Positions 1-64,000 of a stretch of DNA of 64,000 nucleotides are shown piece by piece (positions within the stretch are counted from its first letter, which is position 1; each line of letters starts with the position of its first letter). Position numbers and translations under genes: made by a program. The stretch is from positions 1-64,000 of the forward strand of contig NZ_LGDD01000339.1 in NCBI RefSeq assembly GCF_001279695.1, given 5' to 3'. Below the pieces are notes generated by a model, which did no database searches, was not told where the DNA came from, and saw only the letters and a list, made by a program, of their open reading frames with translations. Source of the DNA: Streptomyces sp. WM6378. GTDB lineage: Bacteria; Actinomycetota; Actinomycetes; Streptomycetales; Streptomycetaceae.

Positions 1-119
1 CGTCCCGGACGGACACAGGCCGATTTTCCCGCCATCACGGCGGCCAGCGCAGCGGCCCCAACTACTGAACGGAAAATCAACGGTCCGATGGGCAGGCGGT
101 AGCGTCCGGGTGGCGGAGC

Positions 120-131
120 CGTCCCGGACGG
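120..131. repeat. 12-bp direct repeat beside transposase stop
   Basis: The word CGTCCCGGACGG occurs at 1-12 and again at 120-131. With the preceding C the second copy is a 13-bp perfect palindrome around a central C. The copies flank the stretch just downstream of the transposase stop. They could be sub-terminal sites of the element, a hairpin, or chance. Confidence 0.4.
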
Positions 132-146
132 GTCTGTGACGGGTGT

Positions 147-1484
147 TCAGGCGGTGTCGGCGCTGGGGGCGAGGGTGACCTGGTGGCCGAGGTGCTCGAG
201 CTGGCGGACGAGGTCTCGGGGCTTGCGTTGGGGGTGGAGATGTCGCTGGTGCCAGTCGGGGCCGAGTTCCTGGTAGCGGGCGTGTGGGTCGTCGATGAGA
301 TGCCAGACGATGACGAGGATCGAGCGGGCGACCGCGACCAGGGCCTTGGCGTGACCGCGGCGTTTGACCAGGCGTCGGTAGCGGGCGCCGAGGAAGGTGT
401 CGGTCCGGGCGGCGGCACTGGCCGCTTCGCCGAGCGCGCCTTTGAGCCAGGGGTTTCCTTTGCCGGCGGGCCCGGTGGTGCTCTTGGCGCCGGACTGGAT
501 GGTGCAGGGGCACAGCTTCGCCCATGAGGCGAGGTGGGCGGGTGTGGGGAAGACGCTCATGTCGGGGCCGATCTCGGCCAGGATGATCCGTGCGGAGGTT
601 GGGCCGACGCCGGGGATGTCGTCCAGGCGGGCCAGCAGCTCGTCCCCGAACGGCACAGCAGCGGGCGACGGTGCGTGGTCCGGCGCGTCACTGCGGGGGT
701 CGGGCAGGGACGCGAGCGTCGTGGCGATGTCCTGGTCGAGCGCGGTGATCTGCGCGGTGAGGTGGTCGACGGTGGTCAAAAGGAGCCGCAGCAGTCGGGC
801 GTGGTGGTCGTCGAACTGCCCGGTCAGGGCTTCGACCAGGGCGTCGTGCTTGGTGGTCAGCCGGCCTTGAGCGAGGTTGGCCAGGGTCCGGGGGTTGCGC
901 TCGCCCGCGATGAGCGCCTCCATCATCGCCCGTCCCGAGAGGCCGAACGGATCGGTGGCCACGGACGAGAGTTTGATCTGCGCATCCTGCAGAACCTTGT
1001 CGGCCCGCAGCTTGTGGCGCGATCGCTCGCGGACGAACACGGTGCGGGTGCGGGTGAAATCCCGTAGGTGTCGCACGGGACGGGGCGGCACGAAGGAAGG
1101 GCGGACCATGCCGCGTTCGAGGAGCTTGGCCAGCCATATCGCGTCCAGTTTGTCGGTCTTCGGCCGGCCCGGGACGTTCTTGACCTGGCGGGCGTTGACC
1201 AGCCAGCACCGCAGCCCCCGGCTTTCCAGCAGGTAGTAGAAGGGCTGCCAGAAGACGCCGGTCGCCTCCATCACCACCAGATCGACGCCCTGGCAGATCA
1301 GGTGGTCGCCGAGCTCCAGGATCGCGTTGGTGGTCGCCGCGACGGTCCACACCTTCTGGGTGCGCGCGCCCTCGCGGGTTTCATGCGGCAGCCGCAGGCA
1401 CACCACGCCGCTGTTCTTGGCAATATCGATCGCGGCCACTCGGGCCACCGTCTCGTCCGGCAGTTCCTCGCGCGGCTCGTCCAC
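147..1484 (-). CDS. IS110-family transposase (DEDD/Tnp20)
   Basis: This is the recombinase of an IS110-family element, about 445 aa from the GTG at 1484. The open frame continues upstream to 1739, but a GGGAGGAA ribosome binding site lies just before this GTG and the extra N-terminus has no family character. The RuvC-like DEDD domain is visible: D20 in an IDIAK context, E73 in MEATG, and D111/D114 in the KTDKLDA motif. The C-terminal Tnp20 domain carries an IPGVGP helix-hairpin motif (about 290-295) and the family's serine (S320 in HLASWAKL). Length is normal for the family and no frameshift is seen, so the gene may be active. Members of this family are known to use an RNA encoded in the element's non-coding end to choose donor and target. 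Confidence 0.93.
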   Translation of the reverse strand: MDEPREELPDETVARVAAIDIAKNSGVVCLRLPHETREGARTQKVWTVAATTNAILELGDHLICQGVDLVVMEATGVFWQPFYYLLESRGLRCWLVNARQVKNVPGRPKTDKLDAIWLAKLLERGMVRPSFVPPRPVRHLRDFTRTRTVFVRERSRHKLRADKVLQDAQIKLSSVATDPFGLSGRAMMEALIAGERNPRTLANLAQGRLTTKHDALVEALTGQFDDHHARLLRLLLTTVDHLTAQITALDQDIATTLASLPDPRSDAPDHAPSPAAVPFGDELLARLDDIPGVGPTSARIILAEIGPDMSVFPTPAHLASWAKLCPCTIQSGAKSTTGPAGKGNPWLKGALGEAASAAARTDTFLGARYRRLVKRRGHAKALVAVARSILVIVWHLIDDPHARYQELGPDWHQRHLHPQRKPRDLVRQLEHLGHQVTLAPSADTA

Positions 1485-1800
1485 AGTTCCTCCCGGCCTT
1501 GGGCTCCCCTGGGGTGGAGACTGCCCGGGAAGCCGGAGGGGAACGGCAAGGCTGAACGGCGTGCACGTGGCAACAGTCGGTGGCCCCTGGCTGGCTCCCT
1601 CGTCAGACTCTTCTTCGGGCGCGCAGGCCCAAACCGCATCGACGTGGACGGACAGCCTCCATACCCACCATCGCTGCCTGCGCTCCAGGAACGACACGGC
1701 GGTCAGGAGCGCGCGCACCCGCTTCGACGCTCCGCGCACCGATTTTCACGCCGCCAGGCGTGACGAGAGGAACAGGAGGACTCTTCTGCGAAGAAGGCAC
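1485..1800 (-). ncRNA. Candidate IS110 bridge RNA region
   Basis: About 340 bp separate the transposase start from the next gene and carry no convincing gene. In IS110-group elements the bridge RNA is made from the non-coding end upstream of the transposase, which is this stretch. It is rich in short inverted repeats, for example a perfect 7-bp stem at 1746-1752/1757-1763 with a 4-nt loop. I cannot fold it here, so the limits are nominal and the call rests on family knowledge and position. Confidence 0.35.
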
Positions 1801-1829
1801 GGGGGCGACCGCGACTCCCTGTGGCTCCC

Positions 1830-2834
1830 CTACAGCCAGCCCCGCCGCGTCGCCTGAATTCCCGCCTGAAACCTGCTCGTCGCCGCAAGGCGTCCCATCA
1901 GCACCGACATCCGCCGCCGCAGGCTCCGCTCGCTGATGTGGAGTTGCCGCGCGATCGCTTCGTCCTTCAAACCCGCCGCCAGCAGCGCCAGCAGCGCGTC
2001 GTCCGGTGTCGGCGTCTGCGCCGACGCGGCCACCGGGCCGGCGCCGATTCGCGCTCCGTCCAGCGCTCCCAGCGGAGTGCCCCGCTCCCACAGCTGCTCG
2101 AACAGGGCCACCAGCGCGTCCGTCAACGCCGAATGGCGCACCAGCACCGCGCTGTCCATCATCCGGTCGGCATGGGTGGACAGCGGCAGCAGCGCCCGCC
2201 GCCGGTCCGCGATCACCAGTTTCACCGGCACGCTCGGCAGCACCCGTATCCGCTCGCCCAGCTCCGCCAGCCGCTGTGCCTGCCGCCAGCCCCCGTCCGC
2301 GGCCAGCACCTCGGCGGCGTGTACCGCGCGGCACTCCACACCCCGTTCCAAGAGCCGCTGCATCGGGGCCAGGCTGTCGTCGGCCGGATCCAGGAACGGC
2401 GGGCCGACCAGCGTCAGCAGTTCCCCCTCGGTGCCGGCCAGGAGGTCCTGAACTCGGGCATACTGCGCCGTGCCACCCCGTACCACTTCGGTCAACCGCG
2501 CCGGGTCGTCGCGCAGTTGAGCCTCTCGGTACTCGGCGGACAGCTCGTCCACCGACTGCCGCATGCGGTCCAGCTCCGTGCGGCGTTGGCGCAGCAGCGC
2601 GCCGAGCGCCACCTGGGGATCGGCTGACAGCCACGCTTCGCCATCGGTCCCCTCCGCATCGTCACCGTCGGCCTCGACCAGCCCGAGCCCGGCCAAGTTC
2701 CGCAGCGCGGCCCGTACTTCGGCCCGGGCCAGGCCCGTTTCCGCCGCACACTCCTGGGCCGAACCCCTGCCGAGCCTCACGAGCGCCCGATAGACCCGCT
2801 CCTCGCTCTCACCCAACCCCACGGCTTCCCACAC
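1830..2834 (-). CDS. TrmB-like/LuxR-type HTH transcriptional regulator
   Basis: A 334-aa cytoplasmic regulator. The first 70 residues form a winged-helix TrmB-like domain (LGESEERVYRALV and a second helix pair rich in Ala/Glu). A long middle domain follows with a helical TrmB-like sensor region, and a LuxR-type helix-turn-helix sits at the C-terminus (about 285-325, KDEAIARQLHISERSLRRR). This TrmB-plus-LuxR architecture is common and mostly orphan in Streptomyces. The start is the GTG at 2834 behind GGGAG; a GTG four codons later is possible. The effector and targets are unknown. The IS110 element lies directly downstream but does not appear to interrupt the frame. Confidence 0.8.
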   Translation of the reverse strand: MWEAVGLGESEERVYRALVRLGRGSAQECAAETGLARAEVRAALRNLAGLGLVEADGDDAEGTDGEAWLSADPQVALGALLRQRRTELDRMRQSVDELSAEYREAQLRDDPARLTEVVRGGTAQYARVQDLLAGTEGELLTLVGPPFLDPADDSLAPMQRLLERGVECRAVHAAEVLAADGGWRQAQRLAELGERIRVLPSVPVKLVIADRRRALLPLSTHADRMMDSAVLVRHSALTDALVALFEQLWERGTPLGALDGARIGAGPVAASAQTPTPDDALLALLAAGLKDEAIARQLHISERSLRRRMSVLMGRLAATSRFQAGIQATRRGWL

Positions 2835-2927
2835 TCCCGCAGGCTATCCGGCCGCCGCCGGACCCGACAGCATCCGGCAGCGGCCTGTGGACAACTCGTC
2901 GACGCAGGGCTCGCGTTCGGCCGCGAC

Positions 2928-3983
2928 TCAGCCGGCCGTCAGGAACAGCGAGGTGACCTGTGGCAGCCCGGCCGGATCCAGGGTCGCGGTGGACTTCCCG
3001 GCACGCAGGTCGATGGAGGTGATGCCGGCCTTGTCCTCCTGCGCCTGGAACAACTGCTTGCCGTTGGATGCCAGCGCCAGCGTGCCGAAGGAGTCCGGTA
3101 CGGCGATCTGACGGGCTTTCAGCGTGCGGGTGTCCACCACCGAGACGCTGTCCTCCGCGGTGTTGGCCACGTACAGACTTCTGCCGTCCTTCGACAGCTG
3201 GGCCTTGAACGGTCGCCCGCCGACCTGCGCCTGACGGGGCTTCGCGGCCGGGTTGTCCACTTGGTACTCCGAGACGGTGCCACCGTAGTAGTCAGTGGCG
3301 TACAGCGTCTTGCCGTCGTGGCTGAGTAGCACCTCGCGAGGAGCCCTGCCGCCGGTGTAAGAGGCCGTGACCTGGTAATTCGACAGGTCCATTCGGTCGA
3401 TCCGGTCCCTGGAGTAGATACCCAGGTACGCGGTCCTTCCGTCGGAGCTGATCGCCACGCCCTGCGCCGGCGCACCCAGATCGACGGTCCTGACGACCTT
3501 GCCGGCCATGAGGTCCACCACCGCCAGCGACTGAGCGACCATGCTGGTCACGTATGCCGTCTTCCCGTCCGGGGAGAGTGCGATGGCGTCGGCGTCCACG
3601 CCCATCGGGATCTCCTTCGCCAGCCTGCGCCCGACCATGTCCACCACGGACAGCGTGCCGCTGTGGTGGTTCGCCAGGTACGCGGTGCGCTGGTCCTTCG
3701 AGAGTGCGGCCGCCCAGGTCTCGGCTTCCTTGCCGATCCCGAAGCGTGCCACCTCCTTGCCGGTGGCGGGGTCGATGCCGACCAACTCGGTGTTGTCGTC
3801 CTTGCTGAGGGTGCTCGGTGTGGTCCACAGCGTGTCGTGGCCGCCACCGTGCTGGTTCCTCTGCTGCCCCGGGTGGCCGTTGCCCGGCTCGGCTGAGGCG
3901 TGGGCGCTCACGGGGGTCGCGCAGAGCAGCGCCACCGCGAGCGTGACGGCCGTGGACAGGCTGCTTCGACGTGCGCGTCTCAT
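2928..3983 (-). CDS. Secreted YVTN-type beta-propeller protein
   Basis: About 351 aa. The ATG at 3983 has a GGAGG site eight bases upstream and is preferred over an upstream in-frame start at 4022. A Sec signal peptide (RR-rich n-region, TAVTLAVALLCATPVSAHA) is followed by a His/Gly-rich linker. The rest is a seven-bladed YncE/YVTN-like propeller, with repeated blades containing SKDGRTAYL, SPDGKTAYV, SSDGRTAYL and SHDGKTLYA. Such proteins are extracellular binding scaffolds. The substrate is unknown. No operon partner is evident. Confidence 0.85.
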   Translation of the reverse strand: MRRARRSSLSTAVTLAVALLCATPVSAHASAEPGNGHPGQQRNQHGGGHDTLWTTPSTLSKDDNTELVGIDPATGKEVARFGIGKEAETWAAALSKDQRTAYLANHHSGTLSVVDMVGRRLAKEIPMGVDADAIALSPDGKTAYVTSMVAQSLAVVDLMAGKVVRTVDLGAPAQGVAISSDGRTAYLGIYSRDRIDRMDLSNYQVTASYTGGRAPREVLLSHDGKTLYATDYYGGTVSEYQVDNPAAKPRQAQVGGRPFKAQLSKDGRSLYVANTAEDSVSVVDTRTLKARQIAVPDSFGTLALASNGKQLFQAQEDKAGITSIDLRAGKSTATLDPAGLPQVTSLFLTAG

Positions 3984-4271
3984 GGGGATCCTCCAGTGGT
4001 GGGGTGGAAGTCTGCCCCGCACGCTAGACAGCGTGCTGACGCCTTGTCGACGGCTCGGCGCCTCCCAGTCTGGCCGGAACCGGTCTTCGGCCGAACCCGG
4101 CCATCACGGCTTTTCGCGCAGCTGATCGCGGACTTCCTCGACCCGGTGTGGCCCGGCACTTCGCCGCAGTACGGCGAGTGCGGCCACCTCGGGGGCTCCC
4201 CGCAGCACGGCGGGCAGAGTGTCGTCCCGGACGACAACTGCCACGCCGTGCAGGGCTTCTGGCCTGCCTGC

Positions 4272-4943
4272 CTACGGATTCGTCCCCGGGGCGACGTATC
4301 CCTCGCCGATGCCGTTGTCGGACTCCGGGACGCAGTTGGGCACCTCGCGCACCACCGACATCTGCAGTGTGCCCACCTGCCCGTGCGGTCCCGTCGTCGC
4401 CACGAACAGGAGGTGCTCCCCATGGGGGACGGCACTCGGCCTGATCAGCGAGTAGTGCCCGCTGATCCCGCTGTCCGCGCCGACCTGGGGGAACACCTTC
4501 AATGGGTCGACGCTGTTGTCGTAGTGGACGGTGGCGTTGCAGGAGGCGGAGAACCCCATCACCGCTGCGGGGATGCCCGCTTGGCGCAGGGCGTCCTGCA
4601 GCCCGGGGATGCCCTTGGGGCTCATCACCTTCACGGCGATGGTGCCGTCCGGGATGGACTTCATCGCGTAGTCGGCATTGACGATGTCGATGCCACCGCT
4701 CTCGGCGCGGTGCGGCGTCGGCGCGGCCGAGGGACCGGCCGCGGTCTGCTTGTCGTGGGTCCCGCCGGCCAGCGGCACGGCGACCGCCACGGCGACGGCG
4801 GCCGCGACGGCGCCCAGCGTGAACGTGACTCGGCGGCGCGGGACGCGGATCCGGGCGCGGTGGCCGGGCAGGTCGGCCAGGGTGGCCGCGCGGGCGTTGA
4901 GCTCGTCCGCGAGCTGCTGCTTGAAGTGCAGGGGGGCGTTCAC
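4272..4943 (-). CDS. Putative anti-sigma factor, single-pass membrane protein
   Basis: A 223-aa protein whose ATG overlaps the stop of the preceding ECF sigma gene by 4 bp, so the two are translationally coupled. A short basic cytoplasmic region (about 1-38) is followed by one transmembrane helix (about 40-60, Ala/Val-rich) and a roughly 160-residue external domain. No zinc-binding anti-sigma HxxxCxxC motif is visible. The anti-sigma role is therefore inferred from gene order and topology, not from a recognised domain. The external domain could sense an envelope signal. Confidence 0.6.
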   Translation of the reverse strand: MNAPLHFKQQLADELNARAATLADLPGHRARIRVPRRRVTFTLGAVAAAVAVAVAVPLAGGTHDKQTAAGPSAAPTPHRAESGGIDIVNADYAMKSIPDGTIAVKVMSPKGIPGLQDALRQAGIPAAVMGFSASCNATVHYDNSVDPLKVFPQVGADSGISGHYSLIRPSAVPHGEHLLFVATTGPHGQVGTLQMSVVREVPNCVPESDNGIGEGYVAPGTNP

Positions 4944-5518
4944 TGGGTGGCCTCCAGAACGGCTTCGCGGGAGTCGGTTCGGGTGTGCTCGGCGGCTTGC
5001 AGGGCCCTACGGGCGCGGTGCAGCCGGACCCGGGCGGCGGTCGAGGTGATGCCCAGCGCCTGCGCGGCCTCGCGGGTGGTCAACCCGTCAAGGGCGACCA
5101 GGTCGAGCACTTCGCGCAGTGTGTCGGGCAGCGCGGCGTGGGCCGCTGCCATCTGCCGGGCGGCGCGGGCGGCATCGATCCGCCCCTCGATGGCGCTGAT
5201 GTCCTGGTCGTCCAGCAGCCGTCGGCCGGTGATCCGGGCGACCGCGTGCTGCTCGCGGGCGCTGCCGCGGAAGTGCGCGGAGATGACGTTACGGGATATG
5301 CCGTGCAGCCAGGCGACGGGCGCGCCGCGCCGGGCGTCGTAGGTGTGCGCGTGTTCCAGTGCGGCCACGAAGATGTCCGCGGTGAGGTCGGCGGCCAGGT
5401 GCGGGCTGTCGACACGTCGGGTGACAAAGCTGAGCACGGTGTCGAACTGCTGCTCGTAGAACGCTGCGAACCCGGCGGGGTCGCGCATGGGTGGTGCTGT
5501 CGGATGCTCCGCTGGCAC
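4940..5518 (-). CDS. ECF-family RNA polymerase sigma factor
   Basis: A 192-aa extracytoplasmic-function sigma factor. The GTG start at 5518 is preceded by AAGGAG. Region 2 occupies about residues 15-85 (FYEQQFDTVLSFVTRR, then DIFVAALEH and a WLHGISRN motif). Region 4 is at about 120-175 (LPDTLREVLDLVALDGLTTR with the helix-turn-helix QALGITSTAARVRLHRAR). It is co-transcribed with the downstream membrane protein that probably controls it. The upstream region carries GATGTAA words that may belong to an autoregulated promoter. Confidence 0.9.
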   Translation of the reverse strand: MPAEHPTAPPMRDPAGFAAFYEQQFDTVLSFVTRRVDSPHLAADLTADIFVAALEHAHTYDARRGAPVAWLHGISRNVISAHFRGSAREQHAVARITGRRLLDDQDISAIEGRIDAARAARQMAAAHAALPDTLREVLDLVALDGLTTREAAQALGITSTAARVRLHRARRALQAAEHTRTDSREAVLEATQ

Positions 5519-5553
5519 GGATGGCTCCTTGGGGCAGGCCGGGCGTGTGGTGC

Positions 5554-5595
5554 CTTACATCTCTACTTGGTCGCAGCGCCCGGAAGTGTTACATC
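5554..5595 (-). promoter_or_regulatory. GATGTAA direct repeat upstream of ECF sigma gene
   Basis: On the minus strand GATGTAAC (5588-5595) and GATGTAAG (5554-5561) lie 34 bp apart in the 113-bp leader of the sigma gene. Repeated words here could be ECF promoter elements or a regulator's sites. The spacing is larger than a normal -35/-10 distance, so they need not form one promoter. Confidence 0.3.
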
Positions 5596-5631
5596 CCTCA
5601 TCGGCCATCGTGCTCGCCCGAGCCGAACTAA

Positions 5632-6108
5632 CTACTCCTCGTCGTCGGTATCGGCGGCTCGGCGCAGGCGGCGCAATGTGAGTGCGAAGGCCAGTGCCGA
5701 AGCGCCGAAGAGCACCGCCGTGATCGCCAGCCAGCGGCCGAGGTAGACGTTTTCGGACAGCCGCGTGGCACCTTCGTAGGGGACCGCCAGATCGAGGATG
5801 AGCGGGAACCACACGAGGAGCAGCACACCGGACAGGAAGGTGGGTACGCGCAGGTAGTTGATCCACGGCACCTCCGGCACGCGGCCGGCGCGGTGCCGCA
5901 GTACGGACTGGGCCGAGAGATCGGCGAGCGAGTACAGCGGTAGCAGGATCAGGTCGTGGAGGATCGCCGCTCCCACGAACCAGATCGCCACTTCGAGCGG
6001 CCGGACCGCGAACAGCCGCACCAGGGCGTAGCCGGTGAGCGCGAACGAGCAGATCAGCACGAGGAGATGGAGGGGCCCGGAGCCGTACCAGCGGGCGAAT
6101 CGTGCCAT
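5632..6108 (-). CDS. Four-helix integral membrane protein
   Basis: A 158-aa membrane protein. The ATG at 6108 starts 2 bp after the stop of the upstream molybdopterin oxidoreductase, so the two are coupled. An upstream open extension into that gene is a shadow. Four hydrophobic helices are visible (about 12-33, 40-60, 88-108, 125-148), joined by basic loops, with an acidic tail. I do not recognise the family. Its position suggests a membrane partner of the fused cytochrome b/molybdopterin protein, perhaps an assembly factor or quinone-side subunit. Confidence 0.75.
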   Translation of the reverse strand: MARFARWYGSGPLHLLVLICSFALTGYALVRLFAVRPLEVAIWFVGAAILHDLILLPLYSLADLSAQSVLRHRAGRVPEVPWINYLRVPTFLSGVLLLVWFPLILDLAVPYEGATRLSENVYLGRWLAITAVLFGASALAFALTLRRLRRAADTDDEE

Positions 6109-6110
6109 GG

Positions 6111-7547
6111 TCAGGTCCTGAAGGTAAGCCGGTGCACCCACTTGGTGTTGTTCACACCAGGGTTGGCCGGGACGATGACACGGGCGGGGTAGCCGTGGTC
6201 GAGCGAGAGATCCGCGCCGTTGACGCGCAGGGCGAGCAGGGCCCGGGGGTCGTGGATCTGGTTGCCGCGCAGGACCACCGAGCTGTAGGGGCCCGGCGGT
6301 TGCACGGATTCCACCAGGACGCTGTCCGCGTCGGGCAGTCCTGACATGGCGGCGAGGTCGGCAAGGCGCAGGCCGCTCCAGTGCTGGTCGGCGGTGGACC
6401 ACCCTTCCACACAGGCGATCGGCAGCGCGGCCGCGTACTGACGCATCGTCAGGAGCTGTTCGCGCGTGAAGACCGCCGCCGGTCCTCGGCCACGCACCTC
6501 CAGCCGCCAGCTCGGGCCGACGTGGGACAGGGAGACCCCGACGGCCGCAGCGGTTTTGTTGATCTGGAAGCCGTTGGGCCCGCTGCCCGGGTTGCGGTTG
6601 TGCGGCGCGAGGAGGGCGGTGGTGCGCAGCCGACCGCCGATGCTCTGCCCGGCGGTCACCACCAGCAGGAGCAGTGACCCCGCCCCCACCATCCCCACGG
6701 CACCGCGGCGTGACATCGTCGGCGCCGCGGGCGCGGCCGGTACCAGGCCGTCCGGGTCGGGGGGCTCGGGCCGGGTGTCGGCCACGCCGGTGCGCAGTTC
6801 GGCGGCCAGGTCGCGGGAGCCGAGGGCACGGGTCATCCGGCCGAGCCGCAGCGCCACGTGAACCACGAACGCGGCGATGAACACCCAGGCACCGTAGAAG
6901 TGCAGGGTGTAGAAGGAGCCTGGGAAGACGTAGTAGAGCTGGATGTTGAGGATTCCGGTCACGAACTCGAAGATGACCCCACCCACCAGCATCAGCAGGG
7001 ACAGCCGCTCAAGGCCGTGGGCGACCGTGCGGACCGGAAGCCACTCGAACAGCTTCGGGATGACCGACCACAGCTTGGCGAGGAGCACCGGCACAAGGAC
7101 CACGCCGAGTGTGATGTGCACACCCTGGGTCAGCCGGTAGAGCCAATAGGGGTGCGTGGGCCAGTCGAAGAGGTAGAAGCCGAGCAGGCCCTTGTCGGGG
7201 GTCTGGTCATTGAGCGGGCCCAGATCCGGATTGTAGGCCGCGTACGAGAGCATCCCGGTGACGAAGAGCACCGGGATGCCGACCAGCAGCAGCAAGCCGA
7301 ACACCGATGTCAGCCAGGGACCGCGGATCGGACTGCGCCAGAATCCGGGGCGGAAGGGCCCTGGAGGCGGCGGCGTCCGGCCGATCCGCCGCGCCATGGC
7401 CCGAGTACCGGCCGCAGCCGCGGCCGCACGGGCTGCCATCGCGGTGCCGAGCCGTCTGAGACGCCGCCGCGCATGTGTCATGTCCAGCGGCGAGCGCCTC
7501 GATCCGCCGGACGGACCGGAGTCCGGCGGCCGTCCGCCACTGCCCAT
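6111..7547 (-). CDS. Cytochrome b561-like/molybdopterin (sulfite oxidase-type) fusion oxidoreductase
   Basis: About 478 aa. The ATG at 7547 has GGAGGAG seven bases upstream and is preferred over 7565. After a basic, Ala-rich N-terminus the first half is a membrane cytochrome b561/Ni-Fe-hydrogenase-type domain: about four helices with histidines in the HITLG and HFYGAW segments that could bind haem. A further helix (about 295-315) leads into an external sulfite-oxidase-fold domain. In that domain Cys379 (IACVEGW) is in the position of the molybdenum ligand, and the end has typical family segments (HGYPARVIVPANPG). The protein probably passes electrons between a periplasmic substrate and quinone. 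The substrate is unknown. It lies in a three-gene operon between the small secreted protein and the 158-aa membrane protein. Confidence 0.85.
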   Translation of the reverse strand: MGSGGRPPDSGPSGGSRRSPLDMTHARRRLRRLGTAMAARAAAAAAGTRAMARRIGRTPPPPGPFRPGFWRSPIRGPWLTSVFGLLLLVGIPVLFVTGMLSYAAYNPDLGPLNDQTPDKGLLGFYLFDWPTHPYWLYRLTQGVHITLGVVLVPVLLAKLWSVIPKLFEWLPVRTVAHGLERLSLLMLVGGVIFEFVTGILNIQLYYVFPGSFYTLHFYGAWVFIAAFVVHVALRLGRMTRALGSRDLAAELRTGVADTRPEPPDPDGLVPAAPAAPTMSRRGAVGMVGAGSLLLLVVTAGQSIGGRLRTTALLAPHNRNPGSGPNGFQINKTAAAVGVSLSHVGPSWRLEVRGRGPAAVFTREQLLTMRQYAAALPIACVEGWSTADQHWSGLRLADLAAMSGLPDADSVLVESVQPPGPYSSVVLRGNQIHDPRALLALRVNGADLSLDHGYPARVIVPANPGVNNTKWVHRLTFRT

Positions 7548-7614
7548 CAGCCGTCTCCTCCGCATCGGGGCACGCCGTCAAGGACGAGCGTTCGACCACC
7601 AGAATCCCTTCCGA

Positions 7615-7806
7615 CTAACCCAGGCCGGCGACCGCGGCGACGGCCCTGGTCAGCGCATCGGCACCGGTGCCCAGACCACCGAGTCCGCCGACGGAGCTGG
7701 TCAGGGGGCTGTCGTCATCATCGGCGAAGGCCGGTGTGAGCGAGGCGGTGCACAGCACTACAGCGGTCAGCACAGCGACGGTGACGGTTCGTCTGATGGA
7801 TCGCAC
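7615..7806 (-). CDS. Small secreted Gly-rich protein
   Basis: A 63-aa ORF with GTG start at 7806 and a GGAGA site seven bases upstream. A clean Sec signal peptide (RR n-region, VAVLTAVVLCTASLTPAFA) leaves a mature peptide of about 34 residues that begins with four aspartates and is then Gly/Ala/Leu-rich (GGLGGLGTG). No cysteine is present, so it is not a chaplin. It sits 67 bp upstream of the cytochrome b/molybdopterin gene on the same strand and may be in its operon. Function unknown. Confidence 0.6.
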   Translation of the reverse strand: MRSIRRTVTVAVLTAVVLCTASLTPAFADDDDSPLTSSVGGLGGLGTGADALTRAVAAVAGLG

Positions 7807-8185
7807 GATGTCTCCAGTGTGAGGGGCCCACGGATGTGGCGCTCCCCGGACAGTGCCCCCTCCCCGACCCCCACTCGCGGTTTGTCATCAGGTTCCCCGG
7901 TATGGCCCAGCCCATCAAACGACGGCCACCACGGACACACCCAGCGCCCACACAACGCCACCGGCCGCGAGTTCCGAAACGGACACCCACCGCAACCCTG
8001 CGCCACCCTTCACCACCGACGCGGCGCCCCAACTTCAGTAACTGCTACGGGACCAGGCATGTGCTCCGCCGCAGCGGACATGAACCACTACGGTGCGTTC
8101 CAGCGGTGCCGAACCGGTTCAGCCGGGCTCGGCACCGCCGTACATTACCGTCCGCATCACACCGTCCCGGCGGTAAGAAGAAGGC
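7807..8185. other. Divergent intergenic region, no gene seen
   Basis: This 379-bp gap separates a minus-strand and a plus-strand gene, so it should hold both promoters. The open frames across it lack codon bias and recognisable domains. I see no strong palindrome. It is less GC-rich than the genes around it in places. Confidence 0.5.
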
Positions 8186-8215
8186 GTGGAGAGGGGAAGC
8201 GTGGAGAGGGGAAGC
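8186..8215 (+). repeat. Perfect 15-bp tandem duplication at gene start
   Basis: The 15-bp unit GTGGAGAGGGGAAGC occurs twice head-to-tail (8186-8200 and 8201-8215). Each copy contains a GTG start codon and a GAGAGGGG purine tract. Copy one can act as a ribosome binding site for the GTG of copy two, or the first GTG can be used, adding five residues. Confidence 0.9.
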
Positions 8216-8962
8216 TTGCGGGATCTGCCCAAGTCGGCGACGGAGCCCGATGGTTCCGCGATCGTGCGCGTGCTCAGTTACAACGTCCGTTCCATGCGCG
8301 ACGATGTCGAAGCCCTCGCCCGGGTGATCCGGGCCTGCGAGCCCGACGTCGTCTGCGTTCAGGAAGCGCCGCGGTTCTTCCGCTGGCGCAAAGCCGCCGC
8401 CCGCCTCGCCCGGACCTCCGGGCTCGTGTACGTCGCGGGCGGCGCCACCGCCTCCGGCCCCATGATCCTCTCCTCGCTGCGTGCCCACGTGGAGCGCACC
8501 GAGGACGTCCTGCTACCCCGCACCCCCGGCCTGCACCAGCGCGGTTTCTCGACCGCCGTGCTGCGGTTCGGACCCGCCCGGCTCGGGGTCCTCAGCTGCC
8601 ATCTGAGCGTCAACGCCCAGGAACGCCACGGGCAGGGCCGACTGCTCTTGGAGAAGCTGTCCGACTTGAACGTGCCGTACGCCGTCGTCGGGGGCGACTT
8701 CAACGACCGGCCCGACGGCCGCACCTTCGGGCTGCTCGCGGACGCCCTGCAGGACGGCTGGGCGGCGAAGCCGTGGGGGCGGGAGCACACCACACGGCTG
8801 GGCGATCCGCTGCAGAGGATCGACGCGGTCTTCGCGACGGACGGGCTGGAAGTGTTGGGGTGCGGGGTCCCGATGGGGCTCCCCGGCGTCTTTGTACGAG
8901 ACCTCCGGGCAGCCACGGATCACCTGCCCGTGCTGGCCGCGCTGCGGGTGCCCGCCACGTAG
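8186..8962 (+). CDS. Endonuclease/exonuclease/phosphatase-fold protein
   Basis: 258 aa from the GTG at 8186, or 253 from the duplicated GTG at 8201. The EEP fold is clear: LSYNVRSM at the start of the fold (Asn in the first active strand), the metal-binding Glu in VCVQEAPRFF (about 64), CHLSVN, GGDFNDRP (Asp/Asn pair, about 172) and a terminal ATDHLPVLA with the catalytic DH. No signal peptide is visible. Members hydrolyse phosphodiesters, from DNA repair nucleases to lipid phosphatases, so substrate cannot be assigned. It is a single gene with convergent neighbours. Confidence 0.88.
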   Translation: MERGSVERGSLRDLPKSATEPDGSAIVRVLSYNVRSMRDDVEALARVIRACEPDVVCVQEAPRFFRWRKAAARLARTSGLVYVAGGATASGPMILSSLRAHVERTEDVLLPRTPGLHQRGFSTAVLRFGPARLGVLSCHLSVNAQERHGQGRLLLEKLSDLNVPYAVVGGDFNDRPDGRTFGLLADALQDGWAAKPWGREHTTRLGDPLQRIDAVFATDGLEVLGCGVPMGLPGVFVRDLRAATDHLPVLAALRVPAT

Positions 8963-9094
8963 CACAGCACCGCATCGCACCCCCGCTCCTCGAACTCCCC
9001 CGCCTGCCAATATCGACCGGAGCGGTGTCATGCACTACTGCTGTCCCGTGAAGCCTTGACGAGACTTCAGGGCTGGTGCTCTCGCGCTTGGCAG

Positions 9095-10216
9095 TCAGGA
9101 TGGCTGGACTTGGTCGAAGAGGGCGAGGGCTTCGGCGGGGTCCGGGCTCACGAGGCGTTCCAGACCGGCCGTGGTGATCTTCGCCCACTTGCCGGCCCGT
9201 GCCCACATCTGTTCCTCGAAGGCGCGGACCGCCGCGTCCAGATCGTCGGGGCCGGTGGCGATGGCCTCGGCGAGTTCGGCGCCTTCCAGCATCGCGAGGT
9301 TCGCGCCCGCCCCCAATGGGGGCATCAGATGGGCGGCGTCGCCCAGTAGCGTCACGCCGGGTACGTGGGTCCAGGTGTGGGACACGGGCAGGACGTAGAA
9401 GGGGCGGTGGACGAAAGCGGTGCCGTGGCGGAGGAGGTCGAGGACGGGAGCGGCCCAGCCGTCGAACAGGGCCAGCAGGCCCGATCGCACGGCCTCGTCG
9501 TCGGCCAGGTCAAGGCTCGCGTGCCAGTCCAGCGGCGCGCGGAACTTGGCGTACACCTTGACGTGGCCGCCACTGTTGCGCTGGGCGACGAGGGACCGGT
9601 TCACGCCGTACGCAGCCACGGAACCGTCTCCGATCAACCGGGCGAGGTCGGGGTGGCGGGTGTCGACGTCGTCGAGGGAGGTCTCGACCGAGGTGACGCC
9701 GGTGTAGTGCGGCGTCACCGACGAGACTGCCGGGCGGATCCGGGACCAGGCGCCGTCCGCGCCGACCACGAGGTCGAAGGTCTCCTGCCCGCCGTCCGCG
9801 AAACGGACCAGGACGCCGTCCCGGTCCTCCCCCGGCACCACCTGCGTCACGTCCCGGCCCCACTGGACGTCGAGGGGGCCGAGCAGCAGGTCACGCAGTT
9901 GCCCGCGGTCGATCTCGGGATTGGCCGGGTCGTCCGGTCGCGCAGGCCAGTCGCGCAGGACCGTCCCGTCCGTGTCCAGGATGCGCATGGCCTGTCCCTC
10001 GGGGCGTGACAGCGCCTGGAACTCCGTCAGCAGCCCCGCCTTGTCCAGCGCGAGCTGGCCCAGCCCTTCATGGAGGTCCAGCGTGCCGCCCGGGGGGCGG
10101 GCGTCGGGGGCGGGATCGCGTTCAAGGACGGCGACGGGGTAGCCATGGCGGTGCAGGACACGGGCGAAGGCAAGGCCACCGGGGCCGCCCCCGACAACAG
10201 CGATACGATGTCTCAT
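9095..10216 (-). CDS. FAD-dependent monooxygenase, TetX/PHBH-like
   Basis: About 373 aa from the ATG at 10216 (an upstream in-frame start at 10249 would include the operator). It has the N-terminal dinucleotide fold GGGPGG (about 8-13), a mid-chain DLVVGADGAWS motif (DG fingerprint), and the FAD-ribityl motif GDAAHLMPPLGAG near 290. The sequence resembles the TetX class of flavin monooxygenases, which hydroxylate or inactivate aromatic compounds including tetracyclines. It is divergent from a TetR-family gene only 53 bp away, so it is probably that repressor's target. Substrate unknown. Confidence 0.88.
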   Translation of the reverse strand: MRHRIAVVGGGPGGLAFARVLHRHGYPVAVLERDPAPDARPPGGTLDLHEGLGQLALDKAGLLTEFQALSRPEGQAMRILDTDGTVLRDWPARPDDPANPEIDRGQLRDLLLGPLDVQWGRDVTQVVPGEDRDGVLVRFADGGQETFDLVVGADGAWSRIRPAVSSVTPHYTGVTSVETSLDDVDTRHPDLARLIGDGSVAAYGVNRSLVAQRNSGGHVKVYAKFRAPLDWHASLDLADDEAVRSGLLALFDGWAAPVLDLLRHGTAFVHRPFYVLPVSHTWTHVPGVTLLGDAAHLMPPLGAGANLAMLEGAELAEAIATGPDDLDAAVRAFEEQMWARAGKWAKITTAGLERLVSPDPAEALALFDQVQPS

Positions 10217-10220
10217 GTCG

Positions 10221-10231
10221 ATACACTGTAT
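10221..10231. promoter_or_regulatory. Palindromic operator candidate between monooxygenase and TetR genes
   Basis: ATACACTGTAT is a perfect 11-bp palindrome 4 bp upstream of the monooxygenase start in a 53-bp divergent gap. A second palindrome, GATGCATC, is at 10243-10250. One or both are likely binding sites of the adjacent TetR-family protein, controlling both genes. Confidence 0.55.
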
Positions 10232-10269
10232 TTCCCCAATATGATGCATCGCAAGAGAACGGTGTGACC

Positions 10270-10962
10270 ATGACTGTCTGGGACCGCCCGGAGCCGCCGA
10301 CTCGCCCCGTGCCGCTCGACCGCGAGCGGATCGTCGCCGCCGCCATCGCGCTCGCCGACGACGGCGGCCTTGAGACGGTGTCGTTGCGCAAGGTGGCCGC
10401 CCGGCTGAACGCCGGCCCGATGCGGCTGTACGGATACATCTCCACCAAGCAGGAGCTGTTCGACCTCATGGTGGACGAGGTCCAGGCCGAGATCCTCCCC
10501 GAGGAGCAGCCCGGTGACTGGCGGGAGGCGCTGCGCGTGCTCGCCCACCGCACCAGGCAGGCGGCTCTCCGTCACGAATGGCTGGCCGACCTGCTCGGCG
10601 GCCGCCCGACCCTGGGCCCGAACGGCCTTGCCGTGACCGAGGCCAAGCTGGCCGCCCTCGACGGCCTCGCCGACGTCGACACCGTCATGCGCGCTGTCGA
10701 GACGGTCAGCGCCTACTTCACTGGTGCGATCAGGCGCGAGATCGCGAACGTGCGGGCCGAGCGCGCCACAGGCCTGTCCAAGCACGAGTGGCGGCGCGCC
10801 TCGGGCCCGCATGTGACGAGAATGCTGGCCACGGGCCGTTTCCCGGCCCTGGCCAAGGCCGTGTACGACGGCACGGACGTGGACGCCGAGACGTCCTTCG
10901 CGACCGGCCTGGACTGGGTCCTCGACGCGGTGGCCGCCAAGCTCACCCGCCCGCCGGCGTAA
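10270..10962 (+). CDS. TetR-family transcriptional repressor (TetR_C class)
   Basis: 230 aa. The start is the ATG at 10270, with an in-frame GTG at 10264. The N-terminal HTH is at about 20-65 (IVAAAIALADDGGLETVSLR, then KVAARLNAGPMRLYGYISTKQEL). This YxYIxxKxEL ending and the C-terminal domain are those of the TetR_C class of repressors for drug or flavoenzyme genes. It should repress the divergent monooxygenase and itself. Confidence 0.9.
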   Translation: MTVWDRPEPPTRPVPLDRERIVAAAIALADDGGLETVSLRKVAARLNAGPMRLYGYISTKQELFDLMVDEVQAEILPEEQPGDWREALRVLAHRTRQAALRHEWLADLLGGRPTLGPNGLAVTEAKLAALDGLADVDTVMRAVETVSAYFTGAIRREIANVRAERATGLSKHEWRRASGPHVTRMLATGRFPALAKAVYDGTDVDAETSFATGLDWVLDAVAAKLTRPPA

Positions 10963-11102
10963 CTCTCAGCTCTTGCCGCATGTGAGCGAGGACGGGGTCG
11001 GCGCGGGGACGACACCGCCGCGCGCGCCTCCGACGCGTCGGAGACCGAGAGGCACTGGCGGCGATCGTCTTCTTGTGGATGGTGCTGGCGCCGGATGCGC
11101 AC

Positions 11103-11618
11103 TCAGCAGTCAAACACCGACCAGCAGATGTCGTTCCGCAATCGCTGGTCGTCAAGGACGAGCTCGCGAATCGCCTCCGGGAGCTGGTCGCGTTGCCACT
11201 GGCACTCGCGTCGCCCTGCGGCCTCACTCTCGTCTTTTGGCGCGGCAGCCCGTACGGCCTTGATCGCATAGGCGGCCGCACCGAGCTCGTGCGCGGCGAC
11301 GTGTGCGACGACTGCGGCTTGGCCGGCGGCGTAGGCGGCATGCCGTGCCGCGCCCCGCAGGTCTCGCGCCGCACCCATTGCGTGGCCGCCCGCCGCACGG
11401 GCCTGCATCATCTTGACCTCGCCACGCACCCAGGCGCGGGCATGCTCGATCGCCTGGCGCGGCCGTGGATCCTCGGGCTGAGCCGACTCGAAGAGATCAA
11501 GGACGTGCTCCGCGCAAGCCGCTGCCCACAGGGCGAGCAGATGGTGATCCGGATCAGTGAGGGTCCCACCACGGCGGATCGTCACGAAGCGAGGGTCCCT
11601 GACCTTCGGGAGGATCAT
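11103..11618 (-). CDS. Imm5-like putative immunity protein
   Basis: 171 aa from the ATG at 11618, which has GGAAGGA at a good distance; the ATG at 11627 is too close to it. An upstream open extension to 11822 looks non-coding. The start (LPKVRDPRFVTIRRGGTLTD), the WAAACAEHVL helix and the Ala-rich helices (GHAMGAARDLRGAARHAAY) match proteins annotated as Imm5-like putative immunity proteins in actinobacteria. No polymorphic toxin gene is next to it, so the link to toxin immunity is by family name only. Confidence 0.7.
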   Translation of the reverse strand: MILPKVRDPRFVTIRRGGTLTDPDHHLLALWAAACAEHVLDLFESAQPEDPRPRQAIEHARAWVRGEVKMMQARAAGGHAMGAARDLRGAARHAAYAAGQAAVVAHVAAHELGAAAYAIKAVRAAAPKDESEAAGRRECQWQRDQLPEAIRELVLDDQRLRNDICWSVFDC

Positions 11619-11885
11619 GGTTGGCATTCCTTCCTGCTGGTATGCAGCGAAGCCTGCAAACCCGGTGGTCGATCCGCAAGCCCGGCTACCATCTCCCCGC
11701 CGGACGGGGCGAGTTCTCGGTCGCCGACCACGTCGCTCGCGGTCCCCGGCGGCGATCCGGGAGCAGGCGTGCACTGTCCGGCACGGTCCGCTCGTCCGCT
11801 CGTCCGCCGACGGCTCATGCATGGAGCATCAGCCGCTCGCGGCCTGCATGTTCGGGTTCGTTACGGTGAAGGTGCAGGCGCGGGG

Positions 11886-12425
11886 ATGGGCGAGATGGGT
11901 TTTCGTAAGCCGAAACTGACGGCGGACATGGTGCCGGTGGCCGACTGGCACAGCGTCGAGCAGTTTTCGATCAGCAACATGCCGCGGCTCAACGGCCGCG
12001 AGGCCGAACGCGACATGTGGGCTCTGCGGACCCCGCGGATGATCGGCAAGAAGCCGGCGTACGCTCCGTGCGCGTTCCTCAACACCTCCGCCTTCGTGAA
12101 CGGCCCGCAACAACTCTTCGAGGGCCGGGATTGCACCCGCGTCCCGCTCACCGTCGAGGATGGCCAGGAGGTCGACGGTCAGCGTCACTTCCGTGTCCTG
12201 GACACATACGACACACCCATCGGTACGATCCGCAAGGTCCCGCCGAAGTCCCGGCCCTTCAGGCACACCTGGCACATCGACCAGCCGGACCGGCCCGAGA
12301 TCGCGGGCCGCAACGAGTGGTCCGGCATCGATTGTGGGCACCGCGCCCGGCATGACCACCGCCATGCCGGGCCGGGCCGGACGTGTTTGTTGGACGTCGG
12401 TAGGCCTGCGACGCGACCCCGCTGA
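11886..12425 (+). pseudogene. LURP-one/scramblase-like protein, 3' end lost
   Basis: The frame from ATG 11886 gives a convincing domain for about 145 residues (DWHSVEQFSISNMPRLNG, VLDTYDTPIGTIRKV, HTWHIDQPDRPEIAGRNEW). This resembles LURP-one-related proteins of the scramblase fold. After NEW the reading becomes low-complexity Arg/His sequence and stops at 12425, as expected after a frameshift or deletion. An antisense frame spans the same region but has no domain character. I call it a truncated, probably dead gene. Confidence 0.55.
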
Positions 12426-12584
12426 CCCCGAAGTACGCAGTCAGCCAGTGAGGATTGACACGGGTGATCTGAGGCTGGGAATCCGGGCGGCATCGGGAAC
12501 CCTGAACCAACTACCTATTGACTGTTCGTCGGTGCCGCGATCATCAGTGTCGTCAGGGCGGCAGGGTGCCGCCGCTGGCGGTGC

Positions 12585-12929
12585 TCAACCGAAGACCGGG
12601 CTCTCGGTGGTGTAGAGGAAGCGGGTCTGAGAACGATCCAGGAATTTCTCCTCGTCCTCGGCGACGACCGTGGTGTACGTGTCGGACGTGAACCAGCGGG
12701 CGGCATCGGCGACGTCATCGACCCACACCTCGGCGACACCGTCGTAGACAGCGTTGGTCACGCCGGGGATCTCGTCGTTGGTGGGCAGGAGCTGGACGTA
12801 GCGCCGGACCGGGACCTCTCCGGCGGGCAGGCTCGCGATCAGTGCGTTGTGCTTCTGCGTCCAGTAGTCCACGAACTCCGCGTGGGTGAGGTCTGCCCGC
12901 CGGGTGAGGAAAATGCTGATCTTGGTCAC
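12585..12929 (-). CDS. EthD/dimeric alpha-beta barrel domain protein
   Basis: 114 aa from the GTG at 12929, which has AAGGAG seven bases upstream; the longer frame to 12971 would run into the operator. It is a ferredoxin-like alpha+beta fold of the EthD type (ISIFLTRRADLTHAEFVDYW, then a conserved His in HNALIASLP, and a C-terminal DVADAARWFTSD helix). EthD proteins help ether-degrading P450s or act as small monooxygenase/cyclase subunits. It is divergent from a MarR gene, with three operator copies between them. Confidence 0.85.
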   Translation of the reverse strand: MTKISIFLTRRADLTHAEFVDYWTQKHNALIASLPAGEVPVRRYVQLLPTNDEIPGVTNAVYDGVAEVWVDDVADAARWFTSDTYTTVVAEDEEKFLDRSQTRFLYTTESPVFG

Positions 12930-12959
12930 AAAGGGCTCCTTGATGAGGCCGAGCTTCAC

Positions 12960-13028
12960 TTGCCTGGGCAACTCACAAGATAGACCTCATTGACTTGCCT
13001 GGGCAACAGAAATCTCTTGCCCGGGCAA
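12960..13028. promoter_or_regulatory. Three MarR operator copies, TTGCCYGGGCAA
   Basis: The 12-mer TTGCC[T/C]GGGCAA occurs at 12960-12971, 12995-13006 and 13017-13028; the last is a perfect palindrome. Start-to-start spacings are 35 and 22 bp. The first copy lies 30 bp upstream of the EthD gene's start and the third ends 5 bp before the MarR ATG. They almost certainly are the binding sites of the adjacent MarR protein. Confidence 0.85.
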
Positions 13029-13033
13029 GTACG

Positions 13034-13543
13034 ATGGGTCGCATGGATGCACCGTCACCGTGGCTCGACACCGAGCAGCAGGAACTTTGGCAGGACCTTC
13101 TCACCGTCGTGATCGCGCTGCCTGCGGCCCTGGACCGTCAGTTGCAGCGCGACGCGGGCATCTCCAACTTCGAGTACAGCGTGCTCGCCCGGTTGTCGAT
13201 GGCGCCTCAAGTCACCATGCGCCTCAGCGAGTTGGCCCGGGGCTGCGACAGCACACTCCCGCGGTTGTCGAAGCTCATGGACCGCTTTGAGGCACGGAAG
13301 TGGATCGTCCGTCGCATTGACCCGGCGGACGGTCGGTACACCCTGGCCACCCTGACCGACAGCGGTCGGCAGAAGGTGGTCGAGAGCGCACCGGGGCACG
13401 TCGCGCAGGTGCGCCGACTCGTTTTCGACCCTCTGACCGCTGCGCAGCGCCGCCACCTTGGCGCAGCCCTGTCGAGCGTCGCCGAGACCGTACGCCGGGA
13501 GGCCGCAGGCGGCCCCACCGGCGCAGTGACGAGCAGCCACTGA
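13034..13543 (+). CDS. MarR-family transcriptional regulator
   Basis: 169 aa from ATG 13034, or 166 from ATG 13043. Winged-helix core at about 45-110 (FEYSVLARLSMAPQVTMRLS, CDSTLPRLSKLMDRFEARKWI, then the wing RIDPADGRYTLATLTDSG). No ribosome binding site precedes either ATG because the third operator copy occupies that space, so the mRNA may be leaderless. It probably represses itself and the divergent EthD gene in response to a small phenolic or related ligand. Confidence 0.92.
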   Translation: MGRMDAPSPWLDTEQQELWQDLLTVVIALPAALDRQLQRDAGISNFEYSVLARLSMAPQVTMRLSELARGCDSTLPRLSKLMDRFEARKWIVRRIDPADGRYTLATLTDSGRQKVVESAPGHVAQVRRLVFDPLTAAQRRHLGAALSSVAETVRREAAGGPTGAVTSSH

Positions 13544-13755
13544 CGGAACGAGGACCGCCGTCCGGTACGGCGAATCCTCGGCTCGGCGCTCGCGTGCCCG
13601 AAGTGCTCGACCCGACCGTCGAGTTCCTGGCCACATCGCGATGCCGACGAGCGGGCCGGCCTGGGCACCGCCGGGCCCGCCTGCATCTGCCTGCCGCCAT
13701 ACGGAGCGGACGCGAGCACCCGCCGTGCCGGGCCCCGGCACCGCAACTAAAGCCG

Positions 13756-13791
13756 GCGGGGCCGCTGCTGTAAGGCAACGGCCCCGCTTTT
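13756..13791 (+). terminator. Rho-independent terminator downstream of marR-type gene
   Basis: A 9-bp perfect stem (GCGGGGCCG at 13756-13764 with CGGCCCCGC at 13779-13787) encloses a 14-nt loop and is followed by TTTT. It ends plus-strand transcription and lies between convergent genes, so it may also act on the minus-strand gene. Confidence 0.85.
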
Positions 13792-13822
13792 CATGTCCTG
13801 TCGGACGGCATGACGGCGTACG

Positions 13823-14215
13823 TCAGAGCAGCTTCTGCGGGGCCTGGAACTGGTCGACGGGCGCGATGTTGCAGTCGTTCTTGATGGTGCCGAGCAGGTG
13901 TCCGCCGATGCCCTCGCCCTCGGGCAGCGGCACGAGGCAGCGTCCGTCCACGTTTCCGAGCGGGGCACCGTGGTTGTTGAGGATGCCGCCCGACTCGCCC
14001 GTGACGGCGGTGTCGCCGTTGCGGGTCCCGAAGCTGGTGGTACCCCCCTGGCCGCTCGACGTCGGGCCCTGTCCGACCTGGGTGGCGAGGACCTTCTGGA
14101 GCGCGTCGGTGGGGCTCCTGTGCGCCTGCGCGGTGGTGTGTGCCGAGGCGGGCATGGCGACGGCCATCGTTGCGGCGGTGGCGAAGGCCGCGCCGGCGAG
14201 AACCTGCTTGATCAC
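13823..14215 (-). CDS. Small secreted protein with two cysteines
   Basis: 130 aa. A Sec signal peptide (MIKQVLAGAAFATAATMAVA, cleavage after PASA) precedes about 105 mature residues that are Gly/Thr/Gln-rich. Only two Cys remain, in GRCLVP and NDCNIAP contexts, so one disulphide is likely. Overall size, signal peptide and paired Cys are loosely like Streptomyces rodlins, but I cannot claim homology. It may be a cell-surface or aerial-hypha protein. A terminator lies just past its stop. Confidence 0.7.
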   Translation of the reverse strand: MIKQVLAGAAFATAATMAVAMPASAHTTAQAHRSPTDALQKVLATQVGQGPTSSGQGGTTSFGTRNGDTAVTGESGGILNNHGAPLGNVDGRCLVPLPEGEGIGGHLLGTIKNDCNIAPVDQFQAPQKLL

Positions 14216-14629
14216 GGTTGTGCTCCCATTCGGTGGGTTAGTTAGGGGTGACAGGCCCGCCCTGTGAAACCTGCCGCCCCTAGAACGAAGAACATGCAGA
14301 ACACGTCACAAATTGCGCCCATTCAGACCAATGCGCCGCAGTGGAGGCTGGTACGGCCGCGGTCCGCCAGTGGCCTCCCAGGCGGCCGCAGCCGCCCCCC
14401 AAAAGCGAACCTCTCGACCGTCGCCGCCACCGGTGTCGGACACGCGTGACCGATGCGCCGGCCGGGCGGCAGGGTGTCGAGTGTGCCGGGCCCCGGGCTG
14501 GTCAGGCGCCGGGACCCGTGTGCACTCTCCATATGCGCCGGGCTCAACGACTCGCAGCCGCCCCCGGTCACCCACCTTCCCCCACCCAGACCAGTCCGAG
14601 CCCGGCGAGCCCCGCGAACCGCCGCTCGT
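14216..14629. other. Intergenic region, promoter of the small secreted protein
   Basis: This 414-bp gap lies between two minus-strand genes. It must hold the promoter of the downstream secreted protein and the 3' end of the Rieske gene's transcript. Open frames in it have no domain features. No strong terminator or palindrome stood out by eye. Confidence 0.45.
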
Positions 14630-15526
14630 TCAGCTTGCCCCGTCGGCTCTTCCGGTGGCCCGCTGGGCCGCGCCCGGGAGCCTTACTTCCAGCACGTCCT
14701 GCCCGGTCAGCCGGGTTTCGAAGACGGGCTGGGGTGCCGTGGCAGGGCCTCCTACGTTCTGGCCGTCCGCCAAGCGGAAGACGCTGCCGTGCCACGGGCA
14801 CTCGACGCATCCGTCGGCCACTTTGCCCTCGGACAGCGGACCCGCCATGTGGCTGCACCGGTCGACCAGGACGTGGAACCCACCGTCCGGCTCCCGCACC
14901 ACGAGCAGCGGCACCGCTCCCAGCATCCGCCGGGCCGCCCGCCCCTCGGAGAACTCCGCGGCGCTGCCCACCGCGTGCCAACCCGGCTCCACCAGGTGAT
15001 GGATCGGCTCGGTCTTGTTGGCGCCGGCCGCCTGCCGGTAGGCGAGATGGCCTCCGATCATTCCGGCGGCGCTGGCCACCGTCAGCCCGGCGAACGCGAG
15101 GAGCCGACCGAGCGCCGGCCTGCCGCGGCCCCGTACGACCCAGGAGCCGGCGTACAGACCGATGGCCACGCCGTTCGACGCGGCGTGCACCACTCCCGTA
15201 CGCAGCTGCCGCTCGGGCTGCTCGGCCCAGTCCACCCACCCCGCCCACGCGGCCGGCACGGCGGAGACGACCCCCATGCCCACCAGGAGACGCGCGTTGC
15301 GCCCGGCGCCCGGCACGAGATCGAGCACCGCGGCGGAAGTCCACGCACCGATCGGCACCTGTACGAGCACGGGGTGCAGCGGGTGTCCGAGCGGCCGCCC
15401 CTGGAGGACAGCGCGGTACGGTCCCAGGGGCAACGCGCGAACAGCCTTCTGCAACCGGCCGGTGATCTTGTCCAGCTGATGGGCCTCGCCGAGCGCGTCG
15501 AGGGCCTTGAGCAGGGCCTGAGCCAT
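14630..15526 (-). CDS. DUF2231 membrane/Rieske [2Fe-2S] fusion protein
   Basis: About 298 aa from ATG 15526. The N-terminal two thirds is a DUF2231-like membrane domain with HPLHPVLVQVPIGAW (about 48-62) and three to four helices. The C-terminal third is a Rieske domain: Cys224-x-His226 (RCSHMAGPL) and Cys243-x2-His246 (CPWHGSVF). The fold would place an iron-sulfur cluster next to the membrane. Such fusions are common in actinobacteria but without an assigned role; electron transfer is inferred. It is a single gene. Confidence 0.88.
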   Translation of the reverse strand: MAQALLKALDALGEAHQLDKITGRLQKAVRALPLGPYRAVLQGRPLGHPLHPVLVQVPIGAWTSAAVLDLVPGAGRNARLLVGMGVVSAVPAAWAGWVDWAEQPERQLRTGVVHAASNGVAIGLYAGSWVVRGRGRPALGRLLAFAGLTVASAAGMIGGHLAYRQAAGANKTEPIHHLVEPGWHAVGSAAEFSEGRAARRMLGAVPLLVVREPDGGFHVLVDRCSHMAGPLSEGKVADGCVECPWHGSVFRLADGQNVGGPATAPQPVFETRLTGQDVLEVRLPGAAQRATGRADGAS

Positions 15527-15809
15527 GGCATCACATCCGTTGCCATGGCTTCGTCCCGGAGCGCCCAACCCGGCCGGCGCCGTCTTCGCTGACAGGAATC
15601 GCATGGGATCCGGTTAACCCTCGCGGCCCCGAGCCAAACGACCGGCCGGCCGGTTCTACCCGTACACGAGTAGCGTCCGCGCACCGGCCCCCGTCCGCTG
15701 GCGGGTTCGACGGCGGGCTGGTACTAGGGGCCCACGGCGCTCAGCGCTCGCCCGGGCGAGCGGCTCCTTGCGATGTCCGAGCCTGCTGGTGCCCGCAGAG
15801 CAGACCGGA

Positions 15810-15851
15810 AAGGCCCCGGCCCCCGCAACTCCGCGCGGGAACCGGGGCCTT
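15810..15851 (-). terminator. Strong hairpin downstream of M20 amidohydrolase gene
   Basis: AAGGCCCCGG (15810-15819) pairs perfectly with CCGGGGCCTT (15842-15851) around a 22-nt loop that itself contains a smaller stem. On the minus strand it follows the stop at 15882 by about 30 bp. The T-run is short, as is usual in Streptomyces. Confidence 0.75.
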
Positions 15852-15881
15852 CGGCCGAGACCGGATACGGGGCCGGCTGCG

Positions 15882-17063
15882 TCAGGCGGCCAGCGCGTGG
15901 CGCTCCGAGACGTCCGTCGCGAGCATCAGGTTCACCACCGCGACGACGCTCTCCAGGAGGGCCTGCGTGCCCAGGACCAGTTGCTCGTCCGGAGTGTGCT
16001 CCAGGTTGGAGTGGCTGTAGCCGCCCGTGCTCGGCACGAAGATCATCGCCGTCGGGACCTTCGTGCTCATCACGCTCGCGTCATGTCCGGCGTAGCTCAG
16101 CATCCGCTGGAAACGCTCGGAGTTGCGCACGCACACCTGCTCCACGGCATCGACCAGCCGGGTGTCGAAGTCCGCGACGGGCTTCGCCGACGTGGTGCGC
16201 AGCTCCGCCCTGCACTGCTCCTCCCCGGCGATCAGCCGCAGCTCCTCGGCCAGGAGTTCCTCGATCGCGTCGAGGGCCTTTTCCGTTCCGGCACGCACCT
16301 CCACCTGCACGGTGGCCGCGCCCGGCACCACGTTCGGCGCGTTCGGCTCCAGGACGATCGAGCCCACGTTGCCGATGGAGGCCGGATCGACCTGCTGGCA
16401 CACGTCCCGCACCAGTGCTCCGAAGCGGGTCGCCACCCGTCCCGCGTCGGCGCGCAGCTCGAACGGCGTGGTGCCCGCGTGGTTCTCCTGGCCCTCGACC
16501 CCGATCATGTAGCGGCGCACTCCGACGATGCCGGTCACGGCGCTCAGGTCCAGCTGGGCGCGTTCCATGCGCGGCCCCTGCTCGACGTGCAGTTCGAGGT
16601 AGCCCAGCAGTTCCGTCACGTGGGGGTTGTGGCTCAGGGCCGTCGATCCGACGAGGCCGCCGTTCGACTGGAGGGTGACGCCCTCCTCGTCGTAGAACGC
16701 GACCGTCTCCAAGTAGTCGGCTGCCGGGTGGTTCGCTTCGTGCAGGGTGCGCAGCACCTCCATGGCCGCGATCACTCCGTACGCCCCGTCCAGCCGGCCG
16801 CCGCCGGGGACGGTGTCGGCGTGGGAACCGATGAGCAGCCAGGGGCCCTCGCTGGCGGCGCGTCGGCTGAATACGTTGCCGATGTCGTCCCGCCAGGTGT
16901 CGAGCCCGGCGACGCGCATCGTCTTGTCGATCCAGTCACGCCCGGCGAGATCGGCCGCTGAGCCGGCCACCCGGTAGATGCTTCCCTTGGGGTCGGCGCC
17001 GATCTGGCCGAGGTGGGTGATGTCGGACAGCAGGCGCTCGGCGTTGATGGTCGGGAAGGACAT
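15882..17063 (-). CDS. M20-family Zn-dependent amidohydrolase (allantoate/N-carbamoyl-amino-acid type)
   Basis: 393 aa of the M20 carbamoylase class that hydrolyses allantoate, ureidoglycolate or N-carbamoyl-L-amino acids. Metal ligands are visible: His80 in IGSHADTVPGGGRLDGAYG (with Asp91), Glu125/126 in FYDEEG, His in ELHVEQGP (about 178) and a C-terminal His in YSHSNLEHT (about 351). The dimerisation-domain segment GQENHAGTTPF is intact. It is followed by a strong hairpin and preceded at 110 bp by an EamA transporter on the same strand, which could export or import the product. Exact substrate unknown. Confidence 0.9.
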   Translation of the reverse strand: MSFPTINAERLLSDITHLGQIGADPKGSIYRVAGSAADLAGRDWIDKTMRVAGLDTWRDDIGNVFSRRAASEGPWLLIGSHADTVPGGGRLDGAYGVIAAMEVLRTLHEANHPAADYLETVAFYDEEGVTLQSNGGLVGSTALSHNPHVTELLGYLELHVEQGPRMERAQLDLSAVTGIVGVRRYMIGVEGQENHAGTTPFELRADAGRVATRFGALVRDVCQQVDPASIGNVGSIVLEPNAPNVVPGAATVQVEVRAGTEKALDAIEELLAEELRLIAGEEQCRAELRTTSAKPVADFDTRLVDAVEQVCVRNSERFQRMLSYAGHDASVMSTKVPTAMIFVPSTGGYSHSNLEHTPDEQLVLGTQALLESVVAVVNLMLATDVSERHALAA

Positions 17064-17173
17064 GATCCTGATTCCTTGTTCGTTGAGGTTCGTTGAGCGG
17101 AAGTGGATTACGCCGGTGGGCGTTCGAGAGGGTCGGAGCGATCGTCGTCAAACGCGCCCTGACGAAGGGAAGT

Positions 17174-18238
17174 TCAGGCGGCCGTGGATGACGACTGCGG
17201 CTGTGCGGCGTGCGGGGTGGGTGCGGTCTGTTCTGTCTGGGCGGCCGGCTCGGCGCGCTTGGCCGTGGCACCCGATCCCAGCGCGATCCCCACGATGATC
17301 AGTCCCATGCACGCCACCTGGATCGGGGTCGTCGGCTCACCGAGGGCGAAGTACGAAACGACGGCGACGAACACGGGCTGCAGGTAGTAGATGAACCCGG
17401 CGCGGGTGGCACCGATCAGGTCGATGGCCTTGTTCCAGGTGAAGTAGGCGACGGCGGACGAGCACACGCCGATGTAGAAGAGGGCTCCGAGCGTTCCGCC
17501 GGTCGGCGTGAACCCGCCCTGGACGCTGAGGCTCACCGCGTATGCGGGCACCAGCATCAGCGTGCCCAGCACGAACGTGGTGAAGAGGAACGCGAGCCCC
17601 GTCAGGCCGGCCGGCTTGCGGCGCACCATCGCGCTGTACCCGGCGAACGTCGCCGTGGCCACCAGCATCCACAGGTCGCCCGTGGAGAACTCCAGGCCCA
17701 GGAGCACCGACAGGGAGGCTTTGCTGACGAGCGCGATCACGCCCAGGAGCGCGATGACCAGACCGGCGGCCCGGCGCCGTGAGACTCGTTCACCGCCGGT
17801 CAGCACTCCGAAGGCAACGATCATCGCGGGCGACGTGGCGGCTATCAGCGCCAGGTTGGTGGCCGAAGTGCTGCGGCCCGCCTGGTAGATGAGGCTGTTG
17901 AACAACGTCACCCCGAGCAGTGCCGCGAGCGTGAGGAAGCCCAGGTGCTTGCGGATCAGGGCGCGCTGCCGCCATGTCTGCGCGGCGGCCAGCGGTGCCA
18001 CCGCCAGCATCGCGATCGTCCACCGCCAGAAGGCGGTCTGGACCGGAGGCACCGTCTCGTGCAGGGCGCGTGCTATGACGAAGTTGCCCGACCAGATGAG
18101 GGTGGCCGCGGTTGCCAGGATCGGCCCCAGCCACACGGCGAGCGAGCGCTTCGCGGACCGGGGTCCGGACGGCGCCGCCGCCCTCTTCGACGGCGCGCTC
18201 ACGGGTTCCGTCTCGGCGGCTTTCGTATCGAGGGCCAC
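17174..18238 (-). CDS. EamA/DMT-family metabolite exporter
   Basis: About 354 aa from the GTG at 18238; the longer frame to 18319 adds an unlikely Arg/Pro-rich stretch. Ten transmembrane helices in two EamA repeats are apparent (TLIWSGNFVIARALH early in repeat one; LGALFYIGVCSSAVAYFTWNKAI in repeat two). Family members export amino acids or drugs. The C-terminus is a polar Ala/Thr-rich tail. It probably shares a transcript with the M20 amidohydrolase. Confidence 0.87.
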   Translation of the reverse strand: MALDTKAAETEPVSAPSKRAAAPSGPRSAKRSLAVWLGPILATAATLIWSGNFVIARALHETVPPVQTAFWRWTIAMLAVAPLAAAQTWRQRALIRKHLGFLTLAALLGVTLFNSLIYQAGRSTSATNLALIAATSPAMIVAFGVLTGGERVSRRRAAGLVIALLGVIALVSKASLSVLLGLEFSTGDLWMLVATATFAGYSAMVRRKPAGLTGLAFLFTTFVLGTLMLVPAYAVSLSVQGGFTPTGGTLGALFYIGVCSSAVAYFTWNKAIDLIGATRAGFIYYLQPVFVAVVSYFALGEPTTPIQVACMGLIIVGIALGSGATAKRAEPAAQTEQTAPTPHAAQPQSSSTAA

Positions 18239-18576
18239 GGTGGTTCTCGTTTCTTTCGGTGGGTCCGGTAAGGGCGGTCGAGGGCGCCTTTCGTACGGGC
18301 GGCAGCGGGGCCGTCGCAACGGATGAACCGTCGGAGTCGGCCGCTCCTGGCCGCTGGCCGGGGCTCTCGATGCCTGAAGACTCCACGGCCGCGCTCCCGT
18401 TCCGTTACCGCCCCGCTCCCGTCTCGCGGGACCGCGCCGCCCCAGCGAGGGGAACCTGGAGGGAACGCGCGTGCCGTCCTACAGGTCAAGACCACTCTGT
18501 ACCGTCCCGCGGGCAACCCCTATGATCGCCGAGTAATGCCCTGGCCAGGGATTTTCAGGGCGGAACGGGGAAGGTA
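18239..18576. other. Divergent intergenic region between exporter and SARP genes
   Basis: The 338-bp gap must hold promoters in both directions. Its right end has a TATGAT word (18521-18526) and the palindrome listed separately. No gene is seen. A GGGGAAGG ribosome binding site precedes the SARP start. Confidence 0.5.
18539..18550. promoter_or_regulatory. Palindromic site upstream of SARP-type regulator
   Basis: CCCTGGCCAGGG is a perfect 12-bp palindrome 26 bp upstream of the SARP gene's start and just downstream of a TATGAT -10-like word. It is placed to block or modulate transcription of the regulator. The binding protein is unknown. Confidence 0.45.
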
Positions 18577-21500
18577 ATGACGGGGTACGACGGCGGGAAT
18601 CCACGCTTCAACATCCTTGGTCCGCTTGAGGGTTGGGCGGACGGGAAGCGACTGCGCCTCGGCGGCGCGATCCACGAACGCGTGCTCGCGAGCCTGCTCC
18701 TGGAGGCGGGCCGCACCGTTCCCGTGACCCGTCTGGTGGAGGCGGCATGGAACGACAACCCGCCCGCGACCGCCGCCCACCAGGTGCGCAAGGCCGTCGC
18801 CGAACTGCGCCGGCGCATTCCGGGCGGCGGCGAGGTCGTCGTCACCGACGGGCCCGGCTACCAAGTGGCCCTCGGTGCGGTGGAGCTGGACCTCACCGAG
18901 TTCAGCGCCCAGGTGCGCCGGGCGAGCCTTGCCGGCGGTGAGGGGCAGCCCGCCGAAGCGGCCGACGCGCTGCGCCGGGCGCTCGACCTGTGGCGCGGGC
19001 CCGCCCTGTCGGGAACGGGCAGCGACCTCCTCGAAGCCGCCGCGACCATGCTGGAGGAGCGCCGCGTCGCCGCCGCCGAGCAGCTCACGGAGCTGCGCCT
19101 GTCCGCCGGCGAGACCGGCGAACTCGTCGCCGACCTGCGTGATCTCGTCGCCCAGAACCCGCTGCGGGAGACCCTGCGGGGCCACCTGATGCTCGCCCTG
19201 TACCGCGGCGGCCGGCAGGCCGAGGCCCTGGAGGAGTACCACAAGGTCCGCGACCTCCTCGTCGAGGAGCTCGGCATAGACCCCAGCTCCCGGCTGAGCG
19301 AGCTGTACGAAGCGATATTGCGCGAAGCGCCCGAAGTGCAAGCCCCGGTCCCCCGCCCAGCGGCGCCGCGGGACAGCGCGCCCGCCGAGCACTCCGCGGC
19401 CGCCGCTCCGGCCAAGGAGCCGGCGCCACGGGATCACCCGAAGCAGGACGATCCGTCCGAGGCGCCCTGCACCCTGCCCTACGACCTGGCGGACTTCACC
19501 GGCCGCGACCGGGAGCTCTCCACGCTGCTCGCCTCCATGACCGGCGCCGGATCCTCCACGAGCGGCCGCGGCGAACCCGGTCGCACCAGCGCCCTCGTGG
19601 CGATCGACGGCATGGGCGGCAGCGGCAAGACCTCCCTCGCCGTGCACGCCGCGCACACGGCCGCCGCCGACTTCCCGGACGGCCAGCTCCACATCGACCT
19701 GCGCGGGTTCACTCCCGGCGAGACCCCGATGACACCGGCCGCCGCGCTCGACAGCCTGCTGCGCGCCCTCGGCACGTCCAGCGACCACATCCCCGACGAC
19801 GTCCCGGGGCGCGCCGCGCTCTGGCGCTCCACGCTCGCGGGCCGCCGCGTGCTCCTCCTGCTCGACAACGCCGCGGACGCCGCACAGGTGCTGCCGCTGC
19901 TGCCCGCCTCACCGGGCTGCCTGGTACTGGTCACCAGCCGGGAACGCCTGCTCGACCTCGACGGCGCCGACTGGCTCTCCGTCGGCCCCATGTCGCCCGA
20001 GGACGGCACCCTGCTCATCGAGGAGGTCCTCGGTCGGGCCCGCGTCGCCGCGGAGCCGGAGGCCGCCGCGGAGCTCGTACTGCTCTGCGGCAGGCTTCCC
20101 CTCGCGCTGCGCATCGTCACCGCACGCCTGCGCAACAGGCCGCGCTGGACGCTGAGTTACCTCGTGGACCGGCTGCGCGACGAGACGTACCGCCTGGAGG
20201 AACTCAGCGCGGGCGAGCGCAGCGTCGCCGCCACCCTGCAGCTGTCGTACCAGGCCATGGAGGAGGGGCACCGCGCGGCGTTCCGCGTCCTTGGCCTGCA
20301 CCCCGGCGCGGACGTGGACGCGCATGCCGCCGCCGCGCTCCTGGGGACGGACACGCGCAGCGCGGAGACGGTCCTAGAACGGCTCCTGGACGTCCAACTG
20401 CTCCAGCAGCCCGACATCGGCCTGTACCGATTCCACGATCTCGTACGGACCTTCGCGCAGAGCCAGAGCCGGCCCGCCACCGAGCAGGACGACACAGCGG
20501 CCGTACGGCGGCTGCTCGACTACTACCTCACGGCGACCGAGGCCGCCTGCACCCGTCTGTTCCCGGGCCGCAGCCCGCGCCCCACTCAACTCGCGCCCTA
20601 TGAAGGGGAGGTGCCCCGCTTCGCCGACATGGAGCAGACCCGCCGCTGGTTCGACCACGAACACGCGAGTCTCGTCGCATCGGTGTCCCTCGCCGACCGG
20701 CACGGGTTCGACCGGCACACCGTCAGCCTCACCCGCAACATCGTGTTCCGGCTCAACGCCCTCGGCCGCTACGACGAGTTCAAGGACCTCAGCCAAACCG
20801 CCGTCGTCGCGGCCCGGCGCACGGGGGACCTCGCCGTGCTCGGTTTCACCCTCTCCAACCTGAGCGTGGCCTGCTGGAAGCTCGGCCATCTCGAAGAGGG
20901 CATCCAGTCCGCCACCGAGGGCCGTGACATCGCCGCCCGGCTCGGCGACCAACTCACCGAGGCACACGGCGAGTCCACGATCGGACTGCTCCTCACCGTT
21001 CTGGGCCGCCACGCCGAGGCGCTCCCCCGCCTGGAACGCGCACTCGGCCTGGAGCGAGCCCTGGAGGTCCCGCGCGCCGAGGCCGAGACCCTCACGAACC
21101 TCAGCACCCTGTACGCCCAGTGGGGCAAATACGACGAGGCGGCCGCCATGGCCCGCGCCGCTCTCGCGGTCCACGACCGCCTCGACTACCGCGACAGTCA
21201 CGTCATGGCGCTCACCGACCTGGCATTCGCCCAGGTCGGACTCGGCTCCTACGAGGAGGCCCGCGACTGCCTGCGCCGGGCCCGCGAACGCTGCCACCCG
21301 TCGAGCCCGCCCGGTGACGTCGCGCTCGCCCTCGCACTGTCCGCCACGGTGGAGGAACTGTTCGGGGACGCCGACGGATCCGCGGGTTTCGCGGACGAGG
21401 CGCTGCGGCTCGCCCGTGCCGGCGGCAGTCCCACCCGGCAGGCCAAGGTCGAGAACATCGTCGGGCGGTTCCACGGGCGCCGCGGTGACCACGAGCGGGC

Positions 21501-21693
21501 CGCGACACTGCACCGCCGGGCGTATGAGCTGGCGGCGCCGATCCACTACCGCGCCGAGGAGGCCGGCGCCCTGTACGGCCTGGCCGACGCCGCCGAGGCG
21601 TCGGGGGACCTGCCGGCGTCCGCGCGCCACCAGGAGGCCGCCGACGCGCTGAGCGCCTTCATGGGGCGTGTCGCCCCGCAGCTCACCGACTGA
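18577..21693 (+). CDS. SARP-NB-ARC-TPR transcriptional regulator (AfsR-like)
   Basis: 1038 aa, full length for the AfsR class. Residues about 1-95 are an OmpR-like winged helix (FNILGPLEGWADGKRLRLGG, VRKAVAELRRRIP); about 96-250 the bacterial transcriptional activation domain; about 330-640 an NB-ARC STAND ATPase with a Walker A at about 345-352 (DGMGGSGKTS) and LLLLDNAADA as Walker B; about 690-1030 TPR repeats (NLSTLYAQWGKYDEA, LTDLAFAQVGLGSYEEA). STAND regulators stay off until a ligand binds the TPR sensor, then bind DNA and recruit RNA polymerase. The start has GGGGAAGG before it. Its 3' end overlaps by 11 bp the convergent gene for a small exported peptide, a possible ligand. No biosynthetic gene cluster is adjacent. 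Confidence 0.95.
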   Translation: MTGYDGGNPRFNILGPLEGWADGKRLRLGGAIHERVLASLLLEAGRTVPVTRLVEAAWNDNPPATAAHQVRKAVAELRRRIPGGGEVVVTDGPGYQVALGAVELDLTEFSAQVRRASLAGGEGQPAEAADALRRALDLWRGPALSGTGSDLLEAAATMLEERRVAAAEQLTELRLSAGETGELVADLRDLVAQNPLRETLRGHLMLALYRGGRQAEALEEYHKVRDLLVEELGIDPSSRLSELYEAILREAPEVQAPVPRPAAPRDSAPAEHSAAAAPAKEPAPRDHPKQDDPSEAPCTLPYDLADFTGRDRELSTLLASMTGAGSSTSGRGEPGRTSALVAIDGMGGSGKTSLAVHAAHTAAADFPDGQLHIDLRGFTPGETPMTPAAALDSLLRALGTSSDHIPDDVPGRAALWRSTLAGRRVLLLLDNAADAAQVLPLLPASPGCLVLVTSRERLLDLDGADWLSVGPMSPEDGTLLIEEVLGRARVAAEPEAAAELVLLCGRLPLALRIVTARLRNRPRWTLSYLVDRLRDETYRLEELSAGERSVAATLQLSYQAMEEGHRAAFRVLGLHPGADVDAHAAAALLGTDTRSAETVLERLLDVQLLQQPDIGLYRFHDLVRTFAQSQSRPATEQDDTAAVRRLLDYYLTATEAACTRLFPGRSPRPTQLAPYEGEVPRFADMEQTRRWFDHEHASLVASVSLADRHGFDRHTVSLTRNIVFRLNALGRYDEFKDLSQTAVVAARRTGDLAVLGFTLSNLSVACWKLGHLEEGIQSATEGRDIAARLGDQLTEAHGESTIGLLLTVLGRHAEALPRLERALGLERALEVPRAEAETLTNLSTLYAQWGKYDEAAAMARAALAVHDRLDYRDSHVMALTDLAFAQVGLGSYEEARDCLRRARERCHPSSPPGDVALALALSATVEELFGDADGSAGFADEALRLARAGGSPTRQAKVENIVGRFHGRRGDHERAATLHRRAYELAAPIHYRAEEAGALYGLADAAEASGDLPASARHQEAADALSAFMGRVAPQLTD

Positions 21694-21874
21694 CCGGCAG
21701 CGACTGGACGACCACGGTCGGGCCCTTGCTGTCGGCCCGCACCGAGGTCGGGCCCTTGCTGTCCGCGAGCGCCGGGGCGGTGGAACCCGTCGATGCCGCA
21801 CCCGCGACGCCGAGACCCAGGACGAGGGCGGCCGCCGCGAAGACGCCGACGAACTTGGTGAGGGAGCTGCGCAT
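21683..21874 (-). CDS. Small exported peptide with tandem decapeptide repeat
   Basis: 63 aa. ATG at 21874 with GAAGGA seven bases upstream. A Sec signal peptide (KFVGVFAAAALVLGLGVAGAA, cleavage probably after ALA or AGA) leaves a mature peptide of roughly 25-35 residues. It contains the decapeptide ADSKGPTSVR followed directly by ADSKGPTVVV, and ends QSLPVSR. There are no Cys residues. The gene is convergent with, and overlaps by 11 bp, the SARP-TPR regulator gene. An ATP-grasp enzyme gene lies 170 bp upstream on the same strand. The pattern suggests a secreted signalling pro-peptide or a precursor modified by the ATP-grasp enzyme; neither is shown. Confidence 0.65.
   Translation of the reverse strand: MRSSLTKFVGVFAAAALVLGLGVAGAASTGSTAPALADSKGPTSVRADSKGPTVVVQSLPVSR
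21716..21763 (-). repeat. 18-bp direct repeat with 30-bp period inside peptide gene
   Basis: GGTCGGGCCCTTGCTGTC occurs at 21716-21733 and 21746-21763 with no mismatch. The 30-bp period equals ten codons, so the repeat duplicates ADSKGPT in frame. Exact DNA identity suggests recent duplication or selection on both copies. Confidence 0.95.
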
Positions 21875-22044
21875 GGTGACGTCCTTCGAGTGAGTGGTGG
21901 TGCGTGGTCGCTCTGACATCACCGATGTTCGTGCGTCGCCTTCCCGAACCGGTCCTGCCCCGTTCCCGGCGGATACCTCGGTGTTCCCGGGCCGCTCCGA
22001 TGACGGCCCGGACCGATGGCGAGCGGTCCCCCGCCATCCACAAT

Positions 22045-22968
22045 TCAGCCCGACAGCAGCCACGGCCCGGACGGCGGCCGGCCCGCGAGCGCGCCCAGCA
22101 CGTCCACCACGACGTCCCGCCCGGCCCCGTTGCCGACCGGAGCCCGCGGGACCGAGCCCCCGGTCGCCTCCACGTCCGCGACGCGCGGCCCTTCGCGCGT
22201 CAGCACCACACGCGTCCGTACGAAGCCGAACTCCAGCCCCACGAGGTCGAGCAGCGCACGGACGACGGCCCGCGCCCCCACCACGTCGGCGTCCGTCGAG
22301 CGCCCGCCGAGCCCTGGTCCCGTACGAGGCCCGACCACCGCGCCGTCCAGCGCGGTCAGCCGGATCACCTCGTGCATCCCCGCATGGCTGAACGTCTCTA
22401 CGACCACCTCGGGCCCGGCGAGACACTCCTCCACGACGCAGGGCATGCGGGGCGACCGCCGGGCCCAGGCCTCCAGTTGGGCCCGGCCTCGGATGATCTC
22501 GCCGCGGTGCCGTCCCGACCCGTTCTTGATCACGAAGGGGTACGGGAACCCGTCCGCCCAGGCCAGTGCCATCGCCGCCGATGTGACGGGCACGGCGCGC
22601 ACGGCGGACACCCCGCTCTGGTTGAGCATCCGTCGCAGGAGGGCCGGATCGCGGAGCCCCTCAAGGACCCTGCCCTGCCCGGGGTGCAGTTCAAGGAGCG
22701 CCTGCCCGACCGCCAGCCGGGGGCCGGGCAGGTCGCCGAAGTACAGCACGTGCGTGATGTCGAAGGCGCGCGCCGCCCGGACCAGCAGGGCCCGGAGGGC
22801 GCCCACGTCGTCGACGTTTCCCGCCAACTGCCGCTCGGAGAAAGCCCCTTGAGCCGGAGGGTCGTGGTCGGCCCGCACCAGCCACGCGTCGAGCCCCACA
22901 GCCGCGACCGACTCCAGTACCCGCGGTTCCGGCCGCACGAGCAGCACCCGCTGCGCGTTCCCGTTCAT
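22045..22968 (-). CDS. ATP-grasp domain protein
   Basis: About 307 aa from ATG 22968, preceded by GGGAGGAGGG. It resembles ATP-grasp carboxylate-amine ligases: an N-terminal Rossmann-like part (VLLVRPEPRVLESVAAVG), an ATP-binding lysine region FVIKNGSGRHRGEII (about 165-180), CVVEECLAGPEVVVETFS (about 205-222) and a final metal-site strand. That last motif reads VADVEATGG, where amino-acid ligases normally have ExNxR, so catalytic geometry may differ. Such enzymes join peptides or cross-link RiPP precursors. It is on the same strand and upstream of the 63-aa peptide gene, a candidate substrate. Confidence 0.8.
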   Translation of the reverse strand: MNGNAQRVLLVRPEPRVLESVAAVGLDAWLVRADHDPPAQGAFSERQLAGNVDDVGALRALLVRAARAFDITHVLYFGDLPGPRLAVGQALLELHPGQGRVLEGLRDPALLRRMLNQSGVSAVRAVPVTSAAMALAWADGFPYPFVIKNGSGRHRGEIIRGRAQLEAWARRSPRMPCVVEECLAGPEVVVETFSHAGMHEVIRLTALDGAVVGPRTGPGLGGRSTDADVVGARAVVRALLDLVGLEFGFVRTRVVLTREGPRVADVEATGGSVPRAPVGNGAGRDVVVDVLGALAGRPPSGPWLLSG

Positions 22969-23180
22969 CGCGCCCTCCTCCCAGCACATGACATGCCAGG
23001 AGAGTGCCGCCAGCGCTTCCCGTCACCGTCCCGCCCGGATCCCCCGCGCGGCGACAGCCCGGCCCCCGACGCCTGGCACGGCACCAGGGAAGGCAGGTGA
23101 TCGGGCATCAGACGGCGTTGTCAGTGCCTCCACCTACAGTGAAAACATCACTCGGGGAGCCTTTGAGGGGGAGCAAAAGC

Positions 23181-24239
23181 ATGTCCGTAAACAAGATCCA
23201 GCACAAGGTGAATCACGTCGCGTTGGTAGTGGACTGTTCGGGTTCCATGCGTCCGCACCAGAGTCAGCTCATCCGCGTTGTGGACGAGTTCGTGGCGGGG
23301 CTGAAGGCGGAATCGGACAGCCTCGGCCATGAGACGCGGATCAGCCTCTACTCCTTCGACCACCAGGTGGAGAACCTGGTCTGGGACATGGACGTGAAGC
23401 ACTTGCCGTCCATGCGGGGTCTGTACCGGGTCAACAATGGCGCTACCGCCCTGATCGAGGCTTCGCTGAAGTCTCTGGACGACCTGGGTCACATCTGGGA
23501 GCAGTACGGCGAGCACAGCTTCCTGCAGATCGTGGTGACGGACGGCGAGGAGAACGCCTCCGGCGGAGACAAGCGGCACGACGGCGACCCGGCCATCCTC
23601 GGCCCGTGGCTCGACAGGATCACGGCGACGATGGGCGGGCTTCCGGGGCACTGGACGTCCGCGATCCTCGTTCCGAACTCCCTGGCCAAGCGGACCGCGC
23701 AGAACTACGGTTTCCCGGCCGGCAACATCGCGATCTGGGACGCGGATTCCCAGAAGGGCGTGGAGGAGGCGATCGGCACCGTGCGCGCTGCCGCCACCAG
23801 CTTCCTCCGGGGCCGCGAGCAGGGGGTGCGCGGCACGAAGAACCTGTTCGCCGTCGGTCAGGACATATCGGTGGACGAGGTGCGGGCGAGCCTCGAACCG
23901 ATTCCGGCCGACAAGTACCGGCTCCTGAAGGTCGACAAGGAGGTCGAGATTCGCCCCTTCGTCGATTCACATCCGGGTGTGACGTACGAACGTGGCGCGT
24001 GTTACTACCAGTTGGGTGCCCGGGCTCAGGTTCAGCAGAACAAGGAAGTCATCGTCGTCGAGAAGGACACCGACCGCGCCTATACGGGCGATGCGGCACG
24101 CAGCCTTCTGTTCGGCACGGGTATCCAGGGGACCGTCTCCGTGAAGGCGGGGAACAATCCCGCGTTGGAGGTGTACGTGCAGAGCCGGTCGGTGAACAGG
24201 AAACTCAAGCCGAAGACGCGCCTGCTCATCATGCTCTGA
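23181..24239 (+). CDS. von Willebrand factor A domain protein
   Basis: 352 aa. ATG at 23181 with GAGGGGGAGC before it. No signal peptide or transmembrane segment is seen, so it is cytoplasmic. The vWA domain fills about 10-215: a MIDAS motif VDCSGSM (about 18-23), NNGATALIEA with the MIDAS Thr (about 82) and VVTDGEEN (about 117). The C-terminal 130 residues have beta-rich character with no recognised domain. Stand-alone vWA proteins often work with AAA ATPases or tellurite-resistance proteins, but none is adjacent. Confidence 0.85.
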   Translation: MSVNKIQHKVNHVALVVDCSGSMRPHQSQLIRVVDEFVAGLKAESDSLGHETRISLYSFDHQVENLVWDMDVKHLPSMRGLYRVNNGATALIEASLKSLDDLGHIWEQYGEHSFLQIVVTDGEENASGGDKRHDGDPAILGPWLDRITATMGGLPGHWTSAILVPNSLAKRTAQNYGFPAGNIAIWDADSQKGVEEAIGTVRAAATSFLRGREQGVRGTKNLFAVGQDISVDEVRASLEPIPADKYRLLKVDKEVEIRPFVDSHPGVTYERGACYYQLGARAQVQQNKEVIVVEKDTDRAYTGDAARSLLFGTGIQGTVSVKAGNNPALEVYVQSRSVNRKLKPKTRLLIML

Positions 24240-24406
24240 CCCCAACAGCGCAGCCCTCCTGACCCGGCCCCGGCGCCACCCTCGTCCCGGCGGCCGGCAG
24301 GAAGCACGCTGCCGCCGAGCACCGCGACGCAGGCAGGGCGGCGTACGTGCCACGCAGTTGGCGAGCCCGCATCCGAAAAAGTCACAGTCGCGGCTCTATG
24401 CAGTGC

Positions 24407-24424
24407 AGTTACCTATAGGTAACT
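24407..24424. promoter_or_regulatory. 18-bp perfect palindrome upstream of lipase
   Basis: AGTTACCTATAGGTAACT is a perfect 18-bp palindrome 47 bp upstream of the lipase start. It is AT-rich in a high-GC setting, and its size fits a TetR- or PadR-type dimer site. No regulator gene is adjacent, so it would be bound by a distant regulator. Confidence 0.75.
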
Positions 24425-24471
24425 TTCCTGGGGTCACTCCTGTCACTCACTCCACGACCCACGGGGAAGCC

Positions 24472-25809
24472 ATGTTCAGACACACCAAGCGGGTGCTGGC
24501 GACCGCGGTTGCCACGGTGCTGGCCGCCACCTTCGCGCCGGTGGCCACAGCCGCCGCCACGCCGTCGACGGCCGGTTCCAGCGACCCGTTCTACACCTAC
24601 GACAGCAGCACGCCGTTGTCCTCGTACGCGCCGGGCACCGTGCTGAAGAAGCGGACGTTGCAGTACCACATCGCGGGTTTACCCACTCCGGTCAAGGCAG
24701 TCCAGCTGCTCTACCGCACCCGTGACGCTCAGGGGCGCCCGGCCGCCAACGTGACCACCGTGGTGCGCAGCATCAAGGGTGACAGCGGCAAGGCGGTGTC
24801 CTACCAGTCGTTCTACGACTCCCTCAACCCCAAGGACGGGCCCTCCCGCGCCATCGCCGGTGATGTCACGCTGGGCGGCATCCTCGCGAACAGTGAGAAC
24901 CTCTTCCTGGCGCCCCTGGTGGCGCAGGGCTACAACGTCGTCATCCCCGACACCGAGGGGCAGCGGGCCGACTTCGCGGCCGGACCGGAGTACGCGGCCA
25001 ACACGCTGGACTCGATCCGGGCCGCGACCGACCCCGAGGCCGGGACCGGCATGAACGCCGACACCCGGGTCGGCCTGATGGGCTACTCCGGCGGCGCCAT
25101 CGCGACCGGCTGGGCGGCCGCGCTCGCACCGGCGTACGCGCCCGACGTCAACAAGCGGCTGGTGGGCTTCGCCGAGGGCGGCCTGCTCGTGGATCCGGCG
25201 CACAACCTCAAGTACGTGGACGGCTCGGTCGTGTGGTCCGGCGTCATCCCCATGGCGATCATCGGGGTCGCCCGGTCGTACGGCATCGACCTGAAGCAGT
25301 ACCTCAACAGCTACGGTCAGCGGGTGTACCAGGACCTGGAGCACGGCTCGCTCCTCGACGCACTGGGCCACTACCCCGGGTTGACGTGGAAGAAGCTGGC
25401 GAAGCCGCAGTACGCCGATCCGAACTCGGTGACCGCGTTCGTCGAGGCGGTCAACAAGATCAACCTGGGTTCGGCCGCCACCCCGACCGTTCCCGGGTTC
25501 ATCGCCCAGGGCTCCGGAGGCGTCGTCGAGGGGACCTTCGGCAACCCGCCTGGCATCGGGAGAGGCGACGGGGTCATGGTCGCCGGGGACGTCCGCGCCC
25601 TCGCCCGGCAGTACTGCTCCTCCGGCAACGGCTCCATCGCCTTCCACCAGTACGACCTGCTCAGCCACGTCCCGGTGGCCGCGGCCTGGGCCCCGGGGGC
25701 GATCGGCTGGCTCGGCGACCGGTTCGCGGGCAGGCCGGCCCCGTCCGACTGCGGGCACATACCGCCGGGCAACTCACTGGCTCCGGAGTCGCCGACCTCA
25801 GTGTCGTAA
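24472..25809 (+). CDS. Secreted lipase (LIP/secretory lipase family), TTA codon
   Basis: 445 aa from ATG 24472 (GGGGAAG upstream; the frame is open earlier but includes the operator). A Sec signal peptide (about 1-28) is followed by the alpha/beta-hydrolase core of secretory lipases. The nucleophile elbow is GYSGG (Ser206); likely acid and base residues are in the region around RGDGVMVAGD and SHVPVA near the C-terminus. Codon 70 (24679-24681) is TTA, so translation should depend on the developmental tRNA encoded by bldA. The upstream 18-bp palindrome adds transcriptional control. Confidence 0.9.
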   Translation: MFRHTKRVLATAVATVLAATFAPVATAAATPSTAGSSDPFYTYDSSTPLSSYAPGTVLKKRTLQYHIAGLPTPVKAVQLLYRTRDAQGRPAANVTTVVRSIKGDSGKAVSYQSFYDSLNPKDGPSRAIAGDVTLGGILANSENLFLAPLVAQGYNVVIPDTEGQRADFAAGPEYAANTLDSIRAATDPEAGTGMNADTRVGLMGYSGGAIATGWAAALAPAYAPDVNKRLVGFAEGGLLVDPAHNLKYVDGSVVWSGVIPMAIIGVARSYGIDLKQYLNSYGQRVYQDLEHGSLLDALGHYPGLTWKKLAKPQYADPNSVTAFVEAVNKINLGSAATPTVPGFIAQGSGGVVEGTFGNPPGIGRGDGVMVAGDVRALARQYCSSGNGSIAFHQYDLLSHVPVAAAWAPGAIGWLGDRFAGRPAPSDCGHIPPGNSLAPESPTSVS

Positions 25810-26035
25810 CGCCACAGCGGCACACACGCAACCGGCCACGGCGTCCCCCAACTCCCTGTATTGCCAACCCAGTTGGCTCGCCAGGGGCCGACGCACACCG
25901 AGCGGTGCCGGCACAAGCTCGCGGAGCGCGCCATGCCGGGACTGCTCTCAGCCGTAACCGCGGCAAACGGTTGTTCCCCTCCTCGGAACGCGGATACAGA
26001 TATGCGCGACCAGTCGGTACAAGGAGGGGAAAATC

Positions 26036-26665
26036 ATGAAGAAGACCATGAGGAAGACCGCCGGTGTCGTCGTGGGGCTGGCGCTGGCGGGCGCCCTGGG
26101 AGCCACCGGGGTGGCCGAGGCCCAGGCTCAGCCGTCGGTCCCGGCTCCGGCCGCCGCCCCGGCCATCAGCGCTGCGGGCACCGGCGGTTCGACCGTCGAG
26201 GCGCCCGCCTCGGTGGTCGCGGAGCTGAAGGCGGCGACCAGCAGAGCGCGCGCCTCGCTCTCCCCGAACGCCCGGGTGATCTGTTACGCCGCCCATGTCC
26301 AGGACATCGGCTGGCAGTCGGCGGTCTGCGACGGCAGCGTGGCGGGCACGACCGGCCAGAGCCGCCGCATGGAGGCGCTGGCGATCTCGACCAGCGGCGT
26401 CGGCGGCGTCTGCGCCGACGCCCACCTGGCCGACATCGGCTGGCAGGGCTGGAGGTGCGGCGGGGACGGCACTGTCGTGACCGTCGGCACCACCGGCCAG
26501 TCGCGGCGGATGGAGGCGCTGGGCGTCCAGGTCGGGACGGGCAGCGTGGGCGCGCAGGCGCATGTGGAGGGGTACGGCTGGCTGAGCTCGGTCACCGGAA
26601 ACCCGGTCTATGTGGGGACGACGGGTCAGTCACGGCGTATGGAAGCCGTACGCATCTGGGTCTGA
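26036..26665 (+). CDS. Secreted ChW-repeat protein
   Basis: 209 aa with an excellent AAGGAGG ribosome binding site. A Sec signal peptide (about 1-33) and a Pro/Ala-rich linker precede three repeats of the clostridial-hydrophobic-W type: each has AHVxDIGWQ or HVEGYGWL, then TTGQSRRMEA, at about 88-130, 131-172 and 173-209. ChW repeats are thought to bind carbohydrates or proteins outside the cell. The repeats are degenerate only in the last copy's first Trp context. It faces a strong bidirectional terminator. Confidence 0.85.
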   Translation: MKKTMRKTAGVVVGLALAGALGATGVAEAQAQPSVPAPAAAPAISAAGTGGSTVEAPASVVAELKAATSRARASLSPNARVICYAAHVQDIGWQSAVCDGSVAGTTGQSRRMEALAISTSGVGGVCADAHLADIGWQGWRCGGDGTVVTVGTTGQSRRMEALGVQVGTGSVGAQAHVEGYGWLSSVTGNPVYVGTTGQSRRMEAVRIWV

Positions 26666-26675
26666 GGCCCGGCGT

Positions 26676-26696
26676 CTGATGCCTGATGCCTGATGC
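26676..26696. repeat. Three tandem CTGATGC heptamers
   Basis: CTGATGC is repeated three times without mismatch between the ChW gene's stop and the following hairpin. It is a small microsatellite-like repeat; no role is evident. Confidence 0.9.
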
Positions 26697-26699
26697 CTG

Positions 26700-26738
26700 G
26701 CGGGAGTGGTGCCGGACCGCGGCCGGCACCACTCCCGC
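26700..26738. terminator. Bidirectional terminator hairpin, 16-bp stem
   Basis: GCGGGAGTGGTGCCGG (26700-26715) pairs perfectly with 26723-26738 around a 7-nt loop. It lies between the convergent ChW and FAD-oxidase genes and should terminate both. There is no U-run on either side, as is common in Streptomyces. Confidence 0.9.
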
Positions 26739-26815
26739 GACAGGACAGCCATCCCCGTCGGCACGAATACGGCCGTGCATCAGAGCCGCGCACGACCGGA
26801 CCCGGCCCGCCCCGG

Positions 26816-28453
26816 TCAGGTGGACGGCCGGATCGACAGTGCGTGGTGGAAAACGTCGCGCGGGTCCCAACAGGCCTTGACCTGTTGGAGGCGCGGATAG
26901 TTGTCCTTGTAGTAGAGGGTGTGCCACGGCACGCCGGAGGTGTTCCACTCGGGGTCGGCCAGGTCGGTGTCCGGGTAGTTGATGTAGGCGCCGTCGCTGA
27001 CCGCGCCGGGCACGGGGACGCCGCCGGTGTCGGCGTACACGTCACGGTAGAAGGCGCGGACCCAGGCGAGGTTGGTGGCGTCGTCGCGCTCGTCGGACCA
27101 GATCGTCTGGTAGACGGCCTTCATGATCACATCTCGTTGGGCGACGGCCGTGGCGTCGGCCGCGACGGCGCCGACCTGGCCCCCGTACCCGACCAGGAGC
27201 ATGCCGCCGCCCGCCGTGCCCGAGCTGTTGGTCAAGTTCCGGTGGATGGCGTCGAGTTGCGCTTCGGTGAGCGAGCGGCGCAGATAGCCTGCCTTGATCT
27301 TGTAGCGGCGGGTGCCGACGTTGCCGGGCTCGCCGGTGCCCGGCCAGGTGGTCGGGTGCAGCCAAGGCATCGAAAGCCAGGTCTCCTGCCCTGCGAGCCC
27401 GGTGCCCGCGGTGACCGCGTTCGCGAACTCGCGCACCAGGTTCTGGGCACCCGGAATGTCCGCGTCGATCTGCACGGTCATCAGGAAGCCGCCCGCGCTG
27501 CTGTGCATCGGGATGAGGATCGCGTAGAGGCCGGCGTACGGCGAGCCGGGCGCGCTGTTGCGTTCGTGCCAGGTACCGAAGTTGTGCAGCAGCCTGGTGA
27601 ACGCCTGCCGGGTCATCTTCTTGTCCCAGGGCCAGGTGACCAGGTACGCCAACTGCTCGCGCGGAGCGGCGGGCAGGAGCCGCGACGGGTCGCCCCCGCG
27701 CGGGCCGGGGGATCGCAGCCAGTACCGGGTGACCACCCCGAAGTTCCCGCCGCCTCCGCCCGTGTGCGCCCAGAACAGGTCGCGGTGCGGATCGTCCGGC
27801 TCGCGCGTCGCCACCACCGCTCGGGCGGTGCCGTCCTGGTCGACCACCACCACCTCGACGCCGTAGAGGTGGTCCACCACCGATCCGTACCGGCGGGACA
27901 GCGGCCCGTACCCGCCGCCGGCGAAGTGTCCGCCCGCGCCCACCTCCGGGCAGCCGCCGGCGGGGACGGTCACTCCCCAGCCCTTGAACAGCGTCCGGTA
28001 GACGTGCCCGAGCGTGGCGCCCGGCTGCACCGCGAACGCGCCGCGCGCAGCGTCGTAGCCGACGGCGTCCATGGGCGACATGTCCAGGAGCAGCCGCACG
28101 GCCGGGTCGGCGGTGAAGTTCTCGAAGCAGTGTCCGCCGCTGCGCACGGCCACCCGGCGCCCGGACCGTACGGCATCGGCGACCGCGCGCACCACCTGCT
28201 CGGTCGACCCGACGACGCGGATCTCGTCCGGCCGCCCCACGAAGCGGAAGTTGTTGCCGCGCAGCAGGCTTTCGTAACGGGTGTCCCCCGGACGGACCGT
28301 CACCGGCCCGAAGCCTGTCCGCTCCCCCGTCGCCGCGCCGGTATCCGCGGCAGCCGCGGAAGCCGGCGGGCCGACCACGCTCGCCGCCGCGGCCATCGCA
28401 CCTGCCGCGAGCAGCCCACGGCGGTTCAGCCGATTCGGATCCGCTCCGCTCAC
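26816..28453 (-). CDS. Secreted FAD-linked oxidase, berberine-bridge type
   Basis: About 545 aa. Two tandem GTG codons (28456, 28453) follow GGGAGG; the second is better spaced. A Tat-like signal is present (NRRGLLAAGAMAAAASV). The FAD_binding_4 domain has the SGGHCFENF motif (His for covalent flavin, about 108; Cys in CPEVGAGGHFAGGGYG, about 170, for the possible second link), so bicovalent FAD is plausible. The C-terminal BBE segment is recognisable (YINYPDTDLADPEWN). Members oxidise sugars, alkaloids or phenolic natural products. Substrate unknown. Confidence 0.9.
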   Translation of the reverse strand: MSGADPNRLNRRGLLAAGAMAAAASVVGPPASAAAADTGAATGERTGFGPVTVRPGDTRYESLLRGNNFRFVGRPDEIRVVGSTEQVVRAVADAVRSGRRVAVRSGGHCFENFTADPAVRLLLDMSPMDAVGYDAARGAFAVQPGATLGHVYRTLFKGWGVTVPAGGCPEVGAGGHFAGGGYGPLSRRYGSVVDHLYGVEVVVVDQDGTARAVVATREPDDPHRDLFWAHTGGGGGNFGVVTRYWLRSPGPRGGDPSRLLPAAPREQLAYLVTWPWDKKMTRQAFTRLLHNFGTWHERNSAPGSPYAGLYAILIPMHSSAGGFLMTVQIDADIPGAQNLVREFANAVTAGTGLAGQETWLSMPWLHPTTWPGTGEPGNVGTRRYKIKAGYLRRSLTEAQLDAIHRNLTNSSGTAGGGMLLVGYGGQVGAVAADATAVAQRDVIMKAVYQTIWSDERDDATNLAWVRAFYRDVYADTGGVPVPGAVSDGAYINYPDTDLADPEWNTSGVPWHTLYYKDNYPRLQQVKACWDPRDVFHHALSIRPST

Positions 28454-28727
28454 CACGGCCTCCCGCCCGGGCCGACCTCCGCGATCAGCGCTGTCGTCGC
28501 CGTCGACCGACCGCCTGCGCCGAGGCGACGTCGAGGCATCCTCCGTAACTCACGACGCCCGCCGCAGGGACGAGGTGTGCGACGGGCGCGTCTGTCCGCG
28601 TGACACATGTCAACTCCCTTTCTCAGTCCGGTTGCTGACGTCTCATCATGCCGTCTTCCCGCATTCCGCCCCACCCCTTGTCGACGGGCACACGGACGGC
28701 TATGGCGGCGCGAGTGGCGTCGCCGGG

Positions 28728-29393
28728 TCAGGCCAGGCCCGCTGTGATGGCGCGGCGTACGGCGTCGGCGCGGTCTCTGATATCGGCCTTGGCGAACAGG
28801 TTGTTGATGTGGGTCTTGACCGTGGCCTCGCTGATGAAGAGCTTCTCGGCGATCGCCCGGTTCGGCAGTCCCTGGCCGATCAGGGTCAGCACCTCGCGTT
28901 CGCGCGGTGTGATGTCGCCGGGCAGCGGCTGTTCGGGCGTCGGGGCCTTGGTGCGGGCCGTGGCCAGGAGCCGGTCCTGGACCTCGCGGTCGAGGACCGA
29001 CTGTCCCGCCGCGGCCGCTCGGATGGCGCGGGCGATGTCCTCGCGCCCCGCGTTCTTGGTCAGGTATCCGCGTGCCCCGGCGCTCAGCGCGGCCAGGATC
29101 GAGTCGTCGTCGGCGAACGTGGTCAGTACGACCACGGCCACCTCCGGGTGCTCCTCGGTCAGCCGCCGCGTTGCCTCGATGCCGTCCATCACGGGCATGC
29201 GCAGGTCCATCAGGACGACGTCCACCGGCCCCGCGGCGGCCGCGGCGAGCACCTCGGCCCCGTCGGCGGCGGCCGCGACGACGTCGATGTCCTTCGCCAG
29301 GCCCAGGACCGCGGCCAGCGGCTCCCGTACGGCGGCCTGGTCGTCGGCCACGATCACCTTCAACCGCTGTGCGTTCTGTGTCGGTTCACTCAT
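28728..29393 (-). CDS. NarL/LuxR-type response regulator
   Basis: 221 aa. Receiver domain with the acidic pair at residues about 11-12 (VADDQ) and phospho-acceptor Asp54 (VLMDLRMP), Thr in VLTTF and Lys in YLTKN. A LuxR HTH covers about 150-215 (LTPRE-type start ITPREREVLTLI, EKLFISEATVKTHINNL). Its ATG overlaps the kinase stop by 4 bp. It is the output of the three-gene operon; targets are unknown. Confidence 0.95.
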   Translation of the reverse strand: MSEPTQNAQRLKVIVADDQAAVREPLAAVLGLAKDIDVVAAAADGAEVLAAAAAGPVDVVLMDLRMPVMDGIEATRRLTEEHPEVAVVVLTTFADDDSILAALSAGARGYLTKNAGREDIARAIRAAAAGQSVLDREVQDRLLATARTKAPTPEQPLPGDITPREREVLTLIGQGLPNRAIAEKLFISEATVKTHINNLFAKADIRDRADAVRRAITAGLA

Positions 29394-30601
29394 CCCGGGA
29401 TCACTGCCTCCACTTGCCAGCCGCCTTCGTCCGGGCCGGCCACCACCGGGCCCGCCGTAATCGTTCCGCCAAGGAGGGCGACCCGTTCACGCATGCCGAT
29501 GAGCCCCATCCCGCTGCCAACGCCCGGGCTCACCTTACGGGTTGCCGGACTGTTGCTCACCGTCAGTGTCATGGACTCCGCGGCGTACGTCAGCTCCACG
29601 CGGACCTCACCGCCGGGCGCGTGCCGGGCCGCGTTGGTCAGCGCTTCCTGAGCGATCCGCAGCAGGTTCTGGGTCACCCGGGACGGCACTTCGCGGGCGG
29701 TCCCCGTAATGGTCAGGCCGTCGCGGTGGCCGGACGACTCCAGCATCGCGGCCAGGCTCTCCACCAGCGGCAGGGAGTCCTCACGCAGCGCGTGCACGGT
29801 CCACTGGGCCTGTTTCAGGCTCTCCTTGACCATGCTGTGCGCCTTCTGGTTCGCCTCGCGGACCTTGTCGAGATCGCCGGTGTCCATCAGCGCGTCCGCC
29901 AGCTCCAACTGCATGTTGATGCCTGCCAGCGAGTGGGCCAGGACGTCGTGCACGTCGCGGGCGATCCTGCCGCGTTCGGTCAGTACGGCGGTCTGGGCCT
30001 CGGCACGGGCGGCCCGCTCCGCGGACTCGGCCGCCGAGATCGCCGCCAGTACGGCCTGCCGGCTGCTGCGGTTGAGGATGCCGATCAGGACCGGTCCGCC
30101 AGTGGTCAGGCCGAGCGTCCAGGGCAGCAGATCGTGGCCGGAGCCGAGACGGAAGTACAGCACGCCGGTGCACAGCACACTGCACAGCGCCGCGAGAGTG
30201 AGGGCCCGTCCGGTCTCAAGCCGGAACCCGATGTGCCCGACGAGGAAGTACGCGAAGAGGTAGCCCGATCCGCTGCTGCTGACGCCGAGCAGTGCCGCCG
30301 CGGCGACGACGCCGGCGGTCAGCCACACCAGGGCGACGCGTGGGGGAACCCTGTCCTCGGGCAGGTGCCGGGCCGCCAGGGCGACACAGTTCACCAGGAG
30401 CAGGGCCCCGCATGCCAGGCCCCGGCCGCTGAGGCCGAGCGGCCGGACCGTCCAGATCGCGGAACCGATGACGAACAGGGTCAGGGCCCACTGCATGCGC
30501 GGGTCCTGGCCGGGCACGGCCCGCGGGCCGGCCTCGTGGTGCGAGGCCGGCCCGGGGGCCGGGGCGTTCTGGGCTTCGGGCACGGCGCGACCATAGCCCA
30601 C
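29390..30601 (-). CDS. NarL-system sensor histidine kinase
   Basis: About 403 aa from the GTG at 30601, 2 bp after the upstream gene's stop (a second GTG is at 30583). Five or six transmembrane helices occupy about 35-180. A HisKA_3 dimerisation helix follows (ERGRIARDVHDVLAHSLAG, phospho-His near 213), and a C-terminal HATPase domain (IAQEALTNAARHAPGG; GVGSGMGLIGMRERVALLGG). This is the polytopic kinase type common in Streptomyces. The open frame upstream of 30601 is a shadow of the preceding gene. Confidence 0.92.
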   Translation of the reverse strand: MGYGRAVPEAQNAPAPGPASHHEAGPRAVPGQDPRMQWALTLFVIGSAIWTVRPLGLSGRGLACGALLLVNCVALAARHLPEDRVPPRVALVWLTAGVVAAAALLGVSSSGSGYLFAYFLVGHIGFRLETGRALTLAALCSVLCTGVLYFRLGSGHDLLPWTLGLTTGGPVLIGILNRSSRQAVLAAISAAESAERAARAEAQTAVLTERGRIARDVHDVLAHSLAGINMQLELADALMDTGDLDKVREANQKAHSMVKESLKQAQWTVHALREDSLPLVESLAAMLESSGHRDGLTITGTAREVPSRVTQNLLRIAQEALTNAARHAPGGEVRVELTYAAESMTLTVSNSPATRKVSPGVGSGMGLIGMRERVALLGGTITAGPVVAGPDEGGWQVEAVIPG

Positions 30602-30603
30602 GG

Positions 30604-31146
30604 TCAGGCCGTGCGGTCGAGCGTGCGGGTGGTACGGGCCACCGCCGCGAGCGGCTGCCGGCGGGCGACCATGCGGCCCCGGAGGAAGATCGTGGCGAGC
30701 CGCGTGACCACCTCGGTGAGCGCCATCAGGACGAAGGCGGCGACCCATGCCTGATCCGTGGTGATGTGGTGGGCGATGCTGAACCGGGCGACGTTGTCGG
30801 CTCCGCCGTGCTCGACCCACACCTGGAAGCCCATGCGGGCGCCCATGCCGAGCACCCACAGGATCGCGGAGACCGCGCCGGCCTTGATCAGCAGGTGCTC
30901 CCCCGCGATGCGGATCCGGGTGTAGACGCCGCCTGCGATGCCGAGTGCCGCGCCCACGGCCATCAGCGCTCCGATGAGCAGCAGGTCGTTGCCGGCGGTG
31001 GGGATGGAGTCGAGGTAGGTGTGGGCGACGAAGGCCACGATCCCCAGCGGGATCAGGAAGGTCTTGAGGTCGAGGCGGCCTTCCCGCAGCTGCCGGAAGA
31101 CGACGAGGACGAGCGCGATGTCGGTGATCCAGTCGGTCGTTGTCAT
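30604..31146 (-). CDS. Polytopic membrane protein of two-component operon
   Basis: 180 aa from ATG 31146 with TTGAGGGC upstream. Five hydrophobic segments are visible (about 6-18, 27-47, 50-75, 84-105, 125-150). It looks like the DUF1453/CcdC-like membrane proteins found beside two-component systems. It begins an operon with the kinase (2-bp gap) and response regulator. It may sense the signal or be the regulated transporter-like component. Confidence 0.75.
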   Translation of the reverse strand: MTTTDWITDIALVLVVFRQLREGRLDLKTFLIPLGIVAFVAHTYLDSIPTAGNDLLLIGALMAVGAALGIAGGVYTRIRIAGEHLLIKAGAVSAILWVLGMGARMGFQVWVEHGGADNVARFSIAHHITTDQAWVAAFVLMALTEVVTRLATIFLRGRMVARRQPLAAVARTTRTLDRTA

Positions 31147-31289
31147 GCCCTCAAGACTGCTGCCGCCCGGCCTCACGCACCTGGACCCATGGGTGGAACC
31201 GGGGGTGGAGATCGCCGCACGCCACGTCTCCACCCCGGAGGCCTGCACATGCCCGCAGGCATGGGGATCCTCTTCGGACTCCCTATGGG

Positions 31290-31541
31290 TCAGTCGAGGG
31301 TGGGCCGGTGGACGAGCTCTTGGATGTGCCCGTCCAGCGTCCGGTGCTCGACCAGCTCCAGGCCGAAGTCGGCCGCACCTTGGAAGATCGGGCCGAGCCC
31401 GGTCCGACCGGTGATGACGGGGAAGAGCGTCACCTGCAGGCCAGCATCCGTGCGAACGCCCGATAGGTGTTGCCCTCGACGGATACGGCGCCGCCAGTGC
31501 CAACTGCCAACAGATGGCCCCGGCACGCTGGCGAAACTCAT
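31290..31541 (-). pseudogene. Remnant of RibD/dihydrofolate-reductase-family gene
   Basis: The last roughly 50 codons (31290-31440) read VTLFPVITGRTG, PIFQGAADFGLELVEHRTLDG, the characteristic C-terminus of the RibD_C/dihydrofolate reductase-like family. The usual 130-residue N-terminal part is missing. The sequence just upstream (TDAGLQ joined directly to VTLFP) shows an internal deletion of the LVDE/LRL segment. The gene is dead or a fragment. Confidence 0.7.
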
Positions 31542-31583
31542 CGCCAGGGAGGGGTCAGAGAATCGTCACGTTGCGTCCTTGCC

Positions 31584-32453
31584 TCACCAGCGGACGGCCG
31601 TGAAGTCGACCGGCCGGGGCCGGAGCAGTCTCGTGCGTTCTGCCAGCGCCCGCAGCCGGTGGGACATCTCGTCGACGGACAGACGGTGGCGGTCACCATG
31701 ACCGGCCAGGACCCACTCGAATCGCAGCCGTCCGGCCGTCCTGATCAGAGAGTTGGCCAACTCCTCGATGGAGTACCAGGTCACGCTGTCCGCGACTTCC
31801 AGATCGCCGGTGGCGCGCGACCAGTAGAAGCTGTCACCGCTGAAGCAGTACCGGTCGTCCGCGAGGTAGAGCACGCTCCCCCGGGTGTGGCCGGGCAGGG
31901 GATGGGCGATGACCCCCTCGCCGATCTCGACGGGTTCGAGGCCCCGGATCACCTGGTCGGCGTCCGGTGCCGCGTCGAGGTCTCCCTCGTGGATCCACAG
32001 GCGGGCGCCGAAGTGGTCCGCGTAACGGCGGCCGTGTGCGGCGTGGTCCCGGTGTGTGAGCAGCACATCGGTGACCGGGCTCGATGCCGCGTAACGCTCG
32101 GCGAGGCCACGGCTCCAGCGCGGCGTGTCGATCATCATGGCCGTGCCGGACGGTCGCAGCAGGAGATAGGAGTTGGCCCCGGCGGTGTGCTGGGAGTTGT
32201 GTCCGCAGATCAGTACGCCGTCGTCCAAGGCCATCGGAAACGGGTCGAGCGCCCGGTCGATGGTCCCGGACGCCGGACGGATCGAGCGTGTGGGGCAGGC
32301 GAAGACCGCCGCGTGGAGGCTCCGTGTCTCCGCCTCGTCGCGCGGGGTGCGCAGAATCCGCGACTTTCCGTCGGCCTCGGCGATCAGATCGGGCGCGAGT
32401 TGCCGGGCGACATCGCAGTTGGTGCAGCGGTCGTCCACGTACCAGCCGTCCAT
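31584..32453 (-). CDS. Ferredoxin-like/metallo-beta-lactamase fusion protein
   Basis: 289 aa with an AAGGAG site. The N-terminal 60 residues look like a small ferredoxin domain with Cys10, Cys13 (CTNC) and Cys53 in a CP motif. The rest is an MBL fold: LLTHRDHAAHGRRY at the usual first metal motif, then PGHTRGS, FSGDSFYW and LAGHGD. The first motif reads HRDHAAH where HxHxDH is canonical, so metal binding may be altered. It is divergent from a MarR gene with a 17-bp palindrome between. A redox-linked hydrolase or NO/O2-responsive role is possible but unproven. Confidence 0.85.
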   Translation of the reverse strand: MDGWYVDDRCTNCDVARQLAPDLIAEADGKSRILRTPRDEAETRSLHAAVFACPTRSIRPASGTIDRALDPFPMALDDGVLICGHNSQHTAGANSYLLLRPSGTAMMIDTPRWSRGLAERYAASSPVTDVLLTHRDHAAHGRRYADHFGARLWIHEGDLDAAPDADQVIRGLEPVEIGEGVIAHPLPGHTRGSVLYLADDRYCFSGDSFYWSRATGDLEVADSVTWYSIEELANSLIRTAGRLRFEWVLAGHGDRHRLSVDEMSHRLRALAERTRLLRPRPVDFTAVRW

Positions 32454-32530
32454 GGCAGGACTCCTTCCAAAGAGGGCGCATCAGACCAGGACCGTCGCTG
32501 CTCCCTCCAAGTCGAGGGAGCAGCGCGTCG

Positions 32531-32547
32531 GATACAGTAGCTGTATC
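32531..32547. promoter_or_regulatory. MarR operator candidate GATACAG-N3-CTGTATC
   Basis: A perfect 7-bp inverted repeat with 3-bp spacer lies 26 bp before the MarR gene and 77 bp before the divergent MBL gene. A partial copy (AAGTATCTTA) follows at 32550-32559. This is the expected position and size for an autoregulatory MarR site. Confidence 0.8.
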
Positions 32548-32573
32548 ACTAAGTATCTTAATCGCGAAGGTAA

Positions 32574-33059
32574 ATGGAAGCCCGCATGCGCGTCAATCAC
32601 CAGGACGACCAGCCCGGCGAACCGGCCGACCGGATCATCGCGTCGCTGACGGACCTCGCCGGAGCCCTGGGGCGACTCAACGACCTGATCGCCCAGCGTC
32701 TTGGCATCGCGCAGACCGATCTGCTGTGCCTGCACGTGCTCAACCGCGCCGGAGCCTGCACCGCCGGCGCACTCGGCTCCCGACTCGGGCGCTCCACCGG
32801 CGCGGTCACGCACATGATCGACCGCTTGGAGAAGGCGGGTTACGTCCAGCGGAAGCCCGACCCTCAGGACCGCCGCCGCGTACTCGTCGAAGCCTTCGCC
32901 CCGGGACTCGAACGGATCGCCTCGTTCTACGAGCAGATGGACGCCCGCAGCCGCCGGCTGACGGCCACCTTCTCCGACGACCAGCTCGCCGCGATCTGCG
33001 CCTTCCTCCAGGGCAGTTACGACAGCACCGTCGAAGAGTGCGACCGGCTGATCCGGTAG
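32574..33059 (+). CDS. MarR-family transcriptional regulator
   Basis: 161 aa. ATG at 32574 with GAAGG three bases upstream; ATG 32586 is an alternative. The winged helix spans about 45-110 (TDLLCLHVLNRAGACTAGAL, RSTGAVTHMIDRLEKAGYV, wing RKPDPQDRRRVLVEA). It likely controls itself and the divergent ferredoxin-MBL gene through the GATACAG palindrome. The plus-strand DUF3533 gene 114 bp downstream could be co-transcribed and be a further target. Confidence 0.92.
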   Translation: MEARMRVNHQDDQPGEPADRIIASLTDLAGALGRLNDLIAQRLGIAQTDLLCLHVLNRAGACTAGALGSRLGRSTGAVTHMIDRLEKAGYVQRKPDPQDRRRVLVEAFAPGLERIASFYEQMDARSRRLTATFSDDQLAAICAFLQGSYDSTVEECDRLIR

Positions 33060-33173
33060 CCCGCGCTCCGCCGTCGGGTGGAACCGGCGGGCGGGGCGAG
33101 CGCGGGGCGCCGGGCTCGGGGGCGCGGCCGCAGTTAGGTTGCCGGTGCTGCCCACCGAAGCCCCTGGAGCGCC

Positions 33174-34466
33174 ATGTCTTCCCCTGTCCAGCCCTCTGCG
33201 GCCAAGGCGAAGCCGGGCCAGGCACGCCCGGGCCAGGTGCTGCGCAACCCCAAGATCTGGAAGTTCCCCACGGTCATCGTCTCGCTGGCCGTGCTGCTGC
33301 TCTCGCTCCTGTACATGGGCGGCATCGTCGACCCCAACGGCCACATGCACCGGCTGCCCGTCGGTCTGGTCAACGCCGACCGCGGTGCCGTCATGGCCGG
33401 GCAACACACCAATCTGGGTGCCCAGATCACCGGCTCGATCGCCAAGGCCCCCGGTGAGCGGGTGTCCTGGAAACAGCTGGAGCGGGGCGCGGCCCAACAG
33501 CAGCTGGCCACCGGCAAGCTCTACGGAGTCCTTGAGGTTCCCGAGGGCTTCACCGCGGCCGTGGCGGCGCTCCCCAGCGGCACCGCGGCGACCCCGGCAC
33601 GGCCCACCATGCTCGTCCTCACCAACCCCGGCGTGGGCAGCCTCGCCTCCTCCTTCGCCAGCAACATCAACCAGACGGCCGCTCACCAGGCCTCGCTGCA
33701 ACTCGGCAAGACGCTCACCGCGGCCTCCGCCGGTGCGAGCGGCACGGCACGGCTGCTGCTCGCCGACCCGATCAGCGTCACGGTCAAGGTCGGCCACCCC
33801 ATCGGGTCGCACAGCGGTCTGGGCCTGACCGCCTTCTACTACGCGCTGCTGCTGGTGCTCGCCGGCTTCATGGGCGGCAACATCATCAGCAACGGCGTCG
33901 ATGTGGGCCTGGGCTACGCGGACAGCGAGATCGGCCCCTGGCACACCCGGCGCCCGGTGGTACCGATCAACCGCACCCGCACCCTGATCATCAAGTGGGT
34001 CATGTCCGTCGCGATCGCCGCGCTGACATCCGCTCTGATCATGCTGGCCTGCGTGGTGATCCTGGGAATGGACGCCTCACACCTGTGGCTGCTGTGGGTG
34101 TTCTCGTTCTGCGCCAGCGCCACCGTGGGTCTCGGAGTGCAGTCCGTCAATGCGGCGTTCGGCGGCATCGGGCAGCTCGTCAGCATGTTCGTCTTCATCG
34201 TGCTCGCCCTGCCCTCCTCCGGTACGACGATTCCGCTGGAGGCGTTGCCCGGCTTCTACCGCTGGCTGGCGGTGTTCGAACCGATGCGACAACTCGGCGG
34301 AGGGGTGCGCGCCATCCTCTATTTCGACGCCCGTGCCGAGGCAGGCCTCACCCGCGCCTGGATCATGATCTCCATCGGGGTGGTGGTGGCTCTGGCCTTC
34401 GGCCTGGCCGCGGCCTCCTACTACGACCGCAAGGGCCTGCACCGGATGGTGCCGAAGGACTCCTGA
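33174..34466 (+). CDS. DUF3533/YhgE-Pip-like ABC-2-type membrane protein
   Basis: 430 aa. One N-terminal helix (about 30-52) is followed by a roughly 170-residue external domain (LPVGLVNADRGA early). Five more helices come at about 220-242, 275-298, 300-322, 328-350 and 392-415. The topology and the NADRG start are those of the DUF3533/SNG1 and ABC-2 permease-like family, which has been linked to drug resistance and secretion. There is no ATPase partner nearby. It follows a MarR gene and may be part of its response. Confidence 0.8.
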   Translation: MSSPVQPSAAKAKPGQARPGQVLRNPKIWKFPTVIVSLAVLLLSLLYMGGIVDPNGHMHRLPVGLVNADRGAVMAGQHTNLGAQITGSIAKAPGERVSWKQLERGAAQQQLATGKLYGVLEVPEGFTAAVAALPSGTAATPARPTMLVLTNPGVGSLASSFASNINQTAAHQASLQLGKTLTAASAGASGTARLLLADPISVTVKVGHPIGSHSGLGLTAFYYALLLVLAGFMGGNIISNGVDVGLGYADSEIGPWHTRRPVVPINRTRTLIIKWVMSVAIAALTSALIMLACVVILGMDASHLWLLWVFSFCASATVGLGVQSVNAAFGGIGQLVSMFVFIVLALPSSGTTIPLEALPGFYRWLAVFEPMRQLGGGVRAILYFDARAEAGLTRAWIMISIGVVVALAFGLAAASYYDRKGLHRMVPKDS

Positions 34467-34595
34467 CGGAGTGTTCGGTCGTGTGCGGTGTGCGCGCCGG
34501 CTCCGTGGCCCCTGGGCGATCGGGCCGACAGCACGCCGCTCGTCCGGGCGCCCCCGTGGAAGTCAGGCGGTCAGGCGGTTTGATTGACTCAGGGC

Positions 34596-35198
34596 ATGAG
34601 CGATCTCTTCGTCAAGATCTGCGGTCTGCGGACCGCGCAGGACGTCGACACCTGCGTCGAGGCGGGCGCGGACGCGGTCGGGTTCGTCTTCGCGACCAGT
34701 GCGCGCACGGTCGACGCCGCAACCGCGCGGCGGCTCGCGGAACGCGTACCGGCGCACGTTCTCACGGTGGGGGTCTTCCGCGGCCAGTCGCTCGACGAGG
34801 TCCGCTGCCTCACGGAGGAGAGCGGCATCCGTGCGGTCCAGTTGCACGGCGACGAGGGCCCGGAGTACTACGAGGCGCTGCGGTCGCAGGGCCGCACGCT
34901 GATCCGGGCCACGACCGCCACCGAGATCCCGGCACGGCTCGGCGAGCTGGGCGAGGACCTGCTGCTCCTCGACGCACCCGACCCCGGTTCGGGCGAACCG
35001 TGGAACTGGGCTTCCCCCGAGTTCGCCGCCCCCGCCGGGCGCTGGCTGCTTGCGGGTGGGTTGCACCCGGGCAACGTCCGCCGGGCCGCCGACGTCACCG
35101 GCGCCTGGGGAGTGGACGTCTCCAGTGGCGTGGAGAGTGAACGCGGCGTCAAATCAACGGAGTTGATCCGCTCGTTCATCTCGGCGGCCCGCCACTGA
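34596..35198 (+). CDS. trpF: Phosphoribosylanthranilate isomerase
   Basis: 200 aa from ATG 34596 with CAGGG upstream. It catalyses the Amadori rearrangement of N-(5'-phosphoribosyl)anthranilate in tryptophan synthesis. TIM-barrel landmarks: KICGL (general base Cys7 position), VQLHGDE, LLLDAPDPGSG (Asp acid), WLLAGGLHPGNV and GVDVSSGVE. It stands alone, away from other trp genes. In actinobacteria lacking a dedicated trpF the HisA homologue PriA does both jobs, so this is either an extra copy or tied to a secondary metabolite. Confidence 0.9.
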   Translation: MSDLFVKICGLRTAQDVDTCVEAGADAVGFVFATSARTVDAATARRLAERVPAHVLTVGVFRGQSLDEVRCLTEESGIRAVQLHGDEGPEYYEALRSQGRTLIRATTATEIPARLGELGEDLLLLDAPDPGSGEPWNWASPEFAAPAGRWLLAGGLHPGNVRRAADVTGAWGVDVSSGVESERGVKSTELIRSFISAARH

Positions 35199-35350
35199 CA
35201 TCGCACTCGCCCTGCTCTGCCGAGGAGGACCCCGGCTGGGGATGGAGCCAAGTTGTCCGGCAGCGTACGCATGGTGTGTGCCTTCGCGCCGGTGGCCGTC
35301 GGGCAGGATCGAGCGGTGTTGGAAGCCTGACGAGGATTGGACAGCGAGCA

Positions 35351-36301
35351 ATGACAAAGCGAGCGCGCGTCGTCGTACTCGATCCGGTCGATCCGGACGC
35401 CCTGGCCGCCCTGGCCGAGGCCCACGAGGTCGAGGTGCGGATCCGTCCCGGCCACGACGAACTCCTGGCCCTCGCCGCCGGGGCCGATGCCCTCGTGGTG
35501 CGCAGCGGCGTACGCGTCACGGCCGACGTCATCAGGGCGGGGCAGCGTCTGAGGGTGGTGGCACGGGCCGGCGCCGGCACCGAGAACATCGACCTGGAGG
35601 CCGCCCGGGAAGCCGGCGTCCAGGTGCTCAACGTTCCCGGCGCCTCGGCGGAAGCCGTCGCCGAGCTCGCCCTCGGTCTGCTCCTCGCGGTGACCCGCAA
35701 CATCGCCCGGGCCGACCGGCAGATCCGGGACGGCATCTGGGACAAGCCGAACCTGGCGGGCCCGGAGCTGCGCGACCATGTCCTCGGGGTGGTCGGCCAG
35801 GGCTCGATCGGGTCGCGCATCGCCGAACTCGCGAACGGCCTCGGCATGCGCGTCCTCGCCTGCGTGGCCCGGCCCTCGCCCGAGCGGGACGCCGCGCTGC
35901 GCGAGCGCGGCGTCGAACGGGTCGAGCTGCCCGAGCTGCTCACCGCCGCCGACGCGGTGTGCCTGTCCGTGCCGCTCACGGAGCACACGCGCGGGCTGAT
36001 CGGCGAGGCGGAACTCGCCCTGATGGGCACCGGCTCCTACCTGGTCGACGTGTCCCGCGGCGGCGTCGTCGACGAGGCCGCGCTGCTGCGGGCGCTGCGC
36101 GAGAAGACCATCGCGGGTGCCGCCCTCGACGTCCACAGCCGGGAGAGCGGCACCCCGGAGTTCGCCGCTCTGGACAACGTGGTCCTGACTCCGCACATCG
36201 GCGCCAGCACGACGGACGCGCAGGCCAAGGTCGGCCGCATCCTGGTCCGCGACCTCAACGCGGCTCTGGCCGGCGGCTCCGTCGCGAACAGGGTGTGCTG
36301 A
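35351..36301 (+). CDS. D-2-hydroxyacid dehydrogenase (SerA/phosphoglycerate dehydrogenase-like)
   Basis: 316 aa from ATG 35351; the earlier in-frame start adds an unlikely Arg/Gly stretch. NAD-binding motif GVVGQGSIGSR (about 147-157), and the catalytic triad Arg (VSRGGVVDE, about 230), Glu (DVHSRES, about 260) and His (TPHIGAST, about 282). No ACT domain is present, so it is not the long serine-pathway enzyme. Substrate unknown; it may act on a 2-keto/2-hydroxy acid. Confidence 0.92.
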   Translation: MTKRARVVVLDPVDPDALAALAEAHEVEVRIRPGHDELLALAAGADALVVRSGVRVTADVIRAGQRLRVVARAGAGTENIDLEAAREAGVQVLNVPGASAEAVAELALGLLLAVTRNIARADRQIRDGIWDKPNLAGPELRDHVLGVVGQGSIGSRIAELANGLGMRVLACVARPSPERDAALRERGVERVELPELLTAADAVCLSVPLTEHTRGLIGEAELALMGTGSYLVDVSRGGVVDEAALLRALREKTIAGAALDVHSRESGTPEFAALDNVVLTPHIGASTTDAQAKVGRILVRDLNAALAGGSVANRVC

Positions 36302-36324
36302 CCATGACCGCCCCGGCCCACGCC

Positions 36325-36936
36325 CTACGAAGCCCCGCCCGTGGGGGCACCCGAGATGGCGACCGGGCCGGGCACGTCGAGGAACCCGGCCGCCGGGCGC
36401 CAGTCCCGCCACTCCTCCCACCAGCGCCCGCCCCGCTCGATCAGCCGGACGACCTCGGCCGCGGCACGTCGTACGGCGTCCGCCTCGCCGGGCCCGAAGC
36501 CGCCCGTGCGTACCCGCTCCTCGAAGTGGTCGACGTCCTTCCACTCGTAGGCCGAACCGTCAGCCGCGATCACCAGGTCGAGTTCCTGGTCGAGCGTGTC
36601 GAAGCCTCGCCGGGTCCGGCGCATGGGCTCCTGGAAGTTCACGTACCAGTCCCGGAGTTCACCGTCTTTCAGCCGGGCCCACACGGAATACCCATCGCCG
36701 GGCCGCTGCAGTTGCAGCACCCCGTCCGACTGCCAGGTGTGGTCGAAATGAACCCAGGGGTGGAGTCCCCACTTGAACTCGCCGCCGCCGAAGGCGATCG
36801 GCGTGCCCTTCGCCAGATACGCGGCGAGGAGGTGACTGTCGTCGGCGACGACGCGCAGCGGATAGACCATCCACTCCCGCCCGTCGAGGATCTCTCTCCT
36901 GACGATGACGTCACCGCTGCTGAATCGTGGCTCCAT
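36325..36936 (-). CDS. DUF402-domain protein
   Basis: 203 aa from ATG 36936. It matches the DUF402 beta-barrel family: GLHPWVHFDHTW, WYVNFQEPMRRTRRGFDTLDQELDLVI and DVDHFEERVRTG. The DxD/E-rich strand (LDQELDLVI) provides the metal or phosphate site of this family, whose members include nucleoside-phosphate hydrolases. It ends 24 bp from the convergent dehydrogenase gene. Confidence 0.85.
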   Translation of the reverse strand: MEPRFSSGDVIVRREILDGREWMVYPLRVVADDSHLLAAYLAKGTPIAFGGGEFKWGLHPWVHFDHTWQSDGVLQLQRPGDGYSVWARLKDGELRDWYVNFQEPMRRTRRGFDTLDQELDLVIAADGSAYEWKDVDHFEERVRTGGFGPGEADAVRRAAAEVVRLIERGGRWWEEWRDWRPAAGFLDVPGPVAISGAPTGGAS

Positions 36937-37047
36937 GCCGAGCCACCCTATAGCCGCCCCCTGGCCCCCTGACGTGCGGATCCTCACACCGCTCCGAGCA
37001 GCCCGACGACCGTCGGCCGGGGTCCCGGCCGACGGCGTTCCTCGGGG

Positions 37048-38037
37048 CTACCTGAACAGGCGGTCACCGCTGGTGGCCATGCGGTGCGTGGCGCTGTGCT
37101 GGTTCACCCAGTCACGGACGAGCTTGATGGCATTGGCGCACTGCCAGGTGTTGTCGTACTCCTTCACTCCGTTGAAGGCGCCGTAGCCCGCGATGATGCC
37201 GTCCACGCGCGCATCGCCCAGCAGTTTGTCTACGTACCAGGGGTCGTTGTAGGTGGTCGTCCAGGACAGCGTGGCCGCGAGCCTTCCCGCGGCACGGTCC
37301 TGGGCGCCCTTCTTCAGTTCCGCGCACGTGTTCCAGGTGGCTTCCGTGCAGTTGCCGAATCCCTTGGTGATGTCGGAGTCGCCGTAGTCCATCGCCCGGT
37401 GCCCGGTCGGGAATCCGGAACCGGACCGGTCGAAGGCGCCGACGACCTGGTCGCGGGTGCCGGTGCTCGTGATGCCCTCAAGGCTGCCGAGCTTGCCTTC
37501 CAGGCTCTTCCAGCCCCGGCCGCCGACGTCGGGGGTGCTGCCACCGTGGTACTCGAAAAATCCGTACAGCACCTGGATCCCGGCGGCCGTCAGCCGCTGT
37601 GCCTTGTCGCGCAGTCCGGCGACGCTGCACGCGCGGTTCGGCGCTTCTCCGCAGTAGTTGGGGTCCTTGATGTCCAGCCAGACCAGCGCGAGGCGGCGCC
37701 CTGCCTTGGCGTTGGAAAGGATGCGGTCGATCATGCTGTCGAAGCTGGGGCCGTAGCGGTTGTCACCGGCTGAGGAACAGTCGTGATAGGCACGCCATTC
37801 GTTCGGGTTCCACCAGGCGCAGACGTCGATCTCGATGCCGTTCGCGCCGTGGTTGAGCGCGGCGTCCACGCCGTCCAGGGTGTCGACCCGGTGCGCGATG
37901 GCGTAGATCGCGTGCCGCTGATCGGCTGCCGCCGCCGGGGTCGTACCGAGCGCGGTGACAGCGACGATCCCGCACAGTGCGGCGATGAGGGCCCGTAACG
38001 TACGGCGGCCGACGTCGTGTTGGAGGTGAGCGGTCAA
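37048..38037 (-). CDS. Secreted sphingomyelinase D/phospholipase D-like protein, TTA codon
   Basis: About 329 aa from a TTG at 38037 with AAGGAG nine bases upstream; a longer frame to 38157 is less likely. Signal peptide at about 8-40 (LRALIAALCGIVAVTALG). The mature part resembles GDPD-type TIM-barrel sphingomyelinase D proteins. Catalytic histidines are at about 49 (AIAHRVD) and 85 (YHDCS), with metal ligands Glu69/Asp71 in GIEIDV and a WLDIKD strand. Known members cleave sphingomyelin or lysolipids to cyclic phosphates. A TTA codon lies in the signal peptide (37996-37998, TLRAL), implying bldA-dependent translation. Confidence 0.8.
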   Translation of the reverse strand: MTAHLQHDVGRRTLRALIAALCGIVAVTALGTTPAAAADQRHAIYAIAHRVDTLDGVDAALNHGANGIEIDVCAWWNPNEWRAYHDCSSAGDNRYGPSFDSMIDRILSNAKAGRRLALVWLDIKDPNYCGEAPNRACSVAGLRDKAQRLTAAGIQVLYGFFEYHGGSTPDVGGRGWKSLEGKLGSLEGITSTGTRDQVVGAFDRSGSGFPTGHRAMDYGDSDITKGFGNCTEATWNTCAELKKGAQDRAAGRLAATLSWTTTYNDPWYVDKLLGDARVDGIIAGYGAFNGVKEYDNTWQCANAIKLVRDWVNQHSATHRMATSGDRLFR

Positions 38038-38321
38038 GAGGGGGGACTCCTTCAAGTCTCTGCCTTGAAGCGGGCAGATGTGCACGTAGGGCGGCTGGGT
38101 GACGAGGTGGTGCGGTGACGCATCCGGCTGCGGCGGTATGCGGGCGTCGGCGTACACGAGGTGTGCCGACGCCTGAGCCGTGGGGCTCCCCCGCCGCCAC
38201 GCGTGACGTCACCAAGCCGTCGATCTATCCCAAAAAGTAGCGCGCCCAGGGCAGATTTCATGACATGTTCTCAGCCTGCTTCCATCATCAAATGGCCATA
38301 GTGGCCACCGAGAGCGTGCGG

Positions 38322-39542
38322 TCAGAACCAGTGCAGGCAGTGTGGCGGGCGCTCGGCGCGGAACAGGGCGTCCGCGACGGCTGCCGCGCCCGGGCGGTTG
38401 GCGCGGATGTGTCCGGCCCGCACGAGCGTGCTCGGGGCGGTGCCGCCGAGGTAGACCGAGCCCAGGTCGCTCACGTCCAGGGACAGGTCGGGCTCCCGGT
38501 CCGTCGCGGCGCAGTCCGCCTTGCCGTCCCGGACGGTCAGCAGGTAGCGGCCGTGCTCGCCGAGGAACGGGTCGTCGACGTCGAGGACGAGCTCACCGTC
38601 GGTGAACCAGCCGCGCGAGGTCAGCGCCCGCGGCACGTCGAGCAGACGCACCCAGAGCCAGTCGGTGTCGCCGCTCACCTGGCCGGCGCGGAAGTCCGCG
38701 AGCTGCCAGCGCAGCGGGTGTTGGGGCGGGACGTGTTTGAACACGACCTGAGCGACCAGGTCGTGTCCGAGCACGCACCGGGCCAGGGCCGTGAAGACGT
38801 CGTCGTCGAGGGCGATGGTCTCGTCGACCGTCAAAGTCTCGGACTCGCCCAGCGAGTAGCTGGCATACCCGTCCGGTACACCGTCGGCGTCACGGTGGAC
38901 GGCGACGTAGCGCGGCGCCTGAGAGACCGGGGGCTGCCCCGCGCCCAGGGCCCACCAGCGGTGCGGCCGGGACAGCGCGCCGGGCTGTGCGCGGCGGTAC
39001 CGGTCGTAGACCGCTTCCAGGATCTCGCCGCACTCGGCGCGCCGCAGCACCTCGACGGAGCCGGTCGTCGGGGCATCGGCCGTCGTACCCGCGCGGGGAC
39101 GGGCGAGGGCGCCCTGACGGCGCGGCACCGTCAACCGCTGCGTGTAGGTCGCCGGTCCGTAGCCGAACCTGCGGTAGATCAGGGCCTCGGAGGCCAGCAG
39201 TACGGAGAGGAACTCCCCCCGGGCCCGCAGCTCGGCGAGCTGATGCCGCATCATCGCGCTGAGCACGCCCTGACGTCGGTGCGAGGGCAGCACGCCGACG
39301 CCGGTCACCCCGGCGGCCGGGACGAGGATCTCGCCGGGCAGGGTGAGCTCGAAGGAGTACGCGCCGGTGGTGCCGACGGGCCGCCCGTCCGCCGTCATGG
39401 CGAGTAGGCTGCGGTCCATTTCGAGGGCCGACCACCAGGCCCCTGCACCGTCCTTCGGGGTTTCCGGGAAGCGTCCGAACGCGGCGTGGAGGGTGTCGAC
39501 GAAGACGTCGAGGTCCTGGTCGGTGGTGGGACGTATCTCCAT
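38322..39542 (-). CDS. Eis-like GNAT N-acetyltransferase
   Basis: 406 aa from ATG 39542 (AAGGAGG upstream). Layout is that of the Eis family: an N-terminal GNAT domain (about 1-130) with acetyl-CoA loop VGVLPSHRRQGVLSAMM (about 88-104), a second GNAT-like domain, and a C-terminal sterol-carrier-like domain ending in a Phe carboxylate (HCLHWF). Eis enzymes acetylate aminoglycosides or lysines. The free C-terminal carboxylate that serves as base in Eis is retained. Confidence 0.88.
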   Translation of the reverse strand: MEIRPTTDQDLDVFVDTLHAAFGRFPETPKDGAGAWWSALEMDRSLLAMTADGRPVGTTGAYSFELTLPGEILVPAAGVTGVGVLPSHRRQGVLSAMMRHQLAELRARGEFLSVLLASEALIYRRFGYGPATYTQRLTVPRRQGALARPRAGTTADAPTTGSVEVLRRAECGEILEAVYDRYRRAQPGALSRPHRWWALGAGQPPVSQAPRYVAVHRDADGVPDGYASYSLGESETLTVDETIALDDDVFTALARCVLGHDLVAQVVFKHVPPQHPLRWQLADFRAGQVSGDTDWLWVRLLDVPRALTSRGWFTDGELVLDVDDPFLGEHGRYLLTVRDGKADCAATDREPDLSLDVSDLGSVYLGGTAPSTLVRAGHIRANRPGAAAVADALFRAERPPHCLHWF

Positions 39543-39689
39543 TGCTGCCGCTGCCTCCTTGGGATGGCGACACCACGACGCGTGATGCTCGGCCACAGTG
39601 CAGCGTTGCCCCCACGGCCAGGTCAAGCGAATTTCGGCCGGGGCCCCGCGGCCGGTAACAGCCCAGTCCAGGGTGCGAGTTGCGGTCAC

Positions 39690-40502
39690 TCACCCGCCGG
39701 AGGCCGAGCCTCGTCGCAGGTGATCAGCCAGGGCGTGGAACACGAGGAAGTTGGGGATGCGGCTCACCGCCGTCATCGACAGGGCACTCCACCGCCCGGC
39801 GACGCGGATCCGTACGTATCCGTCCTTCACCGCGATCTCCTCGACCTGCGGCCAGGGCGTGGACTTGTTGCCCGACCCGATCTCCGTGGGTGTCAGCCAC
39901 AGCGGGCCGAACTCCAGCCGACGGCCCGCGTTCAACTCGGCGACCGCCTGCGGCAGTTGGGCCTGAGTGACGGCCTGCTGGATCGCGGGGCCCCACTCGT
40001 GGGGCTGCGCGTAGCCCTCCCGGAGGGTCACCTGCGTACCCGTGGTGTCGGTAACGGTGTACGCGTAGCTGATCCTGGTGGTCTGGCCGTACTGGGTGTG
40101 CCGGACGTTGTTCTGCAGCACGGTCGTGTCGGCGTAGCGGACCACTCGTACAGCACCTTGGTGGACCGAGGTGAGCCCGTGCTCGAACAGGTCGAGGCGG
40201 GACCCCTCGTTCCGGTTGGCGGCACTGCTGTACTTCATGACTGCGTACAGGCACATCAGCAGCGGCAGCCCCACGACGAAGGCGAGCGGTACGTAGCCGG
40301 TCGCCAGGCAGATCACCACGAGGACGGCCAGCACCGCGGCCGCGATCTGGACGCGCTTGACGTGCTGACGCTGAGCCTGCGCGATCGACGGATAGGCCGC
40401 GCGATGCGCCCCCAGCCCCTCCCGCGCCGCCGCCGCGCCGACCTGCTGCACCACCCCGTCCCGGTCGAGGTGCCCCTGGTACGGCACTGAATCCCCACTC
40501 AT
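39690..40502 (-). CDS. DUF6585-type membrane protein
   Basis: 270 aa, ATG with AGGGGGG upstream. Two adjacent helices (about 50-85) are followed by a roughly 180-residue soluble domain with PH-like beta character (LFEHGLTS, YADTTVLQNNVRH, WPQVEEIAVKDGYVRI). This matches the uncharacterised DUF6585 proteins of Streptomyces. Function unknown. Confidence 0.75.
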   Translation of the reverse strand: MSGDSVPYQGHLDRDGVVQQVGAAAAREGLGAHRAAYPSIAQAQRQHVKRVQIAAAVLAVLVVICLATGYVPLAFVVGLPLLMCLYAVMKYSSAANRNEGSRLDLFEHGLTSVHQGAVRVVRYADTTVLQNNVRHTQYGQTTRISYAYTVTDTTGTQVTLREGYAQPHEWGPAIQQAVTQAQLPQAVAELNAGRRLEFGPLWLTPTEIGSGNKSTPWPQVEEIAVKDGYVRIRVAGRWSALSMTAVSRIPNFLVFHALADHLRRGSASGG

Positions 40503-40809
40503 CCATGCCCCCTGTGAGCCTGCGAGAACTGCCCTGTCGCGAAACGGAGTTGGTGTGGCAGAGACACATCAACAACCACTGATACGGACGGAGTTGCCGT
40601 GCCGTCGGTTCCACCGGCGGTGAGGCGCGCGAAAATCGGTGGAGCCGCGCCACTGTGCGGCCTTACCGTGCTGCCGATCCGATTCGTCTGGGCAAGGACG
40701 TGCCGTTGTACACCGTGTGAGACCTCCCGAGTGCTGATTTGTCGCGCGTCGCGCATGTGCGCCGCGCTGCTTTTTGCTGCGGACTTCTCACTGAGATCGG
40801 TGTACTTCT
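40503..40809. other. Divergent intergenic region, no gene seen
   Basis: 307 bp between divergent genes. It carries a pair of CCACCG/CGGTGG arms (about 40612-40639) but no clear operator, RNA gene or coding frame. Base composition is less GC-rich near 40730-40800, as expected for promoters. Confidence 0.45.
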
Positions 40810-41397
40810 GTGCTCGAAAACTGGGTGGTCACACCCACCTGCCTGCCACTCGTTCTCCGCCGTTGCCACACGTGCGCGTCCGGGCACTTCCGGGCCAACG
40901 GTAAATTTCGCGTCAATGCGAACCACAAGCTCATCGACGCCTGGCTCCTCGCGCTCTGCACCGCTTGCGGGGAGACGACGAAGCTCACGGTTCTGGAGCG
41001 GATGAATGTGCGCTCCGTACGACCTGAGCTGCTGGACCGGATGCATGACAACGACCCAGGTCTGGCAGCCGAGTTGCTCCAGGATCCGGTCGTGCGGCGC
41101 CGCAATCGCATCGCTCTCGACTGGGACGACGCCTGGCGCCTCGACACCGGCGGATCGGATCACCTGGACCTCCGAGGAGGTCTCCCCTGCTCAAGCGAGG
41201 CCGGGAGCTTGGGGAAGACCGATGTATCGGTCCGCTTCGCGGCGCGGATACCTGTCCGGCCGGTGCGCCTGATCGCCGAAGGTTGCGGCCTTTCACGTGC
41301 TGAGGTCGAGAGGCTGATCGCGGAAGGGAAACTCGTTTCGGCGGTCCGGCTGAGCGGCAAGCTCTCCGGCGACTTCACCTTCATGCTGAAGCGCTGA
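40810..41397 (+). CDS. DUF1062-domain protein
   Basis: 195 aa from the GTG at 40810. It has the family's zinc-ribbon-like CHTC (residues about 19-22) and CTAC (about 50-53) pairs, RVNANHKLIDAWLLALC between them, and a C-terminal S4-like segment (LSRAEVERLIAEGKLV). DUF1062 proteins are uncharacterised; the S4-like tail suggests RNA binding. It is followed by a strong hairpin terminator. Confidence 0.85.
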   Translation: MLENWVVTPTCLPLVLRRCHTCASGHFRANGKFRVNANHKLIDAWLLALCTACGETTKLTVLERMNVRSVRPELLDRMHDNDPGLAAELLQDPVVRRRNRIALDWDDAWRLDTGGSDHLDLRGGLPCSSEAGSLGKTDVSVRFAARIPVRPVRLIAEGCGLSRAEVERLIAEGKLVSAVRLSGKLSGDFTFMLKR

Positions 41398-41413
41398 GCC
41401 CTTCTCCGTACGC

Positions 41414-41450
41414 GGGGCCCGTCCGGCAAGATCTTCGCCGGACGGGCCCC
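41414..41450 (+). terminator. Terminator hairpin, 14-bp perfect stem
   Basis: GGGGCCCGTCCGGC (41414-41427) pairs perfectly with 41437-41450 around a 9-nt loop, 17 bp past the DUF1062 stop. No U-run follows. Confidence 0.88.
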
Positions 41451-41602
41451 AAAGCCCCAGGTCAAGGGCCGTACGCGCACCTTCCCTCCGGACCGGCCGG
41501 CACGACCGACTGGCGGTCTCGTGAGCGCAGGCGCAGAGTCGCTGGTAGGCACTGCCCCAAGGCGCGGCTGAAACATGCCCCCGACAGGCACAGGGAGTCT
41601 CC

Positions 41603-41884
41603 ATGGCCGCAACCGCACACCCCTTCGTCGTCGGGCCGGGCGACGGCACACCGGTTTCCCTGCCGATCGGCGGCAGCGGCACGATCATGGCGGACGGCGG
41701 CCGGACCGACGGGGCGCTCGTCATCATGGAACTCGTCGTGCCGTCCATGGGCATGGAGGAGTTCTTCCAGAACTACACGCACCTGCTGCCGGACCCGGCC
41801 GACCAGGCTGCCCTGGCCGAGTTGGGCCATGCCGTCGGGGTGAGCTTCGTCGGCCCGCCGCTTGCGGTGTCCGATCCACTCTGA
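41603..41884 (+). pseudogene. Cupin-family protein missing its barrel core
   Basis: 93 aa. The first 45 residues (HPFVVGPGDGTPVSLPIGG, GALVIMELVVP) are the usual N-terminus of a small Streptomyces cupin, and the last 45 (MEEFFQNYTHLLPDP, VGVSFVGPPL) its usual C-terminus. The metal-binding strands with the HxH...E and G...PHxxxN motifs, about 60-70 residues, are absent. VVPS is joined in frame to MGMEEFF. An in-frame deletion explains this. The frame stays open, so a peptide could still be made, but cupin activity is not possible. Confidence 0.7.
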
Positions 41885-41964
41885 GCGTTGTCCCGTAAGT
41901 GAGGCCAAAGCTGGGCGCCCCGAATCGAGTGGCGCCCGCACTGTCGTTCTGCGAGCATCGCCCG

Positions 41965-42750
41965 ATGCTCATATGCCCTGACGATCTCGGCCACCTTTCC
42001 TACGTCCTCGCCGGCGACGGGCCGCCCGTCGTGCTCGTGCACGCCGGCGTCGCCGATCACCGTATGTGGGACGCGGTCGTGCCCGCCCTCGCGGAGCGGC
42101 ACACGGTCATCCGCTACGACCTGCGCGGCTTCGGCGAGTCAGCGCCCCCGAGCGGACCGTTCAGCGAGGCCGACGACCTGCGCCGCCTCCTGGACCACCT
42201 CGGCCACGAACGTGTGCGGCTCGTCGGCGCGTCCTGGGGCGGGCGCGTGGCCCTGGACTTCACCCTCACCTACCCGGACCGAGTGCACTCCCTGGCGCTG
42301 CTCGCCCCGCCATGGCGGGGATACGACTGGTCCGCGGACATGGTCGCCTACGACGAGGCGGAAACAGCGGCCTTGGACGCGCACGACCTGGACACCGCCG
42401 TCCAAGTGAACCTGGACATGTGGCTGCGCGGGCCTGCCCGTGAGTGGGACGACGTCGCCGCGGGACTGGCCGACCAACTCCGCGGCTCGGTAAGGACGTC
42501 ACTGGTGAACCAGGACATCGTGGGCGAGCACTCCAGGGGCCCCGTCCATGGTGACCTCGCCGCCATCCCCGTCCCCACCCTGGTGGGCATCGGCAAGCTC
42601 GACGTACCCGACTTCCAGGACATCGCCCGCCGGTACGCCACCGAGATCACCGAGGCCACCCTGGTCGAGTTCCCCGCCGCCGCCCACCTCATCGCGCTGG
42701 ACACACCCATCGAACTCACCGCGGTACTGGGTCCGTTCCTCGCCAGTTGA
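41965..42750 (+). CDS. Alpha/beta hydrolase
   Basis: 261 aa from ATG 41965. The fold is typical: oxyanion segment VLVHAGVADHRMW, nucleophile Ser90 in GASWGG, Asp in GIGKLDVPD (about 211) and His in AAHLIALD (about 237). It is most like 3-oxoadipate enol-lactonase/proline iminopeptidase-type hydrolases; substrate unknown. No ribosome binding site is obvious. It is convergent with a TetR gene. Confidence 0.88.
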   Translation: MLICPDDLGHLSYVLAGDGPPVVLVHAGVADHRMWDAVVPALAERHTVIRYDLRGFGESAPPSGPFSEADDLRRLLDHLGHERVRLVGASWGGRVALDFTLTYPDRVHSLALLAPPWRGYDWSADMVAYDEAETAALDAHDLDTAVQVNLDMWLRGPAREWDDVAAGLADQLRGSVRTSLVNQDIVGEHSRGPVHGDLAAIPVPTLVGIGKLDVPDFQDIARRYATEITEATLVEFPAAAHLIALDTPIELTAVLGPFLAS

Positions 42751-42776
42751 CACGGTGAGCACGGTGCCGGCCCGGG

Positions 42777-43382
42777 TCAGCGCGTCGGGTGGGCCGGAGC
42801 CTTCAGGGAGTCGAGCCAAGCCACGAGGCGGGCGCCCTCGCGGGTCATGATGTCCGGGTCGCGCAGGGCATTGGCCAGGAGCGACATGCCTTGATAGCCG
42901 GAGACGAGGGTGACGGCGAGGCCGTCCGGGTCGGGCAGGCCCATGAGACGGAACTGGTCCCCGGCCCAGTCGAGCAGCCGCCGGATCACCGCTCCGGCCT
43001 CCGCGTCGAGGCCCCCGTCGGCACGCTTGTCGAGTTCTACGGCCAGGGTGCCGGTGGGGCACCCGTAGCGGGCGGCGACATCGCGCCGGTCGACCCAGCC
43101 TTCGACCAAGGCCTTGAGGCGGTCGCGCGGGTCGGACAACTCGCCCAGCCGGTCGGCGACTTCGTCCAGGTGCGCGCTGTGCTCGGACAGTGCGGCCCTG
43201 ACCAGTTCGTCCTTGGTCTTGAAGTAGTAGTAGACGTTCCCGACGGGGACGTCGGCCGCGCGCGCGATGTCGGCGAGGGTGGTGCGTTCGACGCCCTGCT
43301 CGTGCAGGACCTGGGCCGCCGCTGTCGTGAGCCGTCGGCGCTTGTCGGATGCCCGCACCCGCGGCTTTGCTGAGTCAGTCAC
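42777..43382 (-). CDS. TetR-family transcriptional regulator
   Basis: About 201 aa from GTG 43382. HTH at about 20-62 (RRRLTTAAAQVLHEQGVERT, LADIARAADVPVGNVYYYFKTKDEL). The C-terminal domain is of the TetR_C_11-like class with a GCPTG motif. It is divergent from an NmrA-type gene; two operator copies lie between them and one overlaps this gene's start codon, so it should be autorepressed. Confidence 0.92.
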   Translation of the reverse strand: MTDSAKPRVRASDKRRRLTTAAAQVLHEQGVERTTLADIARAADVPVGNVYYYFKTKDELVRAALSEHSAHLDEVADRLGELSDPRDRLKALVEGWVDRRDVAARYGCPTGTLAVELDKRADGGLDAEAGAVIRRLLDWAGDQFRLMGLPDPDGLAVTLVSGYQGMSLLANALRDPDIMTREGARLVAWLDSLKAPAHPTR

Positions 43383-43447
43383 CCAACTAACTATAGACAA
43401 CCCTCGGCGGGCTCGTGCTACGGTCCAACCAAGTCAGTCAACTAACT
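43373..43447. promoter_or_regulatory. Two TetR operator copies (AGTCAGTC...AACTAACT)
   Basis: Both sites have half-sites AGTCAGTC and AACTAACT: at 43373-43380/43385-43392 (4-bp spacer) and 43432-43439/43440-43447 (no spacer). Twelve of 16 positions in the second are symmetric. They bracket the divergent promoters of the TetR and NmrA-like genes, 59 bp apart. Confidence 0.78.
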
Positions 43448-43464
43448 AACTCCTGGGGATCGCA

Positions 43465-44310
43465 ATGATCGTGGTAACGGGTGCGACCGGCAACGTAGGG
43501 CGGACACTGGCGGGGCTGCTGGCCGAGGCGGGGAAGGAAACCGTGGCCGTCTCGCGGCGTCCACAGCTGACGGGGCTTCCGGCCGGGGTCCGGCACGTCC
43601 GGGCCGACGTCGGGGATTCCGCGAGCATGCGGCCGGCCCTCGAAGGCGCCGACGCCCTCTTCGTGCTCCTTGGCGGTGAACTCAACAGCCGGGGCGAGAG
43701 CCCGGGCGCCTTGTTGAACGTAGCCGAGGAAGCCGGGGTCGAGCGGGTCGTCCTACTGTCCTCGCAGATCAACTCCACCCGCCCACAGGCTCTTTCGCAC
43801 ACCCGCCTGCGCGAGTTCGAGGCTGCCGTGCGCGCGTCCGCACTGGACTTCACCATCCTGCGCCCGAGCGGTTTCGCCTCCAACGCCTTCGCCTGGGCCG
43901 AGCCGGTCCGTACGAAGCGGACGGTCTTCGCCCCGTTCGGTGATGTGGCACTGCCCGTCATCGACCCGGCGGACATCGCCGCGGTCGCTGCGGCCGCCCT
44001 GCTCGAAGACGGCCACACCGGCCTTACCTACGAGCTGACCGGCCCCGAGGCCATCAGCCCGCGCCGGCAGGCCGCGGTGATCTCCGAGGCACTGGGCGAG
44101 GCGGTGACCTTCGTGGAGCTGTCCCGCGAGGACGCCCATGCCCACATGGCGCGCTTCATGCCGCAGGAGGTCATCGACGGCACCCTGGACATCCTCGGCG
44201 TGCCGCTGCCGGCCGAGCAGGAGATCAGCCCCGACGTGGAGAAGGTCCTCCACCGGCCGGCCAATCCCTTCGGCAAGTGGGTCGCCCGCAACCTGCCCGC
44301 GTTCCAGTAG
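43465..44310 (+). CDS. NmrA-like NAD(P)-binding protein
   Basis: 281 aa. N-terminal nucleotide motif GATGNVGRTL (about 5-14), atypical SDR body (VVLLSSQINST, FTILRPSGFASN) and PAEQEISPDVEKVL near the end. These proteins reduce quinones or sense the redox state of NADP. Under control of the divergent TetR through twin operators; the common arrangement suggests response to a reactive quinone or similar. Confidence 0.9.
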   Translation: MIVVTGATGNVGRTLAGLLAEAGKETVAVSRRPQLTGLPAGVRHVRADVGDSASMRPALEGADALFVLLGGELNSRGESPGALLNVAEEAGVERVVLLSSQINSTRPQALSHTRLREFEAAVRASALDFTILRPSGFASNAFAWAEPVRTKRTVFAPFGDVALPVIDPADIAAVAAAALLEDGHTGLTYELTGPEAISPRRQAAVISEALGEAVTFVELSREDAHAHMARFMPQEVIDGTLDILGVPLPAEQEISPDVEKVLHRPANPFGKWVARNLPAFQ

Positions 44311-44337
44311 AACCCGTACCCGGCCCGGAAGCTGACG

Positions 44338-44601
44338 TGCGGGAGGCGGCACTCGCCCGGGACGACACCAGGTCGCCCGCTCCCCTGGATACGGCACGCC
44401 TGGCCACCGGCGCCGGGGCAACCTACTGGCATGTCGCCAACAAGAACGACCCGCTCGCGGCCGCCACTGACGACGTCATCGGCCGCGTCATGACCGACGT
44501 GGCCGGTGGGTCGGCCTCGGGAGGCGATCCGGGCCATCGCCCGCGAGCAGTTCCTCGCCGGCATCGACCTCATCCTGACGGGCATCACCACCACCCGATA
44601 G
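44338..44601 (+). pseudogene. TetR-family regulator remnant
   Basis: GATYWHVANKNDPLAAATDDVIG (44419-44480 region) is the end of a TetR_C-type HTH, which normally reads GxxxLYWHVxxKxELL. The residues before it (ARLATGA) are joined to a compressed N-terminus. After MTDVAGG the frame must shift by +1 to read AIRAIAREQFLAGIDLIL to a TAG at 44601, the normal C-terminus. Most of the ligand-binding domain is gone. The gene has suffered at least one deletion and a frameshift. Confidence 0.75.
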
Positions 44602-44737
44602 GCGGCCCCTTACCGAACGCCGCCCCGCAGCGCCGACCGTCACCGCACGCCTTTCCCTGGCGGGTTTGGCATGAGCCTGCCACTCTTCCTGCGAACGGAT
44701 TCATGAGGCGAGTCCACGCGACAGGAGGCTGATGAAC

Positions 44738-45655
44738 ATGCGCACATTCGGTTGGGGCAGAGTGCGGACGGCCGCACTCGCGCTCCTGGCGGCAGCGGCC
44801 CTGGCGGGCGGCGCGACTGCGACCGCTCCCGCAGCCGCGGCCGCGCAGGCCGCCAAGAAGGGGCCGACCTCGGTGGCCTACATCGAGGTGAACAGCAACA
44901 GCATGCTCAACGCCGGCAAGTACACGCTGGCCAACGGCGGCGGCAACGTATTCGACATCGCCGTCATCTTCGCGGCCAACATCAACTACGACACCACGAA
45001 GAAGTCGGCGTACCTGTACTTCAACGACAACGTGCAGCGCGTCCTCGACAACGCGCAGACCCAGATCCGCCCGCTGCAGGCCAAGGGCATCAAGGTCATG
45101 CTGTCCGTACTCGGAAACCATCAAGGTGCGGGCTTCGCCAACTTCCCCTCCAAGACGGCGGCCACGGCGTTCGCCAAGCAACTGTCCGACGCCGTCACCA
45201 AGTACGGCCTTGACGGCATCGACTTCGACGACGAGTACGCCGAGTACGGCAACAACGGCACCGGCCAGCCCAACAGCAGCTCGTTCGTCTACCTGGTCTC
45301 CGCGTTGCGCGACAGCATGCCCGGCAAACTCATCTCCCTGTACAACATCGGCCCCGCGGCGTCGCGACTGTCCTACGGCGGCGTGAACATCTCGTCGAAG
45401 TTCAACTACGCCTGGAACCCGTACTACGGCACCTGGGGCGTCCCGGGCATCGCCCTGCCCAAGTCGGCCCTGTCGCCCGCCGCCATCGACATCACAGCGA
45501 CGCCCACGAGCACCGCGGCGAGCCTCGCCCAGCGAACGGTCAGCGAAGGCTACGGCGTGTACCTCACCTACAACCTGGACGGCTCCGACCGACACACCTA
45601 CATTTCGAGCTTCACCCAGCAGTTGTACGGAAGCGGCGCCGTCTACACCCCGTAA
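44738..45655 (+). CDS. Endo-beta-N-acetylglucosaminidase H (GH18)
   Basis: 305 aa from ATG 44738 (nine bases after AGGAGG; ATG 44732 is only three bases away). A Sec signal peptide of about 40 residues is followed by a GH18 barrel that closely resembles Streptomyces plicatus endo H, including KGPTSVAYIEVN at the mature start, GNHQGAGFANFPS, and the catalytic DGIDFDDEYAEYG with Asp164 and Glu166. The enzyme cleaves between the two GlcNAc residues of high-mannose N-glycans outside the cell. No other glycan genes are adjacent. Full length for the family. Confidence 0.96.
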   Translation: MRTFGWGRVRTAALALLAAAALAGGATATAPAAAAAQAAKKGPTSVAYIEVNSNSMLNAGKYTLANGGGNVFDIAVIFAANINYDTTKKSAYLYFNDNVQRVLDNAQTQIRPLQAKGIKVMLSVLGNHQGAGFANFPSKTAATAFAKQLSDAVTKYGLDGIDFDDEYAEYGNNGTGQPNSSSFVYLVSALRDSMPGKLISLYNIGPAASRLSYGGVNISSKFNYAWNPYYGTWGVPGIALPKSALSPAAIDITATPTSTAASLAQRTVSEGYGVYLTYNLDGSDRHTYISSFTQQLYGSGAVYTP

Positions 45656-45732
45656 GGGCCGAGGCCAGCCACCAACATCCCCAGCCGACAAAGGACTTGA
45701 GCATCAGCGACCGGGTCGAGCCGTCGGTCAGT

Positions 45733-46285
45733 TCAGCGCCGGCCTCGGCGGATGAGCAGGACATGGTCAGTGACCTCGGCGGTCCGCCCGTCCGGTCCGG
45801 TGGCGATCCGGCGGGGTGACTCGGCCCGCTCGACCGTCCACGTCGCCGGGTCCAGATCGGTGCCCGCGGCAACCTCCACCGGGGTCGGGTAGTGGACGTC
45901 GGGATCCTGGTTCCACGACCACGGCGCGGTCGAGCCATGGTCGACGACCAGCAACTGCCCGCCCACACGCAGCGCGTGCGCGGCCCTGCGCAGGACGGTT
46001 GCCCTGTCCAGGTCGAAGGGGGTGTGCAGGTAGTGGGCACAGATCAGGTCGAACTCGCCCTGCGGGAAGGAGCCGTGCAGGTCATGCTGTACGGCCAGGT
46101 CATGTTGTACGGAGGTGAGCCGGTCGCCCAGGCCGTGTGAACGGGCAAGCCCGGCGAGCCGCTCGACCGCCACGGCCGAGATGTCGACGGCGGTGACGTG
46201 CCACCCCCGCCGGGCGAGCCACAATGCGTCGCCGCCGTTGCCGCAGCCGAGGTCCAGCGCGTCGCCCGGCGGCAGGCCGGTGACC
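45733..46285 (-). pseudogene. SAM-dependent methyltransferase, 5' end deleted
   Basis: The frame runs from the stop at 45733 back through a SAM-binding motif (DLGCGNGGDALWLARRGW, TAVDIS) to VTGLPPG and then loses homology at about 46285. Class I methyltransferases of this type normally have 40-50 more residues before this point. The only possible start inside the motif is a TTG at 46224, which would remove the glycine-rich loop. Post-motif regions (ICAHYLH, GGQLLVVDHG) are intact. The 5' part was lost in the same event that truncated the plus-strand gene beginning at 46286. Confidence 0.7.
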
Positions 46286-46738
46286 CTGGAGAGCGGGCAG
46301 CGCCGGGCGACCTTGGAGTTGCTGCTGCCGCTGGCCCGGATCTACGACGTTCCGCTGGACGACCTCGTCGGTGCCCCGCGCACGGGCGACCCCCGCATTC
46401 ACCTGAAGCCGGTCCAGCGGTTCGGGTCGGTCTTCGTTCCGTTGTCCCGACGGCCGGGCGGGGTGCACGCGTTCAAGATGATCATCCCGGCTCGGCCGGA
46501 GCCGCTGGCACCTACCCCGCAGACGCACGAAGGCTTCGAGTGGCTGTACGTGCTCAATGGGCGGCTACGGCTCGTACTGGGTGAGCGCGACCTGACGTTG
46601 GCGCCGGGTGAGGCAGCCGAGTTCGACACGTCCATGCCGCACTGGCTGGGCAGCGCGGACGGCGCCGCGGTCGAGCTCCTCATCCTGTTCGGCCTGCAAG
46701 GGGTGCGTGCGCACGTGCGCTCCGGGCCACATCCGTAG
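46286..46738 (+). pseudogene. XRE-cupin regulator, HTH half deleted
   Basis: From 46286 the frame reads LESGQRRATLELLLPLARIYDVPLDDLVG, the second half of an XRE helix-turn-helix, then a normal cupin domain (THEGFEWLYVLNGRLRLVLGE, GEAAEFDTSMPHWLG) to the stop at 46738. The first 35-40 residues, with helices 1-3 of the HTH, are absent. Upstream sequence belongs to the opposite-strand methyltransferase. An ATG at 46115 opens the frame but encodes antisense sequence. The regulator cannot bind DNA normally. Confidence 0.72.
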
Positions 46739-46789
46739 CCTCGCGGGGGCGGGCGTGCGACGCTCTCAAGCGGCGCGAGCCCTGCGGCG

Positions 46790-47668
46790 TCAGCCTGTCA
46801 GGAAGGCTCGCAGCGCGGTGATCAGCGCCGCCGGATTGTCCTCCTGCACGTTGTGTCCCGCGTCCGGCACCACCACGAGTTCGCCGTCGGGAATGCGTCC
46901 CACCAGGCGTTCGGCGGTGGACTGCGGCAGCACCCTGCTTCGCCCGCCGCGTACGAGCAGTACCGGAAGGCCCGTGAGGTGCGTGGCGAGGCGGTCGATG
47001 GCGGCGAGGATCGCGGGGAAGTCGGGCGGTCGCGGCTCGCCCTTCGGCACCCAATCGCCGTTGGGCACACGGCGGAACAGGGTGTTCATGCGATAGGCGA
47101 CGCCCGCGCGATCGGCCCGGGGATTGACCCGCATCGCGGCATCCACGACCGCGTCGAGTTCGGTGACCGGGCCGAGTCCGGTCATGAAGGCCCGCATCCT
47201 TCCGGTGCTCTCGAAGTCGACGCCGGGTGCGACGTCGATCAGCGCCAGCCGCTCGACGCGACCGGGATACGCGTCGGCGACATGGGCGGCGACCACGCCT
47301 CCGAGCGACATACCAACCAGTCGCACCCGGCCGAAGCCGAGGTGGTCGGCCGCGGCGACGACGTCCTCGGCCATCGCGGCGATCCGGTAGTCGTCGGACC
47401 AGTCGCTGTCGCCGTGGCCGCGCAGATCCAGTGCGACGAGCCGCGCGACGCCGCGCAGGCCGAGGCAGACGAAGTCCCAGGTGTGCGCGCTCAGTCCACC
47501 GCCGTGCAAGAGGATCACCGCGGGTCCCGTTCCGCCCCAGTCGAATCCGTGCAACCGGCAGCCCGCGCGGGAGTGGAAGATCTCGGACGGCGGTGCCGGA
47601 TCGTGGATCCGGACCCCCAGGGACACCGCCAGCTCGGTCATCGACAAGGCCGTGCTCTGCCCGTCCAT
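46790..47668 (-). CDS. Alpha/beta hydrolase
   Basis: 292 aa from ATG 47668; a GTG at 47680 is also possible because the AAGG within the operator could serve it. Fold marks: LLHGGGLSAHTWD, nucleophile Ser121 in GMSLGG, and His in DAGHNVQED near the C-terminus. Divergent from a TetR gene with twin operators between, so it is that regulator's target. Substrate unknown. Confidence 0.87.
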   Translation of the reverse strand: MDGQSTALSMTELAVSLGVRIHDPAPPSEIFHSRAGCRLHGFDWGGTGPAVILLHGGGLSAHTWDFVCLGLRGVARLVALDLRGHGDSDWSDDYRIAAMAEDVVAAADHLGFGRVRLVGMSLGGVVAAHVADAYPGRVERLALIDVAPGVDFESTGRMRAFMTGLGPVTELDAVVDAAMRVNPRADRAGVAYRMNTLFRRVPNGDWVPKGEPRPPDFPAILAAIDRLATHLTGLPVLLVRGGRSRVLPQSTAERLVGRIPDGELVVVPDAGHNVQEDNPAALITALRAFLTG

Positions 47669-47683
47669 CGCGACACCCACCCT

Positions 47684-47730
47684 CTTACCTTGGCTCTCCA
47701 AGGTAAGCCTCCTGCCTTGATGGGTCAAGG
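47684..47730. promoter_or_regulatory. Twin TetR operators: 24-bp palindrome plus second copy
   Basis: CTTACCTTGG (47684-47693) and CCAAGGTAAG (47698-47707) form a perfect palindrome with a 4-bp centre. CCTTGA-N4-TCAAGG (47715-47720/47725-47730) followed by TAAG is a second copy with the same spacing, centred 27 bp away. They fill the gap between the divergent hydrolase and TetR genes. Confidence 0.88.
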
Positions 47731-47742
47731 TAAGGTTGGGGC

Positions 47743-48357
47743 GTGGCTAACCGCATGCGACGCACACCCGATGAGGCCAAGCGACTGATCCTGGAAGCCG
47801 CGGGCGAACTGCTCGCCGCGGGCGGTCCCGCGGCCGTGCAAGTGCGGGCCGTGGCCGCCGAGATCGGGGTGTCCGATGCCGCGGTCAACCACCACTTCGG
47901 CACCCGCCAACAGTTGCTGTCGGCGCTCCTGCGCTTCGGCGGGGCCAAGCTCAAGGCCCAACTGCACGCCGCCCTGGGCAAGTTGACCGAAGGTCCGCCC
48001 GACCCTGCTGAACTCGTCCGCGTGCTGGCCGCGCTCTACGCCGACGGCTACGCCGAACTGGCCCTCGCGCTGCATCAGTCGGGCTGGCGAGACACCGGAA
48101 GCGGCATGCTCGACGAGATCGTGGACCGCCTGCACACACAGGCGCTGGCCGACTGCGCGGCCACCGGCCGGACCCCGCCCACCCGTGAGGCGATCCAACT
48201 GACGGTGGCCGCGCTGCATCAGGCCGTTGCGACGGAACCCCTGTTCGGCAGCGAATTCCGCCGAAGCGCGGGCCTTGACGCGGCCGCGCGCGACCGCATG
48301 CTCGACTGGTGGACCGAGACCCTGCGCACGACCGTTGCCGGCGTCAGCTCGCGCTGA
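47743..48357 (+). CDS. TetR-family transcriptional regulator
   Basis: 204 aa from GTG 47743. HTH at about 10-58 ([43 protein letters not shown]). The ligand domain is helical with no recognised class. Its first operator-like half sits 13 bp upstream of the start codon. It should repress itself and the divergent hydrolase. Its 3' end overlaps the convergent deaminase gene by 14 bp. Confidence 0.92.
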
Positions 48358-48781
48358 GCGGAGTGGCCGGCCCGGCGTCCAGTTGGTGGTCGGCCCAGAC
48401 GTAGCTCTCCGGGAGCAGGTCGGTGATGGAGACGGTTCGAAGCTGATCGCCCGAGCCCACGATGACCTTCAGGGCCGGAAAGTAGTCGAGCAGGACTTGG
48501 CGGCACCGGCCGCAGGGGGAAACGACCCCCCGGTCTCGGTCCCCCACGGCGACGATCGTGTCCAGCTCGTACGCGCCCTGGGCGGCCGCCGTGCCGATGA
48601 CGACCAGCTCGGCGCAGGGGCCGCCGGTGAAGTGGTAGGCGTTCACCGCCGTGACGATCCGGCCGTCCCGGGCACGGGCCGCGGCCGCCATGGTGTGGTT
48701 GTCGCCGCGGCACCGAGTACGCGCGACGTGGGCCGCGGCCTCGATGAGTTCGTGGTCGACCGGCTGGGCACGTGTCGTCAT
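48344..48781 (-). CDS. Blasticidin-S-deaminase-like cytidine deaminase
   Basis: 145 aa from ATG 48781 with GAAGGCAAGAGA upstream. A cytidine-deaminase fold with zinc ligands Cys56, Cys90 and Cys93 and catalytic Glu58 ([22 protein letters not shown]). The stretch [18 protein letters not shown] and the C-terminal LLPESYVW are strikingly like fungal blasticidin S deaminase (BSD), more than like housekeeping Cdd. It may detoxify a nucleoside antibiotic or salvage cytidine. No blasticidin-type cluster is next to it. Convergent and overlapping with the TetR gene. Confidence 0.87.
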
Positions 48782-48873
48782 TCTCTTGCCTTCGTACAGT
48801 GTCGGGCGGCGGACAGCGGACAAGTCCCGGTGGCGGGACACCGGGGCCGTTGCGCGATTCAGGAAGCAGTTCC

Positions 48874-49722
48874 TTAGGGTGTGCCGTCCATGGCCGGCGG
48901 CTCGTCGAGGCCGGTCACCGTCCGCACATGGCGCAGGCTCGGTCCGGCGAGGGCGGCGCGCAGCTGCTGGAAGAGCTGACGTGCGGCGATCGCGTTCCAG
49001 TCGTCGGGCAGGAGCTCCTTCGGCAGCCCCGGGTCCAGGTACGGGAGGCGGCGCCACTGGGTCAGCAGCGGGACGTAGTGACGGAAGGCCTCCGTGTCAT
49101 CGAGGTCTTCCTCTTGGGCCAGGCGCTGCGCCACCGGCCCGTAGGTGTCGGTGAACGCGGCGTACTGGGCCTGGATCGCCGGGAAGTCCCACCAGGAGCT
49201 CACCGACGCACGCAGGTCGCTGAAGGCCGCGTACTGCGAGGTGAAGAGGTGCGCGTACTCGCTCAGTCCGAGCCGGACCAGCGCGCCGCGGGCGTCGTCG
49301 AGGAGGCGCCCGGGAGCCAGCCACACCCCGGGAGCCATGTTCCCGAACCCGAGCCATGTCAGACGGGTGCGGAGCTGGTAGCGGTACGCACGCTCGGACT
49401 CCGGTACCGAGAAGACTGCCATCACCCAGCCGTCGGCCAGGTCCGCCGGTTCCAGGCTGCCGAAGATGCGACGGTCGCCCTCGTCGAAGACCTCGTGCAC
49501 GGCGGGGCTGAGCCGGTAGCCGTTGACGCCCCGCCGTTCGGGTTCGAGGATGCCCCGCTTCTTCAGGCGGGAGATCGCCGAGCGCACGGCCGGGCCCTCC
49601 ACGTCGAGCTCGCCCATCAGAACGATCAGGTCGGCGATGGAGATCCATCCGCCGAGCCGGCGCAGAAACGCCCCGTAGACCGTGTTGATCAACGAGCTGG
49701 GCCTGAGGAGACTGTCCGACAT
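48874..49722 (-). CDS. PaaX-family transcriptional regulator
   Basis: 282 aa, ATG with GGAAGG upstream. PaaX layout: N-terminal winged helix (about 10-65, [36 protein letters not shown]), central PaaX domain (about 95-180, [15 protein letters not shown]) and C-terminal domain ([19 protein letters not shown]). PaaX proteins repress aromatic-CoA catabolic genes and release DNA on binding an acyl-CoA. As the last gene of the salicylate/gentisate cluster it is the obvious regulator, with an aryl-CoA as likely effector. Confidence 0.92.
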
Positions 49723-49803
49723 GATCGCCTTCCGTGGTGTGCGGTGGCGATCCTATCGAGCAACCGGCCCTGCCCGCCGGGCCGGTCGGCCGGAGCCGTA
49801 CGG

Positions 49804-50601
49804 TCAGTCAGCGGTGGCCACCGCGCCCGGGGCCCGCGGCGTCTCGGCGTACGCGCCCGACAGCAGGTGGCCGGCACCGGGTGCCACGGCCGGCAGGCCG
49901 AGCGCGCGCAGCATCTGGTGCGCGGTGCAGATCGCGGCGGAGACGACCGGCTTGCCGAGCAGTTGCTCGGCTTCCTCGACGGCGCCGAGGGAGGGCATCT
50001 GGACGCAGGCGGACAGGACCACGGCGTCCGCGTCGGTGTACTGAAGTGCCTTGGCAATACTGGGCAGTTGGGCGGGATCGTGCGCGGCGACGTCGAGGTT
50101 GTCGGGGATCTCCAGCGCCTCGTAGTCGAGCACCTGGACACCCTCGTGGGTCAGGTACTCCACCACCGTCCGCGTCAGCGGCCGCATGTAGGGGGCGATG
50201 AGCGCGATCTTGCGCGCGCCGAGGGTGTGCAGGCCGTGAACGAGGGCGCCGGCACTGGTGACGACGGGGGCCGCGGCGCTGTTCTCGACCGTGCGGGTGT
50301 GCAGGCGCTCCTCGGACGTTCGGTGGTAGCCGAGACCCATGCTCATGATGGCCACGAGGCAGGCGTAGCCGAGGACGTCCACGCGGGCGTCGGAGAGTTC
50401 GACGGCGCAGCGGTCGGAGTCGGCGTCCATGGCCTTGAGCTGTTCGCGGGTGACATGGGTCATGCGCATCCGGCTGGAGTGGAAGGTGAACCGCTCGGGC
50501 GCGACGCTCTCCCGCGCGCGCAGGATGGCCGGTATCTCGGTTTCCATCGTGACGTTGGAGCTGGGCACGATCTGCCCGATCCGGTAGGTGCGGTGGGACA
50601 C
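49804..50601 (-). CDS. maiA: Maleate cis-trans isomerase
   Basis: 265 aa from GTG 50601 with AGGAG five bases upstream. It belongs to the Asp/Glu racemase superfamily. The start VPSSNVTMETEIP is diagnostic of maleate isomerases and arylmalonate decarboxylases, and the two active-site cysteines of maleate isomerase are present (Cys81 in GYACLVA, Cys199 in LSACVQMPS). It converts maleate to fumarate without a cofactor. In this cluster it would finish gentisate breakdown after a FAH-type maleylpyruvate hydrolase. Confidence 0.88.
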   Translation of the reverse strand: MSHRTYRIGQIVPSSNVTMETEIPAILRARESVAPERFTFHSSRMRMTHVTREQLKAMDADSDRCAVELSDARVDVLGYACLVAIMSMGLGYHRTSEERLHTRTVENSAAAPVVTSAGALVHGLHTLGARKIALIAPYMRPLTRTVVEYLTHEGVQVLDYEALEIPDNLDVAAHDPAQLPSIAKALQYTDADAVVLSACVQMPSLGAVEEAEQLLGKPVVSAAICTAHQMLRALGLPAVAPGAGHLLSGAYAETPRAPGAVATAD

Positions 50602-50632
50602 GGGGGCTCCTGGGCCTGGTCTGGGTGGGCGT

Positions 50633-51538
50633 TCAGCGGGCGTCGACGACGGGGTTGGTGAGGGTGCCGATGCCTTCGACGGTGGCTTCGACGATGTCGC
50701 CCGGGGTGAGGAATTCCGGGGGCACCATGCCCGCGCCGACGCCGGAGGGTGACCCGGTGGCGATGACGTCGCCGGGCTCCAGGGTCACGCCCGAGCTGAT
50801 GTCGGCGATGAGGCGGGCGATCGGGAAGAGCATGTGCCGGGTGTTGGACTTCTGCTTCGTCACGCCGTTGACCCGCAGCGAAAGGTCGAGTGTCATCGGG
50901 TCGGCGATGTCGTCCGCGGTGACGACCGCGGGGCCGAAGGGGGCGTAGGAGTCCTGCCCCTTGGAGAAGAACCACTGGCCGGAGCGGCGCTGGTCGCGGG
51001 CGCTGATGTCGTTGACGATGCTGTAGCCGAAGACGTGGTCGTACGCGTCCTGTTCACTGACGCGGCACGCGGTGCGGCCGATGACGACGGCGAGTTCGCA
51101 CTCCCAGTCGAGCTGAGCGGTCAGGTCGGCGTTGTGCAGGATGGGCTGCCCGGGTCCCGTCACCGCGGTGGCGGGCTTGCTGAACAGCACCGGGCGCGGC
51201 GGCAGTTCCTTGTCGGTGTCCAGGCTGCGGCTGGACTCCTCGACGTGCTCGACGTAGTTCAGGCCGACACCGATGATCTTCCCCGGGCGCAGCGGGGCGC
51301 GCAGCGAGACGTCGCCGAGCCGGTGTCGTATCCCCGTCGGCAAGGTGGTCCCACCCCCGGCGAGCAGGCGCTGGGCGGTCTCCTGGGCGGCAGGCCCTGC
51401 CTGGACGAAGGACAGCAGGTCGTGGGGCAGTTCGGTGCCGTGGCGGGCGGCCAGTGCGGCGAGGTCGATCACGTGGTCGTCGAGCTGGGCACCCAGGCGG
51501 GCGGAGGTGTCGTCGACGGTGTAGGTCACCAGTCGCAT
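50633..51538 (-). CDS. Fumarylacetoacetate hydrolase-family protein (maleylpyruvate hydrolase candidate)
   Basis: 301 aa with AGGAG six bases before ATG 51538. FAH-fold with Mg ligands in DWECELAVVIG (Glu pair, about 148-150) and the Asp of the DRRSGQWFFSKGQDSYAPFGP region. The TGSPSGVGAGMVPPEFLTPGD loop is canonical. FAH enzymes in gentisate pathways cleave maleylpyruvate or fumarylpyruvate. With a maleate isomerase immediately downstream and no maleylpyruvate isomerase in the cluster, direct hydrolysis of maleylpyruvate to maleate and pyruvate is the simplest reading. Confidence 0.9.
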   Translation of the reverse strand: MRLVTYTVDDTSARLGAQLDDHVIDLAALAARHGTELPHDLLSFVQAGPAAQETAQRLLAGGGTTLPTGIRHRLGDVSLRAPLRPGKIIGVGLNYVEHVEESSRSLDTDKELPPRPVLFSKPATAVTGPGQPILHNADLTAQLDWECELAVVIGRTACRVSEQDAYDHVFGYSIVNDISARDQRRSGQWFFSKGQDSYAPFGPAVVTADDIADPMTLDLSLRVNGVTKQKSNTRHMLFPIARLIADISSGVTLEPGDVIATGSPSGVGAGMVPPEFLTPGDIVEATVEGIGTLTNPVVDAR

Positions 51539-51604
51539 GTGAACTCCTATATGGATGGCTGGAGTTGATGGCTCAGGCAGGGCCCGGGAGCGGGTCGTGC
51601 GGGG

Positions 51605-51683
51605 CGGGTTCGACCCGCTCCCCCCAGGGGGCGCCTCCGCGCCGGTAACCGGTGTCAGGGCCGGCGGTCGCGGCGCGGAGGCG
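51605..51683 (-). terminator. Intercistronic double hairpin between dioxygenase and hydrolase genes
   Basis: CGCCTCCGCGCC (51632-51643) pairs perfectly with GGCGCGGAGGCG (51672-51683), and a second palindrome CGGGTTCGACCCG is at 51605-51617. They lie in the 163-bp gap of an otherwise tight operon, so they may be a partial terminator, an attenuator or an mRNA-stabilising stem rather than the operon's end. Confidence 0.65.
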
Positions 51684-51701
51684 GGTCTGGTGTCCTGCGG
51701 T

Positions 51702-52814
51702 CTACGCGGTGGGCTGGTGGCCGCCGTTGTCGGTGTAGGCCTCTTCGCGGTAGAAGCCGAGGGAGCGCATCACGGGGAAGTCGTTGAAGGAGAACAGGCA
51801 GGCGTCGTCGTCCTGGTCGAGGTTGTGGTGCTCGTGCCAGGCCCAGGAGGGGACGCAGAAGATGTCGCCCTGCTGCCAGGTGAGGCGTTGTCCGGCGATG
51901 ACCGAATACCCGTGGCCCTTCGCGGCCGTGTAGATGACCGATCCGGTGTGGCGGTGGGCCTGGGTGGCCTGGCCGGGCCTGAGCAGTTGCATGTGGGCGC
52001 CCATGGTGGGCATGACGGATCCCCCGGTGACCGGGTTGGTGTACTCGGCGATCACTCCGTCGTGGGGCGAGCCCTCCGTCGCCCGGGCGAGGTTGCGCAG
52101 CGACTCGTACGTCTGCTCCCACGGGTAGGCGAGCAGCGGCGAGTAGGGCCGGGTCCACTTCTCGGCGCCGTACGGCAGCAGGTTGGCGCCGTAGCTGAGC
52201 ACGGAGGAGTTGATCACCTTTCCGGGCTGCTGGTACAGGTCCGGGTGGACTTCGTAGAAACCCGCGTCGTGGGCGTTGACGAGGGGGATGTCGAGGCCGT
52301 CCTGCCAGATGACGGGGGCCTCGTCGGAGTCGTTGCCGTGTTCGTGCCAGGTGCCGTTGGGTGTGATGGCGAAGTCGCGCGGGCCGACCTTGAGTCTCTG
52401 TCCGTCGACGATGGTCCAGGCGCCGGTTCCCTCGTGGACGAAGCGGAGGGCCGCGGCCTGGTGGCGGTGGGCGGTCATGGCCTCGCCGGGCCCCATGATC
52501 TGGAGACCGGTGTAGAGGAGCCCGACGGCGGCGCTCACGTCCTTGCGGCCGGGATTGACGAGCATGACCACCCGGCGGCCCGCGTCATCGGCCTTGACCA
52601 GGTCGAGGGCCTTGCGCACCAGGGGCCGGATCTCGCGGTAACGCCACAGGACGGGCACGGACTTCGGCTGGGGGTACCAGGGTTCGATGTCGTTGGCGAC
52701 GGTCCACAGGGCCCCCGCCTCCAGCTGGGCGAGTTCGTCGTAATACGCGGTGAGTTCAGGGGTGTCGGACACGCGTGCCCGGCCCAGTCGCCCGTCGTCG
52801 TACTCGGTGGTCAT
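51702..52814 (-). CDS. Gentisate 1,2-dioxygenase
   Basis: 370 aa. ATG 52814 with GGAGGAG, overlapping the nitrilase stop by 4 bp. Bicupin Fe(II) dioxygenase that opens gentisate to maleylpyruvate. First-cupin metal ligands are visible (His116 and His118 in MTAHRHQAAAL; His157/His159 in NGTWHEHGN), and a second cupin has QAHRHTGSV and WAWHEHHN. Full length. It is the key step that defines the cluster as a gentisate pathway; an sdgD-like role follows from salicylate clusters of Streptomyces. Confidence 0.93.
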   Translation of the reverse strand: MTTEYDDGRLGRARVSDTPELTAYYDELAQLEAGALWTVANDIEPWYPQPKSVPVLWRYREIRPLVRKALDLVKADDAGRRVVMLVNPGRKDVSAAVGLLYTGLQIMGPGEAMTAHRHQAAALRFVHEGTGAWTIVDGQRLKVGPRDFAITPNGTWHEHGNDSDEAPVIWQDGLDIPLVNAHDAGFYEVHPDLYQQPGKVINSSVLSYGANLLPYGAEKWTRPYSPLLAYPWEQTYESLRNLARATEGSPHDGVIAEYTNPVTGGSVMPTMGAHMQLLRPGQATQAHRHTGSVIYTAAKGHGYSVIAGQRLTWQQGDIFCVPSWAWHEHHNLDQDDDACLFSFNDFPVMRSLGFYREEAYTDNGGHQPTA

Positions 52815-53851
52815 GGCTCCTCCTGCGGGTTGCCGGTGCTGTCGGTGGACAGGGGCGCGACGGTGGGTGCGGCATCGGGGGACCCGGGTGGTGTCGCGAA
52901 CGTCACGGGGGTGCGCGGGGTGTTGTCGACGTGCAGCCGGAACACGTCGAAGCGGTTGTAGTGGCCGAGGATGTCGTGCATCTGCTTGGGCTGGACGCAC
53001 TTGGCCAGGTCGATGTCGGCGTAGACGATGCCCTCGTCGTCGATGAGCGGGTCGGTGACGGGCCGGCCGTCGGGGCCGAAGATCCCGGACAGGGCGCTGC
53101 GCGGACGGGCGAGCATGCGCCGTACGTCCTGGTCGTCTCCGGCGACGGTGTCCACGATCTCGGGCGAGATGGTGGAACAGGCCACCACGGAGAACACCTT
53201 GCCCTCGAAGCAGTGGGCGGCGGTGCGTACGGCGATGGCGTCCGCCATGTCGTAGTCCTCGGGGGCGACGGGCAGTGCGATGTAACTCGCCGCGTGGACC
53301 AGCTCTCCCTGGGCGAGCAGGGTGAACCGGGCGAGCGTGTTGGTGTTCTCGCCGCAGGCAAGGACGCCCAGCGGCCCGACGGGAGTCTGGTGGACCTTGA
53401 GCGAACTGCCGTCCCCGCCGGTCCAGGTGAGCTTCTCGGCCCAGGTGGGGACGAGTTTGCGGTGCACGCCGAGCAGCTCGCCGCCCTGCCCGATGGTGAG
53501 CATCGTGTTGTAGAGGATGCCGAGGCTGTACGGGCTGCGTTCGTTGACCCCGATGACGAGGACGACGCCGTACTGGCGCGCCGCCGCGCGCAGGGCGTCC
53601 ACATGCGGCCCGGGGATGTCGACGGACGCCTGTCGGAGTCGCTCGAACCACGGGGAGCCCTGGACCGGCGTCATGGTCCAGTTCCAGTACGGGTAGCCGG
53701 GCACGAACGCCTCGGGGAACACCACGAGTTCGGCGCCGTTGGCGGCGGCCTCGGCCACCAGGGCCACGGCCTTGTCGACCGTGGCCGCCGGATCGAGGAA
53801 GACGGGCGAGGACTGCGCGGCGGCGGCCTTGAAGCGGGGCGGTTTCTCCAT
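52811..53851 (-). CDS. Nitrilase
   Basis: About 346 aa from ATG 53851 (GGAGG five bases upstream; ATG 53863 lacks a site). The nitrilase triad is complete: Glu47 (FPEAFVPGYP), Lys132 (HRKLVPTWAEK) and Cys166 (ACGENTNTLAR). Nitrilases turn nitriles into acid plus ammonia; the GENTN context is that of bacterial nitrilase/cyanide-hydratase proteins. Its stop overlaps the dioxygenase start and its start follows the hydroxylase stop closely, so it is made with the pathway. It could feed an aryl acid such as salicylate into the route. Its natural nitrile is unknown. Confidence 0.92.
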   Translation of the reverse strand: MEKPPRFKAAAAQSSPVFLDPAATVDKAVALVAEAAANGAELVVFPEAFVPGYPYWNWTMTPVQGSPWFERLRQASVDIPGPHVDALRAAARQYGVVLVIGVNERSPYSLGILYNTMLTIGQGGELLGVHRKLVPTWAEKLTWTGGDGSSLKVHQTPVGPLGVLACGENTNTLARFTLLAQGELVHAASYIALPVAPEDYDMADAIAVRTAAHCFEGKVFSVVACSTISPEIVDTVAGDDQDVRRMLARPRSALSGIFGPDGRPVTDPLIDDEGIVYADIDLAKCVQPKQMHDILGHYNRFDVFRLHVDNTPRTPVTFATPPGSPDAAPTVAPLSTDSTGNPQEEP

Positions 53852-53864
53852 GGGTTCCTCCATG

Positions 53865-56252
53865 TCACGGGGCCGTCGTGGCAGCGGCCAGCCGTGGCAG
53901 CCAGCGCTGGTGTACGGGGGCGTCGATCGTCCGGAGCAGGTGGAGGCGGGGCGGGACGCGGTCGGTGCGGGCGCCCGGTTGCCGGGCGCTGCCCGCCTTC
54001 CACTGCGCGGGCCAGGGAGCTCCGGGTCCGGTGTAGTTCTGCGCCGCGGCGGCGTGCAGCGTCCACAGCGGGTCGTGGAGCTGGGCCCGGCCGACGGCGC
54101 ACAGGTCGGCCCGGCCGGCCAGGATGATCGAGTTGACGTCGTCGTACGTGGAGATGGCGCCGACGGCGATGGTGGGGATCCCGGTGGCGTTGCGGATCAG
54201 GTCGGCGTAGGGCGTCTGGTAGCTGCGGCCGTACCTTGGCCGCTCGTGGGCGACGACCTCGCCCGTGGACACGTCGATCGCGTCCGCTCCCCCGTCCGCC
54301 AGCGCGCGGCACATCTCGACGACGTCCGCCTCACCGATGCCTCCCTCGGCCCAGTCGGCCGCCGAGATCCGCACGATCAGCGCCTTGCCGGCGGGCCACA
54401 CCGCACGGACCGCCCGCAGCACTTCGAGGGGGAAGCGCAGCCGCCCGGCCAGTTCGCCTCCGTACCCGTCGGTGCGGAGATTGGTCAGTGGCGACAGGAA
54501 TCCTGACATCAACTGGCCGTGGCCGTACTGGAGTTGAAGGGCGTCGAATCCCGCGCGGTCGGCCCGGCGGGCCGCCTCGACGAAGTCCTGGACGACGGTG
54601 TCCATGTCCTCGCGGGTCGCTTCGCGCGGGGTGGTGCTCGCCGCGTCCCAGGCGAGCGGGGAGGCAGCGATCAGCGGCCATCCGCTTTCGCCTTCACCTT
54701 CACCTTCGCCGAGCGGGACGGACGTCCCGTCCGCGCGCGGGGGGCTGGTGGCGGCGCGGCGCCCCGCGTGGGTGAGCTGGACGCCCAGGCAGGTGTCCGA
54801 CTGCCGGCGGACGAAGTCGGTGATCCGCCGCCAGGCCGCTTCCTGTTCGTCGGTGTAGAGGCCTGGGCAGCCGAGGGTGGCCCGGCCGTCGGCACTGACG
54901 GCCGTCATGCCCGCGATGACCAGTGCCGAGCCGCCGAGCGCCTGGGTGCTCAGGTGCAGGAGGTCGAAGTCGCCGGGCACGCCGTCCACGGCGGCGTACA
55001 GGGCGGTGGGAGGGACGACGACGCGGTTGCGCAGCCGCAGGCCGCCGAGGCGGGAGGGCCTGAACATCGGTGGCGTGGCGGCGTCGCCCACCCCTTCGGC
55101 GGCGTGCCACCCAGCCACGGCGTCGGTGAACCGCCGGTCACGGACGCGCAGGTTGTCGTACGTGACGCGGCGGCTGCGGGTCAGCAGGTTGAAGGCGAAC
55201 TGCGGGGTCTCCTGCCCGGTGTAGCGGCCGACGTTCTCGAACCATTCGAGGCTGGCCTGCGCCGCGCGCTGGGTGGACTCCACTACCGGCTTGCGTTCGG
55301 CCTCGTACGCGGCGAGCGCGGCGGGCACATCGGGGTGCTCGTGGAGGCAGGCCGCGAGGGCCAGTGCGTCCTCCATCGCGAGCTTGGTGCCGGAGCCTAT
55401 GGAGAAGTGGGCGGTGTGGGCGGCGTCCCCGAGCAGCACCACGTTGTCGTGGCGCCATGTCGCGTTGCGGACCGTGGTGAACCGGATCCACTTGGAGCCG
55501 TTGGGGATCAGCCGGTGGCCGTCGAGATGGCCGGCGAGCAGCTCCTCGCACCGGCGGATGCTGGCGTCGTCGCTGGTTCCGGGCGGAAAGTCACGGTCGG
55601 CGAACTCCTCGAATCCCGCGCGCCGCCAGGCGTCCTCGTCCATCTCTACGATGAACGTGCTGCGCGTGGCGTCGAACGGGTAGGCGTGGACCTGGAGCGT
55701 CCCGAAGTCGCCTTCGGCGACGATGAAGGTGAAGGCCTCGAAGACCTTGTCCGTGGCCAGCCACATGTAACGGCAGTGCCGCTCGTCGAGGTCCGCGGTG
55801 AAGGTGTCCGCGTAAGCCGCGCGCGTCGCCGACCGCACGCCGTCGCTCGCCACCACCAGGTCGTATTCGGCGGCCAGTTGGCCGGCGGGCGGGGCCTGGG
55901 TGCGGTACCGGACGTCCACCTGAAGTGCGGCGCACCGTTCCTGCAGGATCCGCAGCAGGCGCTTGCGCCCCAGGGCCGCGAAGCCGTGGCCGCCGGAGGT
56001 GAGCACCTGGCCCCGGTAGCGGACGTCGACGTCGCTCCAGCGGGCGAACTCCGCGGACATCGCCGCGAAGATCTCCGGGTCGGCCTGCGCGATGCCGTCG
56101 AGGGTCTCGTCGGAGAACACCACGCCGAATCCGAAGGTGTCGTCGGCGGCGTTGCGCTCCCAGACCGTTATCTCCCAGCTCGGCGAGAGCTGCTTGGCCA
56201 GGGCCGCGAAGTACAGCCCGCCGGGCCCTCCACCGATGACCGCTACACGCAC
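53865..56252 (-). CDS. Bifunctional salicylyl-CoA 5-hydroxylase/old-yellow-enzyme fusion
   Basis: 795 aa from the GTG at 56252 with GAGGAGGA; a longer open frame to 56732 is a shadow of the thioesterase gene. Residues about 1-395 are a PHBH-type flavin monooxygenase (GGGPGGLY at the start, VVASDGVRS, LLGDAAHTAHFSIGSGTKLA). Residues about 405-770 are an old-yellow-enzyme-like FMN barrel (GVQLTHAGRRA, LQYGHGQLMSGFLSPLTN, GRLRFPLEVLRA, VGRAQLHDPLW). This fusion is known as salicylyl-CoA 5-hydroxylase and as 2-aminobenzoyl-CoA monooxygenase/reductase. The gentisate genes favour the first: salicylyl-CoA to gentisyl-CoA. Confidence 0.92.
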   Translation of the reverse strand: MRVAVIGGGPGGLYFAALAKQLSPSWEITVWERNAADDTFGFGVVFSDETLDGIAQADPEIFAAMSAEFARWSDVDVRYRGQVLTSGGHGFAALGRKRLLRILQERCAALQVDVRYRTQAPPAGQLAAEYDLVVASDGVRSATRAAYADTFTADLDERHCRYMWLATDKVFEAFTFIVAEGDFGTLQVHAYPFDATRSTFIVEMDEDAWRRAGFEEFADRDFPPGTSDDASIRRCEELLAGHLDGHRLIPNGSKWIRFTTVRNATWRHDNVVLLGDAAHTAHFSIGSGTKLAMEDALALAACLHEHPDVPAALAAYEAERKPVVESTQRAAQASLEWFENVGRYTGQETPQFAFNLLTRSRRVTYDNLRVRDRRFTDAVAGWHAAEGVGDAATPPMFRPSRLGGLRLRNRVVVPPTALYAAVDGVPGDFDLLHLSTQALGGSALVIAGMTAVSADGRATLGCPGLYTDEQEAAWRRITDFVRRQSDTCLGVQLTHAGRRAATSPPRADGTSVPLGEGEGEGESGWPLIAASPLAWDAASTTPREATREDMDTVVQDFVEAARRADRAGFDALQLQYGHGQLMSGFLSPLTNLRTDGYGGELAGRLRFPLEVLRAVRAVWPAGKALIVRISAADWAEGGIGEADVVEMCRALADGGADAIDVSTGEVVAHERPRYGRSYQTPYADLIRNATGIPTIAVGAISTYDDVNSIILAGRADLCAVGRAQLHDPLWTLHAAAAQNYTGPGAPWPAQWKAGSARQPGARTDRVPPRLHLLRTIDAPVHQRWLPRLAAATTAP

Positions 56253-56278
56253 GGCGTCCTCCTCGTGGTTCCAGAAAC

Positions 56279-56308
56279 AACGTATGGCGTCATTCCTGCG
56301 ATCGTCAA
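56279..56308 (-). promoter_or_regulatory. Predicted promoter of the hydroxylase operon
   Basis: On the minus strand TTGACG (56303-56308) and TACGTT (56279-56284) are separated by 18 bp, 27 bp upstream of the GTG start. The same arrangement (TTGACG, 18 bp, TACTGG) precedes the ligase gene at 58558-58587, so the cluster is probably read from two matched promoters. Confidence 0.6.
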
Positions 56309-56350
56309 GAAAACTGCATAATATCGCGAGGCTCGCATGAACCACCCATC

Positions 56351-56824
56351 TCAGGCGAGGAGTTCGGGTGCCTGGGGACCGGCCTTGACCAGGAGTTCGC
56401 GCACTTCGTCCGGCCAGGGCGTGGATCCGCTCGCCCGCGCGGCCGAGTGGGCGATCGCCATGCAACCCGTGGCTGCGGCCTCCTGCCCGTGGCCGCGGAC
56501 CGTGAAGGCGTACCGCAGGGAGGCGGTGCCGACCCGGTCGACGCGCAGCTCGATGCGGACGAGGTCCCCGAACCACAGCCGGGCTCGATAGTCGGCCTCG
56601 AAGTGGACGCGCGGCGTGCTCCCGAAGAGGTGGGCCAGACCCAGGCGCCGCAGCAGGACGGCCTCGGCCGCCTCGACCCAGCGCACGACGGTGGAGTGGT
56701 GGTAGTGGCCGGCGGCATCGGTGTCGGGCCATTCGACGCGCCGCTCGATGACGACGCTGGGCAGATTCGTCTCTTGGGCTTGCGGGATTCCGGCGGCGCA
56801 GCCGTCGTCCGATGGGGTGTGCAT
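56351..56824 (-). CDS. Hotdog-fold acyl-CoA thioesterase (gentisyl-CoA candidate)
   Basis: 157 aa from ATG 56824. 4HBT-type hotdog domain: VEWPDTDAAGHYHHSTVVRW (catalytic Asp in the DTDAAGH motif, about 37), WFGDLVRIELRVDRVG and TGCMAIAH. In this cluster it would release gentisate from gentisyl-CoA after 5-hydroxylation, freeing CoA before ring cleavage. It lies 67 bp after the ligase and probably shares its transcript. Confidence 0.87.
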   Translation of the reverse strand: MHTPSDDGCAAGIPQAQETNLPSVVIERRVEWPDTDAAGHYHHSTVVRWVEAAEAVLLRRLGLAHLFGSTPRVHFEADYRARLWFGDLVRIELRVDRVGTASLRYAFTVRGHGQEAAATGCMAIAHSAARASGSTPWPDEVRELLVKAGPQAPELLA

Positions 56825-56891
56825 CAGGGTGCCTTTCGTCGGGACATGCGGCACTCGGGCCGGGAGGTGGCGGTGTGGTGGCGAGCGCGCC

Positions 56892-58517
56892 CTAGCCGGC
56901 AGCGCGCGCGGCCCGCTCGCGCAGGGCGCCGCGCCGGAGCTTTCCGTTGCTGGTGCGCGGGAGTTCGGCGACGAACTCGACGGCGCGCGGGTACTTGTAG
57001 GGCGCGATGGTCTGCTTGACGTGGTTCTGGAGTTCCTTGACGGCGACCTCGTCGGGGGCGACACCCGCACGCAGGACCACGTACGCCTTGACGATCATTC
57101 CGCGCCTGTCGTCGGGCGCTCCGACGACGCCGCACTCCAGGACGTAGGGGTGCGTGACGAGCGCCTTCTCGACTTCGGGACCGGCGACGTTGTAGCCGGA
57201 GGTGACGATCATGTCGTCGCTGCGGGCCACGTACCAGAAGTAGCCGTCCCGGTCCCGCACGTAGGTGTCGCCCGTGATGTTCCAGCCGTTCCTGACGTAC
57301 GCGGTCTGGCGCGGGTCGTCGAGGTAGCGGCAGCCGGTGGGGCCGGTGACCGCGAGGAGGCCGGGCTCCCCGTCGGGCACGGGATCGCCCGCCTCGTCGA
57401 CGATTCTCGCCCGGTAGCCGGGGACCGGCTTGCCGGTGGCGCCGGGCCGGATGGCGTCGTCCGCCGCCGAGATGAACACATGGAGCATCTCGGTGGCACC
57501 GATGCCGTCGATGACGCGTACGCCCGTCGCGGCGCGGAACTCCTCCCACACCTGGGCGGGCATGGCCTCTCCGGCCGATACACACCGTCGCAGGCCCGCC
57601 AGGCGGTCGGCCACACCGGCCGCCAGCATCGCCCGGTAGGCGGTGGGTGCGGTGAACAGCACGGTGACGCCGTGCTCCGCGACGAGGTCGGCAAGCCGTT
57701 CCGGCGAGGCCTGCTCGATCAGCAGCGTCGCCGCCCCCACATGGAGCGGGAAGACCACCAGACCGCCGAGCCCGAAGGTGAAGGCCAGCGGCGGTGTCCC
57801 GGTGAACACATCGTCCTGACGTGGTTTCAGGACGTGCCGCGAGAAGGTGTCGGCATTGGCGAGTACGTCGCGGTGGAAGTGCAGGGTCGCCTTGGGCCGT
57901 CCCGTCGTGCCGGACGTGAAGGCGATCAGGGCGACGTCGTCGGCGGCGGTGACGGCGTTCGAGAAGGTGCCCGCTTTGGTCTCGCAGCGCCGCACCAAGT
58001 CGTCATCGTTGTCTCCGCCGTAGGCGAGAACGGGCAGGCCCGGCGTGTCCGCGGCGCCCAGTTCGCCGACGTAGCGGTGGTCGCACAGGGCGACGGCGGG
58101 GCGGCTGATGTCGTGCAGTTGGGCGAGTTCGGCGGCGCGCAGCAGCGGCATCGTCGTGACGGCGACACCACCCGCCTTGAGCACCCCGAACCAGGCCGCC
58201 ACGAGCCACGGGTTGTTGGGGCCGCGCAGCAGGACTCGGTTTCCGGGGCGCAGCCCGAAGTCCTCGACGAGGACCCGTGCCACTTGATTGGCGCGCCGCA
58301 GGAGGTCGCCGTAGCTCCAGCGGCCGGTGGGCGTCAGCAGGCACGGCCGGTCGGCACCCCAGCGTCCGACGGCATCGTCGAGTAGACGCTGGGCACAGTT
58401 GAGGCGGTCCGGATACGTCAACTCCGGCAGGTCGTAGTGCAGTTGGGGCCAGAGGTGGAAGGCGGGGAGCCGGTCGCGGCAGAACGTGTCCACATGGGCG
58501 GACGGGGAGAGCTCCAT
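56892..58517 (-). CDS. Aryl-CoA ligase (salicylate/2-aminobenzoate type)
   Basis: 541 aa from ATG 58517. ANL superfamily: AMP-binding P-loop FTSGTTGRPKATLHFH (about 195-210), GIGATEMLHVF (about 320), YVRNGWNITGDTYVRDRDGYF and the C-terminal hinge with Lys in PRTSNGKLRRGAL. Sequence is closest in character to 2-aminobenzoate-CoA and benzoate-CoA ligases. With the hydroxylase and gentisate genes it most likely activates salicylate to salicylyl-CoA; anthranilate is the main alternative. First gene of the cluster behind its own promoter. Confidence 0.9.
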   Translation of the reverse strand: MELSPSAHVDTFCRDRLPAFHLWPQLHYDLPELTYPDRLNCAQRLLDDAVGRWGADRPCLLTPTGRWSYGDLLRRANQVARVLVEDFGLRPGNRVLLRGPNNPWLVAAWFGVLKAGGVAVTTMPLLRAAELAQLHDISRPAVALCDHRYVGELGAADTPGLPVLAYGGDNDDDLVRRCETKAGTFSNAVTAADDVALIAFTSGTTGRPKATLHFHRDVLANADTFSRHVLKPRQDDVFTGTPPLAFTFGLGGLVVFPLHVGAATLLIEQASPERLADLVAEHGVTVLFTAPTAYRAMLAAGVADRLAGLRRCVSAGEAMPAQVWEEFRAATGVRVIDGIGATEMLHVFISAADDAIRPGATGKPVPGYRARIVDEAGDPVPDGEPGLLAVTGPTGCRYLDDPRQTAYVRNGWNITGDTYVRDRDGYFWYVARSDDMIVTSGYNVAGPEVEKALVTHPYVLECGVVGAPDDRRGMIVKAYVVLRAGVAPDEVAVKELQNHVKQTIAPYKYPRAVEFVAELPRTSNGKLRRGALRERAARAAG

Positions 58518-58557
58518 GGGGCGCACCTCAATCTCGGGGGCAGCAGAGGGAGTGGAG

Positions 58558-58587
58558 CCAGTATGGCGCCGCAATGGCGACCGTCAA
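58558..58587 (-). promoter_or_regulatory. Predicted promoter of ligase-thioesterase operon
   Basis: Minus-strand TTGACG (58582-58587) and TACTGG (58558-58563) are 18 bp apart, 41 bp upstream of the start. CCGTCA (58581-58586) and TGACGG (58611-58616) form an inverted repeat that overlaps the -35 box and could be a PaaX or other operator. Confidence 0.6.
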
Positions 58588-59174
58588 TCTTTCGCGATAG
58601 AGATTTTTACTGACGGTGCGTCACACAGAATCCGGCGACCGGGGACCCGGCACCGAGAAGTCACACAGCGGGGACGTGAATCCCGAGTTCCCCGCGGTCC
58701 GGCGCGACGCGCCAGTCGTCGAGGACGGCACGGACCGACACGCGGAGTCTCGGGACGACGGCGACCGTCGGTCGCGCCGCCCAGCGGGCGCGGCGACAGC
58801 CCGGCGACGAGGACCGCGGGACACTCACACGCCGGGCGGGTATGGGAACGGGGATGGCGTTGAGCATGGCGAACTCCCCTACGAGGAGGGTGATGACACC
58901 CGCTGTTCACTCGTGTAACTGCCGCGATCGGGTCCTTGGGGTTTCCCTGGAGTTGATGCATAATGCGTCGCAAGGCGTTTCGTTACACGTGTAACAGCCT
59001 AGAGGTTTCATTCGATCCTGGCAAGGCATTTCGGACATACGTCGCATGAGCTCGAAGCGCGGTCCGAAGGCCGAGGAGTCTCGGCCCGGCGCCCGCGCCG
59101 ACGTGACCACCTGGCACGACGCCTGTGCGCCACGTCGCCCACCGGCCCCACACCCAGCAGAAAGAGGCGGACAC
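58588..59174. other. Divergent region between catabolic cluster and esterase regulon
   Basis: About 590 bp with no convincing gene; open frames are Arg-rich and lack domains. The left part carries the ligase promoter's upstream sequence, the right part two LacI-type operators (listed separately) and the esterase promoter. Two overlapping GAGGAGG/GGTG tracts near 58880 resemble a ribosome binding site but lead to no real frame. Confidence 0.5.
58906..58995. promoter_or_regulatory. LacI-type operator pair upstream of first esterase
   Basis: GTTACACGTGTAAC at 58982-58995 is a perfect 14-bp palindrome. A degenerate copy at 58906-58919 keeps CGTGTAAC and matches 11 of 14 positions. Centres are 76 bp apart. 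The same site recurs upstream of the LacI gene and upstream of the second esterase and transporter, so these are its operators. Confidence 0.85.
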
Positions 59175-60143
59175 ATGACGCAATCCCCGGCAGTGGCCCA
59201 GCAGCCCCCGGCCGACCCGGCGGCCGGGCCCGGTCTCGAATGGCCGCCGCCCCCCTTTCGCGCCCCCGCCCCGCCCCGGGTCGGGCAGGACGGGGTGCGC
59301 GGCTTCGGCGGCGTGACGTATGCGACCACCCCCGGCTACCGGCCCCGGCTGCTCGACGTGCACGTACCGCCCGGCGACGGCCCGGTCCCGGCGGTGGTGT
59401 GGATCCACGGCGGCGGCTGGCTGGAGGGCGACCGCCGCTACCCGCCGCCGACCGTGCCCGTCGAGCTGCTGCACGGCGCAGTACTGCGGGCGGGCCTCGC
59501 CCTCGTCAGCATCGACTACCGGCACAGCCTGGAAGCCCCGTTCCCGGCACAACTGCACGACGTGAAGGCCGCCATCCGGTACGTGCGGCGCTTCGCCGAC
59601 GCCTTCGGCATCGACAAGGACCGCATCGGCGTCTGGGGCGAGTCGGCCGGAGGGCATCTGGCCGCCCTCGCCGGGCTCGCCCGCCCGGACAGCGGCGACG
59701 GCGGTGCGCTGGAGGGGGCCGAAGGGGTGCGCGACGAGGACAGCGGAGTGCTGGCCGTGGTCGACTGGTACGGGGTGTCCGAGATCGGCTCGCTGCTCGC
59801 ACATCCCCTGCCGCCCTCCCCGCCCGGCACCGAGTACCCCAACCCGTTCAGCGCGCTCCTGGGCGGCCCGCCCGAACAGCACCCCGAGCTGGCCCGCGCC
59901 GCCAGCCCCGTGACCTACGCGGGCCCCGCGACGCCGCCGCCGTTCCTCCTGATCCACGGAACGCGGGACGGCCTCGTGCCGTACAGCCAGAGCGAGATCC
60001 TCGCCGAGGCGCTCGAACGGGCCGGCGGCGACGTCACGCTCCAGCCGGTGGACGGCGCGGACCACATCTTCCTCGGCGCCCCCGACGTGACGCCGATCGT
60101 CACGGAGAGCGTCGCCTTCCTCGCCCGCCATTTGGGCGCCTGA
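59175..60143 (+). CDS. Alpha/beta-hydrolase esterase (HSL/BD-FAE-like)
   Basis: 322 aa from ATG 59175 behind AAAGAGG. Oxyanion motif WIHGGGW (about 76-82), nucleophile Ser157 in GESAGG, Asp in GTRDGLVPYS (about 262) and His in ADHIFLG (about 295). It hydrolyses small esters, probably in the cytoplasm since no signal peptide is seen. It is preceded by two LacI-type operators and lies next to the repressor gene, so it belongs to the same local regulon as the carboxylesterase and the MFS transporter. Confidence 0.9.
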   Translation: MTQSPAVAQQPPADPAAGPGLEWPPPPFRAPAPPRVGQDGVRGFGGVTYATTPGYRPRLLDVHVPPGDGPVPAVVWIHGGGWLEGDRRYPPPTVPVELLHGAVLRAGLALVSIDYRHSLEAPFPAQLHDVKAAIRYVRRFADAFGIDKDRIGVWGESAGGHLAALAGLARPDSGDGGALEGAEGVRDEDSGVLAVVDWYGVSEIGSLLAHPLPPSPPGTEYPNPFSALLGGPPEQHPELARAASPVTYAGPATPPPFLLIHGTRDGLVPYSQSEILAEALERAGGDVTLQPVDGADHIFLGAPDVTPIVTESVAFLARHLGA

Positions 60144-60246
60144 GCGCGGCCGAGAGTCCCGCGTGGAACGGCGGTTCCGCGCGGGACCTCCCGCTCACCG
60201 GCAGGCGACGGCCCCAACTACAGGTGTCGGACAGGAACGTGAGCCG

Positions 60247-61254
60247 TCACGAGGACTGACGGTGAACCAGCATGGGCTCCACGCCCGGCATCTCGGGCGC
60301 GGTGCCCGTGTCGACCAGCTCGTGCAGCATGTCCGCGATCCGTCCGGGCTCGGGCAGGTCGAGACGTACGGTGGTGAGCGCGGGCCGTTCGAGCGCGGCG
60401 AGCACCAGGTCGTCACAGCCCACGACAGCCACGTCATCAGGGACGGAAATGCCCTCGTCCTGGAGCGCGCGCACGAGCAGCGCCGCGTACTCGTCGTTGT
60501 AGGCGAACACCCCGTCCAGGCCCAACTCCCGCCAGCGGGCCGCGAGTTCGGCGGCGGACTCCCGGGTGTAGGCCAGCTCGACCGCACTGACGCTCGCCCT
60601 GCTGCGGGCCGCGACGCTCTCGGCGCCGGCCAGGCGCGGCCGGGCGAAGGTGTCGAGGCCGCGCTCCTTCGGCATCACGACACCGATGGTGGTCCGCCCT
60701 CGGGAGACGAGGTGTTCGACGGCGAGCGCGCCGATGCGGGCGTGGTCGAAGGCGATGGTGTGGACGCCCTCCACCGGGCGGGCGGCGAAGGCCACCACCG
60801 CGCGCACCCCGGCCCGGCGCAGCACCGTGGCGGCTTCGGCGGTGAGGCTGCCGCCGTCGAGGGCGACCACGGCCGCCGGACGCAGCTCGGCCCAGGCGCG
60901 GGCGGCGCCGACCGCGTCGGAGAAGCGTCCGGCGTGCAGCACGGTGGTGTATCCGTGCCGTTCGAGTTCGCTGTGCAGATCGTCGAGCCAGGTGCTGACC
61001 AGGCGGCCGACCGCCGAGACGGACGCCGGCATCAGCACCAGGTTGCTGCGCCCCGCGCGCAGCGACCGGGCGGCGGCGTGCGGAACGTAGCCCAGCTGGT
61101 CGGCCGCTGCGCGCACGCGGGCCCGCGTGCTGTCGCTGACACGGTGCGCCTGGGTGTCGTTGAGTACGAAGGACACGGTGGCCCGCGACACGCCGGCCAG
61201 GCGCGCGACGTCCGCGCTCGTGACGGCCGCCCGCGCGGTCAGCTCCTCGGCCAT
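60247..61254 (-). CDS. LacI-family transcriptional repressor
   Basis: 335 aa. N-terminal LacI HTH with hinge helix (VTSADVARLAGVSRATVSFVLN, about 13-34; AADQLGYVPHAAARSLR to about 65). The rest is the periplasmic-binding-protein-like sensor (LVLMPASVSAVGRLVSTW; YNDEYAALLVRALQDEGISVPDDVAVVGCDD; LTTVRLDLPEPGRIADMLHELV). The ligand is probably a sugar or glycosylated ester. Two copies of the TTACACGTGTAA-type site lie upstream, so it is autoregulated, and more copies precede the esterase and transporter genes. Confidence 0.95.
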   Translation of the reverse strand: MAEELTARAAVTSADVARLAGVSRATVSFVLNDTQAHRVSDSTRARVRAAADQLGYVPHAAARSLRAGRSNLVLMPASVSAVGRLVSTWLDDLHSELERHGYTTVLHAGRFSDAVGAARAWAELRPAAVVALDGGSLTAEAATVLRRAGVRAVVAFAARPVEGVHTIAFDHARIGALAVEHLVSRGRTTIGVVMPKERGLDTFARPRLAGAESVAARSRASVSAVELAYTRESAAELAARWRELGLDGVFAYNDEYAALLVRALQDEGISVPDDVAVVGCDDLVLAALERPALTTVRLDLPEPGRIADMLHELVDTGTAPEMPGVEPMLVHRQSS

Positions 61255-61303
61255 GGCGCCCTTCCCTGGCTGTCACCGGTCGCCCCGACCAGTACCAACC
61301 AAG

Positions 61304-61402
61304 GTTACACGCGTTACACGGAGAGGGCAGCAGTGCCCGGTTCCCCACACGTGCCGGCCGGTGCCGGTCTCTCACCGGTCGGCCAGAGATCACACGTGTA
61401 AC
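61304..61402. promoter_or_regulatory. LacI-type operator pair upstream of the repressor gene
   Basis: GTTACACGCGTTAC (61304-61317, 12 of 14 matches to GTTACACGTGTAAC; it can also be read as direct GTTACACG half-sites) and ATCACACGTGTAAC (61389-61402, 12 of 14). Centres are 85 bp apart, 50 to 150 bp upstream of the repressor start. Confidence 0.82.
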
Positions 61403-61458
61403 GACTTACCTTGCGCCCCGCCCGGGCACGCATGACCTCCACGCCTCCACGCCAGACG

Positions 61459-63009
61459 TCACTCGCGCGCCGATACCCGTCCGTACAGACGGCGCACCTG
61501 CTCCGCGAGGTCGTCCACGGGCGCGGTGGCCGAGCTGAAGCGCATCGTGGTGCGGGTGTCCGCGCCGTAGCGCTTCCACTCGGGCATGGCTGCGTGGTTC
61601 GGGTCGCCGGTCCGGATGAACGAGATCCACGCACGGTGCATCGCGTCCGCCAGTCCGCGTTCCGCGGCCGGGTCGATCCCCTCGGCCAGTGGCGCGTGGG
61701 CCCAGTCGGCCAGGTTGTCGAAGACGAAGGGGAGCTCCAGACAGTGGGCGGCGGCGAACACGCCATCTTGTGCGGGCGCCGGGAAGTCGAACTCGTAGGC
61801 CCAGACGGGGTGCCCCAACTCCGCCCTGGATTCGGCCAGTTGGACGCCGGGGGCCCGGAACAGTTCGTCGGTGATGAGGTCCATGAGCACGTCCACCGGC
61901 CGGGCGCCGGGCCGGGCCCGCTCGTACGCGTCGTACACCTCGGCGCCCGCCGCGGGGAAGGTCTCGGCGACCCGCGCGGCCACCTGTTCGCGGGTGGCCG
62001 ACGCGTAGCCCTCGTCCAGGGCGAAGCCGAAGTTGGCCTCGTCCCGGGTCCAGCCGACGAGTACGTCGATGTCGGTCGCGGCGCCGTGAAGGAGGGTCGT
62101 CGCGGGATGGCGGAACAGGGTGACGTCGTCGCGTACGGGCAGGAAGGGGGTGGGCCAGTATCCCCAGCGCGCGGTGCGGGCGAACAGTCCTCCGGCGGCC
62201 TCCAGCAGCCGCGGCCAGGGCAGTTCGCGGAGTTCGTCGACGCTCTTCACCCCGGCCGCCTCCAGGAAGGCATCTTCGCGCTGCCGGTATTCCTCACGCG
62301 TCGGGATGCTCAGGCCGAGGGGCGGGCTCTGCAGGATGACCCGCTGGAACAGGCCCTGCGCTTCGGGGTGTCCGGCCAGGGAAGCGGCGGAGACGGCGCC
62401 GCCCGACTGGCCGGCGACCGTGATGCGGTCCGGGTCGCCACCGAAGTGCGCGATGTTGTCGCGGACCCAGCGCAGTGCGGCGAGTTGGTCCGTGAGCCAG
62501 AGGTTGGCGGGCCCGTCGTCGGCCTCCCCGTCCTGGCCGAAGGACAGGTAACCGAGCGGTCCGATGCGGTAGTTGAGGGTGACGACGACCAAGTCGCCGT
62601 CGCGCGCGAAGGTCTCGCCGGAGTAGATGGGCAGCGCCCCGGAGCCCGAGACGAAGCCACCGCCGTGGATCCAGACCAGCACGGGCCGCTTGGCGTCGTC
62701 GACCGCCGGGGTCCACACGTTGAGCGTCAGGCAGTCCTCGTCGAACGGCGGGCTTCCGTGACCACCCAGGACCGGGTCACCGCCCGCCAGGAACATCTGC
62801 GGCGCGCTGGGTCCGTACGCGGTTGCGTCCCGAGTGCCGTCCCAGCCCGGGTGCGGCCGCGCGGGGCGCCACCTGAGCTCGCCCACCGGCGGCGCGGCGT
62901 ACGGCACCCCTCTGAAGGCGACGACTCCCCCCTCGCCTGCGGCGGCACCGCGCAACCGACCGGCCGGCAGCCGGACGACGGGCGAGACCTCACCTGATGC
63001 ATCAGCCAT
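61459..63009 (-). CDS. Type-B carboxylesterase
   Basis: 516 aa. Carboxylesterase type B signature: EDCLTLNVWTP, oxyanion WIHGGGF (about 113-119), nucleophile Ser202 in GQSGGAVSA, acidic residue in TRDEANF and His in AAHCLELPFVF (about 425). No signal peptide is visible, so it is cytoplasmic. Preceded on its minus strand by a region with two LacI-type operators that it shares with the divergent MFS transporter. The set suggests uptake of an ester followed by its hydrolysis. Confidence 0.93.
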   Translation of the reverse strand: MADASGEVSPVVRLPAGRLRGAAAGEGGVVAFRGVPYAAPPVGELRWRPARPHPGWDGTRDATAYGPSAPQMFLAGGDPVLGGHGSPPFDEDCLTLNVWTPAVDDAKRPVLVWIHGGGFVSGSGALPIYSGETFARDGDLVVVTLNYRIGPLGYLSFGQDGEADDGPANLWLTDQLAALRWVRDNIAHFGGDPDRITVAGQSGGAVSAASLAGHPEAQGLFQRVILQSPPLGLSIPTREEYRQREDAFLEAAGVKSVDELRELPWPRLLEAAGGLFARTARWGYWPTPFLPVRDDVTLFRHPATTLLHGAATDIDVLVGWTRDEANFGFALDEGYASATREQVAARVAETFPAAGAEVYDAYERARPGARPVDVLMDLITDELFRAPGVQLAESRAELGHPVWAYEFDFPAPAQDGVFAAAHCLELPFVFDNLADWAHAPLAEGIDPAAERGLADAMHRAWISFIRTGDPNHAAMPEWKRYGADTRTTMRFSSATAPVDDLAEQVRRLYGRVSARE

Positions 63010-63419
63010 GGGATTCCTTCCAGCAGGCGCCTTGCACGATTCAACAGCCGAGCGGATGTCGCGTAACTCTGCCGTTCGTCACTAAAGCTGCATATTCCTA
63101 TCGCCGCAAGGGTAGCCCGCCAGTAGCTACACGTGTAACAGCAAGAGAGTAGACCGACGGTCACGATTCCCGCCTCAAACCCTCCACACCCCTACCCACA
63201 GCGCCACTCCTGGTGCTACACAATCCCTACCGCCGAGCCTTACACGTGTAACGCGATATCTGGAACACCGGTGCCCGCCTCCTCCCTGCGGCGCATCCCG
63301 AATTCCCGCGTCACACGCCCGTCGCCGGTTTCCCCCTCCACTCCGTCCCCCAGGAGTCGACATGCATCCCCTCATCCACCGCTCGGCGGACCGCCCGCCC
63401 GCTCCCGCCGGAGGTCGTC
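63010..63419. other. Divergent promoter region between esterase and MFS genes
   Basis: 410 bp with no gene. It contains two operator copies (63126-63139 and 63239-63252) and must hold both divergent promoters. Composition is clearly lower in GC than the flanking genes around 63080-63250. Confidence 0.7.
63126..63252. promoter_or_regulatory. LacI-type operator pair between carboxylesterase and MFS genes
   Basis: GCTACACGTGTAAC (63126-63139) and CTTACACGTGTAAC (63239-63252) each match GTTACACGTGTAAC at 13 of 14 positions. Centres are 113 bp apart. Position between divergent genes lets one repressor control both. Confidence 0.88.
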
Positions 63420-64000
63420 GTGACCAACGGTGAACTGATCGGGCCGCAGGCGTCCGAAGCGACTGAGCCGCACAAGCGCGGCCTCATGCTGCTCCTCCTC
63501 GTCGCCAACTCCTCCATGCTGGCCGTGTACATGGGGGTCGGTTCCGTACTGCTCCCGACCCAGATCGCCGAGATCGACCCGGCGAACAAGGTCGCTGTCC
63601 TGGGCGTCGTGGGCGGGGTCAGCGCGGTGTTCGCCACCGCGTTCAACCCGATCGCCGGCGCCCTCTCGGACCGTACGGGACGCCGCAATCCATGGGTCCT
63701 GGGCGGCGCACTCGCCTCACTGGCGCTGCTCGCGTTCCTGGGCAGCGTGCACACGGCGCTGCTTGTCGGCATCGGGTGGTGCCTGGTGCAGGCGACGATG
63801 AACGTCTACCAGGCCGCGGTCACCGCCGTCGTGCCGGACCGCATCCCCGTGGCGCGCCGCGGCACCGCCTCCGCCCTGGTCGGACTCGGGCTGCCGATCG
63901 GCGGCACGGCCGGAGTGCTGATCGCCTCGCAGACGTCCGGCCAGCCCACGCTCGGCTACCTGGTGCTGGGAGCCTTGGCGGCCGGCGCGGCGGTCCTGCT
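63420..64000 (+). CDS. MFS transporter (partial, cut by window end)
   Basis: The first 193 codons of a major-facilitator protein, from GTG 63420 with GGAGG upstream. Helix 1 (LMLLLLVANSSMLAVYMGVG), helix 2 with the MFS loop GALSDRTGRRNPWV (D-R-x-G-R-R signature), helices 3 to 5 and the start of helix 6 are visible. It probably imports the substrate of the two esterases. It is controlled with them by the LacI-type sites. Confidence 0.9.
   Translation, partial: MTNGELIGPQASEATEPHKRGLMLLLLVANSSMLAVYMGVGSVLLPTQIAEIDPANKVAVLGVVGGVSAVFATAFNPIAGALSDRTGRRNPWVLGGALASLALLAFLGSVHTALLVGIGWCLVQATMNVYQAAVTAVVPDRIPVARRGTASALVGLGLPIGGTAGVLIASQTSGQPTLGYLVLGALAAGAAVL

What the first reader, a model, noticed from the sequence alone, without database searches (positions are those of the whole stretch)
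18577..22968. Exported repeat peptide beside a SARP-NB-ARC-TPR regulator and an ATP-grasp enzyme
A 63-aa peptide gene (21683-21874) with a clear signal sequence and two tandem ADSKGPT copies overlaps, tail to tail, the gene of a STAND regulator whose TPR sensor could bind a peptide. An ATP-grasp gene lies upstream on the peptide's strand. Two readings: (a) a secreted, processed signalling peptide sensed by the TPR regulator, a SARP counterpart to Rap/Phr-type systems; (b) a RiPP-like precursor modified by the ATP-grasp enzyme. I know of no described system with this set. The family assignments are firm; the link is inference.
Basis: partly seen in the sequence, partly recalled or inferred. Interest (0 to 1): 0.85.

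Follow-up and report, generated by a model that had tools for sequence, protein, structure and literature searches.

The report
Self-regulated peptide signal circuit in Streptomyces
A large antibiotic-type regulator, a small exported peptide and a worn-down ATP-grasp protein form a conserved gene set in Streptomyces in which the regulator very probably switches on the peptide gene, which looks like an undescribed peptide signalling system.

Summary
A 63-aa exported peptide (21683-21874, -) overlaps, tail to tail, a SARP-NB-ARC-TPR gene; an ATP-grasp-fold gene lies upstream. Of 20 new Streptomyces genomes found by the peptide profile, 19 have the same regulator convergent beside it. Starting from the regulator, 16 of 17 testable relatives have such a peptide, against 2 of 26 other large SARPs. 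The core (often D-x-x-G-P) stands in 1 to about 10 tandem copies. A SARP-type operator (three CGGGAnn units at 11 bp, then xAxxxT at a fixed distance) precedes 36 of 43 peptide genes; shuffles give 0.04. The window has three: before the peptide, the ATP-grasp-like gene and an EamA exporter; the 7 other own-genome matches examined lack the xAxxxT. The 'ATP-grasp' is an eroding relative of L-amino acid ligases, only 122-172 aa in twelve loci, which weakens reading (b). Best reading: an autoregulated peptide-signal circuit; that the TPR binds the peptide is inferred. Nine literature searches found no description.

The parts
18577..21693 (+). SARP-NB-ARC-TPR (large SARP, STAND) regulator, 1038 aa; proposed peptide receptor and activator
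   Evidence: Pfam BTAD, NB-ARC, TPR_12; NCBIfam AfsR model 590 bits, far below its cut-off of 1430; TPR part modelled at pLDDT 93.1
21683..21874 (-). 63-aa exported peptide gene; signal-like sequence, then two ADSKGPT cores
21746..21766 (-). first core copy ADSKGPT (residues 37-43), preceded by an AxA site (ALA|D)
   Evidence: translation; AxA list; cleavage there is inferred
21716..21736 (-). second core copy ADSKGPT (residues 47-53)
22045..22968 (-). ATP-grasp-fold protein, 307 aa, degenerate relative of L-amino acid ligases
21940..21968 (-). SARP-type triple 11-bp direct repeat before the peptide gene (14 of 15 consensus positions), 65 nt before its ATG
21925..21930 (-). -10-like GAACAT at the fixed offset behind the triple repeat
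23016..23044 (-). SARP-type triple repeat before the ATP-grasp-like gene (14 of 15), about 48 nt before its ATG; -10-like CACTCT at 23001-23006
18393..18421 (-). SARP-type triple repeat facing the EamA gene, divergent from the regulator (14 of 15); -10-like GAGTCT at 18378-18383; also in SDr-06
17174..18319 (-). EamA (DMT family) transporter gene, predicted target; the start may be 18238 (354 aa)
   Evidence: Pfam EamA 7.3e-43; a relative lies next to the SARP in L037
15882..17063 (-). M20 peptidase gene, possibly in an operon with the EamA gene; a relative lies at the same place in L037
   Evidence: Pfam Peptidase_M20 3.4e-20

Best explanation
A self-regulated peptide signalling circuit. The SARP-NB-ARC-TPR protein binds triple 11-bp repeats and switches on three transcription units in the window: the exported peptide, the ATP-grasp-derived protein, and the EamA exporter with (perhaps) the M20 peptidase. 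The peptide leaves by the Sec route and is processed to short D-x-x-G-P peptides, several per precursor in some species. The peptide is taken up again and bound by the TPR superhelix; this releases the NB-ARC/TPR brake on the SARP domain, so the loop feeds itself. Shown here by computation: gene set, synteny, repeat amplification, operator/promoter pattern, TPR fold. Inferred: that this SARP binds those operators, export and processing sites, uptake, peptide binding, direction of the effect (activation rather than inhibition), and the role of the ATP-grasp-derived protein (perhaps a binding or adaptor protein).
Against: No binding, transcript or peptide data. TPR superhelices are common, a shared fold shows no function, and plain Foldseek ranks eukaryotic LGN first, with APPBP2 and Rap at ranks 30-31. 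The AxA|D site lies some 10-13 residues behind the hydrophobic stretch, long for a signal peptide, so more than one cleavage may be needed. The regulator genes themselves have no such operator on their strand (0 of 34), and 7 of 43 peptide genes have none (L122, L125, L129, L135, L152, L167, L168). The same facts would fit a SARP target that is an effector, not a ligand. L127 has a peptide of this family without the regulator in 18 kb. Six of 20 loci fetched from the ATP-grasp side have no regulator in the stretch and no profile hit there (one of the six is a 3.4-kb contig).
Confidence: 0.6

Rival explanations
1. The peptide is an output of the SARP, not its ligand: a secreted effector (wall-active, antimicrobial or developmental), as AfsR has the small protein AfsS as target. 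The operator on the peptide gene is then all there is to the link.
For: The operator pattern shows the direction regulator to peptide. AfsS is also 63 aa with three repeats of 12 residues (PMC2267785, passage) and is the known target of a large SARP (PMC10936776). Tandem repeats also suit an effector made in bulk.
Against: The core types follow the regulator's subclades by eye; the genes lie tail to tail in 43 of the 44 core-clade rows (L155 by a CTG start; L154 ends too soon to tell); the regulator's TPR groove resembles peptide-binding ones. None of this excludes it.
Confidence: 0.22
2. The peptide is a RiPP precursor; ATP-grasp ligases or other cluster enzymes modify the cores, and the Sec signal exports the product.
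For: Gene neighbourhood; multi-core precursors are known for graspetides (abstract in the listing); a graspetide survey lists TPR proteins of unclear role among ATP-grasp-associated genes (PMC8939145, passages); the regulator's NB-ARC-TPR part matches, below cut-off, the RiPP-associated TPR proteins HaaT (392 of 1125 bits) and FxSxx_TPR (100 of 300 bits); some loci have full-length L-amino acid ligases.
Against: In the window the ATP-grasp protein is degenerate and in twelve loci only 122-172 aa; L129, L167 and L168 have the peptide and no such gene found. K and T of the core are not conserved (SDr-06 has DSMGPT in copy 2; other loci DDKGPG). A Sec-type signal is unlike the leader peptides of graspetides (recalled).
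Confidence: 0.13
3. The peptide ORF is a chance frame antisense to or beside the regulator's end.
For: Small, overlaps the regulator by 11 bp; no match at E <= 1 in the 5.8-billion-protein search.
Against: Conserved family, own promoter, codon-position pattern; in most loci outside the window's subclade the two genes do not overlap.
Confidence: 0.01

Closest known systems
RRNPP systems (Rap-Phr, NprR-NprX, PlcR-PapR, AimR) of Firmicutes and their phages
   Same: Adjacent genes for a TPR protein and a small exported propeptide; TPR model aligns with Rap, NprR and AimR; core near the C-terminus in single-copy peptides
   Different: Receptor is a 1000-aa SARP-STAND activator, not a 250-500-aa TPR protein; another phylum; up to about 10 tandem cores; a third conserved gene. 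RRNPP_detector was run on Firmicutes and viruses only (PMC10075063, passages)
AfsR-AfsS of Streptomyces coelicolor
   Same: Large SARP with NOD and TPR; a small-protein gene with SARP-type repeats in its promoter as target; both small proteins have repeats
   Different: AfsS is a 'sigma-like' protein (recalled: no signal sequence, same strand as afsR); the window's SARP is 36% identical to its own genome's AfsR (L192) and far below the AfsR model's cut-off
Graspetides and pheganomycin-type pathways (ATP-grasp plus precursor peptide)
   Same: ATP-grasp-fold gene beside a small precursor with repeated core
   Different: ATP-grasp partner degenerate or truncated; Sec-type signal; no PGM1-like entry among the 9 sequences listed in the PDB sequence search at E <= 1 (whether PGM1 is in that copy was not checked)
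FxSxx-COOH / HaaT systems (STAND-type TPR protein with a small RiPP precursor)
   Same: NB-ARC-TPR part is related, below the models' cut-offs
   Different: the matches leave out the SARP part (they cover residues 279-1012 and, best stretch, 305-574), and those systems belong to cyclophane RiPPs
MalT-type STAND activators
   Different: MalT senses maltotriose (recalled); here a peptide is proposed

Membership tests
RRNPP peptide quorum sensing | TPR protein and small exported propeptide encoded side by side | tested here: met
   16 of 17 regulator-first loci; export judged by a hydropathy rule, not by SignalP
RRNPP peptide quorum sensing | receptor of about 250-500 aa with peptide-binding TPRs (criterion of RRNPP_detector) | tested here: not met
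   1038 aa with SARP and NB-ARC domains; so it is not filed as a member
RRNPP peptide quorum sensing | mature peptide imported and bound by the TPR domain | not testable with these tools
   needs binding and uptake assays
Large SARP (AfsR-like) activators | SARP (OmpR-type DNA-binding + BTA), NOD/NB-ARC and TPR domains | tested here: met
   the DNA-binding part (Trans_reg_C) is under its Pfam cut-off (22.3 against 26.2 bits)
Large SARP (AfsR-like) activators | equivalog AfsR | tested here: not met
   590 bits against a cut-off of 1430; the genome has another gene over the cut-off, 1785 bits
SARP-regulated promoters | direct repeats 11 or 22 bp apart, 3' repeat 8 bp from the -10 element | tested here: met
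   three sites in the window; 41 of 46 boxes with xAxxxT at one fixed offset; binding not shown
L-amino acid ligase (ATP-grasp) | ATP-grasp fold | tested here: met
   Foldseek ranks 1-4 are L-amino acid ligases (3vot 2.1e-14, 4wd3, BacD), TM-scores 0.51-0.59, other ATP-grasp families close behind
L-amino acid ligase (ATP-grasp) | conserved metal/ATP-site residues | tested here: not met
   in A3 the HTE and ESQARLGG stretches of the ligase L074 read RTR and DVEATGGS in the window's protein; that these bind metal is recalled, and other motifs (the K of FVIK) are kept
Graspetide RiPP | active ATP-grasp macrocyclase plus leader-core precursor with acceptor and donor residues | tested here: inconclusive
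   partner degenerate; T/K of the core not conserved

The most novel reading that the evidence does not exclude
A family of Streptomyces peptide pheromones sensed by STAND-type SARP regulators: multi-copy secreted precursors (D-x-x-G-P class), each matched to its own receptor subclade, running closed auto-induction loops that control exporters and biosynthetic genes, with a former L-amino acid ligase whittled down into a small non-enzymatic partner.
Probability: 0.5. Interest if true: 0.93.

Novelty: new variant of a known kind. Interest (0 to 1): 0.85.

Why it matters
What large SARPs of the AfsR type sense through their TPR domains is open; the AfsR structure paper calls the TPR a tentative sensor (PMC10936776, introduction). 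This family offers a candidate ligand encoded next door, with short defined sequences that can be synthesised and tested at once, and a defined set of promoters as read-out. If right, it gives Streptomyces a TPR-type peptide signalling system and a way to switch on silent genes by adding peptides. The ATP-grasp series, from full ligase to a 122-aa remnant, would be a clear case of an enzyme turning into a partner protein.

Tried and rejected
Protein search with the peptide: none of 4 candidates scored E <= 1; probably such short ORFs are rarely predicted. Single-sequence peptide search in 100 relatives: besides itself only weak matches, although 40 of 100 genomes 'matched' at E <= 0.1; the alignment profile was needed. 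Class-wide profile search of 394 genomes: 4 matches at E <= 1e-5, all in the own genus and including the own genome, 1 of 137 genera. Plasmids: no match at E <= 0.1. Of 11 weak profile hits fetched (E 2.8e-5 to 0.0012), only L138 proved real by its neighbour; most of the 95 of 392 genomes at E <= 0.01 look like chance. Pheganomycin idea (PGM1/PGM2, recalled): not supported by the PDB sequence search or the survey passages (PMC8939145). A first, consensus-free scan for triple repeats upstream of the regulators gave mixed results; the motif came from the ATP-grasp/peptide upstreams and was then counted on the same loci, so the box counts are partly descriptive. The fixed -10 offset, the zero counts in controls and the own-genome scan (11 matches, 10 examined, only the 3 of this locus with the -10; the 11th not fetched) are more independent. 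The order-1 Markov expectation ignores codon structure. A further 15 boxes stand in 29 other fetched loci, among them L163, outside the clade. Within the window alone three boxes at up to 2 mismatches are not rare by chance (6 of 100 shuffles). Control loci were chosen by me from a capped listing (20 from relatives, 7 of the 14 other own-genome matches) and are mostly 5-6 kb against mostly 12-18 kb for case loci, which matters for the ATP-grasp count (0 of 27 controls). Of the seven low-identity regulators, L160-L162 have same-strand peptides; L163 has only a GTG frame unlike the family, L164 and L166 nothing, L165 only 341 nt to look at. Repeat origins and core-to-subclade match were judged by eye. 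Duplicates: L086/L159, L138/L171 and the short auto-fetched loci are the same places and were counted once; L086/L159 was left out of the tree. A VIA-align row missing says nothing on that family.
Full report
What is there. The peptide gene (21874-21683, -) encodes MRSSLTKFVGVFAAAALVLGLGVAGAASTGSTAPALADSKGPTSVRADSKGPTVVVQSLPVSR. Its 3' end overlaps by 11 bp the 3' end of a 1038-aa SARP-NB-ARC-TPR gene (18577-21693, +). Upstream on the peptide's strand lies a 307-aa gene (22045-22968) with no Pfam hit; its model (pLDDT 85.7) has the ATP-grasp fold, ranks 1-4 being L-amino acid ligases at TM-scores of 0.51-0.59. The genome has 9.49 Mb in 361 contigs; that it is a Streptomyces is inferred from its nearest named locus and the size and content of its genus group.

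The set is conserved. A scan of 84,980 species genomes with the third protein gave one locus, Streptomyces sp. SDr-06, with all three genes in the same order: peptide 87%, regulator 82%, third protein 70% identical. In 392 genomes of the genus the third protein has relatives in 80 at E <= 1e-10. I fetched 20 of these; 13 have a regulator of this clade in the stretch, one more has it on another contig, 6 have none. Between regulator and third gene there is again a small signal-sequence ORF, of 49-63 aa in the loci first found, ending in a core such as ADNQGPT, ADDKGPG or ADTHGPG.

Two tests from other ends. (i) Peptide profile from 15 sequences against the 392 genomes: 34 hits at E <= 2.1e-8, 14 of them profile sources; of the 20 new ones 19 have the regulator (46.7-59.8% identical to the window's) convergent beside the peptide; L127 does not. 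(ii) Regulator's TPR part against 121 genomes (17 candidates scored per genome): 26 matches. Nineteen are at least 48% identical over the regulator; two of them end too near a contig border; of the 17 others 16 have a convergent ATG-started exported ORF and the 17th one with a CTG start ending ALADERPPGLVQY. Three at 41-43% have a same-strand exported peptide ending NNGNG; the last four show none of the family. Control: 27 other large SARPs (AfsR orthologues and others, seven from the window's genome); 2 of the 26 with enough sequence pass the same rule, both unlike the family. Fisher one-sided p = 9e-9. Regulators without a profile hit proved in part to have long repeat forms, such as DGEGPNV in nine or DEGPNAV in ten GP units (L152, L153).

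Repeats. On the regulator tree (55 rows, quick method, midpoint root) a 47-row clade (SH-aLRT 99) holds all rows with such a peptide: 43 convergent (L155 with a CTG start), 3 same-strand, and L154, which ends too soon to tell. Multi-copy forms lie in at least four separate places, judged by eye: window/SDr-06 (2), the L132, L123, L126 and L128-L134 group (3-7), L138/L152/L153 (9-10), L158 (7 GP units). Single-copy relatives sit beside them.

Promoters. The introduction of PMC10936776 (section read) states the rule for SARP promoters: direct repeats 11 or 22 bp apart, the last 8 bp from the -10. In the loci I found three CGGGAnn units at 11-bp steps: 46 boxes at 14 or more of 15 positions in 31 scanned loci (514 kb; 27 loci with at least one) against 0.9 expected, 44 of them intergenic by my gene calls; 0 in 140 kb of control SARP loci and 0 in 172 kb of background loci. 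Behind the box the pattern xAxxxT stands at one offset in 41 of 46 cases and at any other offset tested at most twice. With a looser box (12 of 15 plus the -10), 36 of 43 peptide genes have one within 300 nt, 34 of these 51-91 nt before the ATG; shuffled upstreams give 0.04 on average, 1 at most. Seven have none. The regulator genes have none (0 of 34), the ATP-grasp family 19 of 59, all other called genes 31 of 437. In the window the boxes precede the peptide, the ATP-grasp-like gene and the EamA gene. In the whole own genome the box occurs 11 times at one mismatch (reversed-pattern control: 1); of the 10 I read, only the three of this locus have the -10. So the regulator's likely regulon in this genome is this locus.

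The third protein. Aligned with its relatives it forms a series: full ligases with ATP-grasp_4 and LAL_C2 domains (L074), 371 aa (L070), 307 (window), 271 (L083), 172 (L124) and 122-147 aa (L120, L121, L123, L126, L128, L130-L134, L137). What stays is V-E-T-x-T-x-x-G-M-H-x-V ... V-R-x-L-L-D-L-x-G ... T-x-V-V-L-T-x-x-G-P-R-V, in the C-terminal half; the ATP-binding part goes. It is therefore probably not an enzyme that modifies the peptide. A profile of it hits in 43 of 48 fetched stretches that hold a regulator of the wider clade (L170, a contig end, and duplicates set aside), weakly and on the far side in L118, L119 and L122, and on the regulator's other side in L155-L157 and L160-L162; L129, L135, L154, L167 and L168 have no hit. 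So it is a common partner, not an indispensable one.

Mechanism and confidence. I take as near certain (about 0.95) that these are real genes for exported peptides under SARP control. That the peptide is the ligand of its own regulator I put at 0.6: no experiment shows it. The main rival is an AfsS-like output: AfsS is 63 aa with three 12-residue repeats (PMC2267785, passage), and its promoter is AfsR's target. The signal sequence, the subclade-specific cores and the TPR fold argue for a ligand. The RiPP reading keeps some ground: TPR proteins are listed among ATP-grasp-associated genes (PMC8939145, passages), and the regulator's STAND part is a distant relative of the RiPP-associated HaaT and FxSxx TPR proteins. 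The neighbours differ by species: EamA and M20 genes here; flavin reductase, PLP enzyme, MFS and ligase genes in L074; an NRPS in L123; FAD monooxygenase and KS III in L118.

Literature. Nine full-text searches found no description of such a peptide-SARP pair; the library lacks most subscription papers and bioRxiv preprints. Seen: PMC10936776 passages and introduction; PMC10075063, PMC8939145, PMC4748050 and PMC2267785 passages; all others as search listings. [quoted passage not shown]

Noticed in passing
L143:6985-7380 (+) and 7997-8938 (-): Exported peptide with about six ADNNWP-type repeats, convergent with a LuxR-type (GerE) regulator; L139 (DDLGWPSPP) and L142 (ADVGWNSAKPG) have similar peptides divergent from genes of the same sequence cluster. 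Possibly a parallel peptide-regulator system.
   Followed up: partly
L127:8930-9076 (-): Peptide of the D-x-x-G-P family (AEDKGPATIEP) with no SARP within 18 kb, beside a gene of a cluster whose L123 member matches AAA_16; an ATP-grasp-like frame lies elsewhere in the stretch.
   Followed up: partly
L077:2110-3579 (-) and its cluster in L079, L082, L083, L085, L121: HTH_31 plus NB-ARC protein encoded divergently from the SARP; six genes of this cluster carry the triple box upstream, so a second STAND regulator may be a target.
   Followed up: partly
L160-L162: Regulators 41-43% identical with a same-strand downstream exported peptide ending DNNGNG/NNGNG and the ATP-grasp-like gene just upstream: a rearranged, diverged version of the set.
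   Followed up: partly
L155-L157: A match of small-SARP length (34-36% identical to residues 10-258 of the regulator) lies between the large SARP and the ATP-grasp-like frame.
   Followed up: no
window 26693-28603 (+): 636-aa ORF without a Pfam match at E <= 0.1.
   Followed up: no
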